Assembly (NCBI GenBank): GCA_002841865.1
Contig: PHBD01000018.1
Span: 62,001-126,000 of the forward strand
Length of the DNA stretch: 64,000 bases
Direction of reading: 5' to 3'
DNA from: Deltaproteobacteria bacterium HGW-Deltaproteobacteria-19
GTDB taxonomy: Bacteria > Desulfobacterota > Syntrophia > Syntrophales > PHBD01
Below, piece by piece: positions 1 to 64,000 of the stretch. A program made the position numbers and the translations under genes. The notes under the pieces are model-generated. The model did no database searches, was not told where the DNA came from, and was given only the letters and a program-made list of their open reading frames with translations. Numbering within the stretch: position 1 is the stretch's first letter; the number at the start of each line of letters is the position of its first letter.

Positions 1-215
1 CATCGGGACTTCCTGAGCATTCTTTTCGATCACCGAGACACTGCGATATAAAAAAACACTGGTTCAATGCCTCCGACAGCCGTATGCTCGCGAGCATCCG
101 TTTTGTGTGTGGCAGTGCCTGATGAAAGCGCCGTCCAGGAAGGGCGGGTACCGGTCAGGAAAAAGGCCCGGCGGTTTCATGCAGGCGAATCCAATCATTT
201 TCAAAGGATCATGCA

Positions 216-1388
216 ATGCCTCAACTCAGCAAGCGCACAGCGCTGTTCACCGAATCCGTGATTCGTCGCATGACGCGTGTTGCCGACCTTCACGGCGCCA
301 TCAATCTCTCACAGGGGTTTCCCGATTTCGATCCTCCGCCCGAATTGCTCGCGGCCGCGGCTCGAACGGCGGAGGCCGGTCCGCATCAGTATGCGGTGAC
401 ATGGGGTGCGCCGAACTTCAGGCGCGCCCTGGCCCTGAAAGTGTCCCGCTTCATGGGGTTTCCGATCGACGCGGACGAGCATATCGTCGTAACGTGCGGA
501 AGCACCGAAGCGATGATGGCATCCATGCTGGCGGTCTGCAATCCCGGGGATAAAGTCATCGTGTTCTCGCCATTTTATGAAAATTACGGGGCGGATGCGA
601 TTCTGAGCGGCGCGGAGCCGATCTATGTCGAGCTGCGACCTCCCCGATTTACGTTCGATCCGGATGAACTGAGAAAGGCGTTCGAACAAAAACCCAAGGC
701 GATCATTCTCTGCAACCCTTCCAACCCCACGGGAAGAGTATTCACCCGGGACGAGCTGGAAACCATCGCCTCGCTGGCCCTGGAATTTGACGCCTTTGTG
801 ATCACGGACGAAGTGTATGAGCACATCGTCTACGAACCGCACCACCATATTTACATGGCGTCGTTGCCGGGTATGTTTGAACGAACGATCTCCTGCAACT
901 CCCTGTCGAAAACGTATTCCATCACGGGATGGCGTCTGGGGTACGTCGTCGCACCGCCCGAGGCAGCCGATGCCGTGAAGAAGGTGCACGACTTCCTGAC
1001 GGTCGGAGCCGCCGCGCCGTTGCAGGAAGCGGCCGTGACGGCCCTTGGGCTCCCCGAGGCCTATTACCGCTCGCTCCTCGACGTCTACACGGAAAAGCGG
1101 GAGGTCTTTCTGAAAGCGCTCGACGCGGCGGGGTTGACTTATGTGACCCCGGAAGGTGCTTATTACGTGCTGGTCGACGTCTCTGAATTCAAACTGCGCG
1201 ACGATGTCGCTTTTTGTGAGTGGCTGGCGCAGTATGTGGGAGTCGCGGGCGTGCCGGGTTCAAGCTTCTTCCATGAGCCGACCCGTCATCTCGTGCGGTT
1301 CCATTTCGCAAAGAAGAACGAGACGCTCGAAGAGGCGGGGAGAAGGCTGCTCGGCCTGCAGGAGGCCTGGGGAAAGCACGCGCCGTGA
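216..1388 (+). CDS. Class I/II pyridoxal-phosphate aminotransferase
   Basis: A 390-residue fold-type I aminotransferase, expected to be cytoplasmic. The N-terminal LSQGFPDFDPP segment is typical of the kynurenine/methionine/aspartate aminotransferase branch. NPSNPTG lies at residues 167-173, the cofactor-binding TDEVY at about 197-201, and the Schiff-base lysine is Lys232 in SLSKTYSITGWRLGY. A C-terminal arginine in HLVRFHF fits the carboxylate-binding Arg. Length is normal for the family. The start is the second of two closely spaced ATGs (216, not 211), because only it opens the long frame; AAAGGA lies about 7 bases upstream. It stands alone, convergent with the cyclase operon that follows. 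Amino-acid specificity cannot be read from the sequence. Confidence 0.93.
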   Translation: MPQLSKRTALFTESVIRRMTRVADLHGAINLSQGFPDFDPPPELLAAAARTAEAGPHQYAVTWGAPNFRRALALKVSRFMGFPIDADEHIVVTCGSTEAMMASMLAVCNPGDKVIVFSPFYENYGADAILSGAEPIYVELRPPRFTFDPDELRKAFEQKPKAIILCNPSNPTGRVFTRDELETIASLALEFDAFVITDEVYEHIVYEPHHHIYMASLPGMFERTISCNSLSKTYSITGWRLGYVVAPPEAADAVKKVHDFLTVGAAAPLQEAAVTALGLPEAYYRSLLDVYTEKREVFLKALDAAGLTYVTPEGAYYVLVDVSEFKLRDDVAFCEWLAQYVGVAGVPGSSFFHEPTRHLVRFHFAKKNETLEEAGRRLLGLQEAWGKHAP

Positions 1389-1564
1389 AAACGGGGATTC
1401 CGCTCAAGGACCGGGAGCCCGGATCCCCGGGACGCGTCGGGGGCAACAGGGATCCATTCGGACATTCGCCGCATAAGAGGGATCTTCGAAATGCGAGAGG
1501 GGTGCCGGTGATCTGATCGACCCAGGCGACCCGCAAGGTGACCGCCCATCCGAACACACTGGAA

Positions 1565-3661
1565 TTATTTCGACGTGATTACCCAGACGCCCTGCCACTG
1601 GTCAGGCGGGTTTTCGATGAGCTCCCTGCATTTGGCGACATAGAAGCGCGACGGGGCGTCTTCCTCCGCCAGACTGGAAAATACGGCCTCGGCCTGGGCG
1701 AATTCGCCCTGGTAGAAGAGGGCGACCGCCTCTGAAAAGCGCGTTATAACCGACTGTATTCGCTCATCGATGGATTCCGGCAGATAGGGTTCATAAACCA
1801 CCACGGGTTCGCTGCGGCCGACCACGGCAACCCGTGAAATCTCCCGCACGGGGAAGGCGCCGCTCATCTGATCCATTGAAGTCTGTGAGATCATCGTATA
1901 GGTCCCGAACTGTTTGTTGATGCCCTCCAGTCGAGCCGCCAGGTTCACGGCGTCTCCGATCATTGTGTAATCGAACCGGGAGTGGGAACCCATGTTGCCG
2001 ACCACGGCGCTGCCCGTGTTGATGCCGATGCGCATTTTCAGGTCCTTGCCCATGCTTTTCTTGAAGCCCGGGCGCATTTCCGCAAGTTTGGCCTGGCAGC
2101 GCAGCGCTGACCTCACGCAGCGGACGGCATGATCCGGCTGCTCGATCGGCGCGTTCCAGAATGCGATGATCGCGTCGCCCTCGAATTTGTCCACGGTGCC
2201 GCCTTCCTCCTGAATGATGTCGGTCATGGCCGACAGGTAGACGTTCAAGAGATTCGTGAGCGCTTCCGGGTCCAGGCCTTCGGAGATCGTGGTGAAGCCT
2301 TCCAGGTCCGAGAAGAAGATGGAGAGCATGCGCCGCTCGCCGCCCAGCTTCAGGCGCTCGGGGTGCGCGATGATCTGCTCGATCACGGCGTGGCTCAGGT
2401 ACTGCTTGAATGCGCCCTTGATGAATTTCTTCTGGCGGCCTTCGGTGGTGTAATAAATAAGGCCTGAACTGAAGAGCGTGACGACAACGCCGGCCTCCTG
2501 TACCATCAGCGGCATCCAGAATCCCAGCCGGTAGGCGATGACGCAAAGGATCACCGGCGCACAGATAAAGAAAACATACACAAGGGCGCTTCTGGAAATG
2601 CCCGCTGCCCAGGACGTCGCCATGCCGGCCAGAAGGGCCATGAGCAGAGTCAGGGCGAGCACCGGGGCTGTGGGAACGGGTCGGATGAAGTCGTTGGCCA
2701 GCAGGTTGTCGAGCATTGTGGCCGAAATCTCGACGCCGGGATAGACGCCGGAGATGGGGGTCGGGCGAAGATCGAAGAGGCCGGGGGCGGAGAAGCCGAA
2801 GAAAACGTACGCATCCTTGAAGTCTTCCAGGTTCTCGATCACAGGCTTTTCCCCGCCCTGAAGCCTCAGCTCGCTCTGGATGACGGCCGCCGCGTTGTAA
2901 GCCTTGTGGGTTCCTGAAGGGCCCCGGAAATTGAGGACCGCTTTTCCCCTGGAATCGACGGGGATCTCCCCGTCCCCCACCATGAAGCGACCCGGAGAGA
3001 TCTGCAGAGGTGTGCTCGGTTGGGCGGTCAGGTAACTCGCCAGCGCAAGCGATGGCAGCACCTTGCCGTCGAAAACCTCGAACATCGCCGTCCGGCGATA
3101 GACGGCGTCGACATCGGGATCAAGGTGCACATTGGCCAGGATGCCGGAGGCGGACGATATTTCCGGAACGGGGAAGGATGCCCGGGGGAAGGGGCCATGA
3201 CCGCTTTCCGCCAGCCAGGCATCAAGTCCTTGAATCCTCGACACCGGTGCCGGAGCAAACGGCGGCCACGATTTCTCGCTGCCCGCCGTCCGGCTGAGAA
3301 AGACCGCCCCGACAAAATGTTTATAGCCGCCGATGGCGGCGGCGAAGGCCTGATCATCCGCCACGCCGTACTTGGAAGGCTCCGTGAACAGCACGTCGAA
3401 CGCCAGCGAGCGGACCCCGGTGCGCTGGCAGAACTGGACGATCGTACTGTAGACTTCGCGCGGCCAGGGCCAGGACAGGCCGTTTTCATCCTTGGCCCAG
3501 TCCAGGCTGTTCTGGTCAAGCAGGATCAGGCGGATCTTCGGTGTGGCGGGGCGATCAAGCCAGCCGGGGAAGAAAAGGAGAAAAGCGACAAGGGTTCCGA
3601 CGACACCCGCCGCGAGCCCCTGTACAAGCTTACTGGCCTGAAGCACTTTTATTAAATGCAT
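1565..3661 (-). CDS. CHASE2-domain adenylate/guanylate cyclase (class III)
   Basis: A 698-residue membrane-bound nucleotide cyclase. One N-terminal transmembrane segment (about 12-32) precedes a CHASE2 extracytoplasmic sensor (about 40-330). Three transmembrane segments follow (about 340-405), then a class III catalytic domain (about 440-610). The two metal-binding aspartates lie in IFFSDLEGFT and EGDAIIAFW, and the transition-state arginine in NLAARLEG. The last 70 residues look like a short TPR-like tail (YQGEFAQAEAVF). It would make a cyclic nucleotide in response to an external signal. AGGATCAGA precedes the ATG. It is the last gene of a three-gene minus-strand operon, 7 bases after the M48 protease. 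cAMP is more likely than cGMP (conserved FDYTMIGDAVN segment), but this is not proven. Confidence 0.93.
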   Translation of the reverse strand: MHLIKVLQASKLVQGLAAGVVGTLVAFLLFFPGWLDRPATPKIRLILLDQNSLDWAKDENGLSWPWPREVYSTIVQFCQRTGVRSLAFDVLFTEPSKYGVADDQAFAAAIGGYKHFVGAVFLSRTAGSEKSWPPFAPAPVSRIQGLDAWLAESGHGPFPRASFPVPEISSASGILANVHLDPDVDAVYRRTAMFEVFDGKVLPSLALASYLTAQPSTPLQISPGRFMVGDGEIPVDSRGKAVLNFRGPSGTHKAYNAAAVIQSELRLQGGEKPVIENLEDFKDAYVFFGFSAPGLFDLRPTPISGVYPGVEISATMLDNLLANDFIRPVPTAPVLALTLLMALLAGMATSWAAGISRSALVYVFFICAPVILCVIAYRLGFWMPLMVQEAGVVVTLFSSGLIYYTTEGRQKKFIKGAFKQYLSHAVIEQIIAHPERLKLGGERRMLSIFFSDLEGFTTISEGLDPEALTNLLNVYLSAMTDIIQEEGGTVDKFEGDAIIAFWNAPIEQPDHAVRCVRSALRCQAKLAEMRPGFKKSMGKDLKMRIGINTGSAVVGNMGSHSRFDYTMIGDAVNLAARLEGINKQFGTYTMISQTSMDQMSGAFPVREISRVAVVGRSEPVVVYEPYLPESIDERIQSVITRFSEAVALFYQGEFAQAEAVFSSLAEEDAPSRFYVAKCRELIENPPDQWQGVWVITSK

Positions 3662-3668
3662 TCTGATC

Positions 3669-4583
3669 CTAGAGGCGGCTTAACGCTTTGGTGAATCTCT
3701 GCTTCCTTACGTTTGGCGTCTCTGCACCGGAAAGCGACTTCCCGCTTTCCTTCAGTTCGGCAATCCGGTTCTCCGGTGACGGATGCGTCTTGGCAAAGTC
3801 CGTTCCGCCGGGCTTCATCTGTTTGGCCATGACGCCCAGCATCTCCGTCAGCGCGCCGGGATTGTAGCCCACCCGCCGGAGAATGGTCACCGCCACCGCA
3901 TCGGCCTGGTATTCATAAGAACGGGAATAGCCGTTGTTGATCATGGTGTTGGTGATGTCTGAAATCACTCCGCCAAAGGCCTGCGTCAGTTGGGCGACTT
4001 CCCGCGAACCGAATGATTTTGCACCCTCCTGCGCCAGAATGGTGAGCGCTTCCGTCATCCGCGCCTTTTCAATGGCTTTCATGCCGTGCCTCAGCTGGAT
4101 GTGGCCGATCTCGTGGGCCACGACGGCGGCCAGCGCGTCTTCCGAGCGGCAGCAGCGAATCAGCCCGCGGGTGACAAAAATGTGACCGCCCGGAGTGGCA
4201 AAGGCATTGATGTCGTCGGAGTCAAGCACCAGGACATGGTAACCGGCGAACAGCTCCGGCGTGTCCGAGGCCTGCGCCAGGGTCTGTCCCAGGAGATTGA
4301 GATACGCATTGGCTCTTTTATCAGGCAGGGCCTTGTATTTCGCGAGAACAATCGCCCCTACGGTTCGACCGATGTAGTATTCCTGTTCCGGAGTGAAATC
4401 CTCCATGCTTTTCGCCACGGCCTTCGTGCTTTTCTTGATCGACTGTCCCTGCTGCCTGCTGATCGTACCTGTTTGCACACCTACTTCCGTGGCTACGCCG
4501 GTCACCGTGTCCATTGCCGCACAACTTGCCAGAAACAGAACAATCAGGGCCATTGCCCCTGCCCGCCAAATGAGGTTCTTCAT
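3669..4583 (-). CDS. M48 family metalloprotease, lipoprotein
   Basis: A 304-residue zinc metallopeptidase of the M48 (Ste24/HtpX/BepA-like) type. A lipoprotein signal ends in FLASC with Cys21 as the probable lipidated residue, so it should sit in the periplasm on a membrane. The zinc motif is AHEIGHIQLRHG, and the third ligand is probably the Glu of SYEYQADA. Family members of this size act in outer-membrane protein quality control; that role is inference here. The start overlaps the stop of the upstream SH3 gene by 4 bases and the cyclase begins 7 bases downstream, so the three genes are almost certainly co-transcribed. Confidence 0.92.
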   Translation of the reverse strand: MKNLIWRAGAMALIVLFLASCAAMDTVTGVATEVGVQTGTISRQQGQSIKKSTKAVAKSMEDFTPEQEYYIGRTVGAIVLAKYKALPDKRANAYLNLLGQTLAQASDTPELFAGYHVLVLDSDDINAFATPGGHIFVTRGLIRCCRSEDALAAVVAHEIGHIQLRHGMKAIEKARMTEALTILAQEGAKSFGSREVAQLTQAFGGVISDITNTMINNGYSRSYEYQADAVAVTILRRVGYNPGALTEMLGVMAKQMKPGGTDFAKTHPSPENRIAELKESGKSLSGAETPNVRKQRFTKALSRL

Positions 4584-5080
4584 CGCTTGCCTCCTTCCGC
4601 ACCGGGCGTCAGGCGACCGACGGCGACAAAATCATCCATCTGTTTCGGCGACACCTTGATGGCCTCCATCCGGTCGATCCAGGCGTAATCCAGATTCTTG
4701 TTGTTTTGGCGATACTGGGCTTCCACCTCTTTGTTGAACCCCTTGCCCGCCAGGGCGATCTCATCCCCGGAAACGGAAGACTTCACGTTGCCCTGTCCGG
4801 CCCTCAGGGCAATCTGTTTGCTTGTCAGGGCCGAGATGTGGATCCACCCCTGAGATTTTCTGTTGAGTGATACTTTTTTCCAGTCGCCTCGTTCCTCGGA
4901 CACCGTCACCCGGTCGCCATAGGAGACCTTGGCCACAATTTTTCCCAGATGCGACGGTGTCGCCCTCAACTGGCCTTCCTTGACTTGAACACTCATGACT
5001 TTTTGCCCGGCTGCCGTCGCATTCATCAACAAAATGCTCAGCAGCAACAGGCATATAACCATAAATATTGAACGATACAT
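4580..5080 (-). CDS. Exported SH3-domain protein
   Basis: A 166-residue exported protein. After a signal peptide (MYRSIFMVICLLLLSILLM) comes a bacterial SH3 domain (about 28-90) with the usual pattern LRATPSHLGKIVAKVSYGDR and a final GWIHISAL strand. The C-terminal part is charged and unassigned. The start at 5080 is preferred over one 18 bases upstream because a GGGGGG Shine-Dalgarno-like tract sits just before it and the signal peptide begins there. It is first in the operon with the M48 protease (4-base overlap) and CHASE2 cyclase, which suggests an envelope-sensing role; this is inference. Confidence 0.85.
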   Translation of the reverse strand: MYRSIFMVICLLLLSILLMNATAAGQKVMSVQVKEGQLRATPSHLGKIVAKVSYGDRVTVSEERGDWKKVSLNRKSQGWIHISALTSKQIALRAGQGNVKSSVSGDEIALAGKGFNKEVEAQYRQNNKNLDYAWIDRMEAIKVSPKQMDDFVAVGRLTPGAEGGKR

Positions 5081-5546
5081 CGTAACCCCCCTTTCCATTG
5101 CAAATCACCCCGATGCCCGGATGATTCCCGATAACGCATTGCTTTTTCGTTGAAAAAGCATAGGGCAAGACGGTTTTGCACGTCAACGTAAAACTGAGAC
5201 ACTTCCAAGATTTGATATATATATTGATCGTTTAACCGATTTATTTATAAATGCTCCCGGGTGGAACTGTTTATGCCCGGTCCCCTGTCTTGCCGGGACA
5301 AACACTCCAATCACTTTACAGTGGGTCAAATTGTCATCCCGAATGCAGGTGAAACGGTTCCCCATGGTGTTCCCTGCTGCTTGAAGAAACTGGATTATGA
5401 CACCGGCCTCTCGGCAAATCCCCATGCCCTCCGCCTCTTCCCCGGATTGAAAGCACGATACGGGTAAATGCAGGACAGACGAGGATTGTATCGATGTCCG
5501 AAAACTGATAGAGGCGAGTTCTACCGATTTCGATTGGGAGCATGCC
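5081..5546. other. Intergenic region between divergent operons
   Basis: About 465 bases separate the minus-strand SH3/M48/cyclase operon from the plus-strand acyl-CoA synthetase genes. The part near 5205-5255 is AT-rich and is the likely site of one or both promoters. No convincing coding frame, tRNA or hairpin was seen. Confidence 0.5.
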
Positions 5547-6956
5547 ATGAATGAACGTCTGCAGAAATTCTTTTCACCAATGAACATCGCCGTTGTGGGG
5601 GCATCCACAAGGAACATGTTTTTCGGCAACATGGCCGGGTATTCCCGAAGGAAGGGAGCTGTCGGAAGATTCTACCCGGTGAATCCCGGTGCGGATGAGG
5701 TATGCGGCATCCCGGCCGTCCCTTCTATTTCGCACCTCCCTGAACACACAATCGATTTTGCCGTCGTCATGGTCAAGAGCTCCCTGGCTCTGGCCACGTT
5801 GGATGAATTGGCAGGCCGGGGCATAAAGAACGCCCTGCTCATTTCCGGCGGTTTTGCGGAGGCCGGCAATGAAGGCGCCCGTCTTCAGGAATCGCTCAAG
5901 AGGCTGTGCCGCGAAAAGGACATCTGTCTTCTTGGCCCGAATTGCCTTGGGTTCATGAATGTCGGCGACCGGGTCAGCGTCTTTGCCGGGGCTGCAGTCG
6001 AGGGGGACCTGAATCCCGGGACGATCGGGATCCTGGGCCAGAGCGGCGCGGCCAGCGAGGCCATTGTGACCAAGGTCCTGAAGAAGGGGCTTGGCGTATC
6101 GCTGTACGTCACAACCGGAAACGAGGCGATCATCACGAGCGAGGACTGCCTTGAATACATGCTGGAAAGCGGTACGACCCGCGTGATCATTGGTTTCCTG
6201 GAAGGGTTCCGGGACGTCCCGAGAATGAAGCGGATCGCCCTGGACGCCGCCCGGCGGAAGATCCCCATCGTCCTCCTCAAGATCGGCCGCTCCGAGAAGG
6301 GCAGGCAGGCGGCCCGGTCCCATACCGGGGCCCTCGCCGGCAATGCCCCGGTGATGGACGGTTTCTTCCGGCAATTCGGCATCATTCGTGTCGAGACAAT
6401 CGAGGAACTGGTGGAGACCGCGGGCATCTTCTCCAGGTGTCCGCTGCCCGCGGGAGGAAGGGTGGGGATCTCCACCATGTCGGGAGGTCTCTGCGGCCTG
6501 TACGCGGACCTGTGTGCCCGCCTGTCCATCGAGGTCCCGGATCTGTCCCCGGATACGATCGACTCATTGAAGCAGTCACTCCCGGATTTTGCCCAGCCGG
6601 CCAACCCGCTGGACGTGACCGGGGCCGGATTCACCAGCGGCATGGACCGGGTGATCAAAACCCTGCTGGCCGACGAGAACATCGACATCCTCCTGCCCAT
6701 ATCGTTCCCGCCGCGCAGCGAGACGGAGGGATTCGTCCCCGGGTTCAACGAGGCATTTCTGTCTCACATCGATCCCGCCGGGAAGCCGATCATACCGATC
6801 ACGTTCCGCGAGGTGAGTGACTATGCCCGCACGTATTATCGAGACCACGGGGCGTATTTCATCGAGCATGCGGAAGACGGCTTCAAGGCCGTTTCCCATC
6901 TTGTCCGGTACGCGCAATTTCAGAGGAGATTCGGTCGTACACGGGAGGGGATATGA
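5547..6956 (+). CDS. ADP-forming acyl-CoA synthetase, alpha (CoA-binding) subunit
   Basis: A 469-residue alpha subunit of an NDP-forming acyl-CoA synthetase (acetate-CoA ligase, ADP-forming, family). The N-terminal Rossmann CoA-binding domain has IAVVGAST and LLGPNCLGFMN. The succinyl-CoA-synthetase-like domains follow with GILGQSGAASEA and the phosphohistidine motif SHTGALAG. The reaction is acyl-CoA + ADP + Pi to acid + CoA + ATP, or the reverse. The beta (ATP-grasp) subunit is the next gene, overlapping by 4 bases, so the two form a heteromeric enzyme. GGGAG lies 6 bases before the ATG. The acyl substrate is unknown; in a syntroph it may conserve energy from acyl-CoA end products. Confidence 0.92.
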   Translation: MNERLQKFFSPMNIAVVGASTRNMFFGNMAGYSRRKGAVGRFYPVNPGADEVCGIPAVPSISHLPEHTIDFAVVMVKSSLALATLDELAGRGIKNALLISGGFAEAGNEGARLQESLKRLCREKDICLLGPNCLGFMNVGDRVSVFAGAAVEGDLNPGTIGILGQSGAASEAIVTKVLKKGLGVSLYVTTGNEAIITSEDCLEYMLESGTTRVIIGFLEGFRDVPRMKRIALDAARRKIPIVLLKIGRSEKGRQAARSHTGALAGNAPVMDGFFRQFGIIRVETIEELVETAGIFSRCPLPAGGRVGISTMSGGLCGLYADLCARLSIEVPDLSPDTIDSLKQSLPDFAQPANPLDVTGAGFTSGMDRVIKTLLADENIDILLPISFPPRSETEGFVPGFNEAFLSHIDPAGKPIIPITFREVSDYARTYYRDHGAYFIEHAEDGFKAVSHLVRYAQFQRRFGRTREGI

Positions 6957-7660
6957 AGATCATTGAAGATGCCATCCTGCGGGGTGAAAAGACACTGAGT
7001 GAATTCGACTCCAAGAAAGTGCTGGAGGCATATTCCATCCCGGTGACCAGGGAATTCATCGCAAAGAGCACGGCCGAAGCAAAGGTGTTCGCCCGGGAAA
7101 TCGGCTATCCGGTGGTTCTGAAGGGTTCTTCAAGCACGCTCACCCATAAGACCGAACTCAACATGGTCGAGCTCAACATCAAGGACGAAAAGGCCCTTGA
7201 AGAGGCCTGTCAATCGATTGAAGAACGGGGGAAAGGCAGGATCGACGGGATTCTCGTACAGCAGATGATCAGGGGGGAAAGGGAATTCGTTGCAGGTCTG
7301 ATCAGGGATCCGCAGCTCGGTCCCTGCGTCATGTTCGGCCTGGGCGGCATCTTCACCGAGGTGCTCAAGGATGTCACGTTCAGGGTGGCGCCGTTGGAAA
7401 TGGAGGATGCCCTGGAAATGATAACGGAGATCAAGGCGAAGAAGATTCTCGATCGTTTCAGGGGAAAGCCGGCCGTAAACAGGGATTTACTCGCAAATAT
7501 CCTCAGGAGCCTGGGCAGGATCGGGCTGGACATACCGGAGATTGCCGAGATCGACATCAATCCCCTGATCGTACACGATGAGATACCCGTCGCGGTTGAC
7601 GCACTTGTGGTGCTCAGGGATCGGAACGGGGATGATTCGTATTCTCGCGATGGCCGTTAA
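6953..7660 (+). CDS. ADP-forming acyl-CoA synthetase, beta (ATP-grasp) subunit
   Basis: A 235-residue ATP-grasp subunit, the usual length for a stand-alone beta chain. It opens with the typical linker (LSEFDSKKVLEAYSIPVTRE), followed by VVLKGSSSTLTHKTE, a nucleotide-binding segment (ILVQQMIRGEREFVAG), the glycine-rich MFGLGGIFTEV, and the closing IAEIDINPLIV that supplies metal ligands. It overlaps the alpha-subunit stop by 4 bases (ATGA), implying coupled translation. Together the two make a complete enzyme that in other organisms is a single fused chain; such a fused relative lies at 9902-12561. Confidence 0.92.
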   Translation: MKIIEDAILRGEKTLSEFDSKKVLEAYSIPVTREFIAKSTAEAKVFAREIGYPVVLKGSSSTLTHKTELNMVELNIKDEKALEEACQSIEERGKGRIDGILVQQMIRGEREFVAGLIRDPQLGPCVMFGLGGIFTEVLKDVTFRVAPLEMEDALEMITEIKAKKILDRFRGKPAVNRDLLANILRSLGRIGLDIPEIAEIDINPLIVHDEIPVAVDALVVLRDRNGDDSYSRDGR

Positions 7661-7909
7661 GAAGAGGGAAATCGGCGACAAGATCATAGAGCGGCGGAAC
7701 ACTGCGTGGGAGGATGGCAGGGGTGACCCCGCCTCCCGCCCGATGAATGCGTGGCGTATGCGTACAATCTGCCGCTGCTGCTGCTTCTCGCCATAGCCCC
7801 AATGCCGTGCATGTGCGTGGAACACGTTCATGTGTCGTCCATGGATTCACCATAACGGATGTATCTCTTGGCAGAGATCTGCCAGCCAACTCGGAAAGGG
7901 AGGCAACTC

Positions 7910-8776
7910 ATGAAAGGACTCTGGATGTTTCTTGCATTGTTTGCCTTTTGCGTTCCATCGGCATATGCCATTGACGAGGGCACGGCACAGGGCACGCTTG
8001 TCATTAACGATGAAAAGATTGCACTCACCCACTCGTATGCGCATTTTCATGACAACGCGGAGGGGTTGCTCGACCGCCCGAAGGAACTCCGCATCGTGCT
8101 TTCGGATCGGGAAATTCCTCATCATTCTTTGCGGGGAATCGTGTTTCTGCCCGTGGAAAACATGGCGAGGGAAGGCCGTGTTCGCGGCCTCATCATGAAG
8201 CTGGATCCCAATAACCGGAACAAGGTTGTCGTCACCCTTCTCACACAGCCTTCCAAGCCCGGCCTTTCCCTGATGACGCTGACGCTGAGCGTGACCGGAC
8301 AGCCGCTCTTCAAGAAACTGCTTCTGTCGAATGTACGTGTGGCGGGAGAGGTGGAGCATGCGGACACTCGGGACGGGGGAGGTCAGGACCTGCCGAAACT
8401 GGCCTACGCTGCAAAGTTCAGCGCGCCTCTCTTCAATGAACTGCCGGTAACCTCGAATTTAAAGGGGAAAGCGGCCCAAAACAGTCCCCAGGTGAAGGCA
8501 TATCGTGAGAAGATCAACGCGCTGAAAAAGGGAGACTTTGAAGCGGTGAAGCGCCTGTCGTCGGAATCGGCGAATCGCCGCGATGCCGCCATGCTTGCCC
8601 GGCTGGATGATCAGACGAAGAAGGCGTTCGCCGCGGAGGCCGCAGCGGATATGGAGCAGTCGTTGAAGAAAATAAAGCGGGTTGTGGTGCGTGGAGAGAG
8701 CGCCGTTGTGATATTCTCGGAAAGTCACTGGGCCACTTTTGTTCGTGAAGGCGGGCAATGGAAATCGGGTGATTGA
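7910..8776 (+). CDS. Secreted protein of unknown function
   Basis: A 288-residue protein with a clear signal peptide (MKGLWMFLALFAFCVPSAYA, cleavage after AYA). The start at 7910 is chosen over an in-frame ATG 51 bases upstream because it has GGGAGG in front and begins the signal peptide. The mature part has a beta-rich N-terminal half (TLVINDEKIALTHSYAHFHD) and an alpha-helical C-terminal half (KAYREKINALKKGDFEAVKR) ending in a beta segment. The family is not recognised. It follows the acyl-CoA synthetase pair by 250 bases and may be a separate unit. Confidence 0.8.
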   Translation: MKGLWMFLALFAFCVPSAYAIDEGTAQGTLVINDEKIALTHSYAHFHDNAEGLLDRPKELRIVLSDREIPHHSLRGIVFLPVENMAREGRVRGLIMKLDPNNRNKVVVTLLTQPSKPGLSLMTLTLSVTGQPLFKKLLLSNVRVAGEVEHADTRDGGGQDLPKLAYAAKFSAPLFNELPVTSNLKGKAAQNSPQVKAYREKINALKKGDFEAVKRLSSESANRRDAAMLARLDDQTKKAFAAEAAADMEQSLKKIKRVVVRGESAVVIFSESHWATFVREGGQWKSGD

Positions 8777-8881
8777 GCCACACCGGTCACCGGCCGCAGA
8801 CCACACTCTGCACACCATCCGGAAAGGCAGAATCGTTTATACGAAAGAGAATGGGTTAAAAACTTCATAAGGAGGGGCGTC

Positions 8882-9880
8882 GTGTTCGACGGAAAAATCA
8901 TTCGGGGGTATCGACATCAACCGGGATTTCATTGCGCATCCAGCGCCATCCGCAACGTCCTGGCCTTTCACGGCCTCAAGGTCAGCGAGCCTGCCGTCAT
9001 CGGCCTGGGACGAGGGCCGGGTTTCTCCTACCACGTCACCGATCAGCGCCCCTCCCGCCTGGTTCACATGCGCAACCTCAACCTGGAAGACAATTTCTTC
9101 CGCACCGTGGGTATGAAATTCCGGTGGCGGGAGACGGATAACGCCGCGGAGGCGACGGCCCACGCGAAGACGTCGGTGGACCGGGGCCTGCCGATCCTCG
9201 TTCAGACCGACATTATAGATCTTCCATACTTCAACACGGACCAGCACTTTCCCGGCCACGCCGTGGTCATCTGCGGCTACAGCGACGAAAAGCAGGAATT
9301 TTATGTCTCGGACACCCTCCATCCGGAGGCCCTGGCCGTGGCGATCCCGGACATGGAGCGGGCACGGACTTCCGTATTTCCACCGTTCGCCCTGCGGAAT
9401 CGGTCCTTTGTTCTTGAGGATCTTTCGGGATTCCACATCGACGAGGCCGTCGCGCGGGGCGCCGTCCGCCGGTGGGCCGGGGAGAACTTGAACGGCCTTC
9501 CGGAGCTGCCCGTGGCTTACGGCGTCCGGGCCCTGGAGGAGCTGATCGGGGATCTGTCCAACTGGAAGGAGGCGGCGGACTGGCAGTGGTCGGCGCGCTT
9601 CACCTACCAGATCATCGAGCGTCGGGGGACGGGGGGCGCCGGCTTCCGCACCCTCTACCGGCAGTTCCTGGAGGAAATGGAGGATGTGTATCCGTCGCTC
9701 CGGGACCTTCGATTCTCGCAGGATCTGGCGGTCATCGAAGGCCTTTACCACGACATGGCCTCGGCATTCCGACGGATCAGCGAAGGGGAGGCGCCGGACT
9801 TTTCCCCTGCCCTGCCGGTGCTCGAAAACATCCTGGAGCGGGAAACGGCTTTCTACCGGAAGGTTCTGCGTTCCCTCTGA
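8882..9880 (+). CDS. BtrH N-terminal / DUF4872 domain protein
   Basis: A 332-residue protein resembling the BtrH N-terminal plus DUF4872 family. BtrH is the acyltransferase that moves an acyl group from a carrier protein to an aminoglycoside in butirosin biosynthesis. The N-terminal half has a papain-like arrangement: FHCASSAIRNVLAFHG (nucleophile Cys near residue 18), then GHAVVICGYSD (His) and FYVSDT (Asp). The start is GTG, preceded by AGGAGGGGCGTC. It lies 21 bases before the Pat-like acyl-CoA synthetase, so both are probably co-transcribed. Acyl transfer or peptide-bond chemistry is likely; the real substrate cannot be read from the sequence. Confidence 0.8.
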   Translation: MFDGKIIRGYRHQPGFHCASSAIRNVLAFHGLKVSEPAVIGLGRGPGFSYHVTDQRPSRLVHMRNLNLEDNFFRTVGMKFRWRETDNAAEATAHAKTSVDRGLPILVQTDIIDLPYFNTDQHFPGHAVVICGYSDEKQEFYVSDTLHPEALAVAIPDMERARTSVFPPFALRNRSFVLEDLSGFHIDEAVARGAVRRWAGENLNGLPELPVAYGVRALEELIGDLSNWKEAADWQWSARFTYQIIERRGTGGAGFRTLYRQFLEEMEDVYPSLRDLRFSQDLAVIEGLYHDMASAFRRISEGEAPDFSPALPVLENILERETAFYRKVLRSL

Positions 9881-9901
9881 AACGGGACATTGGAACGAGC
9901 C

Positions 9902-12561
9902 ATGATTCGAAATCCTTTCGAACCGAAAACCATTGCGGTCATCGGCGCCACGGACCGGGAAGACAGCCCGGTGTTTGCCCTCCAGGAGAACATCCTCGCC
10001 TCCGGGATCCGGCTGTATCCCGTCCATCCCGACCGGGCGGCCGTCTCCGGTGTCGCGTGTTATCCGACGATCGGCGATGTCCCGGAGGCCGTCGACATGG
10101 CCGTGATCGCGGCCCCGGCTGCCGATCTGCCCGGGATCGCTGCGGAGTGCGGGCGTGCGGGCGTGGGAGAGGCGCTGGTCGTGACGCCGCTTCCCCCCGA
10201 CCGAAGCGAGGCCGCCTCTGTGGAGGAGGCGCTCCTGGAGGTCCGGAGAGCGCACGGCATGCGCATTCTCGGTCCCGGGAGCCTCGGTTTCGTCCGGCCC
10301 TCCACGGGGCTGAACCTGACGCCCTTCCGGAGCATTCCGGAGGAGGGCGCCATCGCCCTGGTGGCGCAGGGCGCCGCTTTCGGCAGGACGCTCTTCGAAT
10401 GGGGGATGAGCTCCCGGATCGGCTTCAGCATGTTCATCTCCATGGGATCCATGCTGGACGTAGACTTCGGGGACGTGATCGACCTGTTGGGAAACGATCC
10501 CCGGACGCGCAGCATCATGATCTACATGGAGGACCGCATCGGCGACGTGAAGAAGTTCATGAGTGCCGCCCGCGGCTTTTCCAGGAACAAGCCCATCGTT
10601 CTGCTCAAACCTCCGTATCCGGCGGACGGCGAGGAGGACTCGAAGTCCCACACCGGCGCGCTGGCGGGTCCCGAAGAGGTCTTCGACGCTGTCTTCCGGA
10701 GAGCCGGCGTGGTCCGGGTCGGAGAGATCAAGGACCTGTTCAACGCGGCCGGCGTCCTGTATGCGCGGCGGCTGCCGAAAGGCCCGCGGCTGGCCGTGGT
10801 CACCAACTCCGGAGGGGCCGCCGCAATGGCTGCGTCGAGGCTGCTGCGCTCGGGGGGGCAGCTCGCACGACCCGCGCCGGCAACGGTGGAGGCCCTGCGG
10901 TCGCTTCTGCCGCAGGGAAGCGACATCGCGAATCCCCTGGACATCTTCCCCGATGCGGACGTCGAGCGGTATGTGGAGTCTGCGCGGCTATGCATCGGCG
11001 ACGAAAATACGGATGGCACGCTGGTCATCTTCACCCCCCAGGAAGGGATCCGTTCGGAGGATCTCGCGGCCGCTCTCGCGGACCTGGCCGGGAAGGTCGC
11101 CAAGCCGGTGATCGCGACCTGGCTGGGGGACCGTGAACAGGGGCGCGAAAGGGCGTTTCTGACGGGCAGGGGCGTGCCGTCCTACGACACGCCCGAGGAG
11201 GCCGTCCGCACGTATCTTTACATGTACCGGTACGAGCGGAACCTGGAGCTGCTGTACGAGACGCCGGCGGATCTGACCACGGAGGAGGCGCCGCCCAAGA
11301 ATCATCTCCGGAACCTGATCCGCAGGCGCTGCGGCTCCGGGATCTCCGTCCTGACGGAGGACGAGTCCAGGAAGTTCCTCGCCAGCTATGGGATCCGGAC
11401 GGTCGGAACCGCCCTGGCCCGGTCCCTGGACGAGGCGGTCGTGCAGGCCGAGCGGATCGGCTATCCCGTGGTGCTCAAGATCGTCTCGCCGGACGTCGTC
11501 TTCCGGCCGGACGTGGGGGGAATCGCGGTCAACATCACCTCCGTCAACGTTCTCCGGGAGGAATACGAGAGCATCATGGAGCGGGTCCGCCGGTTCGCCC
11601 CCCGGGCGGAGATCCGAGGCGTCACGGTCCAGAAGATGATCCAGCCCGTGGACTTCGAGCTGATCCTGGGATCCAGGAAAGACAAAACCTTCGGGGCCGT
11701 CATTCTCTTCGGGATGGGAGGGGTGGGCGTCCGGGTCTACCGTGACTTTTCCCTGGCCCTGCCGCCGCTGAACCAGGCCCTGGCGCGCCGGCTCATGGAA
11801 GACACCCGGATCTTCCGGATGCTCCAGGGGTACCGCGGCAAGCCCCCGGCGGACCTCCGGCAGCTGGAGGAGATCATCGTGAACTTCTCCAACCTCGTCG
11901 CGGACTTTCCCGAGATCATGGAGATGGACGTCAACCCCATCGTCGTGAGCGGCGGGACTGCCTATGCGTTGGGGGCGCGCATCATTCCCGACCCGGACTG
12001 CCTGTCCATCGCGCTTCTCCCTATGCGCACCTGTCCATCACCCCCTATCCGTCCCGCTACATCATGCGTTGGAACCTCCAGGACGGCCTGGAGGTCGTTC
12101 TGCGGCCCATCCGCCCGGAGGACGAACCCCTGGAGCGGGAGATGTTCGCTACCGCCTCCGAGGCCACGCTCCGGGAACGCTACTACCACACGGTCCGGGA
12201 CGTCGGGCACATGGAGCACGCCCGTTCCTGCAACATCGACTACGACCGCGAGATGACCCTGGTGGCGGAGATCCGGCAGAACGGGGAGCGACGTCTCATC
12301 GGCACGGGCGGCATCGTCATCGAGCCCCATACGAAGCGCTGCGAGTTCGCCATTCTCGTCCACGACGAGTTCCAGGGGCGCGGCCTGGCCTACAAGATGC
12401 TGGACGTCCTGATCGGCATCGCCGGCGAGAAGGGCCTGCGGGAATTTTTCGGATACGTCGAGAAGCGCAATCTCCGGATGCTCAGGCTGTGCGAAAAACT
12501 GGGCATGGTCCGCGATCCGCGGTCCGACGATCCGGTCCGGGTCTTGCTGGCACTGGCGTGA
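9902..12561 (+). CDS. Pat-like acyl-CoA synthetase (ADP-forming)/GNAT fusion, interrupted by a frameshift
   Basis: Two frames together encode one familiar fusion. The first frame carries the CoA-binding domain (IAVIGAT), the succinyl-CoA-ligase-like part (phosphohistidine motif SHTGALAG) and an ATP-grasp domain ending in MEMDVNPIVV. After about position 12010 that frame becomes nonsense and stops at 12256. The frame shifted by one base then reads PYAHLSITPYPSRYIMRWN and a GNAT acetyltransferase (EFQGRGLAYKMLDV, acetyl-CoA loop) to 12561. Protein acyltransferases of this layout (Pat/PatZ) acylate lysines of metabolic enzymes. One missing base near GCGCTTCTCC (about 12009-12018) explains the break: a sequencing error, a recent mutation or, less likely, programmed shifting. 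A TTG at 9890 is an alternative start. Confidence 0.8.
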
Positions 12562-12887
12562 GCATGCCGGAGGCGATTCGCAGGCAGGCAGGCGCGGGCA
12601 TTGTCCGGAGCGGTACGGGAAGGAGGGCCGGCAGAAGTCTCCGCAGGCGAGGAATTCATTGACACCCTGGGGTGTTCTTCGTATAGTTTCCGGCAATCAA
12701 CAGGTCCATATCCGCTGTAATCACGGTCATCTTTTCTCTACGGTTCCCGGCGCCGGCCGATTGATCGGCAACGTCGTTATCAGAATGGTTCAAACATGTC
12801 CGGAAGCCGGATTTCCGGGATCGAAGCCATGAAGCGCGCCGGCCGGTCTTTTCCAAGGGCTTTCTCAACGAACAAGGGGGGCGAGAT
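12562..12887. other. Intergenic leader upstream of the response regulator
   Basis: About 326 bases without a gene. It holds a near-consensus promoter (12659-12687) and then a leader of about 190 bases before the response-regulator ATG. No hairpin of riboswitch type was recognised. Confidence 0.5.
12659..12687 (+). promoter_or_regulatory. Sigma-70-like promoter
   Basis: TTGACA, a spacer of exactly 17 bases, then TATAGT. This is close to the housekeeping sigma-factor consensus and is well placed to drive the response regulator whose ATG is at 12888. It implies a transcribed leader of nearly 200 bases. Confidence 0.65.
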
Positions 12888-13337
12888 ATGTCAGACAGCC
12901 TGGACGTGATCATTGTCGACGACGACCCGATGGTCTGTTCCGTGATCAAGGATATGATCCAGACGTTCTATGTCTGGGGAGACGTTCGAGGGTTCACGAA
13001 CGTCGATGAGGCCTATACCTACTGCCAGCAGAAAAAGGCGAGTGTGGCCATCTTTGTCCTCGATGTGTACATGGGCTCGACAACGGGATTCACTTTCCTG
13101 GACGCCATCATGGACAAGTTCCCGATGGCTTATGAAGACACGATCATCATGACCGGCCATGCCAGCGACGATATCGTGAACATGTGTATCGCCTCCAACA
13201 TCACCTATCTGATCGAAAAGCCCATTCGAGCATACTCCCTGCAACTGGCCGTCCGGGCGATCGTGGGCAAGTACCTCCGCTTTGCCAAAAGGATTCTTGA
13301 GGATCCGGTACTGGCCGAAACGGTTTCCGGCTTCTAG
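12888..13337 (+). CDS. Single-domain response regulator
   Basis: A 149-residue receiver-only protein of CheY type. It has the acidic triad VDDD (11-13), phosphoacceptor Asp59 in FVLDVYMG, Thr89 in IIMTGH and Lys111 in IEKPIR, so all catalytic positions are intact. A 25-residue C-terminal extension carries no DNA-binding domain. AAGGGGGGCGAG gives a strong ribosome binding site. It sits convergent with the PrkA/YeaH/SpoVR operon, and its closest relative in the window is the internally deleted copy at 21121-21360, at the other end of that operon. The partner histidine kinase is not in this window. It probably signals by protein-protein contact. Confidence 0.93.
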   Translation: MSDSLDVIIVDDDPMVCSVIKDMIQTFYVWGDVRGFTNVDEAYTYCQQKKASVAIFVLDVYMGSTTGFTFLDAIMDKFPMAYEDTIIMTGHASDDIVNMCIASNITYLIEKPIRAYSLQLAVRAIVGKYLRFAKRILEDPVLAETVSGF

Positions 13338-13340
13338 GGG

Positions 13341-13458
13341 CGACCTCGAAAAAGCCCGGATGCTGCGTTGTGCTGCATCCTTCGTCGCTGCGGCGTACCA
13401 GTAGTACGCCTCACTCCTCGGGATTTGCACGCCTTGCCTGCGGGCTTTTTGGAGATCG
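13341..13458. repeat. 118-bp palindromic interspersed repeat
   Basis: The ends are imperfect 18-bp inverted repeats (13341-13358 and 13441-13458, cores AAAAAGCCCG and CGGGCTTTTT). The centre is a perfect hairpin, GGCGTAC-CAGTA-GTACGCC (13392-13410). The outer hairpin with its T-run could also terminate transcription downstream of the response regulator. Part of it (13352-13393) is repeated at 13533-13574. It looks like a REP/MITE-type element; mobility is inference. Confidence 0.7.
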
Positions 13459-13532
13459 CCAGAAGAACGTTTTGGCGTATTGAGGGAATCGGATACGACC
13501 CTTTTTGAACAGCCCGCTGACGATCATGCACG

Positions 13533-13574
13533 AAGCCCGGATGCTGCGTTGTGCTGCATCCTTCGTCGCTGCGG
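13533..13574. repeat. Truncated second copy of the palindromic repeat
   Basis: These 42 bases match 13352-13393 exactly as a direct repeat 181 bases away. The copy breaks off at the central hairpin and runs straight into the sequence just past the end of the minus-strand PrkA-like gene, so it is a 5'-half fragment of the 118-bp element. Confidence 0.75.
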
Positions 13575-13600
13575 TATAAAAAAAATCTGACCTACTTTTT

Positions 13601-15892
13601 CTAGGGTGTCGAGAACGTGTTCGCCAGGTTGCTGTCGAGGACGTAGATGCTGATCTCCCTGGCCCCCCGCTCGCAGTAGCCGTAACGGCTCACCAGGTTC
13701 CGGATGAGGAAGCGGACCTCGTGCCGGATCCGCTGGTCGTAGGTCTTGAAGGCCTCCGTGCCGTAGTCCTTGATGCCCCTCCGGAAATTCTCGTTCTTCA
13801 GGAAGGGATCCATCACATTCTCTTTCAGGTTGTGAATATAGCGCTCCCGCAGGGAGGCATAGATCATCGTCTCGGTGATGCTCTTTCCCTCCAGCAGCAT
13901 CTCCTGCGTGAGGGTTTTTGAGGTGTACTGGTTCTGGATTTCCTTGCGGAAGGCATGCCGCTGATTGAATGCGGCCTGGGAACCCAGGATGCGGCGCTCG
14001 ATCCCGGCAAAGAACTCTTCCGTCAGATCGATGGTCTCCCCCGTGTAAATACACTTTTCCGTCCGCCCCGGCTCGAAGTTGACGGCAAACAGGTAATTCT
14101 GGACGTCCCTGGAAATCCGTTCCTCGTTGTAATCGTAGAGCGACTCCTTGACTTCCTGCAGTACGGCGTAATTGTAAGAGTCGACGAGCGAATCCAGAAA
14201 GCCTTCGGGGATGTCCTCGGCATGGTCCTTCTGGTGCTGCCGGAAGAAATTGCAGACCATGGCCATGGAGACCAGGGCGCCCTCCTTCGCATAGGCGGAG
14301 TAGAAATCATCGAAGATCTTGATGGAATCCCTTCCGGAAAATCCCTTTTCGCCTTCCGTCTCCGAGTCGGCGATGACGGCCTTTCGCTTTTTCGCCGAGA
14401 AAGTCTTCCGGTCCTCCTGGGTCAGCCAGGACGGCATGAAACCGGCGTAGATGTCCATTTTCAGAAGCTGGAGATTCCGGTCGCAGTAGAGCGCGTATTT
14501 CTCCGGATCGCCGATCCATTCGAGGAGATTGTCCGATTTCTCTTTCAATCGGGTCGCGATGATGACCTTGGCGAAGTTCTGCAGGACCCTGGGGAGAAAC
14601 ATTTTCTCGATCCGGTCTCCGAAGATGTTCTTATAGATTTTTACTTCCGTATTGTAATCAAGCACATAGGGGATCTTGATGAAGCTGATCCGGTCGAGGA
14701 ACGACTGGGTGCCCACGATGTTCACGCGGTCTTCCGGATTCATGAGGGCCAGGAAGAGGGAGTTCACGTTTTCCTCGATGTCCTCCACCTTGTGCACGCC
14801 TTCGCTGATGATGCCGTGAAGGTTCGCGAACCGCTCCTTGTTGTTGTCCTTCACGTCCATGATGGCGTAGATGCCGTTGTTCGTGTTCGCGTAACGGGAA
14901 TAGATGTACCGGACGCGGTTGCTGTCCTTGATGAGGTTGTTGATCTGGCTCTGGAGCAAATCGTTGGTCAGGACGGTGGTCTTGGTGATCCGGTCTCCCG
15001 GGTTGAAGACGCTGATGCCCTGGCCCAGCCGCCGGTTGAACTCGTACGGCCGGGCGAAGATCATTTCGAGGACCTTCTCGGGCGAATTGACGATGTCCAG
15101 GAGCGCCATGTAGAGCGAAACGCAGATGGTGCAGGGGCTGTCGCGGAAAATCCACTCGTACTGCTTCTCCGTGAACAGCTTCTCCTTGAACGCCTCATCC
15201 TCGATCAGCTGACCGTAGACCTCCTTCCGGTAGGCCTTCGGAACCAGGATCAGGGGGCTGTCATGGCTGGGGCAGGGCACCTCCAGGTATTCTTTCATCG
15301 GCGTATATAGGGGGCCGTCCCGAGCGGGCTTTTTCGGCATCAGGTCGGACTCGTCGGCCAGGTGCCTCAACTGCTGCAGGATGACGGGGGTCTCATGTCC
15401 CGTCATGACGCCCAGGGCCTTTTTGTTCAGGCGCCAGACCGTCTCGTAGGTTGTCCCCTCGGGGGTCTTTGTGTACTGCTCGAACTTCATGAGGAGGTTG
15501 TTCAGGAACGTGCTCTTGCCGCACCCGTGAGGGCCCTCGAAGATGTAGATCCGGTTCTGCTGGCTTCCGGACCGGAAGGACGCGAACTGGTTGATCAGGC
15601 GGTTGGCGAAGAGCTGGTCGGCGAAGAACGGATGGTCCGTTCCCTCGACGAAGAGTTTTGTGCAGTCGTACAGGACGTGATGGATCGATTCAGGGTCGTC
15701 CGGGTATTCGTCGATGCCCTGGCCGACATAACTCCGGATCATGTCGTAGAGCATCTGAAAGGTGTTCCGGAAGACCATGGTCGGATTCCGGGCGGCAAAA
15801 GAGACGAAGTCCGTCAACGGCACGGCCGCGCGGTGACCCCGTTCGGCGATCCGTTTCGACAGGCTGCTGATGATGCTTTGTTCGGTATTCAT
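13601..15892 (-). CDS. PrkA-like AAA ATPase (second serine-protein-kinase-type protein)
   Basis: A 763-residue protein with an AAA-type ATPase domain like that of the PrkA/YeaG kinases. Walker A is EGPHGCGKST (about 119-128), and a conserved segment with PEKVLEMIFARPYEFNRR fits the PrkA AAA region. The long C-terminal half is unlike the canonical PrkA at 18811-20877. It is the last gene of the four-gene operon PrkA-YeaH-SpoVR-this gene, starting 11 bases after the SpoVR stop. In E. coli only one YeaG accompanies YeaH and YcgB. A second ATPase suggests a two-motor or regulator/effector version of the complex. Whether it has kinase activity is unknown. Confidence 0.85.
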   Translation of the reverse strand: MNTEQSIISSLSKRIAERGHRAAVPLTDFVSFAARNPTMVFRNTFQMLYDMIRSYVGQGIDEYPDDPESIHHVLYDCTKLFVEGTDHPFFADQLFANRLINQFASFRSGSQQNRIYIFEGPHGCGKSTFLNNLLMKFEQYTKTPEGTTYETVWRLNKKALGVMTGHETPVILQQLRHLADESDLMPKKPARDGPLYTPMKEYLEVPCPSHDSPLILVPKAYRKEVYGQLIEDEAFKEKLFTEKQYEWIFRDSPCTICVSLYMALLDIVNSPEKVLEMIFARPYEFNRRLGQGISVFNPGDRITKTTVLTNDLLQSQINNLIKDSNRVRYIYSRYANTNNGIYAIMDVKDNNKERFANLHGIISEGVHKVEDIEENVNSLFLALMNPEDRVNIVGTQSFLDRISFIKIPYVLDYNTEVKIYKNIFGDRIEKMFLPRVLQNFAKVIIATRLKEKSDNLLEWIGDPEKYALYCDRNLQLLKMDIYAGFMPSWLTQEDRKTFSAKKRKAVIADSETEGEKGFSGRDSIKIFDDFYSAYAKEGALVSMAMVCNFFRQHQKDHAEDIPEGFLDSLVDSYNYAVLQEVKESLYDYNEERISRDVQNYLFAVNFEPGRTEKCIYTGETIDLTEEFFAGIERRILGSQAAFNQRHAFRKEIQNQYTSKTLTQEMLLEGKSITETMIYASLRERYIHNLKENVMDPFLKNENFRRGIKDYGTEAFKTYDQRIRHEVRFLIRNLVSRYGYCERGAREISIYVLDSNLANTFSTP

Positions 15893-15903
15893 GATAAACG
15901 CCC

Positions 15904-17556
15904 CTATTGCACGGCCCTGGTGAGCTTTCTTTTCTCCATGGTATAGATGATCTGCTGAAGTTTGATCTTCTTATCCTCCGGCTTCGCCGCCTCCGGCGGC
16001 ATGTAGAAAGGCTGGATGTCGTCGTATCCCGACGAGAGTTCTTCCTCCGCCTCCGTCGTCTCGAGCCGGACCGTTCCCCCCCAGAGGTACTCGATCCCCA
16101 GCATGGTATTGGAGATGTATTCCCGGACCAGCGGTTTCCCCTCGTAGGCATGGTGGAGATAGAGAATGCCATCCTTCGTCTTCTCTTCGTCCACATGGAT
16201 GTATGGCGGGTGATAAAGGGATTCCAGGATCATCTTTTTGTATTCTTCAGCATTCCTGCTCTTGACGAAGTATTCCCACACCCCTCTCTGGCTGTTGAGG
16301 CGGCGTCCGGCGACGAACAGCCGGTTTGCAGTCACGAAATCCTGATCGACGAAGGTATGGATAAATGTGAAGTCGTTGAAGTTTTCCCGCACATCGAAAA
16401 CGAACGACGGCCCTTTTCCCGTGTGCCGGTCGTACTGCCTGCGCTGGTCGTCATCCACCAGGCGTTGGTATTCGTATGAAATCCTCCCCTTGTCGGCCAT
16501 CTCCTCCAGGTGCGACAACAGCCTCATTCCCAGGGCATAGGGGTTGAGGCCCATCCTGGGCATGGCGGTCACCTTGGCGTTGACCCGGGCATAGGAGACC
16601 TCGTTTCCCCGGATCCGGTCGTCGGTGAGGAAGAGCTTCTCATGCCAGTAACTGGCCCAGCCCTCGTTGAGAATCTTCGTCCGGATCTGCGGCTGGAAAT
16701 AGAGGGACGTCCTCCGGACGATCTCCATGACGGTCTTCATCCATTGATTTTCAGGCTGCTGCAGCCACTGCGCATGCTGTGCCAGATACTGGATCAGGTC
16801 CTGGGCCGGCGTTTTCTCCTCCCGTTTCCGCTTCTCGTACAGGGCGTCGAACTCGGGATACTTCTTCCTGGTTTCGGCGAAGAACACGGATTCCGCCATC
16901 GGATCGAAGTCCCGGACAGTCTGGTTGTAGCGTTCGAGCTCCTTCATGTATTCCGCGACGGCGACCTTCTGGACGGATTGGAGAAAGACGTCGAAGTAAT
17001 AATCGATGCGGGTGATGGGTTGTGTCTCCGCCGGACGGCCCAATCGGGACAGCTCTCCGTAATGGTCGACGAGATTGTCGATGCCCCTTGAAAATTCGAT
17101 CACGTAATCGACCCAGCGCCCCTTTTCGGACCGGAGCGCGGCGATCGCCCGCTTGTCGGAGAGGGCCTGGCCGGCAAAATCCTCATCCCAGGTGTTCCGG
17201 TAGTAGAGGTTGTTCTGGAAGAAGTCGATGTGTGCCAGGACATGATAGAAAATCATGACGTTGAGCCAGTCGGGGTTGTTGTCGTTGTAAAAGGAGATGG
17301 CCGGCCGGGTGTTGATGACCGTTTCATAGGGGTTGTTGGGATACAGCTCGTACTTCCCCTTTTCCTGGAGCACCTCGACGTCATGAACCCAGTAATCGTA
17401 GAGGGTGGGGATCATGTTCTTCGGGCCCAGCTCCAGGAGGTCCCGGTTGGTCACGATGTACTCGAGGCTCTCATCCTGGAATCGCAGTCCCGCGTCGCGG
17501 GCCCTGGCCTTGCAGCCTTCCATGATCTCTTTTGTATGCTGGCTGATGAGTTCCAT
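15904..17556 (-). CDS. SpoVR/YcgB family protein
   Basis: A 550-residue SpoVR-family protein. Family hallmarks are visible: the N-terminal region with LGPKNMIPTLYDYWVHD, the HVLAHIDFFQNNLYYR segment, LNEGWASYWHEKLF, and the NPYALGMRLLSHLEE block. SpoVR was named for spore-cortex defects in Bacillus, but the family is common in non-sporing bacteria beside yeaG and yeaH, where it is linked to stationary phase and nutrient stress. Its biochemical activity is not established. It lies 35 bases after YeaH and 11 bases before the second PrkA-like ATPase. Length is close to E. coli YcgB. Confidence 0.93.
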   Translation of the reverse strand: MELISQHTKEIMEGCKARARDAGLRFQDESLEYIVTNRDLLELGPKNMIPTLYDYWVHDVEVLQEKGKYELYPNNPYETVINTRPAISFYNDNNPDWLNVMIFYHVLAHIDFFQNNLYYRNTWDEDFAGQALSDKRAIAALRSEKGRWVDYVIEFSRGIDNLVDHYGELSRLGRPAETQPITRIDYYFDVFLQSVQKVAVAEYMKELERYNQTVRDFDPMAESVFFAETRKKYPEFDALYEKRKREEKTPAQDLIQYLAQHAQWLQQPENQWMKTVMEIVRRTSLYFQPQIRTKILNEGWASYWHEKLFLTDDRIRGNEVSYARVNAKVTAMPRMGLNPYALGMRLLSHLEEMADKGRISYEYQRLVDDDQRRQYDRHTGKGPSFVFDVRENFNDFTFIHTFVDQDFVTANRLFVAGRRLNSQRGVWEYFVKSRNAEEYKKMILESLYHPPYIHVDEEKTKDGILYLHHAYEGKPLVREYISNTMLGIEYLWGGTVRLETTEAEEELSSGYDDIQPFYMPPEAAKPEDKKIKLQQIIYTMEKRKLTRAVQ

Positions 17557-17591
17557 GGTCTCGTCCGTGTCCGAAGCCCCGGGGACGGCGC

Positions 17592-18821
17592 TCAGGAAAT
17601 GAGTTTCCGGATCCCTTCGATCAGGCGCATGTCCCCTGCGTCTTCATCGATCGTGTCGAGCCTGATTTCCTTAGGGTGCTCCTCCAGGATCTTCGAGTCC
17701 CGAATGTATCGCTCCGCCGTCGTCGTATCGGCCATGGAGGCAGGGGTGATGGTGATCCCGATCCGGCTGCAGTAACCGATCATTTTCCGGAGTTGCGCAA
17801 GGGCGGTCTTGCCGTCGCGCTCCCAGTCGTCCCCATCGCTGCCGTGGAAGACGTAGATGTTGTAGTCCCGGTCCAGGCTGTCGGCCTCGACGATCTCGTT
17901 GATCATGCGGTAGGCCGATTCCATCTTCGTTCCCCCGGCGACCTTGAGGCTGTAATACGTATAGAAGTCGGACACTTCCCTCGCCGTTGTGTCGTGAAGG
18001 ATGAAACGCGTGACGACCTGGCGCTCATACTGGAACATCAGCCAGCTGTAGATCAGGACATGCTGTGCCACGACCAGCTCCGTGGGTTTTCCCCACATCG
18101 AGCCGGAATAGTCGCGGACGAAGAAAACCAGAGCCTGGGACTCCAGGTCTCTTTCCGGGGAAAGGATGCGGTATACGCTGTCCTCGGGAGAAACAAGGAG
18201 CTTCGTCGGGTCGATGTCCGAGACGTCTGGAATCTTGTCGAGCCCGATGTTCGTCTCGATGATCTTTCGCAGGGTGGCCTTTTTATCCAGGAGCTGGCCG
18301 AAGCCTTCATGCCTGTCCGTCAGCTCGTAACTGAACTTTTTCAGAAAGCGCCTTCGGCCCTTGGCCTTCAGGTTCGGCAGCTCGAATTGCTCCGAGATGA
18401 CACGGCCCAGGTCGTAAGCCCCGGCCTCGATCTCGTGTTCCCCGCCTTCTCCCTGGCCCGGACCGCCCGCCCCGGACCCTTCTTCGCCATGGACGGGCTC
18501 TTCGCCGACGACCTGTCCCTCCTCTCCCTCGCCGGCTCCTCCGGCCTGTCCGGCCTCTTCCTGATCCTGCTCCCGCGTGTCGTGGAGAAACTTTTCCTCC
18601 ACCGTCGTGGGAACAATGACGATCTTCTCCTTCAGGCCGCGTCCCGGCTTGACGATCCGGCCGATCCGGATCTTCCTGGGGAAGCCGTCCTTTTCCCGCT
18701 GGCTGTCCCGTTCGAGGAGGTCGCCGATGGAGGCGAGCCTCTGCGCCGCGGGAACCTCCGGCAGAGATTCATCCTGAAGATCGGAGAAATCCGCGTAGTC
18801 GGAAAAGGATTTAATTTTCAT
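17592..18821 (-). CDS. yeaH: YeaH/YhbH family protein (DUF444, VWA-like)
   Basis: A 409-residue DUF444 protein. The C-terminal half is a von Willebrand A-like domain with the metal-site motif FVRDYSGSMWGKP (DxSxS). The N-terminal part has a low-complexity Glu/Gly stretch (about 90-150). The start at 18821 (MKIKSFSDYADF) is used, not the longer frame to 18860, because the short version leaves only an 11-base overlap with the PrkA stop and is preceded by AAGG. YeaH is the partner of the YeaG/PrkA kinase and, by genetics in enterics, acts in the response to prolonged nitrogen starvation. MoxR/VWA-like pairing of a P-loop ATPase with a VWA protein is a common chaperone theme. Confidence 0.92.
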   Translation of the reverse strand: MKIKSFSDYADFSDLQDESLPEVPAAQRLASIGDLLERDSQREKDGFPRKIRIGRIVKPGRGLKEKIVIVPTTVEEKFLHDTREQDQEEAGQAGGAGEGEEGQVVGEEPVHGEEGSGAGGPGQGEGGEHEIEAGAYDLGRVISEQFELPNLKAKGRRRFLKKFSYELTDRHEGFGQLLDKKATLRKIIETNIGLDKIPDVSDIDPTKLLVSPEDSVYRILSPERDLESQALVFFVRDYSGSMWGKPTELVVAQHVLIYSWLMFQYERQVVTRFILHDTTAREVSDFYTYYSLKVAGGTKMESAYRMINEIVEADSLDRDYNIYVFHGSDGDDWERDGKTALAQLRKMIGYCSRIGITITPASMADTTTAERYIRDSKILEEHPKEIRLDTIDEDAGDMRLIEGIRKLIS

Positions 18822-20877
18822 CGACCTTGGTGCAGAAGTATTCGATCGTCTTCTGGGCACAGGTTCTGCAATACCCGAGCTTTTCCAGCATGGTGTTGGT
18901 CATCCGGTCGTAGAGCTTCTGGTTCTCTTCGTTGGTCCGGTTGGCCAGGGCGCCGATGAGGCTGCCCGCCCCGACGATGTCCGACTTCAGCCGGACGTCC
19001 GTGACCGCCTTCACCAGCTCCACGTTGTCCATGAAGTCGTACGTCGCGTCGATGGAGATCTTCTGGCCGTAAATCTTGCGGATCGAGGTCCGGAAGGATT
19101 CCCGCTGCTCTTTCGTTTTCAGCCCCAGGCGCTCTTCCACACTCTGGATGTAGCGCTCGTCGATCTTCAGGGCCTTGAGCTGCCCCGTCTGCGGGTCCCT
19201 ATACTTCCACATCCGGTCGGGGCCCAGGTTCTCCGCGTCGATGCCGATGATCATGTTGACGTAGTTCATGACGTCCTTCTTCACCGCGTGGGGCTCGTCC
19301 ATGTAGGCGTTGAACATCTCCGTCATGATCCGTTCCCGGTACAGCCCGCGGGCCGTCTTGAGATCGTCGAAATATTTCGTCCGTTCCCCTGCGTCCGACA
19401 CGTAGTCGAGAATGACCTTTTCGATGGCCTTGAAGATGTCTTCGGCGAACATGCAGCGGCCCTCGTTCGTCTCGGAGGTCTCGATCAGGAGCTGGAGCGA
19501 CCGGCCGAGCGCCCGCTGGCCCAGCCCTTTCTGACCGAACCGCTTGGTGATGTCCGGCTCGTGATTGAGGATGTCGATTACCTCGGCCAGGGCCTTGATG
19601 CTCTTTTCTCCGGCCACTTCCCCTGCGGCCAGCTTCATCATCTCGATGGAGGTCAGCTTTTCCGACCGGGGCAGCCGCGACATCACGACGGCCAGGGAGG
19701 CGGCATAATTGAGATTCGGATCCTGGTGGAGCTGTTCCCTCGTCAGGGTCGTCTTCACCTCGCTGCCGATGGCGTAATCGGTCAGGTATTTCTGCATCCG
19801 GTAATTCGTGTTGTGGGCGACGTAGCAGACCCGGCACCGGTCGACGATGGGCGCCTCTTCCTTCTCAGCCAGGAACCGGTTGAACTCCGAGTTGTTGCTG
19901 GTGGCGATGATCAGGGTGTCGATGGGCCAGCGGAACCCGTCCATCTCGATGTTCCGGTTCTGGATCACACCGAGATAGACCTGAACGAGATCCTTCTTGT
20001 TCTTGAAGATCTCGTCGCTGAAATGGATGCCCCCCCCGGCGACCCGGGCCAGGGCGCCGCGCCTCAGGTCGAACCGGTACGGGTTGTTGGGGTCGCTCAG
20101 GTGGAGGAGGCGCTGGATGGATTCCTCTCCGAGCAGATCGACGGCTGACGACGTGATCTTGTCCTTGGCCGAGTATTTCCCGGTGATGGTTCCGAGGCTT
20201 TCGCTCAGGGGGACGGGCACGACTTCGATGAAATCCAGCATCTTTTCAATGTCGCCGCCGGTTGCGTTCCGGATGTCGTTCAGGATGTAGTCGCTGCACG
20301 CGCCGAGGGGCCGGTAACTGGCATAATGCTTTTCCAGGTCCCCGTCGGAAAATCCCATGGCGCCGGACAGCCAGGCCACGTTTTCCTGCCTGGCGGGAGA
20401 TAGGTTCATCGCGAGGATCATCGGGTCTTCGAAGGTCTGCGACTGGATCATCCGGATTTTTCCGTAGTTTTCCAGGCGGTCGATGTGCCGGAAATTGAAG
20501 GTATAGCGGCGGTTGCCTTCCTGGGCGACAAACTGCCGGTAGAGGGAGCACATGGTATCGACGAAGAAGGTTTTGCCGTTTCCGGGTTCACCGACGAGGA
20601 CGAAGGCCATTTCGCTGGAGGACCCCCCCTCGGCGGCGTCCTTGACGAAGGAGACGAAGCTGTTGATCTCGTCGAACATGCCGATGACGTGCTTTTGTCC
20701 CACCCGGAAGACCTTGAAGTCATAAGTGCTCTTCCCGTTGACGACCACTTTTTCGATGCAGTTCGCGTCATCAAGGATCATCCGGGCCACGGACTGAAAG
20801 CAGTTTTCAAATCGCCGTTTTCCCGCCTTCACCTCAGCGAGATGAAACGCCAGTGTGTTCGAATTTTTCTCTGTCAT
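18811..20877 (-). CDS. prkA: Serine protein kinase PrkA (YeaG family)
   Basis: A 688-residue PrkA/YeaG protein, slightly longer than E. coli YeaG. It has the AAA domain with Walker A VGEPGNGKTFFVD (about 95-107), ALARVAGGGIHFSDEIFKNKKDL, IATSNNSEFNRFL near the sensor region, and the C-terminal PrkA kinase-like domain. PrkA was reported to have serine-kinase activity, and AAA protease-type activity has also been proposed. GGAGGTCGATC precedes the ATG. It is followed by YeaH with an 11-base overlap, then SpoVR and a second PrkA-like ATPase. The truncated response regulator (21121-21360) lies upstream on the same strand and may be co-transcribed. Confidence 0.94.
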   Translation of the reverse strand: MTEKNSNTLAFHLAEVKAGKRRFENCFQSVARMILDDANCIEKVVVNGKSTYDFKVFRVGQKHVIGMFDEINSFVSFVKDAAEGGSSSEMAFVLVGEPGNGKTFFVDTMCSLYRQFVAQEGNRRYTFNFRHIDRLENYGKIRMIQSQTFEDPMILAMNLSPARQENVAWLSGAMGFSDGDLEKHYASYRPLGACSDYILNDIRNATGGDIEKMLDFIEVVPVPLSESLGTITGKYSAKDKITSSAVDLLGEESIQRLLHLSDPNNPYRFDLRRGALARVAGGGIHFSDEIFKNKKDLVQVYLGVIQNRNIEMDGFRWPIDTLIIATSNNSEFNRFLAEKEEAPIVDRCRVCYVAHNTNYRMQKYLTDYAIGSEVKTTLTREQLHQDPNLNYAASLAVVMSRLPRSEKLTSIEMMKLAAGEVAGEKSIKALAEVIDILNHEPDITKRFGQKGLGQRALGRSLQLLIETSETNEGRCMFAEDIFKAIEKVILDYVSDAGERTKYFDDLKTARGLYRERIMTEMFNAYMDEPHAVKKDVMNYVNMIIGIDAENLGPDRMWKYRDPQTGQLKALKIDERYIQSVEERLGLKTKEQRESFRTSIRKIYGQKISIDATYDFMDNVELVKAVTDVRLKSDIVGAGSLIGALANRTNEENQKLYDRMTNTMLEKLGYCRTCAQKTIEYFCTKVDEN

Positions 20878-21120
20878 GATCGACCTCCGTGGCCTTTTTT
20901 GTGGGTCCGTTTATCCAATCTTGAGAACAGGCAATTGTCCTTATGATGCTTTTAGCAAATGACGTGCCATGTGTTTCCCGTGGCACTGCGTGTCCCGGCA
21001 GCAGGCCTCGCCGGAGGGACCTGCAAAGGAACGGCCGGTGTACGGTGAAGGAGGTGGAGATCCGGTAATCGACAAAAGCAAGGGCAGGCCCGGTCGCACC
21101 CACGGAGCTCTGCCGGGAGA

Positions 21121-21360
21121 TCAGTCGGTGAACTTCCTGACACTTTCCGCGAAATCGGGGTTCAGGGACAGTTTTCCGGTGACGTGTAAATATTTTGACA
21201 CAATGGCACGGACGGCCGGTTCCAGAACGAAGGGACGGATGGGCTTTTCCAGGAGAGAATCGATGCCGGCCACGAGGCACATGTTCACGATGTCACCGGC
21301 GCTGCCGATGCAGACACCCGCATCGTCGTCGAGGATGATGACATCGAGATTGTCTGTCAT
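21121..21360 (-). CDS. Response regulator with internal in-frame deletion
   Basis: A 79-residue protein clearly derived from a receiver domain like that at 12888-13337. Residues 1-17 (MTDNLDVIILDDDAGVC) match the start of the full copy. The sequence then jumps to AGDIVNMCLVAGIDSLLEKP, which matches residues from about 93 onward, so roughly 74 residues including phosphoacceptor Asp and the switch Thr are gone. The frame is intact and the terminal alpha5 region is kept. GGGAGGTGCGAA precedes the ATG. It cannot be phosphorylated in the normal way; it may be a decaying gene or a retained interaction fragment. Confidence 0.75.
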   Translation of the reverse strand: MTDNLDVIILDDDAGVCIGSAGDIVNMCLVAGIDSLLEKPIRPFVLEPAVRAIVSKYLHVTGKLSLNPDFAESVRKFTD

Positions 21361-21931
21361 TTCGCACCTCCCGATGGAAGGTCTGACGGTTCCCTGGATG
21401 TCTGTCCTGCTGCAACCCGAAATGTGCCGGTGTCCTGCATATTGGTGTGAAACTGATTTATAATTAAAAGATGCGGGCATGCATGTCAAGACACATGTCC
21501 CGAACGTACAAGGAGGAGGTCTCCTTGTTCAGCCAGGGTGCGGACATGGAAAAGCTCTCAGCAAACGTCCCGGGCTTTTCCTCCACAAGTTCCAGCAGGT
21601 TGCCCAGAGGCTCTATGGATTCCTGAATGGTCATCTGATAAAGGCCCTCTTTTTTTACTGAAAAGAGCAAGCGCTGTGCCAGGATTGCGGTGATCCGCCC
21701 CCTTCCCGTGAATGCGGCAGCCCCGCGCGGGCGATGCCGGGAAGAGACGGTGCGTGTCGTCAAGGTATTGACATGAGTGGGATCGGAAGGGAGGCAGATT
21801 TAACTCCGGCCCCCTTCTCCCTTATTGCCATACCCGGTTCCTAAATGTTATTCAATGCGGCATTGAGGTGGCTCGCTCTAAAGCGGGATAGCAGGAAGCG
21901 GGCCGCCCTTTTTCCTGTGGTGGACCTGCGA
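21361..21931. other. Intergenic region with a promoter for the minus-strand locus
   Basis: About 570 bases. It contains the TTGACA promoter at 21461-21489 (minus). A possible 56-codon minus frame (21464-21634, beginning MTIQESIEPLGNLLEL) overlaps that promoter and has no convincing ribosome binding site; it is not called as a gene. Nothing else was recognised. Confidence 0.4.
21461..21489 (-). promoter_or_regulatory. Sigma-70-like promoter for the truncated regulator/PrkA operon
   Basis: On the minus strand: TTGACA (21489-21484), 17 bases, then TAATTA (21466-21461). The -35 is perfect and the -10 is moderate. It lies about 100 bases before the truncated response-regulator start and could drive the PrkA-YeaH-SpoVR operon behind it. 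Confidence 0.5.
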
Positions 21932-22504
21932 ATGGATCTCCTCCTGAGCATCTGTCTCGGCGTCGGTCTGAGCGCTGCCTGCGGATTCCGTGTTTTTATC
22001 CCGTTGCTCGCCTTGAGCGGCGCCTCGCAGTACGGCTATATCCACCTTGCTCCCGAGTGGGCATGGATCGGTACGACTGCCGCGCTCTGGGCGTTCGGAA
22101 CGGCTGCCATTCTTGAAATTGCGGCCTATTTCGTTCCCTGGATCGATCACCTTATGGACGGCGTGGCCGCGCCGGCGGCGGCGGTCGCAGGGGTGCTGGT
22201 CATGGCGTCTGCGCTGGCGAATGTGAGCCCGCTGGTGAAATGGACGATGGCCGTCATCGCGGGTGGTGGAAGCGCTGCGCTGGTGCAGGGATCGACTATG
22301 ATCGCCCGCGGCGCGTCGTCGGCGCTGACCGGAGGATTGGGGAATCCGGCCGTCGCTGCCGGTGAAGCGGTTGCGGCCGTCCTGCTGAGCCTCCTCGCTG
22401 TTTTGCTGCCGGTGCTTGCCGGACTGGTGGTTTCGGTGCTCCTGGCATTCCTCGTCCGAAAGGCCGTTCGTTCCCGCAGTCAAGGGAAAAGGGAACGGAT
22501 TTGA
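21932..22504 (+). CDS. DUF4126 family membrane protein
   Basis: A 190-residue integral membrane protein with the DUF4126 signature near the N-terminus (LGVGLSAACGFRVFIPLLAL) and about five hydrophobic segments. A conserved HLMDGVAAPAAAVAG block and RGASSALTGGLGNP follow, with a basic C-terminal tail. The function is not established. The start is uncertain: ATG 21932 begins the conserved part, and a GTG at 21917 or ATG at 21845 are in-frame alternatives. It ends 38 bases before the flavoenzyme start, so the two are probably an operon. Confidence 0.82.
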   Translation: MDLLLSICLGVGLSAACGFRVFIPLLALSGASQYGYIHLAPEWAWIGTTAALWAFGTAAILEIAAYFVPWIDHLMDGVAAPAAAVAGVLVMASALANVSPLVKWTMAVIAGGGSAALVQGSTMIARGASSALTGGLGNPAVAAGEAVAAVLLSLLAVLLPVLAGLVVSVLLAFLVRKAVRSRSQGKRERI

Positions 22505-22542
22505 AACGTGTCCTTTTTTCCCCGTCCCATAGAAAGGAAGAA

Positions 22543-24549
22543 ATGGAATTCATCAAGTTGCTGGAACCCATCACAATCCGCCGCCTGACCGTCCCGAACC
22601 GGATGGTCATGCCGTCCATGGGGATGCATTTCACGGATCAATATGAATTCAACCGGCGCTACCAGGACTTTTACCGGGCCCGTGCCGAAGGCGGCGTGGG
22701 GCTGATGATCATCGGTCCCGTCGCCATCGACCGCATCGGCGCGGGTTCCTGGATGCCGGGGCTGTTCGAGGACCGCCAGGTCGAGGAATTCCGGCCCTTC
22801 CTGGCGGAACTGCACCGGGGCACGCGGACCGTCCCGGGAACCCAGCTTTTCCATGCGGGGCGCAACGCCACGGCCCCGTTTTTCGAGGGTGTGCCGGCCC
22901 TGGCCCCCTCCGCTGTTCCCAGCCGCCTGATGAAGCAGATGCCCCGGGCGATGACCTGGGAGGACATCGAGACCGTGAAGGAGTCCTTTGCCCGGAGCGC
23001 CGTCCGCGCCCGGGATGCGGGATTCGATTTCATCGAGATCATCGCCTGCACGGGATACCTGATCAGCCAGTTCCTCTCCCCCGTCACGAACTTCCGGACC
23101 GACGACTACGGCGGCTCCTTCGAGAACCGGATGCGCTTCGGCCTGGAGGTGTTCCGGAAGGTCCGGGAGGCCGTCGGGCCCGACACGGCCCTGGGGACCC
23201 GCGTGGCCGGGAACGACTTCATGGACGGGGGCTGCACGAACCGGGAGATCGCCCTGTTCTGCGCAGAGGCCGAGAAGGCGGGGATCGACGCGATCAACGT
23301 GACCGGCGGCTGGCACGAGACGAACGTGCCGCAGCTCACCTGCCACGTCCCGCCGGGGGCCTACGTCTACCTGGCCCGGGGGGTGAAAGACCGCGTGGGG
23401 ATTCCTGTCTTCGCCTCGAACCGCCTGGGCGACCCGGAGCTGGCCGAGCGGGTGCTGCGCTCCGGCGCGGCGGACATGGTCTGCCTGGGGCGGCCCCTGC
23501 TGGCGGACCCGGACCTGCCGCGGAAGATCCTGGAAGGGCGGCCGGAGGAGATCGTTCGCTGCATCGCCTGCCAGAACTGCTTTGACAGCATCGCCACCGG
23601 CGGGGCGGTCTGCTGTGCCCTCAATCCGCTCATGGGCAGGGAAGGGGAGTTCCGCCTCGAAAAGGCGGCGGTCCCGAAAAAGATCTATGTGGCCGGCGGT
23701 GGGCCGGCAGGGATGGAATTTGCGGCTGCCGCCGCCGGTCGCGGCCATGACGTCACCCTCTTCGAAAAGGAAGACCGCCTGGGCGGGCAGATCGAACCGG
23801 CGTCGTCGCCCCCGGGGAAGCAGGCTTTCGGGAGCGTGACGGCCGACCTGGAGAGGCGGCTGAAACCGGCGGGCGTCAGGGTCCGGCGGAAGTCGCCGCT
23901 TACCATGGCGAAGATCCGCAGGGGAAAGCCCGACGTGCTGGTCGTGGCGACCGGGGCGGTTCCCATGGAGATCCGTGTTCCGGGGATCGACCGGCCCCAT
24001 GTGGTCGGCGCCTGGGACGTCCTCCGGGGAAGGATAGCCGACATCGGACGGCGGGTGGTCGTCGTCGGCGGAAACGCCGTGGGGTGCGAAACCGCCGAGT
24101 GGATTGCCTCCCAGGACATCCCCGATCCGGAGACCTTTGCCTTCCTGGCCTACCACGGGGCGGAGACGCAGGAGGAGCTGCAGGCGATCCTGTACCGGCA
24201 CCGCCGTCAAATCACCGTCATCGACATGGTGGAGAAGATGGCCGCCGGCACGGGACGCGCGTCCCGGTGGGTCCTGATGAAGAACCTGAGGCTCTGCGGG
24301 ATCGAGCTCCGGCCGGGGGCGAAGCTGCTGGAGATTACCGACGGAGCAGTGATCGTGGAGGCGAACGGCGGGAAGGAAAGCATTCCCGCGGACACCGTCG
24401 TCATGGCCGTCGGCTCAAGGTCGGTGGACGGCCTGGCGCGGGAGGTCGGCCGGGAAGGGCTGCGGGTCGTCACCATCGGCGACGCAAAATCCCCCCGCAA
24501 GATCGTCGACGCGATCCGCGAGGGCTTCGAGGAGGCCATGAAGATCTGA
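22543..24549 (+). CDS. NADH:flavin oxidoreductase / 2,4-dienoyl-CoA reductase family
   Basis: A 668-residue FadH-type flavoenzyme. The first half is an Old Yellow Enzyme TIM barrel binding FMN, with ACTGYLISQFLSP and NRMRFGLEV. A cysteine cluster for a 4Fe-4S site follows (CIACQNC, then CC after about 10 residues). The second half holds FAD and NAD(P)H Rossmann folds (YVAGGGPAGMEFAAAAAGRG and VVVVGGNAVGCETAEW). Relatives reduce 2,4-dienoyl-CoA or enoates with NAD(P)H. The start at 22543 is preferred to TTG 22501 because GAAAGGAAGAA stands directly before it. The acyl-CoA theme agrees with the ligases in the window. The large antisense frame over it is a GC artefact. Confidence 0.92.
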   Translation: MEFIKLLEPITIRRLTVPNRMVMPSMGMHFTDQYEFNRRYQDFYRARAEGGVGLMIIGPVAIDRIGAGSWMPGLFEDRQVEEFRPFLAELHRGTRTVPGTQLFHAGRNATAPFFEGVPALAPSAVPSRLMKQMPRAMTWEDIETVKESFARSAVRARDAGFDFIEIIACTGYLISQFLSPVTNFRTDDYGGSFENRMRFGLEVFRKVREAVGPDTALGTRVAGNDFMDGGCTNREIALFCAEAEKAGIDAINVTGGWHETNVPQLTCHVPPGAYVYLARGVKDRVGIPVFASNRLGDPELAERVLRSGAADMVCLGRPLLADPDLPRKILEGRPEEIVRCIACQNCFDSIATGGAVCCALNPLMGREGEFRLEKAAVPKKIYVAGGGPAGMEFAAAAAGRGHDVTLFEKEDRLGGQIEPASSPPGKQAFGSVTADLERRLKPAGVRVRRKSPLTMAKIRRGKPDVLVVATGAVPMEIRVPGIDRPHVVGAWDVLRGRIADIGRRVVVVGGNAVGCETAEWIASQDIPDPETFAFLAYHGAETQEELQAILYRHRRQITVIDMVEKMAAGTGRASRWVLMKNLRLCGIELRPGAKLLEITDGAVIVEANGGKESIPADTVVMAVGSRSVDGLAREVGREGLRVVTIGDAKSPRKIVDAIREGFEEAMKI

Positions 24550-25265
24550 CGAAACGGGGAAACGGGAGGAACGGATTTCAAATCCGCTCCTCCTTCCTTT
24601 TTCTTCCCTCCCACTCCAAGTCGGATCGCCATTTCTTCTCTTTCAAGCATCGTGGCGCGGGGGCTGCCACGGGGGCTTCCGCCGTCGCGGCCTTTTTTTC
24701 CACGATCCCTCGTCGACGGCCAGGAAGGCTGGAGGGATGGAAAAAAAGTCCTAATTGCTCCTCTGGAAACCCCCGGTCGCGCCCCCACGAACATTGGTCG
24801 GGGAGGGGGGCTTCCCGTAGCGCGAATAGCGGCTTTTTCGGGGTACCCTGCCGTCGCAGCGCAGCGCCCGCAAAGTCATCTGTCTGAGCACCGTCCGGTG
24901 CGGAAAAAATAGGGACACTTCCCCATTTTTTTGATTCGGGAACAACGCACCTTGCCTGTTCGTAACGAAAGAATAGGGGGAGGTGTTATTTCAGGCCAAC
25001 GTTCGCGGGGGCGCGACCGGGGGTTCCCAGAGGAGCAATTGGAAAACGTTTCCGGACCCCAGGCTCTTCGGTTTCAGAAGGCGAAGAGCGGAAACGTTTT
25101 CGCGACGGCGGGAGCCCCCGTGGCAGCCCCCGTGTCGATGCGCTGAATGCAAAGGAAAGGGGGCCGGCCCGTCAGGAAAGAAAATAAAAAGAAGGAGGAG
25201 CGGATTTGAAATCCGTTCCTCCGCATCGTTCCCCGTGACGGTTCGTGCCCGCTCCCTTTCATCCT
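24550..25265. repeat. Composite inverted repeat built from two hairpin elements
   Basis: Outer arms 24565-24595 and 25192-25222 are perfect 31-bp inverted copies and each is itself nearly palindromic (GGATTTCAAATCC). Inside lie two inverted copies of a 140-base element, 24656-24797 and 24996-25134. Each copy has a G-rich block, a hairpin and a C-rich block, and its two blocks can pair with each other. The hairpins differ in sequence but both pair well: 24692-24711 with 24732-24748, and 25043-25054 with 25089-25100 (inner 25064-25070 with 25082-25088). About 200 bases between the copies hold nothing recognisable. No coding gene is supported here. It may be a MITE-like element or structured RNA. 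Confidence 0.75.
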
Positions 25266-25793
25266 TCAGAGTCCCTTCCTTTCGAACAGGCGGAAGACGC
25301 CGAGAAAGGCCGCGATCAGGACGACGATGACAATCCAGTGGTTGACGCCGAGAGCACCGGGGATTGTGATCTTGCCGAGGTTGCCCCAGGTCAGGACCGT
25401 CTCCTTGAGAAGCGGGAACGCCTCGGCGTAGAGACCTGCCCCGAGAACCATTCCCAGCAGGCCGAAAAGGCTGTCGTAGCGACCCTCGCCGAGGGCTGCC
25501 GATCCGGTGGTGGGGCAATAGCCGACAATGGCCCAGCCGATGCCGAAGATGAGCCCTCCCAGGATGTTCGCCCCCAGGATCGTCGCCTTGATGGAGAGTT
25601 TCGCCATCCCCAGGTCTACGAGCAGGTATATGCCCACCATGGCGACCAGGATGGCGCTCAGCATGAACTTCACGATGGTCATGTCCTTCAGGCGCATGGC
25701 CCCCAGCTGCTTGTCGTAGCGGATGACATGGGCCTTCTGCATGATAAACCCGAAGAGGATGCCCGTAACGGCTCCGGTCAACAGTTCGTTCAT
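25266..25793 (-). CDS. YeeE/YedE family half-transporter (second half)
   Basis: A 175-residue polytopic membrane protein of the YeeE/YedE (sulphur/selenium transport) family. It has about five hydrophobic segments and the family cysteine motif in GWAIVGYCPTTGSAALGEG. Full-length family members bring two such halves together in one chain or as gene pairs; here the partner half is the gene directly upstream, whose stop (after TGA readthrough) overlaps this ATG by 3 bases. Members import thiosulphate or related sulphur or selenium species. GGAGGTGAGCAGCG precedes the ATG. The cargo is inferred from the family only. Confidence 0.88.
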   Translation of the reverse strand: MNELLTGAVTGILFGFIMQKAHVIRYDKQLGAMRLKDMTIVKFMLSAILVAMVGIYLLVDLGMAKLSIKATILGANILGGLIFGIGWAIVGYCPTTGSAALGEGRYDSLFGLLGMVLGAGLYAEAFPLLKETVLTWGNLGKITIPGALGVNHWIVIVVLIAAFLGVFRLFERKGL

Positions 25794-26314
25794 CGCTGCT
25801 CACCTCCTCTGTACAGGATTCCTGCCACGATGATGCCGGCCAGGAAGAAGCAGATCAGGGATATGTAACCGCTGACGGCTACCTGAGCCAGACCGCTCAG
25901 GCCGTGGCCGCTGGGTCACCCGTCGGCGAGGCGCGCCCCGAACATCGCGACCGCCCCGCCGAAGAAGGCCACCGTCCAGCGCCGGGTGCGGGACGGCCCG
26001 AACCGTGCCTCCCACATGGGCGGCACCGGGACGGCACGCCTCTCCCCCGACAGGGAAGCCGACGCCAGGGAGCCGAAGAGAACGCCGAGAACGAACATTC
26101 CCTGCCAGTCCAGTTTGATTTTCTCCTTGATGAAGTACTCCATGCCGGCCACCTTTTCGGGTGCCGCGGCCTGCTCGACGAAGCCGGCGATGCGCACGAA
26201 CGTTGTCGAGGCCCCGAAGTACTTTCCCGTCAGGAAGACCGACAGGATCAGGAGCAGGCCGGCAACGGCGCCGGCGGCGTAGGGGGACCATGTCTTCTGC
26301 GTCAGGATGTTCAT
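25790..26314 (-). CDS. YeeE/YedE half-transporter with in-frame TGA (candidate selenoprotein)
   Basis: Read to the first TGA (25916-25918) this gene gives 132 residues ending GARLADG. Read through, it gives 174 residues: after the TGA the frame continues PSGHGLSGLAQVAVSGYISL with a final membrane helix and stops at 25790-25792, overlapping the ATG of the partner half. In YeeE/YedE proteins this place holds the invariant cysteine of the GCxSGHGxSG motif, so TGA stands exactly where Cys is expected. A SECIS-like hairpin follows at the right distance (separate entry). GGAGG lies about 10 bases before the start. Hydrophobic helices are near 11-30, 73-90 and 112-130. The alternative is a TGC-to-TGA mutation or error. 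Confidence 0.8.
25875..25918 (-). promoter_or_regulatory. Candidate bacterial SECIS element after in-frame TGA
   Basis: On the minus strand, 21 bases follow TGA (25918-25916) before a 6-base loop GGUCUG closed by a perfect 7-bp stem CCUGAGC/GCUCAGG (25901-25882). A 4-bp lower stem ACGG/CCGU is set off by a UAG bulge. The loop resembles the GGUCU apical loop of E. coli fdhF, and the spacing and stem length fit the accepted bacterial SECIS pattern. It would recruit SelB with Sec-tRNA. A fold this size can also arise by chance in GC-rich DNA. Confidence 0.65.
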
Positions 26315-26620
26315 GTTCCGTTCACCTCCATTTCTTTTTTTCTCCGGCTGATGGACAGCAGCCGGATCGGTCTCGGATTTGGCTCAGTGGACGGGAGTGG
26401 AAGGAAACAACGCGGTTCGCTCGCTTGGTGCTTCATGGTAAGCGAAGCGTTCATCGCGTGTCAACCGCGCAATGAAGCTTCAAATAGAGCTTTGTCCCAG
26501 GGGATCCTTGTGGCATAAAAGACCTGTCCATTCGGCAGTCCGGCCCGGCGGCCTGTCAGGGTTTATTCATTCCTGTTCGGTTTCAGAATCTGTTCCACTT
26601 CGCCAAAAGGAGGGAAGAGC
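26315..26620. other. Intergenic region between divergent genes
   Basis: About 306 bases between the minus-strand YeeE pair and the plus-strand acyl-CoA ligase. It must hold promoters for both directions. No clear hairpin, coding frame or consensus promoter was picked out. Confidence 0.4.
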
Positions 26621-28225
26621 ATGATCGAGGACTGGTACCAGGAGAAGGAGAAGGATAACCGTTTCCCGAAAGAGCTTGTCATGGGAGAGTTCCTGCGCCG
26701 CAACGCCGATCGATTTCCCAACCGGACGGCGGTGGTCTACGGGGACCGCCGCTACACCTACCGGGAGTTCAACACCCGGGTAAACCGCCTGGCCAACGCC
26801 CTGGTAAACGCGGGGCTGAAGAAGGGCCAGCGGGTGGGCATCTTTTCCCATAACTCCGACCGCTGCGTGGAGGCCGCCCTGGCCGTGGCCAAGGCCGGCG
26901 GTGTCTTCATCCCGGTCAACTTCCGGCTCGTGGGCCACGAGGTGGAGTACATCCTCAACTTCAACGAGGCGGAAGCCGTCTTCGTGGATTGGCCTGTCCT
27001 GAGCGTCATCCAGGAGATCCGCGGCAATCTCCGGGCGAAGCACATCATCGTCTTGCGGCCCGATGGCCCCATCCCCGAGGGAATGCTCTCCTGCGACGCA
27101 TTCGCCGCCTCCGGGTCCGAGGGGGAGCCGGATGTGGACGTCTGGGAGGGCGATTACGTGGGCCTCGCCCAGACGGGAGGCACAACGGGCCGCCCCAAGG
27201 GTGTCCTGATCACCCACCGCTCCGTCTGCAGCATCATCTACCAGATCTGCTTCATCCACAATTACCGGGAGGACGACCACGGCCTCCAGGCCATGCCCTC
27301 TTACAGCTCCGCGGGCATCGCCTATGACTGGGGTGCCACGCTCTTCCACGGGGGCACGCTCTTCATCGCGCCGCTTCCCCCCTTCGACCCGGCGGCGATC
27401 CTGGAGATCATCACCCGGGAGAAGATCAACCACCTCACCCTGGCGCCGGTCATGCTGGAGTTTATCCTGATGGTCCTGGGGGCGGCGCCGGGGAAGTACG
27501 ACGTCAGCTCCGTCCGGACGGTCATCTCCGCGGGCGCCCCCACGCTGCCGAAAACGCGGGAGGCCGCCATCAAGGTTTTCGGGGAAGGCGCCCTTTACGT
27601 GGAGTACTCTGCCACGGAGATGGGCGTGGCCACCTGCCTCAAGCCCCACGAAGTCCTGAAGTACCCCCTCAGCTCCGGCCGCGCCGCCCTGGGCCAGGAG
27701 GTGAAGATTGTCGGCCTCGACGGAAAGGATCTCCCCCGGGGCGAGGTGGGGGAAATCGTCGTGGCGGGAACCATGGTCACGCCGGGATACAACAAGAATC
27801 CCGAGGCGAATCGCTCTTCCTTCCACGGCCGCTACCTGGGCATCGGCGACATGGGCATCATGGACGAGGAGGGCTACGTCACCATCGTGGACCGCAAGTC
27901 CGACATGATCATCAGCGGGGGGGCGAACATCTATCCCGCGGAGATCGAGGAGGTGATGATCAGGAACGGCAAGATCGCCGAGGTGGCCGTCATCGGCGTA
28001 CCCGACGAGAAGTGGGGTGAGTCGGTGAAGGCGCTGATCCGGCTCCAGCCGGGCCAGGAAGCGACGCCGGAGGAGATCGTCGAGTGGTGCAGGGGCAAGA
28101 TGGCGGGCTACCGCGTGCCCAGGTCCGTGGAGTTCGTGGCGGACTTCCCGCGCACGGCAGCGGGCAAGGTTCAGAAGTCGGTCCTCCGCAAGAAATACTG
28201 GGAGGGCGTGGACCGGAAAATATGA
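26621..28225 (+). CDS. AMP-forming acyl-CoA ligase
   Basis: A 534-residue member of the AMP-binding (ANL) superfamily. The P-loop is QTGGTTGRPKG, the adenine motif lies at EYSATEMG, the hinge region in GDMGIMDEEGYVTIVDRKSD, and the catalytic lysine is in TAAGKVQKSVLR. The reaction is acid + ATP + CoA to acyl-CoA + AMP + PPi. Length and layout are those of medium/long-chain or aryl acid:CoA ligases; the substrate cannot be fixed from sequence. GGAGGGAAGAGC precedes the ATG. It is followed after 71 bases by an FAD dehydrogenase, with a palindromic repeat between, so co-transcription is uncertain. Confidence 0.93.
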   Translation: MIEDWYQEKEKDNRFPKELVMGEFLRRNADRFPNRTAVVYGDRRYTYREFNTRVNRLANALVNAGLKKGQRVGIFSHNSDRCVEAALAVAKAGGVFIPVNFRLVGHEVEYILNFNEAEAVFVDWPVLSVIQEIRGNLRAKHIIVLRPDGPIPEGMLSCDAFAASGSEGEPDVDVWEGDYVGLAQTGGTTGRPKGVLITHRSVCSIIYQICFIHNYREDDHGLQAMPSYSSAGIAYDWGATLFHGGTLFIAPLPPFDPAAILEIITREKINHLTLAPVMLEFILMVLGAAPGKYDVSSVRTVISAGAPTLPKTREAAIKVFGEGALYVEYSATEMGVATCLKPHEVLKYPLSSGRAALGQEVKIVGLDGKDLPRGEVGEIVVAGTMVTPGYNKNPEANRSSFHGRYLGIGDMGIMDEEGYVTIVDRKSDMIISGGANIYPAEIEEVMIRNGKIAEVAVIGVPDEKWGESVKALIRLQPGQEATPEEIVEWCRGKMAGYRVPRSVEFVADFPRTAAGKVQKSVLRKKYWEGVDRKI

Positions 28226-28227
28226 AG

Positions 28228-28276
28228 CACCGCGGGGGGACAGATTCGAGTAGGGGGGACAGATTTTAATCTGTCG
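28228..28276. repeat. GGGGACAGAT-type palindromic repeat
   Basis: Two GGGGGGACAGATT half-sites in a row; the second completes a perfect palindrome GACAGATT-TT-AATCTGTC. It belongs to the family of short palindromes found at many gene ends in this window and may act as a terminator or mRNA-end hairpin. Confidence 0.6.
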
Positions 28277-28296
28277 CCCGTTATCGAAAGTAAACC

Positions 28297-29628
28297 ATGA
28301 ATAATTACAATGTCATGATCATCGGGTCGGGACCCGCCGGGCTGTTCGCGGCGCTGGAGCTGGAGCGTCTCGGCGTGGACCGCGTCGCCGTGCTCGACCG
28401 GCGGCCGTATCCCGCCGGGGGGCTCCTCAACGACGGAAAGCTGAATTTCGATTACCGCATCGGGATCGACCTGGAGGAGCTTCGGATCGATGCCGATGCA
28501 GCGCAGCGCCTGATGGGGGAGATCCGCGAAGTCTTCGTCGGTTTTCCATCCTGCCGGCAGGTCACGTTCATCGACGGGAACGAAAGGATCGCGGCGTTGG
28601 CGAGCATCGCCGCAGAGCATGGTGTCCTGTTCATTGCCCCGGAGCAGTGGCACTGGGGAACGGACAACGGGAAGGCCGTCGTCGATTATCTGAGGAGCAG
28701 GCTCACGAAAACGGAATTCCTGCTCGGCACGGCAGCGACGTCGATCGCCCGGCAGGACGACGGCTGCTACCACGTGTCCTGCCTCCATGAGCGCAAGCGG
28801 GTCAGCCATGCCGCCAGGGTCATCCTGGCCGCTCCGGGACGCAGCGGTGCATACTGGTTTCGGGACGTTGCCGGAAAGCTGGACGTCCGGCACAACTTCG
28901 GACCGATCGACGTAGGAATCCGCATTGAATTGAACAGAAAATTCTACGATCCCGTTACGGAAATCGTGTACGACCCGAAGTTCATTTTCAAGACGTCGCG
29001 CCACGGGGACAAAGTCCGGACCTTCTGCACCAATCCCGGGGGACGGGTGCGGGTGGAGAGCTACGATCGCTTCAAACTGGTCAACGGCGACGCCCTTTCC
29101 GGCCGGAAGACGGACAACACGAACTTTGCCCTCATCAACACGGTTTCCCTGACGGAGCCCTTTTCCGACACGAGCGAGTTCGGCCACATGATCGCCCTGC
29201 AGTTCCACCTGCTGGGGGGAGGAAGGCCGATTGTCCAGAGGGTGGGGGACTTCCGGGAGGGACGGAGAAGCTCCAGGCGGACCTTCGACAGCATACCCCG
29301 GCATTTCGGCGTGTGCCGGGCAACCTACGCCGCCACACCCGGGGACATCACGCTCGGCCTGCCTGCCCGCATCATCGACAATCTCTGGGAATCCCTGAAA
29401 AAGCTCGACAAGATCGTGCCGGGGATCCTTCATCCCTCCACGCTGCTGTATGCGCCGGAGATCAAGTTCTTCGACACGCATTTCCCCACGGACGAACACC
29501 TGGAAACAAACGTCGAGGGCATCTTCGTCGCCGGCGACGGGACCGGGAAGAGCCGCGGGATCGTGGGGGCATCCATTTCCGGGCTCATCGCCGCCCGGGG
29601 AATGGCCGCGAAGTACTTCCATTCATAG
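28297..29628 (+). CDS. FAD-dependent dehydrogenase (COG2509-like)
   Basis: A 443-residue flavoprotein. The N-terminal dinucleotide-binding motif is MIIGSGPAGLFAALELERLG, followed by the Glu/Asp-type end of strand two (VAVLDRRPYPAGG). The C-terminal FAD-closing motif is IFVAGDGTGKSRGIVGAS. The middle part resembles the uncharacterised FAD-dependent dehydrogenases of the COG2509 type. No signal peptide or Cys cluster is visible, so it should be cytoplasmic. It has no good Shine-Dalgarno directly before the ATG. The substrate is unknown. Confidence 0.88.
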   Translation: MNNYNVMIIGSGPAGLFAALELERLGVDRVAVLDRRPYPAGGLLNDGKLNFDYRIGIDLEELRIDADAAQRLMGEIREVFVGFPSCRQVTFIDGNERIAALASIAAEHGVLFIAPEQWHWGTDNGKAVVDYLRSRLTKTEFLLGTAATSIARQDDGCYHVSCLHERKRVSHAARVILAAPGRSGAYWFRDVAGKLDVRHNFGPIDVGIRIELNRKFYDPVTEIVYDPKFIFKTSRHGDKVRTFCTNPGGRVRVESYDRFKLVNGDALSGRKTDNTNFALINTVSLTEPFSDTSEFGHMIALQFHLLGGGRPIVQRVGDFREGRRSSRRTFDSIPRHFGVCRATYAATPGDITLGLPARIIDNLWESLKKLDKIVPGILHPSTLLYAPEIKFFDTHFPTDEHLETNVEGIFVAGDGTGKSRGIVGASISGLIAARGMAAKYFHS

Positions 29629-29707
29629 AAAAAGGGACAGGTTTCATCCCGTCCCCGTGCTGCCATGCCCCGAGAGGGGAAAGGATCTCCGCTCCCCGGC
29701 GGGGGGA

Positions 29708-31390
29708 TCAGTTCACGGCCCGGCTCCATCTCGCCATGACGATGTCGGGGACGTCCCATCCCTTCTGCTCCATGAGCCCGATGAAGGCCCGGCGGTAAAG
29801 GAGCGTGACGGTGACCGTGGCCCTGCCCTTTGACGGCGGGTTGAACGCAAAGGACGACGCATCGCGGGCGAAGGCGGCCAGCCGGTTGTCGCTGACGAGA
29901 TCGGTGTGCTTCCAGTAGGCCGAGGCGGGAACGACCTCCGTCCATCTCTCCTTGAGCAGCTTCGCGTACGCCTTGCCGGGCCTCCCTCCGTAGTGCCCCT
30001 GCCTTCCCTTTGCCTGCCCACACCATTCCGGAAGGACCGCTCCGTCCACCTGACGGAGGGGTTTCCCCCGCCTGTCCCGGGCCTCCACCAGGAGGATCAG
30101 GTGCCGGAGGGGAGTGTCCGTGGGGACGTGGTGCCCCGTCCGGTCGTTGTGCAGCTCCACCGTTACGGCGAGCCGTCCGTCTTTCCTCCGCGCCGCGGCG
30201 CTCATGGAGAGGGAGTTGCGAAGGATCTCCGGGCCGACGGTCATGTTGTGGCTGTGAATCGCGTCCGGATCGCGGTCGATGCCGCCCTTCCCGGGCGCCA
30301 CGTTGGTCAGGGCCTTTCCCTTGTGGATCGCCGGGGAGGGCATGTGGCACTCCTGGCAGGTTTTCGCCCGGCCCGATTTCGGATCGGCGTAGGGGCTCTT
30401 CAGCCATTCCCCGTAGGAGTTGTAGACCACCGTATCCCAGAAGACGCCGAAGTGGCAGGGGGCGCAGTAGCGGCTTTCCTTGAGCAGCGGCAGGTTCGTG
30501 TCCTCTTCTGGGACGTTGTCGTCCTCGAAGGTGCCGAAGAAGAGCTGCGGCCGGTCCGGATCGTTTGTGAAGGGCCGGCGGACGGACATGGCGCGGACGC
30601 CCGGGACGTCCCGGAAGGGCATCCGGGTGACCGGGTCCAGGTGGACGTCCGCGACCTTGTGGCAGAAGTCGCAGTGGACGCCGTACCGGTCGGCGCCGCG
30701 CACCGACCGGGGATCGATGTTTCCGGAGAGCGAGGTCCCCGGGACATGGCAGGCGGAGCAGTTTCCGGCTGTGTCCGGAAAGTCCTGGACAAAGCCCGGC
30801 CCGTAATACGGCCCGGCCGGATCGGGGCGCTGCGGGAGGAGGGACGTGTTCCAGGCGCCGGTTCCCGGTGCGTAGCGCGTGGGCGGGCTTTTGTTTCCCT
30901 TCGTGTCGGTGCCCGCGTACATGGTCAGGAAGCGCGGGTTCACGGCGGATTTCAGGTGCGCGTCCTCGAGGCTCATGGCGATGAGGGACGCGTTGTGGCA
31001 GGAGGAGCAGCCGTCCTTCCCCACCGGCGGGATCCACTCGTACTTCGCGTTGTCGTTGATCTGATAGCGGATCATCCGGATCCGGAGGCCTTCTCTCGGG
31101 GCCTTCACATCACGGGCAAGGGCGCAGTACCACCCGTCCTTCCAGGCGCTCACACGGACGGGCTTTCCGGCCGGCACATCCCGGATCGCAAAGCCGCCGG
31201 CGGCATCCGACACGACGAAGTCCTTCGCGCCCTGGATCCGGACGCGGACGCCGGCCACGGGACCCCGGCCGTCGCTGACGGTGCCGCTGATCCCGCCACC
31301 CGGTGCCGCCCCCGTTTCGCGCCCTCCCGGGCCCGGCAGGGCCAGGAAGATGAGAAGCAGAACAGGAACCAGAAACAAACGTTTGCTCAT
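29708..31390 (-). CDS. Exported pentahaem c-type cytochrome with carboxypeptidase-regulatory-like domain
   Basis: A 560-residue exported cytochrome. After a signal peptide (about 1-24) comes a carboxypeptidase-regulatory-like beta domain (about 33-107). Five haem-binding motifs follow: CSSCH (128-132), CSACH, CDFCH, CAPCH and CQECH. The C-terminal third (VTVELHNDRTGHHVPTD and on) is beta-rich and has no haem site. The start at 31390 is used because it makes a 4-base ATGA overlap with the upstream giant gene. It is third in an operon after a lipoprotein and a 1602-residue surface protein. It probably carries electrons in the periplasm or at the cell surface; the partner is unknown. Confidence 0.88.
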   Translation of the reverse strand: MSKRLFLVPVLLLIFLALPGPGGRETGAAPGGGISGTVSDGRGPVAGVRVRIQGAKDFVVSDAAGGFAIRDVPAGKPVRVSAWKDGWYCALARDVKAPREGLRIRMIRYQINDNAKYEWIPPVGKDGCSSCHNASLIAMSLEDAHLKSAVNPRFLTMYAGTDTKGNKSPPTRYAPGTGAWNTSLLPQRPDPAGPYYGPGFVQDFPDTAGNCSACHVPGTSLSGNIDPRSVRGADRYGVHCDFCHKVADVHLDPVTRMPFRDVPGVRAMSVRRPFTNDPDRPQLFFGTFEDDNVPEEDTNLPLLKESRYCAPCHFGVFWDTVVYNSYGEWLKSPYADPKSGRAKTCQECHMPSPAIHKGKALTNVAPGKGGIDRDPDAIHSHNMTVGPEILRNSLSMSAAARRKDGRLAVTVELHNDRTGHHVPTDTPLRHLILLVEARDRRGKPLRQVDGAVLPEWCGQAKGRQGHYGGRPGKAYAKLLKERWTEVVPASAYWKHTDLVSDNRLAAFARDASSFAFNPPSKGRATVTVTLLYRRAFIGLMEQKGWDVPDIVMARWSRAVN

Positions 31391-34300
31391 CGCCACAGGT
31401 CAACCGGAAGAGGAGACGGCATCTGATTCTTGTAGTCGCACCGGCTCACGGCCGTGACGGCGATCCTGTCCCCGGCTTTCCAGTCCACGGCCCGGTCCAG
31501 CTTCAATTCGACGTCCCCCTTGTTCACCGTCGCGTCCTTCGCCAGCCAGGACCATCCGGTGATCTGCCCGGTCCCGGAATCCAGGCGGCGGACCGCCTGG
31601 TATGTCTTCCCGTCGGACTGGACGGGCGTGCTGACGGTGACGACGGACCGGTTCGTGGCGTCGTCCAGCCGGACGTCCTTGATCTGCAGCTCTTCGAACT
31701 GCTCCGGCAGGGCCGGATCGACGGGGAGCTTCGGGTCCGACGGGTAGGCCCAGCCGACGTTCCAGGCCTTGTCGAACGAGCATTTGGGGTCGATCTTTCC
31801 GCAGTCCGTGTATTTCACCGGGGCAGGCCGGTGGTTCGCGTCGTCCCTCCGGAAATCGGCCGGCAGGCCGAACTGGAAGCCGAAGCAGCCGCCGCTGGGG
31901 CATTCCATGGCCTTTACGGACCACTGGCAGATGGCGTCGTCTCCCTGGAAGTCGATGATGTCCTGCTTCTTGTACTGGCATGCCTTCCTGGCGGCGTTCC
32001 ATTCGCAGAAACTTGCGGGCCGGCAGGCTTCCGCCACCCCGTCGTCGAAGGCCTTCCGGAATTCCCCCATGTCCATGGTCACCGTCAGGATGCCGCTTCC
32101 CGCGTCGTAGTTCCGCGTCCAGGAGGCGGGCCAGTTCTTCTGCACCGCGATGTTGATCGGCTTGATGATGACGGCGGTGTTGTCCGCCCGGGGCTCCGGC
32201 TTCTGCCCGATCCCCTCGCCCTCGATCGTCCGGTTGAGGCCCACACGAACCAGGCCGGTGTCGGCCTCGGTCGCGGCCTTGTCCCGGCCCTTCCCGACGA
32301 AGAGCTGGAAGGTCACCCGGGTGGCGGGCTTGGTGTAGAGGAGAAAGACGTTGTAGCGCTTGCCTTCCTCGAAGACGGTGACGTTTGCCGGCTGCGACTG
32401 GCCGGCGATGGCCTGCGTTTCGGTCCTCTGCGTGTCTCCGCTGACGGTCGTGTCGAGGTAGTAGGCGCCGTTGTTGACGATCAGGCTGCTCCGCTGGAAC
32501 AGGTCGGCGCCCATCATGCGGATGCTCTGCTCGGGACTGGCGTACTCGCCCCGGTTCCAGTCGACCACCCGGTCCAGAAAGAGGGTCGTGCTGTCGCCGC
32601 CTTTCACGACGCTTTTGGCCAGGCCGGCGGGGCTCACGCAGTTGCCCGACGGGTCGATGCGCTTCACCACGCCGTACGAGTATTTGCAGGTATCGCAGGT
32701 GATCCCGCTCGAGATCGTGATGGTCGAATACGCCCCCGGGCCGGGATCCGTCCGGTCCACGCGGGACAGGGTGTGCATCTCCCTCCTGCTGTCATAGGGA
32801 TCCGTGATGATGACGGGATCTCCGGCCTGCCAGTTCACGACGCCCTTGAGCTTGAAGGTGGTGGCGCCCTTGTCTTTCGACTCGGTGTCCTGGATGGCGA
32901 GGGAGCTGATGCAGGCGTCGGAGTTGACCCGCCGGACGGTCTTGTAGGCGTTGCAGGCGGCGCCCGAGCAGGAGACCTTGTCCGTATCGACCGTGACGGT
33001 CGTCTTGCCGCCGTTGGCCGGATCCTGGAGCCGGATGCCCTGGATCGGCAGGATTTCCATGGGCTCCGCGAAGGAAGCCCCTGCGCTCAGAACGACCTGA
33101 TCGCCCAGCATGGGCTCGGGACGGTCGATCAGGTACTGCCGGTAGAGGGGAATGCCGTAGCAGAACCGGTTTTCGCAGAGGGAGGCCCACTTGTTGACGT
33201 CGTCGCAGTTACCTTTTCCCCGGCCCGCGCACTCCGGGTAAACGACGGCGGAGACGTAATCGTAGGGCACCTGGAAGCAGGACTGCTCCGAGAGGCACTC
33301 CACCGTCTCCCTGGGCGTCTCGAAATACCGGTCCCGGTTCACGGAGATCGTCCAGTCCAGGGTCCGGCCGCCCCCGGAGTCTTTCGCACCCGCCAGCCCG
33401 CTCAGGGTGCCGTCGTCGTCGTTCAGCTCCGTCTGGCGGTCGATGTCGGTGAAATCCGTGCTGAAGAGATCCGCCACGGTGCTCCTGTGGAACGTGCAGT
33501 ATTCCCTCTTCACCTTGGCTGCGTCCACGATGGCGGTCCCCGGCTTGAAGAGCGGGACGATGATGAAATGCCGGATGTCCACGCCGTTGAAGTAGAGGTT
33601 CTTCGAATGGAAAGCCGGCGGATAGTAGAACGCGTTGGGCTGCTTCCAGCCGATGGCCGCGTTCGGCAGGATGCACTGCCCGCGGTCTGCGCCCTCCTTG
33701 GCCTTCGGAATGCCCAGGCTCCGGTTTCCGGGGCCGTACATGAAGCCGCTGTCATTGCAGATCCCGTTTGACGGATCGCTGCACTTCAGAACGCGCCGGC
33801 GGATGTTCAGGAAGGCGTTGCTCTCCTGGTACACCGGCCCGTCGTAGATGTTGTAGAGGCGCTGGTACATGGCGAAGTTGTCCGTGGGATAGCTGACCCC
33901 CTCATCCTTCATGAGGCAGTAGGCCTCTCCCCCGTCCGCGCATTTCAGCCCGGTCCTGTCGCCGATGGCGGGGCCGGCGCTGGTCGCGTAGGGATTCTTC
34001 GCCTCGTCCTGGGTGCTGCCGATGAAGACGCTGCGCCGCGTGAGAGCCCAGTAGCCGTTGTACACCTGGTCGTAGCTGCCGCCGGAGACCATCGTCAGGC
34101 CACCGTTCAGGACGTCCGTCAGGGCGCTGTCCGTCAGGAGGAACCAGTTGGACCGGAGCCAGATGGCCCCGAAATTCTGCTGCGCCCAGTGAAAGGACGA
34201 CGTGTAGGACTGGATGGCGCTGATGACGCAGTTGTCCGTCTGTCCCTTGATGCAGTACAGGGGGTCGTCGGCGGCGTTTACGGAGGGGCAGGAGAGGTCG

Positions 34301-36195
34301 TCCGGGTGCATCGGCGTCGTTGCGCACCGCGTCGGCAGGAGAAAGGCCCCGACCGGGACGATGGGATACAGGTCTTCGAACTGCTTTGCAAAGGGGTTCG
34401 CGACGGGGTGCAGGGCCGGGCTGTCCGGGGCCTTGTCCGTGTAAACGCCCCGGCAGACGCCGGTCGTGTCGACGGTGATCAGCGAGTGCTGGGCCGTGCT
34501 GCAGAAATTCCCCCTGAAGCTCCGGATCGGCGCCGTTCCCGACTTGGTGACCTGGATGGCGGCGTAGCCCTCCCACTTCTTGTTCCGGGAAAGGCCGCTG
34601 ACCAGGGACGGGACGAACCAGTAGCAGGCGCCGCAGGTTCCGGCGCCCGCTGCCATGTTGTTCTCGATTGTGTTGTAGCCGTTCATGATGAAGAAGACCG
34701 AGGGGTGGATGTAATCCCCGCTGTCCTGGAGGAACTGCTTGCCGCTCGTCTTGACGTTGATGCCGGGAACCCTGCGGGGGTTGTCGCGGTATTCCACGGC
34801 GGGGCGGGCATAGACGCCGAGGTTGGCTCGAAGGATGTTGTCCGTTTCCGTCCCCTCGGCGAGGACATAGCCGTGGCCGATGGACTTGTAGGCGACGTTG
34901 CGCTCCAGGGTGACGTTCTGCGCGCCTCTCAGCTCGATCCAGCGGGTCATCGACTCGTTGATGGAGCAGTCCCGGACGAACGTGTTTGTCGGTGCCCGCC
35001 GGGTCAGGTGGAAGTTGACCGGGCTGTGGGCCGGCCGGCCGCCCTGCCCGAGCTGGCGGAACTCGACGCCCTGCACCTGGAACTGCCGGAACCCCTGGCG
35101 GACGATCGTGTGGCCCCCGAAGAAGACCCCTTCCTTCTCGGGCATGCCCAGGCAGGTCGAGCCGTCATAATCGGCGCAGGCCTCCGAGACGATCCGGATG
35201 CTTCGCGACAGGAGGCCCACAGCGGCCCGGGTTTCCACGGACTGCCGGCGGAGGCCGTCCCTGGTGAGACGGTCCGGGATGTCGTGCTTTGCCAGGGAAT
35301 ACGCCTCTCCGGAGTGCGGGTAGGCCACGGTCCCCTTCAGGAAGATGTCCGACTCCCGGTTGTCCTTCTGGATGCTGGCAATCGTCTGCACTTCCGAGTG
35401 GCCGGGGAGGTAGTCCGTCGTCGTGACGACGATCTGGTCGCCTTCGTCCCAGTCTTCCACGATCCGGTCGAGGTCCAGCTTCAGCTCCTTGCTGTACACG
35501 CTGGCGGAGAGCCTTCCCCAGCTCGTGCCCGGGTCGCCCGGATCGAGGTCCCTGTAGGTCGCCCCCTTCCTGCCGAAGAGGAACAGGGAGCCGTCGTAGG
35601 ACACGGCCAGGACCTTGCGGCCGAAATAGGCGTTCGGGCCCGCATCGTCATCCGTGGGAAGGGGCTTGTAGGCATAGAAGTAGTCGTCCGCCGCCCCGCC
35701 CGGCAGGCCCTTGACCTTGTCGTCGTCCCCGTGGAGCCAGGCATCCTCGGGGACGCCGCAGGTGTTTCCCTTCGTCAGGCATGCAATGCCCCGATCCTTT
35801 TCGCTTCCGTAGAGATGGATCGAGAGGACGTTCTTCAGGTCCTTCTTCCCGAACGGATGGTCCGGCGAGCCGGCGACGAGGCTTCCGCCCTTCTCGATCA
35901 GGATGGAGCGGGCCCAGAAGTCGGTCTTCGCGTCCAGGAAGATCAATTTCCCGCCGTCGACGATGTTGACGTACGCGTAGTTGTAGGTTCCGGGGCCCAG
36001 GCAGATCTTCGTGTCGATCGTCCGGTCCTTCCCGAAGTTGGCCTGCTCCATGGCGGGCGTGGTCGTGGTGACGCCCCGGCACTCGTCCTCGTAGTCGTAG
36101 GCGGCCCGGGCCGGGAGGGGAAAGGCCAGGAGAAGGATCAGGAAAAGGGCCGGCAGGCAGGAAACCGCAATTCTGTGCCTGGAATACGGGGGCAT
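31387..36195 (-). CDS. Giant exported protein with G8-like and parallel beta-helix regions
   Basis: A 1602-residue exported protein. A signal peptide (about 1-32, ending PLPARA) leads into a Cys-containing mature chain. The first 250 residues resemble a G8 domain as in CEMIP/TMEM2 proteins: SILIEKGGSLVAGSPDHPFG, then DWDEGDQIVVTTTDYLPGHS. A right-handed beta-helix follows (INESMTRWIELRGAQNVTLE, VAYKSIGHGYVLAEGTETDN). Further W-x-x-GD-type modules recur near 1150 and at the C-terminus (DWKAGDRIAVTAV). Such proteins bind or cut carbohydrate in other systems. It lies between a lipoprotein gene (33-base gap) and a cytochrome gene (4-base overlap). Binding to an extracellular polymer is inference. 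Confidence 0.85.
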   Translation of the reverse strand: MPPYSRHRIAVSCLPALFLILLLAFPLPARAAYDYEDECRGVTTTTPAMEQANFGKDRTIDTKICLGPGTYNYAYVNIVDGGKLIFLDAKTDFWARSILIEKGGSLVAGSPDHPFGKKDLKNVLSIHLYGSEKDRGIACLTKGNTCGVPEDAWLHGDDDKVKGLPGGAADDYFYAYKPLPTDDDAGPNAYFGRKVLAVSYDGSLFLFGRKGATYRDLDPGDPGTSWGRLSASVYSKELKLDLDRIVEDWDEGDQIVVTTTDYLPGHSEVQTIASIQKDNRESDIFLKGTVAYPHSGEAYSLAKHDIPDRLTRDGLRRQSVETRAAVGLLSRSIRIVSEACADYDGSTCLGMPEKEGVFFGGHTIVRQGFRQFQVQGVEFRQLGQGGRPAHSPVNFHLTRRAPTNTFVRDCSINESMTRWIELRGAQNVTLERNVAYKSIGHGYVLAEGTETDNILRANLGVYARPAVEYRDNPRRVPGINVKTSGKQFLQDSGDYIHPSVFFIMNGYNTIENNMAAGAGTCGACYWFVPSLVSGLSRNKKWEGYAAIQVTKSGTAPIRSFRGNFCSTAQHSLITVDTTGVCRGVYTDKAPDSPALHPVANPFAKQFEDLYPIVPVGAFLLPTRCATTPMHPDDLSCPSVNAADDPLYCIKGQTDNCVISAIQSYTSSFHWAQQNFGAIWLRSNWFLLTDSALTDVLNGGLTMVSGGSYDQVYNGYWALTRRSVFIGSTQDEAKNPYATSAGPAIGDRTGLKCADGGEAYCLMKDEGVSYPTDNFAMYQRLYNIYDGPVYQESNAFLNIRRRVLKCSDPSNGICNDSGFMYGPGNRSLGIPKAKEGADRGQCILPNAAIGWKQPNAFYYPPAFHSKNLYFNGVDIRHFIIVPLFKPGTAIVDAAKVKREYCTFHRSTVADLFSTDFTDIDRQTELNDDDGTLSGLAGAKDSGGGRTLDWTISVNRDRYFETPRETVECLSEQSCFQVPYDYVSAVVYPECAGRGKGNCDDVNKWASLCENRFCYGIPLYRQYLIDRPEPMLGDQVVLSAGASFAEPMEILPIQGIRLQDPANGGKTTVTVDTDKVSCSGAACNAYKTVRRVNSDACISSLAIQDTESKDKGATTFKLKGVVNWQAGDPVIITDPYDSRREMHTLSRVDRTDPGPGAYSTITISSGITCDTCKYSYGVVKRIDPSGNCVSPAGLAKSVVKGGDSTTLFLDRVVDWNRGEYASPEQSIRMMGADLFQRSSLIVNNGAYYLDTTVSGDTQRTETQAIAGQSQPANVTVFEEGKRYNVFLLYTKPATRVTFQLFVGKGRDKAATEADTGLVRVGLNRTIEGEGIGQKPEPRADNTAVIIKPINIAVQKNWPASWTRNYDAGSGILTVTMDMGEFRKAFDDGVAEACRPASFCEWNAARKACQYKKQDIIDFQGDDAICQWSVKAMECPSGGCFGFQFGLPADFRRDDANHRPAPVKYTDCGKIDPKCSFDKAWNVGWAYPSDPKLPVDPALPEQFEELQIKDVRLDDATNRSVVTVSTPVQSDGKTYQAVRRLDSGTGQITGWSWLAKDATVNKGDVELKLDRAVDWKAGDRIAVTAVSRCDYKNQMPSPLPVDLWR

Positions 36196-36228
36196 GGTCT
36201 GTCTCCTTCTTGCAGGGGGATGGATCGG

Positions 36229-37482
36229 CTATTTGTCCGGGGTGGCCGTCTTCTTCGCCGCGTCGGTGACGCCGCCCAGGGCCTCGGCGGCCCGCGCCGC
36301 GTTGTCCCTGAACTCGAACGTCCGGATCTCGCCTGTCACGGGGTCGAATTCGACCCGGTGCGAGTTGTCCTGGAAGGCGCCGTTCTGGATCTCCAGGACG
36401 GCCAGCCGTCCGCATTGCATCAGCTCGACCCAGTGCGACGAGGCGAAGGCGTCCTTGGTGATCTCCAGCTTGCACTGCGCCGGGATCCGGTAGTACAGGC
36501 CTTCCGGACGTTCCTGCTTTGCGTCCTTTCCGGCCCGGGGCCGGCAGGAGCCGATCGTCCAGGACAGCCTGTTCTCCCCGGCCCAGGACGCGACCTGCTT
36601 CCCCAGGGCGTCGCCCTGCTCGCCGCCGAACCATTTCGAGAAGGGCGCGCCGTCAAAGGTGAGTTCGCCGAAGCTTTCGCACTGCGCCGCCCCGATCATG
36701 ATCGGCATCCGGTACTGCAGGGTGAGAAACGTGTCCAGCTCGGCCAGGCGGGCGTTCGTCCTTCCGATGACGCCCTCGATGTCCCGGATCCGGTCCGCCG
36801 CGCCGTCCTTCCGGTCGGCGATTTCGGCCTCCGCCTCATGCAGCTTCTGCCTCATGGTCTTCAGGTGCGCCTGCAGGAAGCGGTACTCGTCCAGGCTGTC
36901 CTTCGCGGCCCGGTTGCAGCGGTTCGCCCCCTGCGGCCCGGTGCCCCTCGCTTCTCCCGTGAACCGGAAGGAGCGGATCATCGGCTCCTGGTTCAGCGAC
37001 CGGGTGGCTGCCAGGAGCGAGAGGGCGCCCCCGAGGGAAGGCAGCTTGACCGGCGAGATGGCGGAGACGACTTCCCCGAGCAGGGTTGCGCCGCTCTTGA
37101 CGATGTCCTTCGTATCGTCTTTGGCTTCATAGGTGATGGAGGTCAGGAGGCCGTTGTCGATGGTGATCTTTGCCAGGGGGATTGTCTTGGAGAGGCTGCC
37201 GAACCGCGAGGAGTCGATCACGTAGGTGCCGGCGGCCCGGTCCGGAACGATCCGGTGCTCCAGGGCGGTTTCCGTGATCTCGATGCCGCCGCTGCAGTCG
37301 GCAAGGTGGAAGGTCATCCGGTAGGTCAACTCCGTTGCCGGGAGATGGTAGGCAATGCCCTTGGCGGGAGCGGAACCCTCGACGGGGCGGGAGACGATCC
37401 GGGTCGTACAGGCGGGAAAAAGAATGACCGTAGCGAGAAACAGGATGCCGGACGCAATACACCTCGATGTTCTTCTCTTCAT
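36229..37482 (-). CDS. Lipoprotein of unknown function
   Basis: A 417-residue probable lipoprotein: MKRRTSRCIASGILFLATVI then LFPACTT, with a lipobox cysteine about residue 26. The start at 37482 is preferred to a frame 186 bases longer because the signal peptide begins here. A coiled-coil-like stretch (about 205-260: LQAHLKTMRQKLHEAEAEIA) lies in the middle, and the final part is beta-rich. No family was recognised. It is first in the operon with the giant G8/beta-helix protein and cytochrome, and may anchor or assemble them at the outer membrane. It is divergent from the caspase/FGE gene at 37683. Confidence 0.78.
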   Translation of the reverse strand: MKRRTSRCIASGILFLATVILFPACTTRIVSRPVEGSAPAKGIAYHLPATELTYRMTFHLADCSGGIEITETALEHRIVPDRAAGTYVIDSSRFGSLSKTIPLAKITIDNGLLTSITYEAKDDTKDIVKSGATLLGEVVSAISPVKLPSLGGALSLLAATRSLNQEPMIRSFRFTGEARGTGPQGANRCNRAAKDSLDEYRFLQAHLKTMRQKLHEAEAEIADRKDGAADRIRDIEGVIGRTNARLAELDTFLTLQYRMPIMIGAAQCESFGELTFDGAPFSKWFGGEQGDALGKQVASWAGENRLSWTIGSCRPRAGKDAKQERPEGLYYRIPAQCKLEITKDAFASSHWVELMQCGRLAVLEIQNGAFQDNSHRVEFDPVTGEIRTFEFRDNAARAAEALGGVTDAAKKTATPDK

Positions 37483-37682
37483 GGGCCCTCTCGAATGAAA
37501 AAAGATCGTTCTCCTGGTGCGGTGCCGTGGCAGGATGAGCCTGCAACGTAGCATATTGCTCCCCGGATTTCCTGTCTTTCGTTGAAAAGCCCACGCGATT
37601 TCGATATATCTGTGCCGGCCGCTCCGGACCGAACCGTCCGGCGGCGGATCCACCCCGTGCATCGCCACTGTCTGGAGGCCAG

Positions 37683-39230
37683 ATGATCCGAATCAACGCC
37701 AAGCGCGCCCTGTTTTTTCTTGTCATCCTTCTCCTGTCCGCCGCACCCGGCGGAGCTCCCGCCGCCGCCGAGCAGCACGTGGCCCTGGTGATCGGCAACG
37801 CCGCATACGCCTTCGCGTCCCTGAAAAACCCCGTCAACGACGCCTCCGACATCGCCGGTGCGCTTCAGCGCCTCGGATTCACGGTGATCCTGAAGAAGAA
37901 CGCCGGCCTCAAGGAGATGGAAGAGGCCGTCGGGGATTTCGGGAACCGGCTGAAACAGGGGGGCGTCGGGCTGTTTTATTATGCAGGCCACGGGCTGCAG
38001 GTCGCCGGGGTCAACTACCTGGTTCCCGTCGGCGCCCGGATCGACAAGGAGTCCGACATCAAGTACGAGGCCCTGGATGCGGGGCGCGTCCTCGACGAAA
38101 TGGCCGATGCCAACAACGGCCTGAACATCGTGATCCTCGACGCCTGCCGCGATAACCCCTTTTCCCGGCGGTTCCGCTCCATGAGCAGGGGGCTGGCCGT
38201 CCTGGGCAGCGCTCCCGCGGGGACCTTCATTTCCTACTCCACCGGCCCCGGGCAGGTGGCCCTGGACGGGGAGGGGAGGAACAGCCCCTATGCGGCGGCA
38301 TTCCTCACGTCCATCCAGGAGCCCGGTCTGACCATCGAGCAGGTCTTCAAGAATGTGCGGCACCATCTGGGCCGGGAAACGGGCGGCCGGCAGGTCCCCT
38401 GGGAACTTTCCTCCCTGGAGGGGGACTTCTTCTTCACGCCAGCAAAGGCCGCACCGGGCAGCCGCACCCGCGACCTCGCGGCGCCGGAGGGCACCAGGGA
38501 TGAGGCGCCGGTCGCGCCGCCGGCCGGGGAGGCCCGCACCTTTACGGACCCGGTGACGGGGATGGAGTTCGTGCTCGTCCGGGGCGGGTGCTTCCGGATG
38601 GGAGACACCTTCGGCGACGGGCTGCCCTCCGAGAAGCCCGTTCACGAAGTCTGCCTGAACGGTTTCTACATCGGCAAATACGAGGTGACCCAGGGGCAGT
38701 GGCGGAAGGTCATGGGGAAGAATCCCTCCCATTTCAAGGACTGCGGCGACAACTGTCCGGTGGAGAGCATAAGCTGGACGGACGTCCAGTCCTTCATCGC
38801 GGAATTGAACGGCATGGGAAGCCGGAAGTACCGCCTCCCTGCCGAGGCCGAATGGGAATATGCCGCGCGCGATGGCGGGAAGGCCGAGAAGTGGGCCGGT
38901 ACCAGCAGCGGCGACAAGCTGGCCGACTACGCCTGGTACGACGCCAATTCCGGGGACCGGTCGCACCCGGTCGGGAAGAAGAAGCCCAACGCCCTGGGTC
39001 TTTACGACATGTCCGGCAACGTCTGGGAGTGGACGCAGGACTGGTTCGGGGAGAGCTACTACCCGTCGAGCCCGCGGGACAACCCCAGGGGGCCGGATGA
39101 GGGAGCGGCCCGCGTTCTCCGGGGCGGCTGCTGGCTCGACCGCGCGCAGGACTGCCGTTCGGCCCTCCGCTATTCCTTCCCGCCTGGGAAAGAGTTCAAG
39201 AGCATCGGATTCCGCCTCATCCGCCAATAG
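37683..39230 (+). CDS. Caspase-like (C14) peptidase fused to a formylglycine-generating-enzyme-type domain
   Basis: A 515-residue exported two-domain protein. After a signal peptide (about 1-29) comes a metacaspase/paracaspase-like C14 domain with HVALVIGNAAY, the catalytic histidine in LFYYAGHGL and the catalytic cysteine in VILDACRDNP. The C-terminal part (about 280-514) is an FGE/SUMF1-like fold with GCFRMGDTFGDG, YEVTQGQWRKVMG and WEYAARDGG, ending GFRLIRQ. Both catalytic residues of the protease are present. TGGAGGCCAG precedes the ATG. Such fusions are widespread in bacteria with mostly unknown roles; the FGE-like fold often serves as a binding module. Confidence 0.92.
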   Translation: MIRINAKRALFFLVILLLSAAPGGAPAAAEQHVALVIGNAAYAFASLKNPVNDASDIAGALQRLGFTVILKKNAGLKEMEEAVGDFGNRLKQGGVGLFYYAGHGLQVAGVNYLVPVGARIDKESDIKYEALDAGRVLDEMADANNGLNIVILDACRDNPFSRRFRSMSRGLAVLGSAPAGTFISYSTGPGQVALDGEGRNSPYAAAFLTSIQEPGLTIEQVFKNVRHHLGRETGGRQVPWELSSLEGDFFFTPAKAAPGSRTRDLAAPEGTRDEAPVAPPAGEARTFTDPVTGMEFVLVRGGCFRMGDTFGDGLPSEKPVHEVCLNGFYIGKYEVTQGQWRKVMGKNPSHFKDCGDNCPVESISWTDVQSFIAELNGMGSRKYRLPAEAEWEYAARDGGKAEKWAGTSSGDKLADYAWYDANSGDRSHPVGKKKPNALGLYDMSGNVWEWTQDWFGESYYPSSPRDNPRGPDEGAARVLRGGCWLDRAQDCRSALRYSFPPGKEFKSIGFRLIRQ

Positions 39231-39289
39231 GAAAAGCGGGACGCCCCCCTGTTTTTCATAACAGGCCGGGGAGGCGCTCCGCTTTTCCC
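39230..39289 (+). terminator. Long hairpin terminator
   Basis: GGAAAAGCGG pairs with CCGCTTTTCC across a long hairpin whose inner part pairs CCTGTT with AACAGG. It begins at the caspase/FGE stop codon and isolates that gene from the POT transporter. The stem's own T-run can act as the release tract. Confidence 0.65.
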
Positions 39290-39358
39290 ATCCGCGGATT
39301 AGGCCGGAAACGCAGCCTTTCCCAGGACCCGATCCCACAAAACGCAAAAGGAGACGGC

Positions 39359-40645
39359 ATGCCTTCCCCGCACGATACGCTCTGGGGGCATCCCAAGGGA
39401 CTGTACATCCTGTTTTTCACCGAGATGTGGGAGCGCTTTTCCTACTTCGGGATGCGGGCGCTGCTGATCTTCTACATGACCAAGCAACTGATGTATTCCC
39501 ACGGCGACGCCTCCCGGATCTACGGCCTTTATACGGGCCTGGTGTACTTCACACCCTTTTTCGGCGGGCTCCTGGCCGACCGGGTCCTGGGGCAGGGCAG
39601 GACCCTGATCATCGGCGCCGTGCTCATGGCCGCCGGGCACTTCGTCATGGCCTTCGAGTCACTTTTCTACCCCGCGCTGGCCCTGCTGATCGTAGGCAGC
39701 GGCGCCTTCAAGCCGAACATCTGCACCCAGGTGGGAAGCCTCTACGAGCCCGGAGACCCTAGGCGGGACAGGGCCTTCAGCATCTTTTACGTCGGCGTCA
39801 ACCTGGGTGCGTTTCTTTCCCCGTTCGTGTGCGGAACCCTGGGCGAGGTGTACGGCTGGCACTACGGATTCGGAGCGGCGGGCGTCGGCATGGTGGCCGG
39901 GCTGTTCATCTATCTGTGGGGACGACGCTGGCTGGCGCCGGACAACCTGCAGCGGCGGGCGGTGCCTCAGGAAAAAAGCGATCCGGAAGTCCCCGTCCGG
40001 GGCGGCGGCAACGCGCGGCGCGTTCTCGGGCTGGTTGCCGTCTGCCTCGTCGTCACGCTGTTCTGGGCCGCCTACGAGCAGCAGGGGAACACGATCGCCC
40101 TGTGGGCCGATGCGGACACGGACCGGCATCTCTTCGGCTGGGAAGTGCCGGCCACCTGGTTCCAGTCCCTCAATCCGCTCTGCATTTTCCTCCTCACGCC
40201 GCTCATCACGACGTTCTGGGCGTGGCAGGCCCGGCGGGGACGGGAGCTCTCGACGGCGGCGAAGATGTCCGTCGGCTGCTTTCTCCTGGGACTTTCCTTT
40301 CTGTTGCTCGTCCCGGCGGCGTACGCCTTTGACGGGGACGGCGTTCCGGTGAGCATGCTTTGGCTGGTGAGCTTCAGTGTCATCCTGACCGTGGGCGAGC
40401 TGTACCTGTCGCCGGTGGGACTGTCGCTGGTCACCAGGATGGCCCCGGCGGGAATGATCTCCATGATGATGGGCATCTGGTGCCTGGGCCAGTTCGCCGG
40501 CAACTACCTGGCGGGCTATCTGGGTTACTTCTGGGACCTGCTGCCCAAGGAGCATTTCTTCCTGTTCATCGCCGCCGTGGCCGGAACGGCCGGGCTGATC
40601 ATCATGATCCTGCTGAAGCCGCTCAAGCGGATCATGGAATCATGA
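39359..40645 (+). CDS. POT/PTR family proton-coupled oligopeptide transporter
   Basis: A 428-residue MFS-type membrane protein with about 12 hydrophobic helices. The POT signature ExxERFxYxG is present (FTEMWERFSYFGMRALLIFY), with ALLIVGSGAFKPNICTQVGS and FYVGVNLGAF later. It should import di- and tripeptides with protons. The chain is somewhat shorter than typical E. coli POT proteins (about 490-500). AAAGGAGACGGC precedes the ATG. It stands alone, and its 3' end abuts the remnant of a ketopantoate-reductase-like gene on the other strand. Confidence 0.9.
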   Translation: MPSPHDTLWGHPKGLYILFFTEMWERFSYFGMRALLIFYMTKQLMYSHGDASRIYGLYTGLVYFTPFFGGLLADRVLGQGRTLIIGAVLMAAGHFVMAFESLFYPALALLIVGSGAFKPNICTQVGSLYEPGDPRRDRAFSIFYVGVNLGAFLSPFVCGTLGEVYGWHYGFGAAGVGMVAGLFIYLWGRRWLAPDNLQRRAVPQEKSDPEVPVRGGGNARRVLGLVAVCLVVTLFWAAYEQQGNTIALWADADTDRHLFGWEVPATWFQSLNPLCIFLLTPLITTFWAWQARRGRELSTAAKMSVGCFLLGLSFLLLVPAAYAFDGDGVPVSMLWLVSFSVILTVGELYLSPVGLSLVTRMAPAGMISMMMGIWCLGQFAGNYLAGYLGYFWDLLPKEHFFLFIAAVAGTAGLIIMILLKPLKRIMES

Positions 40646-40732
40646 CCGGCAAACGGTTACATCGTGTCCTTCGGCAAGCGCCCACCCGTGCATCAAGCCG
40701 ACGTTGCCCATTCCGACGATCAGGATGCGCAT
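40640..40732 (-). pseudogene. N-terminal fragment of a ketopantoate reductase-like (ApbA/PanE) gene
   Basis: A 30-codon minus frame reads MRILIVGMGNVGLMHGWALA and continues EGHDVT before leaving homology and stopping. This is the start of the Rossmann fold of ApbA/PanE-type reductases (GxGxxG). The rest of the gene is absent: the break coincides with the end of the POT transporter gene, which it overlaps by 6 bases. It looks like a deletion scar. The short length leaves some chance that it is coincidence. Confidence 0.5.
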
Positions 40733-40781
40733 GGCCCTGCCCTCCTTTCTTTGCCCGGGATTAAAGCACAACAAAGAAGAA

Positions 40782-40850
40782 AAGGGGCCGGAATTCGAAT
40801 CCGTCCCCTTTTCCGTTTGATGCCGGGGGACGGAATTCGATTCCATCCCC
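40782..40850. repeat. Two tandem palindromes of the intergenic family
   Basis: 40782-40810 (AAGGGG ... CCCCTT around GGAATTCGAATCC) and 40825-40850 (GGGGGACGGAATTCGATTCC then ATCCCC). They lie between two convergent genes and could terminate transcription from both sides. Confidence 0.6.
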
Positions 40851-40863
40851 GTATCCGAATCGG

Positions 40864-42345
40864 TTATGCCAGCACGTTCTTCCCGGCGATCCGGCCGAAG
40901 ATCAGGGCCTTGCCGAAGGCCGTTCCGGTCATGTAGGCCGCGCCGTGGACGCCGCCGATGATTTCACCCGCCGCATAGAGGCCCGGGACGGGCTGCCCGA
41001 AGACATCCACAACCTGCGCCTTCTCGTTGACCAGAATCCCGCCGTAGGTGCCGAGGATGTAGGCCGTCGAGGGGAACGCATAAAAGGGCGCCTTCTCGAT
41101 CTTCACCGGCTTTCCGTAGGCCGCGACGAGGGTTGTCCGGCCCAGGGCGTCGCTTCCCTTGTCGATGCCGGCGTTGTAATCCCGGACGGTCGCCTCCAGT
41201 ACGCCGGTGGGAACGCCGATTTTCTGTGCCAACTCCGCGATCGTGGCGGCGCTCTTGATGCTTCCCTTCTTCTCCAGACTGCCGGTCTTGCCGAAGGGAT
41301 CCTTCTCCCCGGCCGTCCGGATGGCCGCATCGTAGATCTGGAAGCCCATGGCGTCTTTCTGGACCAGGGCGGCGTCGCCGACGAGCTTGTAGGAGATCGA
41401 CTCCTTGACGAAGCGCTTCCCGTCCTTGTTGACGATGATGGCGCCCAGGTAGAACATCAGGGCGAAGTCGTTCTTGATGGTCTGGGCCTCCAGGTCGAAG
41501 CCGAAGGTTGCTTTGATATAGGGCATGTCCTTGATGTCGGCGCCCAGGGCCCAGGCCATTTTCAGGCCGTCGCCGTTGGAGCCGCGGCCGACCATAGCCT
41601 TGGAGAAGGCCATGGCGGGGACGAATTTCCCCAGCATGTTCTTGTCCAGCGAGAAGCCGCCGCTGGTCAGAACCACGCCCTTCTTCGCGCCGTAGTACAC
41701 GGTCTTCCCTCTCCTTGTCGCTTGAACGCCCCGGGCTTTGCCCGTCTTCTCATCGACCACCAGCCGGGAGCCCGCCGTCTCCATCATGGTTTTGACGCCC
41801 TTGGCCTTTGCCGTGTTGTTCAGGATTTTCAGGACTTCCGCCGGAACGACGTTATGCGACCGCGGTACGCTCATCCCGCTGGCAATGCCGAGCTTCGTAA
41901 ACTTGACGCCCAGCTTTTTCAGCCATTCGTACGTCTCGAGCTGGTTGTCCACGTATGCCTTGACCAGGGCGGGTACGTTCTGGTTCTCCCCGACCTTCAT
42001 CAGATCCTTGTAGAAAAGATCATTGGAATCCTTCACGTTTTCAGCGGCCTGCATGTCCGTGCCGGCAAAGGCCAGGGCCCCGCCGCAGATCAGGCTGCTG
42101 CCGCCGCCGACGGGCATCTTTTCGAGAAGAATGACGCTCTTTCCCTGGGAGGCGGCCTGGATGGCTGCGGCATATCCCGCTCCACCGGCGCCGACCACGA
42201 CCACGTCGGCCTCGGCATCCCACTTCTTCGGCAACTTCGCCAGGGCATCCTTCGGACTGAATCCACTGAAAAGGGCTGCCGCGCCGACGCCGGCCGCCGT
42301 TGCCTTGACGAAGTCCCGTCTGCTGAAACCTTTCTTTTCCATCAT
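40864..42345 (-). CDS. Tat-exported FAD-dependent fumarate-reductase-like flavoprotein
   Basis: A 493-residue flavoprotein with a twin-arginine signal (FSRRDFVKATAAGVGAAALF), so it is exported folded. The mature part has the FAD motif VVVVGAGGAGYAAAIQAA and the fumarate reductase/succinate dehydrogenase flavoprotein fold, ending with VPGLYAAGEIIGGVHG. No haem motif is present, so an electron donor would be separate. Relatives (flavocytochrome c, urocanate and methacrylate reductases) reduce C=C bonds outside the cytoplasm. The start at 42345 is chosen because AAAGGAG lies about 8 bases before it; a longer frame to 42393 adds an unlikely N-terminus. Confidence 0.9.
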   Translation of the reverse strand: MMEKKGFSRRDFVKATAAGVGAAALFSGFSPKDALAKLPKKWDAEADVVVVGAGGAGYAAAIQAASQGKSVILLEKMPVGGGSSLICGGALAFAGTDMQAAENVKDSNDLFYKDLMKVGENQNVPALVKAYVDNQLETYEWLKKLGVKFTKLGIASGMSVPRSHNVVPAEVLKILNNTAKAKGVKTMMETAGSRLVVDEKTGKARGVQATRRGKTVYYGAKKGVVLTSGGFSLDKNMLGKFVPAMAFSKAMVGRGSNGDGLKMAWALGADIKDMPYIKATFGFDLEAQTIKNDFALMFYLGAIIVNKDGKRFVKESISYKLVGDAALVQKDAMGFQIYDAAIRTAGEKDPFGKTGSLEKKGSIKSAATIAELAQKIGVPTGVLEATVRDYNAGIDKGSDALGRTTLVAAYGKPVKIEKAPFYAFPSTAYILGTYGGILVNEKAQVVDVFGQPVPGLYAAGEIIGGVHGAAYMTGTAFGKALIFGRIAGKNVLA

Positions 42346-42906
42346 ATTATCTACTCCTTTCCGTAAAATGAACCGTTCACCCATGGCAACCATTCAACCC
42401 TGTCGAAGCGAAGAAAACCATCGGGAATCGGCTCGATTTTTAATAGGATGCATAGTGGTCCATTCTTAGGGGAAGTCGCCCGGCATGTCAATAGATCAAA
42501 AATGTTCGTATGTTAGGTGATATCAGCAATTGATATGACATATTCATGATGTTTATGATCATTAAAAATTTTGTAAATGCTTTGTTGTGTACCTCAGGCA
42601 ACGGGGACAGATTTCGATTTGTCCCCGTTATTATGTGCTATGTTAAACATGGCACAAGCATCATCAATAATATTGATAGGTTGATGTTGGTGTGTTACTG
42701 ATTCAAGTGTGCAGGCAACGAACGCATGCCTGTCGCCCGAAGGCACCGCGATGCCGTCCCGCGGGTGCCGTCTGCTGTCGGTCCGTCGGCGCCTTCAGCG
42801 GAAGGAAGAGGCCTCGGGGACGGAAGGGGGAACAGGACAATAAGGAGGGTGGAAGTGGTGTTGATTCAAAAGAGCATGTAAGGTTCGGAAATAGGATTTA
42901 AGAGGG
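42346..42906. other. Intergenic region
   Basis: About 560 bases between divergent genes. The stretch 42440-42720 is AT-rich and carries a palindromic repeat at 42601-42629. No coding frame is convincing. Confidence 0.45.
42601..42629. repeat. GGGGACAGAT-type palindrome
   Basis: ACGGGGACAGAT and ATTTGTCCCCGT pair across TTCG-type loop sequence with one wobble. It is a member of the intergenic palindrome family, here in an AT-rich spacer without a gene end close by. Confidence 0.6.
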
Positions 42907-43452
42907 ATGACGATGTTCATTCAAATTCTGACCTCGTCTCTGATCATCGTTCTGCTGGTTGCGATCCTCGCGACACTCCTGAAGATTTTCCTGCCGAGAA
43001 AACAAGTCACCCCGCGTAATTTCCCGTATCAAAGAGACATGTTTCTTTTCAGTCCGACGGAGCGCTCTTTTTTCAGTGCTCTCGAACAGGCCGTGGCCGG
43101 GGAATATCGAATCCTGGCAAAGGTGTGCCTGGCGGATGTGATCGGCGTCAAGCCGGATCTGAGCGGAATCGCCCGACGCATTGCCTTGAGCAGGATCAAG
43201 GGCAGGCACATCGACTTCGTCGCCTACCATCCCCTGACGTTCGAAGTTGCGTTTGCCGTGGCACTCGACGACCAGGGAATCGCTCATTCGCAACGGCAAC
43301 CCCGGGACGAGTTCGTCGACAATGTCCTGAAAGGTGCGGGCATTCCGATCATTCACTTCAATGTGCACCGGACGTACAAGGTTCGGGAAATCAAAAACGC
43401 ATTGTCCTGGATGTCGTCCATGACGGGCGAAAAACAACTCAATCGGGAGTAA
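42907..43452 (+). CDS. Membrane-anchored DUF2726 protein
   Basis: A 181-residue protein. One N-terminal transmembrane helix (about 4-27) is followed by a DUF2726 domain: FFSALEQAVAGEYRILAKVC, RHIDFVAYHPLTFEVAFAVA and a closing IIHFNVHRTYKVREI. DUF2726 is related to restriction-endonuclease-like folds; whether this copy is active is unclear. AAGAGGG precedes the ATG, and MFIQ two codons on is an alternative start. It is followed by a clear terminator hairpin, so it is probably monocistronic. Confidence 0.82.
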   Translation: MTMFIQILTSSLIIVLLVAILATLLKIFLPRKQVTPRNFPYQRDMFLFSPTERSFFSALEQAVAGEYRILAKVCLADVIGVKPDLSGIARRIALSRIKGRHIDFVAYHPLTFEVAFAVALDDQGIAHSQRQPRDEFVDNVLKGAGIPIIHFNVHRTYKVREIKNALSWMSSMTGEKQLNRE

Positions 43453-43465
43453 CGCAATTAAAACA

Positions 43466-43488
43466 GGGGCGGAATTGAATTCCGCCCC
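43466..43488. terminator. Palindromic terminator
   Basis: Perfect 11-bp arms GGGGCGGAATT and AATTCCGCCCC around a single G, 14 bases after the DUF2726 stop, with CCCCCTTTT downstream. It is also a member of the intergenic palindrome family. Confidence 0.65.
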
Positions 43489-43540
43489 CCTCGCCCCCTT
43501 TTCCTGCAGCACCTTTTATTGGAGAAAAAGGTTGTTGCGT

Positions 43541-43591
43541 GTTCACGAATATTGTATGTTCACAAAAAATGAACAGGCACAAAAAGTGAAC
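43541..43591. promoter_or_regulatory. Inverted repeats upstream of the AbiEi-type gene (candidate operator)
   Basis: TGTTCA-7-TGAACA (43557-43575) is flanked by GTTCAC (43541-43546) and GTGAAC (43586-43591), so four half-sites of the same word stand in symmetrical order directly before the antitoxin start. AbiEi proteins repress their own promoters by binding inverted repeats, so this is the likely autoregulatory operator. Confidence 0.55.
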
Positions 43592-43601
43592 GGTGAGTGC
43601 C

Positions 43602-44624
43602 ATGAAGAACAATTACCGGGAAGATGACCTGATCGCAGATGCTGTCGGTGCGTGCGCCCTGGAGACCGGTCTTGATCTGACCGTCGAGGGCGAGGGAGTC
43701 GACAGGAAGATCCTGATCGGCAGGCAGGGGGTGGGGATCCGCCTCGATCCTCGATTGATGCCGGGACTGAGCAGGACGATGGCCATCATGATGACAACGC
43801 GGGCGGAGAAAGATTCGGATCGGATCGTCGTGGTGACGCAGCAGGTGAACCGCAAGCTGGCCGACCTGTTAAGGCAGTATGGGATCCAGTTTATGGACGA
43901 GGCCGGAAATGTCTATCTGAATCAGCCGCCGCTGTTTGTCTTTGTGAAGGGGAACGTCCGCGAGGAGCCGCCCCGGGGGCCTGTCATCGGCCGTATCTTC
44001 AAGAAGACCGGACTCAAGGTTCTCTTCGCGCTCCTTTGCAATCCGGGAATGGAGCAAGAGCCGTATCGGGTGATCGCGGCCGGAACGGGGGTCGCCCTGG
44101 GCATGGTGAACCGGGTATTCCAGGAGTTGAAGGAACAGGGGTTCCTGCTGGAAACGGCGGAAGAGCGCAGAAGGAAGGCGCGGCTGGTCGATCGGGACAA
44201 GCTTCTGGAGCGATGGATTGCAGCCTACGGGGAGGAACTTCGTCCCAAGCTGCTGATCGGACGTTATCGGGGGCGTGATGGATGGTGGGAAGGAGTTGAA
44301 CTCGATCCCGCATTGGCCCAGTGGGGCGGGGAATTGGCGGCGGCAAGGCTGACCGGTCAATTGAAACCCCAGGACATTCTTCTCTACGTCAATCATCCCC
44401 TTTATGCGTCGGTTCTCCGGGAACATCGGCTGGTCAAGGACCCGGACGGCGACGTTACGCTGCTTGCGCGCTTCTGGAATCCGCAGGCGGTTCCGCCTCA
44501 GGGCGACCATGTTCATCCGATCCTGGTGTATGCCGACCTGCTGGCGACGGGAGACCAGCGCAACCTGGAAGCAGCCCGCAGAATTTATGAAACGCATATC
44601 ATTCAACTTGTCCGGCCGGCTTGA
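43602..44624 (+). CDS. AbiEi-type antitoxin/transcriptional regulator (type IV TA)
   Basis: A 340-residue protein of the AbiEi family of type IV antitoxins. The N-terminal part resembles nuclease-fold relatives (QYGIQFMDEAGNVYLN), the middle is a winged-helix region (KVLFALLCNPGM, GVALGMVNRVFQELKEQGFL), and the C-terminal part carries the AbiEi C-terminal-type fold ending with YETHIIQLVRP. ATG 43602 with GGTGAG close by is preferred to a GTG at 43593. The AbiEii-type toxin gene begins inside its end (38-base overlap), which implies translational coupling. Symmetrical half-sites upstream suggest autoregulation. Confidence 0.82.
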   Translation: MKNNYREDDLIADAVGACALETGLDLTVEGEGVDRKILIGRQGVGIRLDPRLMPGLSRTMAIMMTTRAEKDSDRIVVVTQQVNRKLADLLRQYGIQFMDEAGNVYLNQPPLFVFVKGNVREEPPRGPVIGRIFKKTGLKVLFALLCNPGMEQEPYRVIAAGTGVALGMVNRVFQELKEQGFLLETAEERRRKARLVDRDKLLERWIAAYGEELRPKLLIGRYRGRDGWWEGVELDPALAQWGGELAAARLTGQLKPQDILLYVNHPLYASVLREHRLVKDPDGDVTLLARFWNPQAVPPQGDHVHPILVYADLLATGDQRNLEAARRIYETHIIQLVRPA

Positions 44625-45471
44625 GCCGATCCTCGTCGATGTCCTACGGCGTATCAATGTGGCGACGGGCGCCCTGGGGATTCCCTTCTTTATCGTCGGT
44701 GCGACAGCCCGGGACATCCTGCTGGAACACTGCTACGGCATCAAGGCAGGCAGGGCTACGCGGGACCTGGATATCGGCATCAAGGTGGCCGGCTGGGATG
44801 AATACGGGAAACTGACCTCGGCGCTCCTGGACTCCGGCTCATTCACTCTGACTCGCGAGCCTCACAGAATGTGTTGCGGCATGCTGGAAATCGATATGGT
44901 TCCCTTCGGCGCCGTCAGTATCAACGGCCGTGAAATCCGCTGGCCCCCCGATCAGGCAATCGTCATGAGTATCCTGGGTTTCCAGGAGGCTCATGACGCC
45001 TCCCTGCTTGTCCGCCTGGCCGTCAACCCCTCGCTGGATGTGAGAGTTCCTACCATTCCCGGCCTTGCCCTGCTGAAGCTCATCTCGTGGCATGAGAGTT
45101 ATCCGGGGCGCCCGAAGGATGCAGCCGACCTCCTGCTTCTCATGCTGAGTTATGCAGAGGCGGGAAATCAGGATCGCTTGTTTGAAGAGGCCGGCTTGAT
45201 GGAGACAGAAGACTTCAACCCGACCATGGCTGGTATCCGGCTCCTGGGAAGGGATATGGCCTCAATGGCCGGCCCGGAGACGTCATCGGTGGCCGCCTCC
45301 ATCCTGCAAAGAGAGGTCGATGCGGCTGAAGGCCATCATCGCCTGGTCCGGGACATGACGCGTGGGAAGGCCGTGTTTCAGCGCAATCTGGCGGAAGCCC
45401 GAAGAATGCTGGAAAAGCTGGGCCAGGGATTGTCAGACCGGAACGATAAGTGGGGAAGTGTTCAGGGATAA
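44587..45471 (+). CDS. AbiEii-type nucleotidyltransferase toxin (type IV TA)
   Basis: A 294-residue nucleotidyltransferase-fold protein of the AbiEii/AbiGii toxin family. The catalytic pattern is FIVGATARDILLEH followed by RATRDLDIGIKV (DxD). GLALLKLISWHESYPGRPKD then matches the family's conserved Lys/Asp region. Toxins of this family transfer nucleotides to tRNA or protein targets. ATG 44587 (MKRISFN) is chosen: it falls 38 bases before the antitoxin stop, as in coupled TA pairs. The upstream open frame to 44404 is the antitoxin's shadow. Confidence 0.83.
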   Translation: MKRISFNLSGRLEPILVDVLRRINVATGALGIPFFIVGATARDILLEHCYGIKAGRATRDLDIGIKVAGWDEYGKLTSALLDSGSFTLTREPHRMCCGMLEIDMVPFGAVSINGREIRWPPDQAIVMSILGFQEAHDASLLVRLAVNPSLDVRVPTIPGLALLKLISWHESYPGRPKDAADLLLLMLSYAEAGNQDRLFEEAGLMETEDFNPTMAGIRLLGRDMASMAGPETSSVAASILQREVDAAEGHHRLVRDMTRGKAVFQRNLAEARRMLEKLGQGLSDRNDKWGSVQG

Positions 45472-45968
45472 TCCTGAGCCCATCCTTTCCGGAGGCAGCC
45501 TGCCCGGCAGTTTCTTACCCAGGACTTATGACAGCCGGGACAGGGCTGCCACGTCACTTTGCTCCGCCGCTTCCTTCATTCCCGAGCCGCTCTTAGCCAT
45601 GGCAATGAACCGGGTGCCGTCCATGCGGGCCAGGGAAAACAGGACCATTTCAAAGAGCTGATTACGAACCGGAATCACGTGGAACGATCCTCCTGCTTCC
45701 AGATCCACGCCATGGAATCTTCTTCCTGTCAGTAGCGATACCGAAAAATGACATAATAAAATATCCGCAGGGATTGCGGTATTCCTATGGCTGTGCTATC
45801 AAACTCGCCGTGCGGGATAGCTCCTGATCTTCGTCACCCGCGGTCACCCATTACCGAAAAACAAAGCGTCTGAACCGGGCTCCTTTACGGTGTTGCCGGA
45901 CAAGCAACGCCGGATCGTTCGTCATCCGTCGCATTCACCCGAAGCGGAATCTGTGCGGAGCCAGACAA
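45472..45968. other. Intergenic region, possible decayed coding sequence
   Basis: About 500 bases. On the minus strand an open frame from about 45760 down to 45526 encodes a protein-like segment (SFHVIPVRNQLFEMVLFSLA) but lacks an ATG and matches nothing I recognise; it may be a gene remnant. The region then becomes ordinary upstream DNA of the ADP-ribosylglycohydrolase. Confidence 0.35.
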
Positions 45969-46889
45969 ATGGACAAGGCGGAACGCTTCCGCGGCTGTCT
46001 CATCGGCCTCGCCGTCGGCGATGCCTTGGGGACGACCGTTGAGTTCAGCGCCCCCGGCACCTTCCGGCCCGTCACGAAGATGACCGGCGGCGGCCCCTTC
46101 GGCCTGGAGCCGGGCCAGTGGACCGACGACACGTCCATGGCCCTCTGCCTGGCCGAGAGCCTGATCGCCTGCCGGGGCATGAATCCCAAAGACCAGATGG
46201 AGCGCTACCACCGCTGGTGGCGCGAGGGCTACCTCAGCAGCAACGGGAAGTGCTTCGACATCGGTTCGACGGTCCGCACCGCCCTCACAACCTTCGAGAA
46301 GACCGGCAACCCCCTGAGCGGTTCCACGGACCCCTTCTCCGCCGGCAACGGCTCCCTCATGCGCCTGGCCCCGGGGCCCATGTTCTTCCACCGGGACGCC
46401 CGGCAGGCCATCGAGCAATCTGGTGAAAGCTCCCGCACCACCCATGGCGCCATCACCGCCGTCGACGCCTGCCGCTACTTCGGCGCCCTCCTCTGGGGTG
46501 CCCTGAACGGCGCCGCCAAGAACGATCTCCTCTCCGATTTCTACTCGCCCGATCCCGGCTGCTGGGAAGAGAAGCCTCTCATCCCGGAAATCGCCGACAT
46601 CGCCGCCGGATCCTACAAGCGCAAGGAGCCTCCCGAGATCAAGGGCACCGGCTACGTCGTCCAGTCCCTCGAAGCGGCCCTCTGGGCCTTCCACAAGGGC
46701 GGTTCCTTCGAGGAGGGCTGCCTCCTGGCCGTCAACCTCGGCAACGACGCCGACACCACTGGCGCCATCTACGGCCAGATCGCCGGGGCATACTACGGAG
46801 AGAGAGGCATCCCGGAGGAGTGGAGGAAGAAGGTGGCGATGGGGGAGAGGATCAGAGGGATGGCGGAAGGGCTGATGGGGAATGCCTAA
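45969..46889 (+). CDS. ADP-ribosylglycohydrolase (DraG/ARH family)
   Basis: A 306-residue ADP-ribosylglycohydrolase. The two metal-binding clusters are visible: [16 protein letters not shown] near the N-terminus and [22 protein letters not shown] near the C-terminus; the start [16 protein letters not shown] is also diagnostic. It removes ADP-ribose from proteins or small molecules using two Mg ions. No ADP-ribosyltransferase partner is adjacent, so this is probably a stand-alone or defence-linked copy. The frame of an HNH-like remnant begins inside its last codons. Confidence 0.93.
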
Positions 46890-47093
46890 CAAAATCATAC
46901 CCTATATCGAGATGTGTCAGCGTGAAGGTGTTAGCCTTCAGCGGGGTATGAATTTCGAGCTCAACGGCAACCACTCGGTGATTCTGATGTCTGTCCAAAT
47001 TGCTTGGTCAAAGTGCGGTTCATCATTGACGCCAGAGAAGATTTAGATGTTTATGGCAAGCACAACCTCCAGAAACGCGACCGAATTGAGTGA
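46882..47093 (+). pseudogene. Frameshifted remnant resembling an HNH-endonuclease-like family
   Basis: From ATG 46882 the frame reads [20 protein letters not shown] and goes on to NGNHSVILMSV, which resembles the start of a family of HNH-type proteins, before stopping at 47046. In the overlapping frame the sequence continues protein-like as CPNCLVKVRFIIDAREDLDV and stops at 47093. Together this suggests a decayed or rearranged gene at the left edge of the AT-rich island. It begins within the last codons of the ADP-ribosylglycohydrolase gene. Confidence 0.45.
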
Positions 47094-47217
47094 ATGACAG
47101 CATAGATTTTAACGTTATTCAAAAAGAGAAGAATGCTTTATTGCTTTATTATTAATGATTTTAAGGAAATACATATTATATAGAAACATATCAATAAACA
47201 GATGAAAGGGCTTTAAT

Positions 47218-48705
47218 ATGAGCACATGTGTCTCCGCCTCAATCTTGTATAATCTTGTCCAGTGTCCACATCGCATAACGATGGATCTATTCGGCGACCA
47301 ATCATTAAAAGATGCAGTCAACCCATTTATTGAACTTTTGTGGGAGAGAGGGAACACCTTTGAACAAGAGGTTATAGGTAAGCTGAAAATACCATTCACT
47401 GATCTCAAAGCTTTTTCAGGCAAGGAGAGAGAACGCCTGACTATAGAGGCCATGAACCGTGGTGACGAGCTTATCTATGGTGGGCGCATCTGGGTAGATG
47501 ACCTGATCGGGGAGCCTGATATTATTAGAAAGTGCGACATTGGTTATATTGCAGGAGATATAAAAAGTGGCGCAGGCGAAGAGGGAGCCAACGAAGACAC
47601 TGATGGAAAGCCAAAAAAGCATTATGCTGTTCAGCTTTCTTTATACACAGACATTCTTGAACGTATAGGGTTTTCTGGAGGTCGAAAACCTTTTGTCTGG
47701 GATGTTCATGGGCAGGAAGTGATCTATGATTTAAATGCGGAGCAAGGTGTTAGAAAGAAGGGGAGTCTATGGGATGAGTATCTTGTAGCGTTAGAGACTG
47801 CGCAAGCTATCATGGCACAACGGGAAACTACTCTTCCTGCGTATGGCAGTATCTGTAAACTCTGCCATTGGTACACAGCGTGTAAGAAAGCTTTAGAAGA
47901 TCTTGATGATTTGACACTTATCCCCGAGCTAGGACGTTCAAAGAGAGATATTATGATGTCTCATCTCAGAGGCAGAGGCGATTTGGCAAAAGCGGACCTA
48001 AATTCATTCATACAAGGCAAGAAGACGATTTTCCCAGGTATTGGAGTTGAAACGTTACACAAATTTAAACTAAGATCTATACTTCAAAAGTCAGGATCAA
48101 GACCTTACAAAAAAGCTGCTATTGATTTGCCGCACTTTGATCGAGAGCTCTTTTTTGATGTTGAAACAGATCCAATGAATGATATTTGCTACTTACACGG
48201 ATTTGTCGAACGGCTCCATGGGGATAAGAATGCGGAGCGATATATTCCCTTCGTTGCAGAAGAACCTACTGCGGACTGGGAACGGCAGGCTTTTGATGAG
48301 GCATGGGCATATATAAAAGGTAGCATGCCGTGCATGATTTATTATTATTCGGCCTATGAAAGGACAATTTGGAGACAATTGCAGAAGAAGTATCCCCACG
48401 TTATCACAGAAGAGGAGCTTGAACAAATGTTTGAGCCCGGGAGAACCATCGATTTATATCATCACGTTATTAGATCTAAAACGGAATGGCCAACGTATGA
48501 CTTCTCTATTAAAACACTGGCCTCTTATCTTGGCTTCTCATGGCGTGATTCCAATCCATCTGGTGCAGCATCGATAGAATGGTATCACCGATGGATTGAT
48601 GATCGAGATCCCTCAATGCGACAAAGAATTCTTGACTATAATGAGGATGATTGCAGAGCAATGAGAGTTATTTTAGATGGTATTCGTCAAATGGCTCAAC
48701 AATAA
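47218..48705 (+). CDS. TM0106-family RecB-like nuclease
   Basis: A 495-residue nuclease of the TM0106 RecB-like type. The N-terminal half has the PD-(D/E)xK core: ERGNTFEQEV, then LIGEPDIIRKCDIG, GDIKSG and the QLSLYTDIL motif. A cysteine-bearing zone (GSICKLCHWYTACKK) follows, as in RecB iron-sulphur nucleases. The C-terminal half is an RNase-H/DEDD-like exonuclease (ELFFDVETDPMNDICYLHGF). Base composition drops sharply to AT-rich compared with neighbours. It sits 113 bases before gajA on the same strand, so it may be part of, or simply share an island with, the Gabija system. Confidence 0.87.
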   Translation: MSTCVSASILYNLVQCPHRITMDLFGDQSLKDAVNPFIELLWERGNTFEQEVIGKLKIPFTDLKAFSGKERERLTIEAMNRGDELIYGGRIWVDDLIGEPDIIRKCDIGYIAGDIKSGAGEEGANEDTDGKPKKHYAVQLSLYTDILERIGFSGGRKPFVWDVHGQEVIYDLNAEQGVRKKGSLWDEYLVALETAQAIMAQRETTLPAYGSICKLCHWYTACKKALEDLDDLTLIPELGRSKRDIMMSHLRGRGDLAKADLNSFIQGKKTIFPGIGVETLHKFKLRSILQKSGSRPYKKAAIDLPHFDRELFFDVETDPMNDICYLHGFVERLHGDKNAERYIPFVAEEPTADWERQAFDEAWAYIKGSMPCMIYYYSAYERTIWRQLQKKYPHVITEEELEQMFEPGRTIDLYHHVIRSKTEWPTYDFSIKTLASYLGFSWRDSNPSGAASIEWYHRWIDDRDPSMRQRILDYNEDDCRAMRVILDGIRQMAQQ

Positions 48706-48818
48706 TAATAACGCATCATGCCAGATCAATTTATGTTTATATTCAGTGCACAGGGAAACTACGATAGTTCTATAATGCAACAACCACAAAAAGTGGGCGC
48801 TCTTTAGGAGACAAAATC

Positions 48819-50894
48819 ATGTATATTGCAAATATTGCCATAGAGAATTATCGTAACTTCAAAAAAACGGTGATTGAGTTCAATGATGGAGTAAATGTCA
48901 TTATAGGACCTAACAATACAGGGAAAACGAACTTGATAAAGGCACTATCACTGCCAATTGACTATAAAGGAACCAAGAGATTAGAAATAGATGACTTCAA
49001 CAAGGACATCTCTTTAGAGGAACTCAAGCAAGGTCCACCCAATATCAGCATTGCTATTACCATAAAGCAAGGTCAAAATGAAGAACCGGACGATTTGGTG
49101 ACCATTGGCAATTGGTTGACGAAATTAGATGATCCCTATGAAGCACTACTAACATATAATTTCTTTTTGCCTGAAAGGGAAAAAGATCGCTATTTAAAGG
49201 CGATTGCTGGAGTATCTGACACAGACCCCAAAGCTGTAGATGAAGTCTGGAAAATCATCAAAAACGAATTCATTAGATTATTCACTTACAAAATCTGGGG
49301 AGGAAAAACTGAGAATCAAACTATAGCGGATACCGAATCTTTACAAAGATTTGACTTTCAGTTTCTAAGTGCTATTCGCGATGTCGAGAGAGATATGCTT
49401 TCAGGCCGTAATACGCTTTTGCGCGATGTATTAGACTTCTTTATGGACTATGAGATAAAAATATTACCAGAAAAAGTAAAATCAAAAGAAGAGAAAGCTG
49501 CTGATATAAAACAGAAGCAACAAGACTTTTCACACAAAGCAGATGAACTACTTTCAGATCTTCAAAAGCGTATGGAAGAAGGTAAGAAACAGATACTATC
49601 TTATGCAAAAGATACTGGAGCATCATTTGATAAAGCAATTCCCAATTTTGAAGGAAGTATTTCCGATGTCGAAATGTTCTCAGCACTTAGGCTAATTGTA
49701 GAATACGAAACAGGAATAAAAATACCAGCTACACATAATGGCCTTGGATACAATAATCTGATATTTATGTCCTTGCTTTTGGCAAAAATGCAAGTCAATT
49801 CAGATGGGGATTATCTAGGCAGCAATGCAAAAGTCTTTTCAACTTTGTCAATTGAAGAACCAGAAGCACACTTGCATCCTTCAATGCAATACAAATTCTT
49901 GAAATTTCTAAAAGAGAATAAAGAAAAGAAAAAGGTCAGACAAATCTTTGTGACTAGCCATTCTACGCATATTACATCCGCAATATCGCTAGACGAGATT
50001 ATATGTCTATACAATGAGAAGGGACGAACAAGAGTCGGGTATCCAGGAAGAGTCTTTCCCGATGAAAGAAGCAAAAAATATGTTCAGCGGTTCTTGGACG
50101 CTACCAAATCGGATATGCTTTTTGCACGGCGAGTCATTTTGGTGGAAGGACTGGCCGAACAATTACTTCTATCAATTCTATCGCGATATTTGGGTATATC
50201 ACTAGAAGACGACCATATTGCCGTAATAAATGTCGGAGGAAGGATTTTCGATTACTTCCTGCTGTTGTTTGACGACCCCAAGCCTTATACAATCCACAAA
50301 AAAATTGCATGTCTTACTGATAGGGACCCGGAAAGAAAACTTATTGCTGGCGGTCAATTCACAAAATGCTATCCATTTCAGTATAATCACGACGTAGCGA
50401 GATATGAATATAAAGATTATGCAACTTCGAAAATGGAGCAGTATAGGGATCACTCCAATATAATGTTCTTCAGCCAAGATAAATTGAAGGGAAAGACATT
50501 TGAATACGACTTAGTTTTACATAATCCATCATTAGCCCTTCTGGTTACGGAAGTAATGAGTAATAAAGAAGAGATCAAAGCTTTGATGGGCTCATTCAGT
50601 GATAATAAATCAGTTGGTGAACTTCTCAATATACTAAAAGAAGGAACGGAAAAAACTCCACATAATAAAAACGCAGAGATAAAGCAAGGAATATGCGAAT
50701 GTAAGTGGGCTGATGATGACAAAAGAGCAGCAATTATTGCTTCTCGTTATCTGAACTCCATTACCAAAGGTGAAAATGCTTTAGAGTTAGCATATGCATT
50801 AGAAAATAATCTAATGAAGAAGGAACAAGAAGATTATGAAGAATTCGTTGTCCCCGCGTATATTAAAGACGCATTAGAATGGATATGCCGATAA
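48819..50894 (+). CDS. gajA: Gabija defence protein GajA (OLD-family ATPase/nuclease)
   Basis: A 691-residue OLD-type protein. The ABC/SMC-like ATPase has Walker A IGPNNTGKTN (29-38) and a signature/Walker B region STLSIEEPEAHLHPS followed by VTSHSTHI. The C-terminal TOPRIM nuclease has VILVEGLAEQLLL and LTDRDPE, giving the Glu and DxD metal ligands. In Gabija, GajA is a sequence-specific nicking nuclease that assembles with GajB and is held off by nucleotides until phage infection depletes them. It is about 110 residues longer than the founding Bacillus GajA, with inserts in the ATPase part. TAGGAGAC precedes the ATG; the helicase gene overlaps its end by 16 bases. Confidence 0.9.
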   Translation: MYIANIAIENYRNFKKTVIEFNDGVNVIIGPNNTGKTNLIKALSLPIDYKGTKRLEIDDFNKDISLEELKQGPPNISIAITIKQGQNEEPDDLVTIGNWLTKLDDPYEALLTYNFFLPEREKDRYLKAIAGVSDTDPKAVDEVWKIIKNEFIRLFTYKIWGGKTENQTIADTESLQRFDFQFLSAIRDVERDMLSGRNTLLRDVLDFFMDYEIKILPEKVKSKEEKAADIKQKQQDFSHKADELLSDLQKRMEEGKKQILSYAKDTGASFDKAIPNFEGSISDVEMFSALRLIVEYETGIKIPATHNGLGYNNLIFMSLLLAKMQVNSDGDYLGSNAKVFSTLSIEEPEAHLHPSMQYKFLKFLKENKEKKKVRQIFVTSHSTHITSAISLDEIICLYNEKGRTRVGYPGRVFPDERSKKYVQRFLDATKSDMLFARRVILVEGLAEQLLLSILSRYLGISLEDDHIAVINVGGRIFDYFLLLFDDPKPYTIHKKIACLTDRDPERKLIAGGQFTKCYPFQYNHDVARYEYKDYATSKMEQYRDHSNIMFFSQDKLKGKTFEYDLVLHNPSLALLVTEVMSNKEEIKALMGSFSDNKSVGELLNILKEGTEKTPHNKNAEIKQGICECKWADDDKRAAIIASRYLNSITKGENALELAYALENNLMKKEQEDYEEFVVPAYIKDALEWICR

Positions 50895-52597
50895 ACATTA
50901 TTACATCAGATTCCATGCTCACTGATATAGAGCACCATTTCAGGGTATCGGCAGGACCAGGTGCTGGGAAGACGCACTGGTTAGTCGAACACATAAAAAA
51001 CGTATTGCATCGTTCTGAGAGGTTAGGCATCACTCGCAAAATAGCTTGCATCACATACACAAATATAGCTGTTGAAACCATCCAGAACCGTTTGGGCATC
51101 TCCGCTGACCAAGTGGAAGTATCAACAATTCACAGTTTTTTATACAAACACATTGTTAAACCATATGCATCATTCATTGCTATGGAATATGGATTGAACA
51201 TCGAAGATATGGATGGACATGACGATACAATATTATCCAACTACTCATTTCTGAAAGAATGGAAGAAAAAAACGAATCAGCCGTGGATCAGAAGAGATAA
51301 TGAAATAGTATCTGCCATTAGTAAGGCGAAATGGAAATTTCAGGAAAGAGAATTGATATTTCGGCCAAACTATCCAATGAAGGCAGATGGTTATCCGATC
51401 CGGAGTGATTCATACTATGAGTATAAAAAAATGACATGGGAGAAAGGGATATTGCATCATGAAGATGTTTTATTTTTCAGCTATCAATTGATAAGGAAAT
51501 ACCCTTTAATATTAAAAGTGTTGCGTGCAAAGTTCCCATATTTTTTTGTTGATGAGTTTCAAGATACAAACCCGATTCAAGCAGAAATACTACATCAAAT
51601 TGGACAGAATGAGACTGTTGTCGGGCTAATAGGAGATGCAGCGCAATCAATATATAGTTTTCAGGGGGCAGATCCTGAAAAGTTTATGACCTTTAACTTA
51701 CCAGCAATATACGATTATCAAATAGAATGGAACAGACGAAGCACTAATAATATAATTCAAATCCTAAATGGAATTCGTTTAGATATTCAGCAAATAAGTC
51801 CTAATGATGAAATAGGTGATCAACCAACAATTATTGTCGGTGAAATGAATGATTCGCTCAGATGGTCAATAGATGAATGTGGAGATGAAAAAGTATGTTC
51901 TTTGTCTAGAGCTAATATAACTTCAAACGCAATGAAACGTGAGATAAATGGATCATTATTTAAAGATGAGTTATTCGAAGAATTGCAGGATACTGACAAG
52001 TCAAGTAGTCAAAATGGATACAGAAGTAAAGTCATTATTGCTTGCATAAAAGCAACTGAGTTAGCTCGCCAGAGTAAATTCAAGGATGCGATAAAAGAGT
52101 TAGAGAATGTATTTAAGGAAAGGACTGATAAGACGAGGGGTAAAAGGGAAGCATTAAAACATATACAAACTCTCTTAAAAAAGTATGATAATTACAAGAA
52201 TGAATCATTGTATGGGTTTTTTTTGATTGTCAAGGCAGATATCAAGAATAATATTTCTGACTTGAGAAGTGGAAGGGCCAAAACATTTTATGAAAGACAT
52301 ACTTATCTGCAATTGTCTTTATGCGTTAGAATAGTAGAGGATACAAGCCAGCATAAGACAATTCACAAAGCAAAAGGAGATGAGTTTGAAAATGTATTGC
52401 TTATATTGACAGAAGAAGACAAATTAGCATTCTTGCTGACCCCTGATTTAACTGGAACGAACAAAGAAGCAGAAGAACAAAGGATAAATTATGTTGCTAT
52501 AAGTAGAGCGAAGAAAAGACTGTTTATTTCTGTACCTTCTTTACAGGCGAACAATAAAGCAATGTTGAGCAGCAAATTCCGAATTAAGATACTCTAA
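50879..52597 (+). CDS. gajB: Gabija defence protein GajB (UvrD-like helicase)
   Basis: A 572-residue superfamily 1A helicase. Motif I is VSAGPGAGKTHWLVE (24-38), Ia ITYTNIAVETIQNRL, II FFVDEFQDTNPIQAE, III LIGDAAQSIYSFQGA, V TIHKAKGDEFENVLL and VI YVAISRAKKRLFI, so all core motifs are intact. It overlaps gajA by 16 bases, the standard Gabija arrangement. GajB works with GajA by sensing nicked DNA ends and hydrolysing nucleotides. The chain is longer than the founding GajB by some 75 residues. Codon usage is AT-rich like gajA and the RecB nuclease, consistent with a transferred island. Confidence 0.9.
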   Translation: MDMPINIITSDSMLTDIEHHFRVSAGPGAGKTHWLVEHIKNVLHRSERLGITRKIACITYTNIAVETIQNRLGISADQVEVSTIHSFLYKHIVKPYASFIAMEYGLNIEDMDGHDDTILSNYSFLKEWKKKTNQPWIRRDNEIVSAISKAKWKFQERELIFRPNYPMKADGYPIRSDSYYEYKKMTWEKGILHHEDVLFFSYQLIRKYPLILKVLRAKFPYFFVDEFQDTNPIQAEILHQIGQNETVVGLIGDAAQSIYSFQGADPEKFMTFNLPAIYDYQIEWNRRSTNNIIQILNGIRLDIQQISPNDEIGDQPTIIVGEMNDSLRWSIDECGDEKVCSLSRANITSNAMKREINGSLFKDELFEELQDTDKSSSQNGYRSKVIIACIKATELARQSKFKDAIKELENVFKERTDKTRGKREALKHIQTLLKKYDNYKNESLYGFFLIVKADIKNNISDLRSGRAKTFYERHTYLQLSLCVRIVEDTSQHKTIHKAKGDEFENVLLILTEEDKLAFLLTPDLTGTNKEAEEQRINYVAISRAKKRLFISVPSLQANNKAMLSSKFRIKIL

Positions 52598-53234
52598 ATC
52601 ATAGAGTATGTGCCATGTTTAATCTAACAAAAAATGGCTCATCTGTTTTGGGGACAATATTATAGCAATAGAAATAAAAAAATACACATAAGTGGATTGT
52701 ATTCATCCAACGGCTGGTCTGTTTTAAGACACTGCGAAAATTGTATTCATGTCAAATAGTCATAGGTTTTATCCGTCTTCCAGAAATTCACACCTTCGAT
52801 ACTTCGGTCTGGATTCATCCAATAACATGCTCTTTTGTCTCGCCCCTGCAATAAAAGCAGACCCGCAATGGATGAATTATCCTATTGTACTGAAAGGAGA
52901 ATGGCACGTGTTGGAATAGAGAGAGTAGCCTGTTTCTGCAAATGGCGTAGATATTGCGTCAATTCGCTTGGATTATTTTGATCGATACTCCCCATTGTAT
53001 ACGGTAAACCACGGATAACGCAGGGAACAATATTTTCGAATCGATGTTCGGGAATGGTTTTTTCTCCGCGCTTGATCTCCTCCATAGTCAGGAACGATTT
53101 CCACGCAAGAAAGCCTTTGCTGTCATGATTCAATAGGAAGATCCGATAAAGTACAACTTATAGTGTCAGGAGGAAGTGGCTTATTCGTCTCAGGTCAAAT
53201 TGATCATCATCAATAACTGAAGGAGGAATTGATC
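52598..53234. other. AT-rich intergenic region, right edge of the defence island
   Basis: About 640 bases. A minus-strand frame (52882-53133, start MNHDSKGFLAWKSFLTMEEI) encodes 83 residues with protein-like composition, but it has no clear ribosome binding site and no recognised family; it may be a remnant. Base composition returns to the window average towards the following acyl-CoA ligase, so the island edge probably lies here. Confidence 0.35.
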
Positions 53235-54794
53235 ATGTTTACCAGGCCAAGTTTAAACATCGTGGATTGTATTTCATTCAATGCAAAATTCCGGGGGGAT
53301 CGTGTCGCTTTCATCTGCGGCGAGCATCGCATAAACTGGAGGGAATTTAATAAGTACACCAATAAGATAGCCAATTCCCTTGTCAAATCAGGACTCAAGA
53401 AAGGCGAAAAGGTCGGATTGCTATGTCTCAACAGCATCGATGCGATCGCTGTATTATTCGGCACCATGAAAGCGGGGGGAGTTATTGTCCCGCTCTCGTT
53501 ATTATTAACCCCGCAAATGATTGCCTGCCTTGTGAAGGATGCGGCGTGCAGATTCTTTTTTACAGATTCATATTTAAAGCCGCTTGCCGATTTTTCCCTG
53601 CTGGAGGTTGACTCGATTCCAAAGGAAAAACGCATCTCCATAGGGTTCGAAGAGGAGAGATACACATTGTTACAGTCTTTTATCGATGAGTCATCGGAAG
53701 ACCTGCCGGATGTCTTGCTGAATGATGATGACGAGGCATGCATTATCTATTCATCCGGAACCACCGGAGCACCGAAGGGCATTATCCATACGCATCTATC
53801 AAGAACGATGTTTGCTCTTTCCATGACGATATCTGCAGGTGGGATCAGCGCTTCAACGGTCATGATTGCAACGACGCCGCTCTTTGCCAACACCTTCTGG
53901 GGAACGATCATGCCCACGATGTTCGCCGGCGGGACAACGGTCATGTTGACCATGTTCTCACCCGGTGGATTTCTGGAGGCTGTTCATAAAGAACGAGGAA
54001 AAATTGCGATGATGGTGCCGACGCAGTTCCAGGGGGTACTCAACCATCCGGACTTGAACAAATATGACGTTTCCAGTCTTGCCTTGCTGATCTGTGCGGG
54101 AGCAACATTACCGGTCCCCTTGAAAAAGCAGATCATCGAAAAATTCGGCAATATCCTCACGGAAGCGTACGGAATTACGGAGGGTATAGCCACAAACATA
54201 CTGCCGGAATATATCCTGGAGAAGCCGACTTCCGTCGGCATTCCCGTATTTGGCGCAGACGTGCGAATCATCGACGACGAAGGCAAGGGGCTTCCTGCAG
54301 GAGAAGTGGGTGAGATTGCAGGATATTCTCACTGGTTCATGAAGGGTTATCACAACAATCCCCAAGCCACTGCAGAGATGGTCTGGCTTGATGAGCGCGG
54401 CCGCACCTTCATGCGTACCGGCGATATGGGACGACTTGATGACGACGGGTTCCTGTATATCGTCGATCGCAAAAGAGACATGATCGTATCCGGCGGTCTC
54501 AATGTCTTTGCCGTCGATATTGAGGGAATTCTCCAACAGCATGAAGAGATTAAAGACGTGGCGGTTATCGCCATCCCGCACGACAAATGGGGGGAGACTC
54601 CGCTGGCCTTGGTGATCCGGAGACCGGGAGCGAAGAGCACAGAGGAAGAGATGAAGGAATGGGCGAATGCGAAGCTGGCAAAGTATCAGCGAATTGGTCG
54701 CGTGGAATATCGAGAAGAGGACTTCCCTCGCAATGTTCTGGGTAAAGTTCTCAAACGCGTGCTCCGCGAGCCATACTGGAAAGATCGCTCTTAA
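53235..54794 (+). CDS. AMP-forming acyl-CoA ligase
   Basis: A 519-residue ANL-superfamily ligase. The P-loop is YSSGTTGAPKG, the adenine/tyrosine motif EAYGITEG, the hinge region GDMGRLDDDGFLYIVDRKRD, and the catalytic lysine lies in FPRNVLGKVLKR. It activates a carboxylic acid to its CoA thioester. ATG 53235 follows AGGAGG by 8 bases; a TTG two codons earlier is less likely. It ends with a strong bidirectional terminator facing the convergent octahaem cytochrome gene. It differs clearly from the ligases at 26621 and 58408, so the three are not recent copies. Substrate not determinable. Confidence 0.92.
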   Translation: MFTRPSLNIVDCISFNAKFRGDRVAFICGEHRINWREFNKYTNKIANSLVKSGLKKGEKVGLLCLNSIDAIAVLFGTMKAGGVIVPLSLLLTPQMIACLVKDAACRFFFTDSYLKPLADFSLLEVDSIPKEKRISIGFEEERYTLLQSFIDESSEDLPDVLLNDDDEACIIYSSGTTGAPKGIIHTHLSRTMFALSMTISAGGISASTVMIATTPLFANTFWGTIMPTMFAGGTTVMLTMFSPGGFLEAVHKERGKIAMMVPTQFQGVLNHPDLNKYDVSSLALLICAGATLPVPLKKQIIEKFGNILTEAYGITEGIATNILPEYILEKPTSVGIPVFGADVRIIDDEGKGLPAGEVGEIAGYSHWFMKGYHNNPQATAEMVWLDERGRTFMRTGDMGRLDDDGFLYIVDRKRDMIVSGGLNVFAVDIEGILQQHEEIKDVAVIAIPHDKWGETPLALVIRRPGAKSTEEEMKEWANAKLAKYQRIGRVEYREEDFPRNVLGKVLKRVLREPYWKDRS

Positions 54795-54815
54795 TCTTTG
54801 ATCACATGAATCCAA

Positions 54816-54840
54816 GAAAGGGGCGCTTGCGCCCCTTTTC
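54816..54840. terminator. Bidirectional rho-independent terminator
   Basis: GAAAGGGGCG-CTTG-CGCCCCTTTTC: a perfect GC stem (54820-54835) with T-runs on both strands, placed between two convergent genes (acyl-CoA ligase and nitrite reductase). Confidence 0.85.
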
Positions 54841-54895
54841 TCGTTGAGTGTTGTAGTTTCCGGATGGGAGTGGTGAACCGGATCCCGGATCCGGC

Positions 54896-56473
54896 TTATC
54901 GCCTGCCATTCATGGCCTTGGTCAGGACATCGATCCCCTTCCGGGAGGCGATGATGGAGGCGGCCAGGCTCTCCCTCGCCAGCTCCGGGTTGTGCCAGCC
55001 GTCGCTGTTCTCGGCGGTCCACCATTCCCAGAGGACGTGCGCCTCTTCGTGCTTCTCCCGGGCCTGCGCGAGGGCTGATTCAGGGACGCCCGCCCTTCGG
55101 GCCGTCTCGTAGGTGTCGATCAGTTTCCCCAGCCAGTACTCGGCCTTCCGCATCTTGCCCTTCGTGTAGTTCTGGACCGTCTCGATCTGGTAGCGCTTCT
55201 CTTCCGCCGTGGATTTGGGATGGCAGCTCAGGCAGGCCTCCCCGACCGCATGGATGGGCCGGATGACGGCGTGGGTCGTGTAGCTCTTCCCCGATTTGGC
55301 CTTGACCTTCGGCATGTGGCACTGGTGGCACTGGACACCGGCCCGGTCGTGGGTGCTGCCCCAGTAGGTCTCCGTCTCCGGGTGCTGCAGCTTGACCAGC
55401 CGGGCGCCCGTCACGGCGTGCCGGAAGTCGAAGAAGTTCACCTTCCTGTAGTGGGCCAGGATGTCCTTCGCGTTCTTCATCGGGTAGTGGTTCGTGCGGC
55501 GGTCCCCGTAGCCCACCTTCTTCCCCGTGCCGAACTCGAACCCGGCGTTGCAGGCGTATTCCACGTGGCACTGGGCGCACATCATCCGGGAGTCGGTCTT
55601 GCCCAGGACGCCGATCTTCCGGAAGCCCCGGAAATCGACCACCTTCATGTCCGTCTTCCCGTTCCGGGCGAAGGTCTGCGCTCCTTCTTTGTCGACCGCC
55701 TCGATGAGGGCGTCCCGGACGACCCGGGGGGTGGTGCCGTGGCCGTCATGGCAGTGGATGCAGCCCATGGGGTTCTGCGTCGCTTTGGACATCGCGACGA
55801 CATCGGACCCACGGTCCCACTTCGCCTTCGGATCCTTGTCGCCCATGTGCTTCCAGGTCAGGATGTGGTCGGAGGTCTTGCACTGGATGCAGGTGGCATT
55901 GCCGGCCTTCGCGGTCTCGGGCAGCTCCCGCCCCGTGTCGACGAGGACGTCCCAGGCCCGGCCGGTCTGGTTGACGCCGGCAAAGCCCTTCTTGTGCTGG
56001 AAGCGGCCGCCGATGAAGCGGTCCACGACAAACTGGTCGGTCAGCATGAAGATGTGTGCCCGCGGTTCGTTGTGCTCCTTCGTGAAGCCGTGGGGGGCCA
56101 GGAGTTTGTCCTGCATGGGGGAGCGGCCGGTGGGCACGCCCTTCTCCTTTCGGGCCTGGGCCTGGTAGTTGAACATCCGGAAGCTTTGGAACTGGTCGCT
56201 GTGGCAGCGGCCGCAGACGGGCTGGTCGACGGCCAGCGCGGCCGGCTTGCTGCGGGGGTTCTGCAGGTGCTCCTTCATGCCGCTGTGGCATGTGCCGCAG
56301 GAGAGGGGCGCGTGCCTGGATCCTTCCTTCAGGGATTTGATCTGGGGATGGCACCGGTAGCAGGTTTCCCGGGAGTCCCCGGTGTCGTTCTTCTGGGCTG
56401 TCGAAAATGCCGGAATCAAGAGGGCGATCGACAGGGCGGCCAGGACGACGAATCCGATGTTCCGTCTGCGCAT
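54896..56473 (-). CDS. Octahaem cytochrome c nitrite reductase
   Basis: A 525-residue exported cytochrome with a signal peptide (about 1-26). Eight haem-binding motifs: CYRCH 38, CGTCH 59, CGRCH 87, CIQCK 195, CIHCH 238, CAQCH 299, CHQCH 382 and CLSCH 414. The fourth is CxxCK, whose lysine is the proximal ligand of the catalytic haem in NrfA and octahaem nitrite reductases. Three extra haems before it match the octahaem (ONR/TvNiR) type, not five-haem NrfA. It reduces nitrite to ammonium and may also act on hydroxylamine or sulphite. GGAGGTCCGGC precedes the ATG at 56473. No NrfH-like quinol oxidase is adjacent. Confidence 0.92.
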   Translation of the reverse strand: MRRRNIGFVVLAALSIALLIPAFSTAQKNDTGDSRETCYRCHPQIKSLKEGSRHAPLSCGTCHSGMKEHLQNPRSKPAALAVDQPVCGRCHSDQFQSFRMFNYQAQARKEKGVPTGRSPMQDKLLAPHGFTKEHNEPRAHIFMLTDQFVVDRFIGGRFQHKKGFAGVNQTGRAWDVLVDTGRELPETAKAGNATCIQCKTSDHILTWKHMGDKDPKAKWDRGSDVVAMSKATQNPMGCIHCHDGHGTTPRVVRDALIEAVDKEGAQTFARNGKTDMKVVDFRGFRKIGVLGKTDSRMMCAQCHVEYACNAGFEFGTGKKVGYGDRRTNHYPMKNAKDILAHYRKVNFFDFRHAVTGARLVKLQHPETETYWGSTHDRAGVQCHQCHMPKVKAKSGKSYTTHAVIRPIHAVGEACLSCHPKSTAEEKRYQIETVQNYTKGKMRKAEYWLGKLIDTYETARRAGVPESALAQAREKHEEAHVLWEWWTAENSDGWHNPELARESLAASIIASRKGIDVLTKAMNGRR

Positions 56474-56783
56474 GCCGGACCTCCTTTGTCTTGTCGTTCG
56501 AGTGTCGAACGGCTCATTCTGCTGCAGTACCGGATCATGTGGAGACCCGGCAACACGGCCTGCCGGATATTCCAAAACCTTCCCGGGGGAAAACGCCCGC
56601 GGGACGGTCGGGAGACGAAGGGTGGATGGCAAATTGGGCTTCATCATCGATGAATGCCTGCCCGATGTCAAGAATTGCGGGCACGGTCGGCCCGGCGGCA
56701 TAATTGAGCACAGTAAGTCGACAAAATGTCGACATACTATGATCAATTGTGCTATTTTCTCCCAAAACTCGACGGGCGCCTCC
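56474..56783. other. Intergenic region between divergent genes
   Basis: About 310 bases between the nitrite reductase and the second AbiE pair. The proximal part belongs to the nitrite reductase promoter; the distal part carries the AbiE operator-like inverted repeats at 56707-56753. No gene is seen. Confidence 0.5.
56707..56753. promoter_or_regulatory. Nested inverted repeats upstream of the second AbiE pair (candidate operator)
   Basis: Inner GTCGAC-AAAAT-GTCGAC (56717-56733) extends to AGTAA/ATACT arms, and outer AGCACA (56707-56712) pairs with TGTGCT (56748-56753). It lies 31 bases before the AbiEi ATG and should be its autoregulatory site. A second copy of this whole sequence lies at 61284-61331. 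Confidence 0.6.
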
Positions 56784-57443
56784 ATGATCCAGAGCATCAG
56801 AAACCGCATCACCGGTGAGGAATTCGACTACCAGGCCCTGCTGGATGCCTTGCAGCAATATGCCCGTCCGCGTGACAAGATCTCGGATCTCCTCCGGCGG
56901 GGCGACATCATCCGCGTCAAGAAGGGCATTTACATTTTCGGCTCCGCTTATGCCCGCAGGCCCTACTCGCGCGAGATCCTGGCGAACATGCTCTACGGGC
57001 CATCCTATGTTTCCCTCGACTATGCCCTGCACTATCACGGCCTGATCCCGGAGCGGGCGGAGGCGGTCACGTCGATGACCTGCGGCCGGAACAGGCGTTT
57101 TGCCACGCCCGTGGGCCTCTTCATCTATCGGTCCGTGCCGTTGGCGGGCTACGCCGAGGGGATCGACCGCATGGAAATCGAAGGGGGACGGGCATTTCTC
57201 ATGGCGACGCGGGAAAAGGCACTGGCGGACCGGATCCGGGATGACCGGCGCTCGGGCGTGCGCTCCGTGGGCGACATGCGGCGCTACCTTCTGGAAAGCC
57301 TGAGGATCGATCCCGCCGGCCTGGCCGGCATGGATCCTTCCCGGCTGGATGCGATCGCGGTCCTTTACCGCTCCCGGCGGATCCGCCTTGCCGCTTCCGT
57401 CGTGCGCCAACCGGGCGGGGAGGAGAGGCTGCCGCATGAATGA
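56784..57443 (+). CDS. AbiEi-type antitoxin (type IV TA), second pair
   Basis: A 219-residue AbiEi-family antitoxin. The N-terminal winged helix is clear (ISDLLRRGDIIRVKKGIYIF), followed by the conserved central part NMLYGPSYVSLDYALHYHGL and TREKALADRIRDDRR. These proteins repress their own promoter and counteract the toxin without binding it. ATG 56784 (MIQSIRN) is the start of the conserved domain; the open frame upstream is not coding. The toxin gene overlaps its stop by 8 bases. It is much shorter than the AbiEi-type protein at 43602, so the two pairs are different subfamilies. Confidence 0.88.
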   Translation: MIQSIRNRITGEEFDYQALLDALQQYARPRDKISDLLRRGDIIRVKKGIYIFGSAYARRPYSREILANMLYGPSYVSLDYALHYHGLIPERAEAVTSMTCGRNRRFATPVGLFIYRSVPLAGYAEGIDRMEIEGGRAFLMATREKALADRIRDDRRSGVRSVGDMRRYLLESLRIDPAGLAGMDPSRLDAIAVLYRSRRIRLAASVVRQPGGEERLPHE

Positions 57444-58305
57444 GGCCGTCGCCCGCATGCTGGCCCGCTACGAATACCGCCGCCTGGAGGATTATACCCG
57501 TGCCCTCCGGGAGATCCTTCAGGAGATGGCCCTGCTCGGCCTCTGGCGGAGCCGTTTCTTTGAAAAGGCCGCTTTCTACGGTGGAACGGCCCTCCGCATC
57601 TTTCACGGGCTGGACCGCTTTTCCGAGGACCTGGATTTTTCGCTGCTGGAACCGGATCCCGGGTTTGTGCTTTCCCGGTACACCAGTTCGCTGGAGCGGG
57701 AAATCCGGGCCTTCGGCTTTGACGTGACGGTGACAGAGAAGGTGAAGCAGGCGGCCGGCCCCGTTCGGTCGGCATTCCTGAAGGCCGACACCATGAGGCA
57801 ACTGCTGACCGTTCAGGTCGGGCCGGACCTCGTCCGGGAGCTGCCTCGGGGCCAGGCGATCCGGATCCGCCTCGAGGTCGATACGGATCCGCCGCCGGGA
57901 TTTTCAACGGAGGCCAGGTATCTCCTCCATCCGATTCCATTCACGGTTCGAACATACGTGCTGCCGGATCTCTTCGCCGGCAAGATGCACGCCCTCCTGT
58001 GCCGCCAGTGGAAGACCCGCGTGAAGGGCCGGGACTGGTATGATTTTGTCTGGTATGCGGCCAATCACCCGGAGCTGGACCTGCCGCACCTGGAGCAGCG
58101 AATGCGGCAGAGCGGCCATTGGAAGGAGCAGGCCCCGATGACGAAGACCGACCTGGACCGGCTGCTCGTCGCGGCCATCGACAGGCTCGATGTCGATCGC
58201 GCCCGGAAGGAGGTGGAGCCCTTTATCCTGAATCCCGAGGCTCTGACAGTCTGGTCCCGCGATTTCTTTCTCGATGTCGCCGGCCGGATCCGCATTCAAC
58301 CATAA
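57436..58305 (+). CDS. AbiEii-type nucleotidyltransferase toxin (type IV TA), second pair
   Basis: A 289-residue AbiEii/AbiGii-type toxin. The nucleotidyltransferase signature is AFYGGTALRIFHGLDRFSEDLDFSLL-like (GGTALR, then SEDLDFS with the DxD), followed by LPDLFAGKMHALLCRQWKTR with the catalytic-site lysine and GRDWYDFVWY. All expected active-site residues are present. The start overlaps the antitoxin stop by 8 bases, and AGGAGAGG lies upstream. A terminator overlaps its stop codon. It would halt growth by modifying tRNA or another target when the antitoxin fails. Confidence 0.9.
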   Translation: MNEAVARMLARYEYRRLEDYTRALREILQEMALLGLWRSRFFEKAAFYGGTALRIFHGLDRFSEDLDFSLLEPDPGFVLSRYTSSLEREIRAFGFDVTVTEKVKQAAGPVRSAFLKADTMRQLLTVQVGPDLVRELPRGQAIRIRLEVDTDPPPGFSTEARYLLHPIPFTVRTYVLPDLFAGKMHALLCRQWKTRVKGRDWYDFVWYAANHPELDLPHLEQRMRQSGHWKEQAPMTKTDLDRLLVAAIDRLDVDRARKEVEPFILNPEALTVWSRDFFLDVAGRIRIQP

Positions 58306-58320
58306 GGGGTCTGACCCCTT
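58304..58320 (+). terminator. Short terminator hairpin
   Basis: AAGGGGT-CTG-ACCCCTT, a perfect 7-bp stem that starts within the TAA stop of the toxin gene and ends in TT. It closes the second AbiE operon. Confidence 0.6.
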
Positions 58321-58344
58321 GTTCGCCCATTCTCATGCAGCAGC

Positions 58345-58373
58345 CATGAATCGGATTTGAAATCCGCTTCATG
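58345..58373. repeat. Palindromic repeat with GGATTTGAAATCC core
   Basis: CATGAA, CGGATTTGAAATCCG, then TTCATG give a near-perfect 29-base palindrome. The core is the same as in the outer arms of the composite repeat at 24565-24595 and 25192-25222, so it belongs to that family. Confidence 0.6.
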
Positions 58374-58407
58374 CCGATCGAATCCCTTTTTGCCGAGGAG
58401 GTGCGAC

Positions 58408-60102
58408 GTGGCTGATTTTCCCTGGTTCAAGAACTACGACGCGGGGGTGCCCCACACCCTGGAGCCCTACCCGAACAGGACCCTGCTGGATCAGGTATAC
58501 AACACCGCGGGGCAGCGCCCGGGACACACGATGATGTGGTTCAAGGGAACCGTCATCACCTATGCGCAGTTCCGGGAGCACCTGGAAGGAGTGGCGCGGG
58601 CGCTCGCCGGGCTCGGCATGAAGAAGGGCGACCGCGTGGCTCTCATGATGCCCAACATCCCCCAGATGCTCATCTGCCAGTTCGCTGTCTGGAAAGCCGG
58701 GGGCGTTGCGGTGCCGGTCAATCCCCTTTATGGCGAAGCCGAGCTTGTGCACACGGTGAAGGACTCCGGGGCGGAGATCGCCATCGTCATGACCCCGTTC
58801 TACCGCCTGCTGAAGAGCGTCCAGGGCCGGGCCGGCGTGAAGACGATCATCGCCACGTCGGTCAAGGAGTACCTGGCGCCGCTGAAGCGCTTCCTCTTCG
58901 GGCTCCTGATGGAAAAGAAGCAGGGGCACCATGTGGAACTCGAAGCGGGCGACCTGTGGCTCCAGGACGCAATCCGGAAATACGCCGGCGCTCCCGTTCC
59001 CGACGTGAAGCTGAGTCAGGACGACACCGGGCTGATCCTCTTCAGCGGGGGAACCACGGGCACGCCCAAGGGCGTCATGATCTCGCACGGAAGCATCTTC
59101 AAGAACGGCATGCAGACGCGCGCCTGGTTTTCCACGCTGCTCACGGACTGGGAGGACGTCACGATTCTCCTGATGCCGCTCTTCCACATCTACGGCAACA
59201 TCATCCTGGTCTCGACCCTGCTGCATGCGCGGGTGCCCATCGTCCTGGTGCCCAATCCCCGGGACGTTCCCGACCTCTTGTCCACCATCAGGACGACCCG
59301 GCCGCGGTTCTTCCCGGGCATCGCCACGCTGTTCATCGGCCTGATGAACAACCCGGATGTGAAATCGGGCAAGATCGATTTCCGGTCCATGAAGATGTGC
59401 GTGGCCGCCGCCGCGCCGCTCCTGCCGGAGACCAAGAAAAGCTGGGAGGCCCTCACCGGCGGGAAGCTCGTCGAGGCCTACGGCCTGACGGAATCGGGCA
59501 TCATCGCCATGGGACCGATCCTGGGAAAATGGAAGGAAGGGGCCGTCGGACTGCCCACCCCGGACGTGGAGGTGAAGATCGTTGACATCCTCGCCGGCGA
59601 GAAGGAGATGCCGACCGGGGAAACCGGCGAGATCGCAATCCGGTCGCCGCAGATCATGCAGGGCTACCGGAACAACCCGGAGGCCACCGCGGAGATGCTG
59701 CGCGGCGGCTGGCTGTATACCGGCGACGTCGGCCACCTGGACGAGGACGGCTACCTGTTCATCACCTCGCGCAAGAAGGAGCTGATCAAGCCCAGCGGCC
59801 ACCAGGTCTTCCCGGGGGAGGTGGAGGAGGTCGTCGCCCGGCACCCGGCGGTGCTCGAGGTGGGTGTGGCCGGGGTCCGGGACCCCGAGCAGGGGGAGGC
59901 CGTCAAGGCCTGGGTTGTGCTGAAACCGGACCAGAGGTGCACCGCCGAAGAGCTGCAGGCCTTCTGCAAGGAGAGCCTGACGGCCTACAAGGTGCCCCGG
60001 TACGTCGAATTCCGCGAAATGCTTCCCAAGTCGCTGATCGGGAAGGTGCTGCGGCGCGTGCTCCAGGAGGAGGAAGAGAAGAAACAGCAGTCGGGAAGAT
60101 AG
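58408..60102 (+). CDS. Long-chain-type fatty acid-CoA ligase (AMP-forming)
   Basis: A 564-residue ANL ligase with the layout of long-chain fatty acyl-CoA synthetases. The P-loop is LFSGGTTGTPKG, the adenine motif EAYGLTESG, the hinge region TGDVGHLDEDGYLFITSRKK and the catalytic lysine LPKSLIGKVLRRVLQ. The start is GTG 58408 (MADFPWFKNYD), chosen for GAGGAGGTGCGAC before it. It stands alone between the second AbiE pair and the cysteine-rich protein. With the ligases at 26621 and 53235 it suggests a broad fatty or aromatic acid diet. Confidence 0.92.
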   Translation: MADFPWFKNYDAGVPHTLEPYPNRTLLDQVYNTAGQRPGHTMMWFKGTVITYAQFREHLEGVARALAGLGMKKGDRVALMMPNIPQMLICQFAVWKAGGVAVPVNPLYGEAELVHTVKDSGAEIAIVMTPFYRLLKSVQGRAGVKTIIATSVKEYLAPLKRFLFGLLMEKKQGHHVELEAGDLWLQDAIRKYAGAPVPDVKLSQDDTGLILFSGGTTGTPKGVMISHGSIFKNGMQTRAWFSTLLTDWEDVTILLMPLFHIYGNIILVSTLLHARVPIVLVPNPRDVPDLLSTIRTTRPRFFPGIATLFIGLMNNPDVKSGKIDFRSMKMCVAAAAPLLPETKKSWEALTGGKLVEAYGLTESGIIAMGPILGKWKEGAVGLPTPDVEVKIVDILAGEKEMPTGETGEIAIRSPQIMQGYRNNPEATAEMLRGGWLYTGDVGHLDEDGYLFITSRKKELIKPSGHQVFPGEVEEVVARHPAVLEVGVAGVRDPEQGEAVKAWVVLKPDQRCTAEELQAFCKESLTAYKVPRYVEFREMLPKSLIGKVLRRVLQEEEEKKQQSGR

Positions 60103-60175
60103 GTCAGGTCGATTGTGCACTGCATAAAATCTGGCCACTTTTTATATAAAATCAATAATCAATAGGAGGTCGCGC

Positions 60176-61087
60176 ATGGATTGGAGGAAAGAGAAACACT
60201 CGTATCTGGCTGTTGTGGTCTTATGTAGCCTGTGCCTGCTCCTGCTGGCGTTCGGCGACGCTTTTGCGGAGCCGTCCACGGCCCAGGTAAAGAAGATGTG
60301 GGAAGGGCAGAACAACGTCAAGGACCGTGTTCTCAGCGTCAAGCGCATGGGCGGACAGCGCACGACCAATCAGCTTGACGGCAAGCACTACATCACCCCC
60401 GTGGGAACCTGCTGGGACTATGACATCGTCGAGCTGCAGAAATGCGGCTGCCGGCTCTTCCTGAAGGCCAGCGCCTGCTGCCGCAGGGGATCGTCACGGG
60501 AATGCGAGATGCGGGTCGGCAACTCGAAGATGGTGGACTGCTCCCCTTACGGGAAGCCGAAATTCGGCCTGGCGGGCAACACCGAGCCCGCCGACTGCAA
60601 GACGCAACGCATGCAGTCCGAGTGCTGGCACCGCAAGGACCTGGTTTTCGGAGCCGGTATCGTCATCGGGCCGTGCATGGGGAGCAATGCGAAACAGGAC
60701 TGGCCGCCCACATTCAACTGCCCCAAAGGCCAGGCGACCGTTCAGGACTTTCTGAATAAAAGGTGCGGGCCGACACCGGAAGACTGCGGTTGCAAAATCG
60801 TCGAAGAGTGCTCATCCGAAGGAGGGCTGAAGTGCTACAACGACTGGAAATCGAACAAGGCCGCCGTCGACTGTTACTACAATCCCATTTACAAATCAGG
60901 CTATGAACAGGAGAAGTGCTACAAGGCCGCGATGGCGGGGGGTTCTGCGGAGGGTGCGAAGGAAGCCGCAGCCGGCGCTGCCGACTCGGTGACGCAAGGG
61001 GCCTCCGGTAGCGGAAGCGCTGCAAAGTCAAAGGCCGGCAGTGTTGCCGACACGGCCGTGGACGCCCTGAAGAGGATCTGGAAGTAA
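60176..61087 (+). CDS. Cysteine-rich exported protein, family unknown
   Basis: A 303-residue exported protein. The signal peptide (about 1-31, ending GDAFA) is followed by about 210 residues with 18 cysteines, an even number that would allow nine disulphides: CWDYD, CGC, CC, CGCK, CYNDW, CYYNP and others. A low-complexity Ala/Gly/Ser-rich tail (about 250-295: GGSAEGAKEAAAGAADS) ends in DALKRIWK. No CxxCH haem motif is present. AATAGGAGGTCGCGC gives a strong ribosome binding site. The family is not recognised. It is likely periplasmic or surface-exposed. Confidence 0.8.
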   Translation: MDWRKEKHSYLAVVVLCSLCLLLLAFGDAFAEPSTAQVKKMWEGQNNVKDRVLSVKRMGGQRTTNQLDGKHYITPVGTCWDYDIVELQKCGCRLFLKASACCRRGSSRECEMRVGNSKMVDCSPYGKPKFGLAGNTEPADCKTQRMQSECWHRKDLVFGAGIVIGPCMGSNAKQDWPPTFNCPKGQATVQDFLNKRCGPTPEDCGCKIVEECSSEGGLKCYNDWKSNKAAVDCYYNPIYKSGYEQEKCYKAAMAGGSAEGAKEAAAGAADSVTQGASGSGSAAKSKAGSVADTAVDALKRIWK

Positions 61088-61215
61088 TTCAATCCGCGGT
61101 TCGGTCCGGGGCCTCGGCGGCACTCACCAGCCGCCGGACGCCCCGCCACCGCCGGAGAAGCTCGATCCGGGACTGCTCCCTGATCGGAAAACGGGCCACT
61201 CTTTTTCCCAAGTCC

Positions 61216-61248
61216 AAGCGGGGATGGATTTTCGTCTGTCCCCGCTTT
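61216..61248. repeat. GGGGACAGAT-type palindrome
   Basis: AAGCGGGGATGGAT and GTCTGTCCCCGCTT pair with two wobbles around TTTTC. It is a further member of the intergenic palindrome family and a possible terminator for the cysteine-rich protein gene. Confidence 0.55.
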
Positions 61249-61283
61249 GTCACCAGATCTGTTCCCCGTTAGACGGTATACTT

Positions 61284-61331
61284 GAGCATGGTAAGTCGAT
61301 AAAACGTCGACATACTATGCTGAATAATGCT
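61284..61331. promoter_or_regulatory. Orphan copy of the AbiE operator-like repeat
   Basis: About 35 of 46 positions match 56706-56753. The inner TCGAT/ACGTCGA arms and CATACTATG are kept; the outer arms changed from AGCACA/TGTGCT to AGCAT/ATGCT, so pairing is preserved. No AbiE gene follows; the next gene is the ATC-hydrolase family protein, 94 bases on. Confidence 0.5.
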
Positions 61332-61424
61332 TGATGCAGAATGCAGTGAACGGGGACAGATAGAGGCCTGCCCCCCATCCGATTTCTTGCAGGCCTCACG
61401 CCATGACACAAAAGGAGCTGGGGA

Positions 61425-61922
61425 ATGTCGAACATCAAGAATCATCCGAAGCACAAAAGCAAGATTATGAAAGCGGTAAGAGGGACGCTGGAGCATCGGG
61501 CCACCTGGCTGTATCTTCTCCTGGATGAGGCGGAAAAGCGCGGCATCGATACGGAAGAGTTTGCGAAAGCGGCGATCATGCGGTGCGGGTGCTTTCAGGG
61601 TGATCAGCTCGTTGCCGAAGCAGGCACCAGGAGCCTGAAAGGCCTGAAGGGCAGGCTTTTTACATTGCCGGCGAGAATGGTGTTTGAGATGAAGATCCTG
61701 GCCTCTACGGATGACCGGCTGGACATCGACTTTTACCATTGCCCGCTTGTGGCTGCATGGCAGTCCTGCGGGGCTTCGGACGAGCGGATTGCGGAGCTGT
61801 GCGATATTGCCATGCAGGGAGACAGGGGCATTGCCGGGTCCTTCGGCTGCGAGCTGGAGCTGGGAGAGACCATTGCCAAGGGGTATGACAAGTGTGAAAT
61901 CAGGTTTAAAAGATTGAAATAA
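61425..61922 (+). CDS. L-2-amino-thiazoline-4-carboxylic acid hydrolase family protein
   Basis: A 165-residue protein like the ATC hydrolase family, enzymes that in Pseudomonas open 2-amino-thiazoline-4-carboxylate on the way to L-cysteine. Conserved parts seen are FYHCPLVAAWQSCG, AELCDIAMQGDRGIA and LELGETIAKGYDKCEIRFK. Several Cys residues lie in these blocks (FYHCPL, CDIAMQGD, DKCEIRF). In anaerobes this family is large and often not tied to ATC breakdown, so the substrate is uncertain. AAAAGGAGCTGGGGA precedes the ATG. An exported Sm-like protein follows after 32 bases. Confidence 0.82.
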   Translation: MSNIKNHPKHKSKIMKAVRGTLEHRATWLYLLLDEAEKRGIDTEEFAKAAIMRCGCFQGDQLVAEAGTRSLKGLKGRLFTLPARMVFEMKILASTDDRLDIDFYHCPLVAAWQSCGASDERIAELCDIAMQGDRGIAGSFGCELELGETIAKGYDKCEIRFKRLK

Positions 61923-61954
61923 AGGCGGCGGATATTCATCCACAAGGAGGTAGT

Positions 61955-62296
61955 ATGAAAAGAACAGATTGGATCGCTTCGGTGGCGGTGGCGGCCTTCA
62001 TGTTGTTTGCTGCCATGTTTGTTCTCTTTCCGGAGGTGGCGCAGGCCAGGGCGGTTGTTGCCGTTGAAGGCGCAAAGTTTGACACGGCCTTTTCGATCAA
62101 AGACAACCTGAATACCTATGTCGGCAAGGAAGTCGTGATTCATCTTCGCTCGGGGAAATCCTTTCAGGGATATGTCAAATCCGTCGGCGAGCACCTGATT
62201 CATCTGGAAAAGCTTTCCGGCCGGGATTTTTACAACGCCCTGATCCGCATCGAAGACATCACGGCCATCGAAGCCAGATTCAGGGAGATGAAGTAA
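61955..62296 (+). CDS. Exported Sm-like (LSm-fold) small protein
   Basis: A 113-residue protein with an N-terminal signal peptide or anchor (about 1-32, ending VAQARA) and a compact domain with an Sm-like pattern: YVGKEVVIHLRSGKSFQGYV, then the second strand set HLIHLEKLSGRDFYNALIRI and EDITAIEA. Sm-fold proteins normally bind RNA in the cytoplasm; here export suggests a different ligand or an envelope role. ACAAGGAGGTAGT gives a strong ribosome binding site. It follows the ATC-hydrolase protein by 32 bases and may share its transcript. Confidence 0.75.
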   Translation: MKRTDWIASVAVAAFMLFAAMFVLFPEVAQARAVVAVEGAKFDTAFSIKDNLNTYVGKEVVIHLRSGKSFQGYVKSVGEHLIHLEKLSGRDFYNALIRIEDITAIEARFREMK

Positions 62297-62305
62297 TGGC
62301 ATTCA

Positions 62306-62590
62306 ATATCTGATATTTGCAGAAATGTGCCGGGCACCGGCAAGCTGCGCTTCATCGAGGTGAAAGGTCGTATAACCGGCGCGCCGACGATCACGGTAAC
62401 CCGAAACGAAATCCTCTACTCCCTCAACAAGCCCGAGGACTTTATCCTGGCAATCGTGGAATTCATCGATGGCGACTCACACCGAGTCCACTACCTGAGG
62501 CAGCCCTTTCAACGCGAGCCGGACTTCGGCGTGACAAGTGTCAATTATGACTTCGCCGAGTTGCTGGCCAGAGCGAAAGAACCCTCATAA
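62306..62590 (+). pseudogene. C-terminal fragment of a DUF3883 helicase-type protein
   Basis: The frame ending at 62590 reads [20 protein letters not shown], then [20 protein letters not shown] and [19 protein letters not shown]. This is the typical DUF3883 tail of large SNF2-type helicases found in defence loci such as DISARM-like systems. The helicase body is absent: upstream the frame meets the Sm-like gene end within 10 codons. No real start exists (a GTG at 62327 has no ribosome binding site). It is best read as the leftover of a deleted defence gene. Confidence 0.65.
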
Positions 62591-62611
62591 TCTTTGCAAA
62601 ATCGTCCATGA

Positions 62612-63853
62612 ATGGATATAATTCACGTCATGAATGAAAATACATTGCCCCGACACATGATGGCCGCATTGAGCCAACGGCTGCGTGTGATGCCGGCTGT
62701 CGTGGTTACCGGCGCCCGTCAGACGGGCAAGAGCACTCTGGTAAAGGTGCTTACCCCGGAAAAGCGTTCCTACTTTTCCCTCGACGACATGGATGTTTTC
62801 GAACTCGCCAGGCAAAATCCTGAAGCCCTGGTGGGGGGTGCGGCGAAGGTGACTCTCGATGAGGTGCAACGGGAACCCGATTTGCTCCTCGCTGTTAAAC
62901 AGGCCATCGATTCCGACCGCCAACCGGGCCGATTTCTTCTGACCGGATCGGCCAATCTGCTCCTGATGAAGGGAGTATCCGAATCTCTCGCCGGTCGCGC
63001 CAGCTACCTCACCCTTTGGCCGATGACCCGGCGGGAACAATTGGGCTTCGGCCGTTGCGGACTTTGGGAAGAACTGGTCGCAGCGAATGACGCCGAATGG
63101 CCCGACCTACTCAGTGCGGACACATCGGGTCCGGAAGACTGGCAGGCATTTGCCCGACGTGGCGGATTTCCAACGCCCGCCGTCCACATGACCAGTGCGG
63201 AGGACCGGATGGTCTGGTTCGACGGCTATGTCCGGACCTACCTGGAGCGGGACCTCCAAATGCTTTCCTCCATAGCCGCCCTTCCTGATTTTCGTCGGCT
63301 GATGCGGGCAGCCTGTTTTCGTCTTGGCCAACTCGTGAACCAGACGGAAATGGCCCGCGACTTATCGCTGAAACAGCCCACGGTGCACCGCTACCTAAAC
63401 CTTTTGGAGACTTCATACCTCCTGATTCGGTTGCCAGCTTATTCGGTAAACCGTACCAAACGTCTCCTCAAGTCACCCAAGCTGTATTGGGGCGACGTCG
63501 GACTGGCGATGCACCTCTCAGGGATGGCCGAACCAACGGGCGCCTATCTCGAGAACATTGTGTTGCTTGACCTTCTTGTCTGGCAGTGCGGCCGGCTCAA
63601 AAACACGGAGATTCTCTATTGGCGAACAACCGCGGGCGAAGAAGTGGATCTGGTGATCGAGACGGAGGGGAAGGTGCTTCCCATCGAGATCAAATCCACA
63701 AACCGCCCGAGGATCAAGGACGCCATGAACCTGCTTGCCTTTCAAAATGAGTATGGCGCCGACGCACGTGCCGGGTTACTGCTGCACACGGGCACGGCAA
63801 TTGAATGGTTGACGCCCAAGGTTCTGGCGGTGCCCTGGTGGAAGGTGATCTGA
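62612..63853 (+). CDS. AAA-type ATPase with DUF4143 domain
   Basis: A 413-residue P-loop protein of the AAA_14/DUF4143 family. Walker A is VVTGARQTGKSTLVKV (about 31-46), Walker B VTLDEVQREPDLL, and the sensor-like RFLLTGSANLLLM follows. The DUF4143 part begins about 210 with FRRLMRAACFRLGQLVNQTE, a helix-turn-helix-like region KQPTVHRYLNLLETSYLLI and the nuclease-like end VLPIEIKSTNRPRIKD. Family members are common in accessory regions of anaerobes and archaea; the function is unknown. ATG 62612 is used; ATG 62630 is an alternative. No strong Shine-Dalgarno is visible. Confidence 0.87.
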   Translation: MDIIHVMNENTLPRHMMAALSQRLRVMPAVVVTGARQTGKSTLVKVLTPEKRSYFSLDDMDVFELARQNPEALVGGAAKVTLDEVQREPDLLLAVKQAIDSDRQPGRFLLTGSANLLLMKGVSESLAGRASYLTLWPMTRREQLGFGRCGLWEELVAANDAEWPDLLSADTSGPEDWQAFARRGGFPTPAVHMTSAEDRMVWFDGYVRTYLERDLQMLSSIAALPDFRRLMRAACFRLGQLVNQTEMARDLSLKQPTVHRYLNLLETSYLLIRLPAYSVNRTKRLLKSPKLYWGDVGLAMHLSGMAEPTGAYLENIVLLDLLVWQCGRLKNTEILYWRTTAGEEVDLVIETEGKVLPIEIKSTNRPRIKDAMNLLAFQNEYGADARAGLLLHTGTAIEWLTPKVLAVPWWKVI

Positions 63854-63891
63854 GACGGAATCGACCGATAGTCAACCGAAGGGACATCATT

Positions 63892-63984
63892 ATGAATCCA
63901 CTGAATCCGCCACCCTCCTTTGTCTGGCCTGAGCCTCGCGTGCTCGCGGAGATGTTTATCTACGAACGAGCTTTAGCCGAATGA
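63892..63984 (+). CDS. Possible 30-residue small protein
   Basis: An ATG at 63892 with GAAGGGA 9 bases upstream opens a frame starting MNPLNPPPSFVWPEPRVLAE and ending at TGA 63982-63984. It is short and unrecognised, and may be the start of a gene cut by a frameshift near the window edge. Confidence 0.25.
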   Translation: MNPLNPPPSFVWPEPRVLAEMFIYERALAE

Positions 63985-64000
63985 GAAGAGCAGATATTAT

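Follow-up and report, generated by a model that had tools for sequence, protein, structure and literature searches.

A predicted selenocysteine-containing YeeE/YedE half-transporter and its cysteine-containing partner in a Desulfobacterota genome

The window examined here, i.e. the whole 64,000-nucleotide stretch of contig PHBD01000018.1, contains a split transporter gene pair of the YeeE/YedE family, and in one of its members (half A) an in-frame UGA at codon 133 stands in place of the family's invariant cysteine. Selenocysteine (Sec) is almost certainly inserted at this codon, although the selenium content of the protein is deduced from sequence, and the interpretation of half A as a selenoprotein made in the original prediction is therefore supported. 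The explanation that we consider probable for the pair as a whole is that the selenoprotein half A and its partner, half B, would make up one channel importing reactive sulfur.

Reading frame and selenocysteine machinery

Half A opens with an ATG at 26314 on the minus strand and runs for 132 codons to the TGA in question, which falls, as originally described, at the cysteine position of the YeeE/YedE motif (here G-U-P-S-G-H-G). Beyond it lie 41 sense codons (PSGHGLSGLAQVAVSGYISL...) and a terminal TGA at 25790-25792, which overlaps the half B ATG at 25791-25793 in the way that had been predicted (Table 1). The claim that this continuation carries family sequence also held: translated with TGA as Sec, half A matches Pfam Sulf_transp with an E value of 9.3e-21 over profile positions 171-309, a C-terminal-type half, and half B matches it with an E value of 9.2e-17 over positions 14-149, an N-terminal-type half, the scores of 75.1 and 62 bits both exceeding the gathering score of 27. 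On alignment with TsuA, half A covers residues 237-330 of the C-terminal half, placing Sec133 on Cys293, and half B covers residues 3-174 of the N-terminal half, placing Cys93 on Cys91 and Ile24 at the position of Cys22. Each half has one conserved chalcogen residue, Sec133 in A and Cys93 in B, and the GYCP motif of half B was seen again in the partner frames at other, related loci. As judged by alignment, the two genes form a half-transporter pair of the PmpA/PmpB (YedE1E2) type, half A being its C-terminal-type and half B its N-terminal-type member; we write 'PmpAB-type', and not PmpAB, because the two halves are 174 and 175 aa long against approximately 130.

The interval originally proposed, 25790-26314, stops at the half A stop codon and leaves half B (25266-25793) outside. 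The gene pair is flanked in the window by an AMP-binding acyl-CoA-synthetase-like gene and by a gene for an FMN/pyridine-nucleotide oxidoreductase of the old-yellow-enzyme/enoate-reductase kind. The intergenic region between the enoate-reductase-like gene and half B (24565-25222) holds a large imperfect inverted repeat with three nested arm pairs of 32-48 nt that are 88-97% complementary; its core (24640-24810) belongs to a dispersed repeat family with 45 genomic matches, some of which lie at contig ends.

Table 1. Positions in the window of the features of the half A/half B gene pair
Feature	Position	Strand	Remarks
Sec-containing YeeE/YedE half A (PmpA/YedE1 type), predicted	25790..26314	-	174 codons, Sec at 133; translation with TGA as Sec
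UGA read as selenocysteine, predicted	25916..25918	-	Equivalent of TsuA Cys293; 62 distinct homologues with TGA here, the others with TGC/TGT
SECIS-type hairpin, putative	25882..25901	-	7-bp stem CCTGAGC/GCTCAGG, loop GGUCUG, 14 nt past the UGA
Partner half B (PmpB/YedE2 type)	25266..25793	-	175 aa; ATGA overlap with half A
Half B Cys93 codon, GYCP motif	25515..25517	-	Equivalent of TsuA Cys91 by alignment
Half A ribosome-binding site GGAGGTG, predicted	26323..26329	-	From sequence
Half B ribosome-binding site AGGAGGTG, predicted	25801..25808	-	Within the 3' end of half A; from sequence

The source genome (3.98 Mb, 100% complete and 4.7% contaminated according to the genome table) was searched for the Sec machinery, as the original prediction had suggested, and yielded a tRNA-Sec with anticodon UCA together with matches to selA (611 bits), selB (374 bits) and selD (391 bits); the bacterial set of selA, selB, selC and selD is thus present in one genome. 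The selD gene (locus L018) itself has a single in-frame TGA in the active-site motif GUACKIGPGDL, so the genome has a second, well-known selenoprotein, SelD. Of the observations named beforehand as contrary to a Sec reading, such as a lack of this machinery, none that could be examined was made.

Among relatives, selA was detected in 60 of the 65 order-level matches (42 of 42 among good genomes) and scored above cut-off in 75 of the 80 phylum-level matches. As nearly all these genomes use Sec, the presence of selA is uninformative for discriminating genomes with the Sec form from those with a Cys form. Two phylum-level genomes rated 98-99% complete, G221 and G417, carry the TGA form and a full-length selB and gave no selA match, and a third with the TGA form, G303, has a selA fragment only; these cases may reflect metagenome assembly gaps or a divergent selA.

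Homologues, selection and the downstream hairpin

We compared half A with homologues collected from GTDB contigs and from genomes of the same order and phylum. TGA occupies exactly the codon-133 equivalent in 62 distinct half-A coding sequences and the other homologues have TGC or TGT at this codon, which is the outcome sought in the original prediction and the pattern, an in-frame UGA where homologues have Cys, by which bacterial selenoproteins are recognized. Genomes from many families of the phylum, and also from Synergistota, carry the Sec form, and a sister genome of the same genus (L055) has it in a protein 95% identical with half A. Because the TGA recurs in 62 homologues, L055 included, we can exclude a read error or a local pseudogene. 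The plasmid collection contained no Sec relative (its one match, from Fusobacteria, was 33% identical) and the phage collection gave no matches, and so no Sec relative either.

In a tree of 74 proteins, 12 of them Cys forms, the Sec/Cys label changes at least eight times, four of these changes being forced by supported branches. The TGC-encoded Cys forms L022/L056 and L020/L068 are nested among close Sec relatives and have the hairpin described below intact or nearly so, and the genomes carrying L056 and L068 retain selA and selB; these are apparently recent conversions of Sec into Cys in which the hairpin persists as a relic. A second half-A paralogue, 41-47% identical and without the TGA, accompanies the Sec form in genomes G109, G086, G088, G091 and G138, hinting at two subfamilies with different roles; the paralogue of G091 contains a TAG.

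The pN/pS of the Sec forms is 0.13-0.20 before the TGA and 0.11-0.17 after it, past the hairpin, and this low downstream value, like that upstream, indicates that the stretch past the TGA is translated. The original prediction had also described a hairpin 14 nt after the TGA with a 7-bp stem and a GGUCUG loop. This holds for the present gene, in which 25901-25895 pairs with 25888-25882 on the minus strand; family-wide, the stem has six pairs and starts 15 nt past the TGA, since some members lack the first pair. The apical loop has G as its first base, 21 nt past the UGA, as expected of a bacterial SECIS, and none of 200 dinucleotide shuffles of the 30 nt concerned folded as well (z −2.7).

The proposed check of the hairpin, made here across homologues, revealed it to be both conserved and constrained at synonymous sites. 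In the hairpin codons (+6 to +11) pS is 0.034 for close pairs of sequences and 0.130 for more distant pairs, whereas the corresponding values upstream are 0.29 and 0.66, those of the spacer 0.23 and 0.54 and those past the hairpin 0.21 and 0.65. Ser+7 is encoded by AGC in 61 of 62 Sec forms and Gly+8 by GGT or GGG in all 62; Gly+3, His+4 and Gly+5 are invariant as residues and vary freely in their codons. At the outer stem pair there is synonymous compensation, Leu CTG occurring with Gln CAG or TTG with CAA (46 CG, 8 UA and 3 GU pairs, with no mismatch), and a second hairpin subtype, with the loop GGUUC and one bulged base, follows the same pattern and includes one AGC/TCG to AGT/TCA compensation. 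Stem cells are paired in 168 of 168 cases in one subtype and 187 of 192 in the other. A test of the Leu/Gln codon pairs with phylogenetic correction had four to five independent contrasts, all agreeing or neutral, and no power; the approximately three independent compensatory events agree with the structure but are not significant alone once kinship is allowed for. The best explanation for these features is that the hairpin acts as a SECIS just downstream of the UGA, at which the SelB/tRNA-Sec machinery would insert Sec, the binding of SelB being putative.

No Rfam family matched in the window at the gathering threshold, and RF00031, the eukaryotic SECIS family, was uninformative, giving no signal in any control genome. 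Codon periodicity, used to look for TGA read-through frames elsewhere in the window, gave two further candidates, neither of which we judge to be a Sec site: on inspection, the TGA at 9878 looks like a junction of two genes and that at 30255 lies opposite a long open reading frame.

TGA is a stop codon in translation table 11, and half A might accordingly be a pseudogene or yield a truncated product of 132 aa. This is very improbable given the 62 homologues with TGA at the exact codon, the complete Sec machinery, the purifying selection downstream and the frozen synonymous sites of the hairpin, and truncation would remove a pore motif that is kept family-wide. Decoding of the UGA by a suppressor tRNA, through a reassigned code or by misincorporation of Cys, for which there is only the analogy with UGA-reassigning organisms, is scarcely credible, since TGA is also the terminal stop of half A in 81 of 90 loci, so that there is no code change, the homologues have Cys and not Trp or Gly at the site, the hairpin is selected only after the TGA of codon 133 and the genome has a tRNA-Sec. 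Insertion of Sec is thus the reading that we retain. As the terminal stop is usually TGA too, the SECIS is needed to tell the Sec codon from a stop, and plain table 11 gene calling cuts half A at 132 aa with loss of its functional motif.

Possible cargo and transport mechanism

By homology to PmpA/PmpB and YedE1E2, both halves would make one channel, to which half A would contribute Sec, at the pore position corresponding to TsuA Cys293, and half B the equivalent of Cys91. The selenolate and then the thiolate would pass reactive sulfur inwards, most likely zero-valent sulfur or polysulfide and possibly thiosulfate, and cytoplasmic low-molecular thiols would accept it as a persulfide, which in one clade an adjacent CoA-disulfide/persulfide-reductase-like enzyme would reduce. 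Heterodimer formation, substrate and direction of transport are proposed here by analogy with these relatives, as is the presumed role of Sec in transport. A Sec-Cys relay for reactive sulfur seems to us rather likely, and zero-valent sulfur as its specific cargo plausible, if not quite probable.

In 12 loci, at all of which half A is the Sec form, a flavin disulfide reductase gene lies directly 3' of half B. Eleven of the 12 enzymes constitute one orthologous family (L029, L031, L034, L035, L036, L037, L039, L045, L088, L092 and L101) that has a single-Cys motif, FISYGACSLPYY, and matches best, just below the cut-offs, to the NCBIfam CoA-disulfide reductase models, whereas that of L098 is no more than distantly related (35% identical). 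Persulfide reductases are known among enzymes of the CoA-disulfide-reductase type, and it is this gene that points to a Sec-Cys relay importing reactive (zero-valent) sulfur. The association is essentially limited to one clade, and the window has no CoA-disulfide-reductase-like neighbour. Taken together, the residue equivalence, the PmpAB/YedE1E2 precedents and the reductase make a selenolate-then-thiolate relay, with the sulfur reduced inside an anaerobe, the best-supported picture. An AlphaFold model of half A built with 23 sequences (pTM 0.44, with the motif disordered at a pLDDT below 50) was not used because it was weak and had no match in the PDB.

We also put forward, tentatively and as a possibility that we think more doubtful, a covalent, transmembrane Sec-Cys chalcogen relay specific to anaerobes, that is, a selenium-upgraded importer of zero-valent sulfur in which the selenolate would set the rate or direction of uptake and, in one clade, a persulfide reductase would stand at the exit. 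If true, selenocysteine would be required by the permeation path of the transporter itself.

The same selenoprotein might instead carry thiosulfate, as TsuA does. Thiosulfate is the cargo of TsuA and of its E. coli homologue, Sec133 and Cys93 fall on TsuA Cys293 and Cys91, and the NCBIfam TsuA models are the best matches, though weak ones; we nevertheless consider thiosulfate unlikely as the cargo, since these matches fall far under the TsuA equivalog cut-offs (46.4 against 400 bits for NF052577 and 27.5 against 645 for NF041049), half B has Ile24 where TsuA has its third cysteine, Cys22, the most frequent neighbouring gene families include no evident TusA/TsuB-like partner and the split architecture follows the PmpAB/YedE1E2 pattern. 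More improbable is a selenium transporter of the YedE/FdhT kind with Sec handling selenium species. Selenium use is associated with YedE (TIGR04112), whose archaeal form is split into two genes (PMC5322559), and nearly all the carrier genomes use selenium; on the other hand, the scores lie below cut-off (31.5 against 200 bits for TIGR04112 and 34.4 against 350 for NF033796), the loci read gave no conspicuous selD, SirA-like or Sec-lyase gene beside half A, and the clade includes Cys forms from genomes in which selA and selB are retained. Import of reactive sulfur remains the reading that we prefer.

Comparison with known systems

Most known selenoproteins are soluble redox enzymes and few are membrane transporters. 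The original prediction was unsure whether a Sec form of this family had been described, a doubt now superseded, as a predicted Sec-containing YeeE/YedE family with the motif GUxSG is on published lists of prokaryotic selenoproteins (PMC13188914 Table 1; PMC9312934). The main texts of PMC2398784 and PMC5029168, which the review cites as sources for this family, do not mention YeeE. The listed family shares with half A the Pfam family, the Sec motif and the placement of Sec at the invariant Cys, so our finding is not new in kind and is a member of a known, uncharacterized predicted selenoprotein family. The lists give one representative, without architecture, SECIS, distribution, partner or mechanism; new here are the half-transporter architecture, the correspondence of residues, the wide distribution, the constraint on the hairpin, the apparent nested Sec-to-Cys conversions and the link with a reductase in one clade.

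Spirochaeta thermophila TsuA/YeeE (PDB 6LEO, 6LEP, 8J4C and 8K1R) represents the fold family by sequence, and of its three relay cysteines two have a positional counterpart here. TsuA is a single chain with a third cysteine (Cys22) and a TsuB partner, whereas the present system has two chains, Sec in place of Cys293 and no equivalent of Cys22. The putative selenium transporters YedE/FdhT (TIGR04112 and NF033796) are distant homologues linked to selenium users, and archaeal YedE is also split, but the half-transporters score far below the corresponding cut-offs and no selenium-metabolism neighbours were seen.

The closest pattern is that of Serratia PmpA/PmpB and Cupriavidus pinatubonensis YedE1/YedE2, in which adjacent half-genes each encode an essential Cys at the Cys293 and Cys91 positions. 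In the published alignment, PmpB corresponds to the N-terminal half of TsuA, with Cys91, and PmpA to the C-terminal half, with Cys293, and a heterodimer has been proposed (PMC11582611); YedE1E2, the homologues of PmpAB, take up zero-valent sulfur with formation of glutathione persulfide, both halves being needed and either Cys-to-Ser change abolishing uptake (PMC10812762). Those halves have Cys, approximately 130 aa and four predicted helices each and, in aerobes, a persulfide dioxygenase beside them, whereas here there is a predicted Sec, the halves are 174-175 aa long and one clade has a CoA-disulfide/persulfide-reductase-like gene alongside. With a pore Sec, Cys homologues in the same clade and apparent natural conversions that keep the hairpin, this family offers a ready comparison of what selenium contributes to sulfur transport, and the Sec half-transporter may be the anaerobic counterpart of the aerobic yedE1E2-pdo zero-valent sulfur system.
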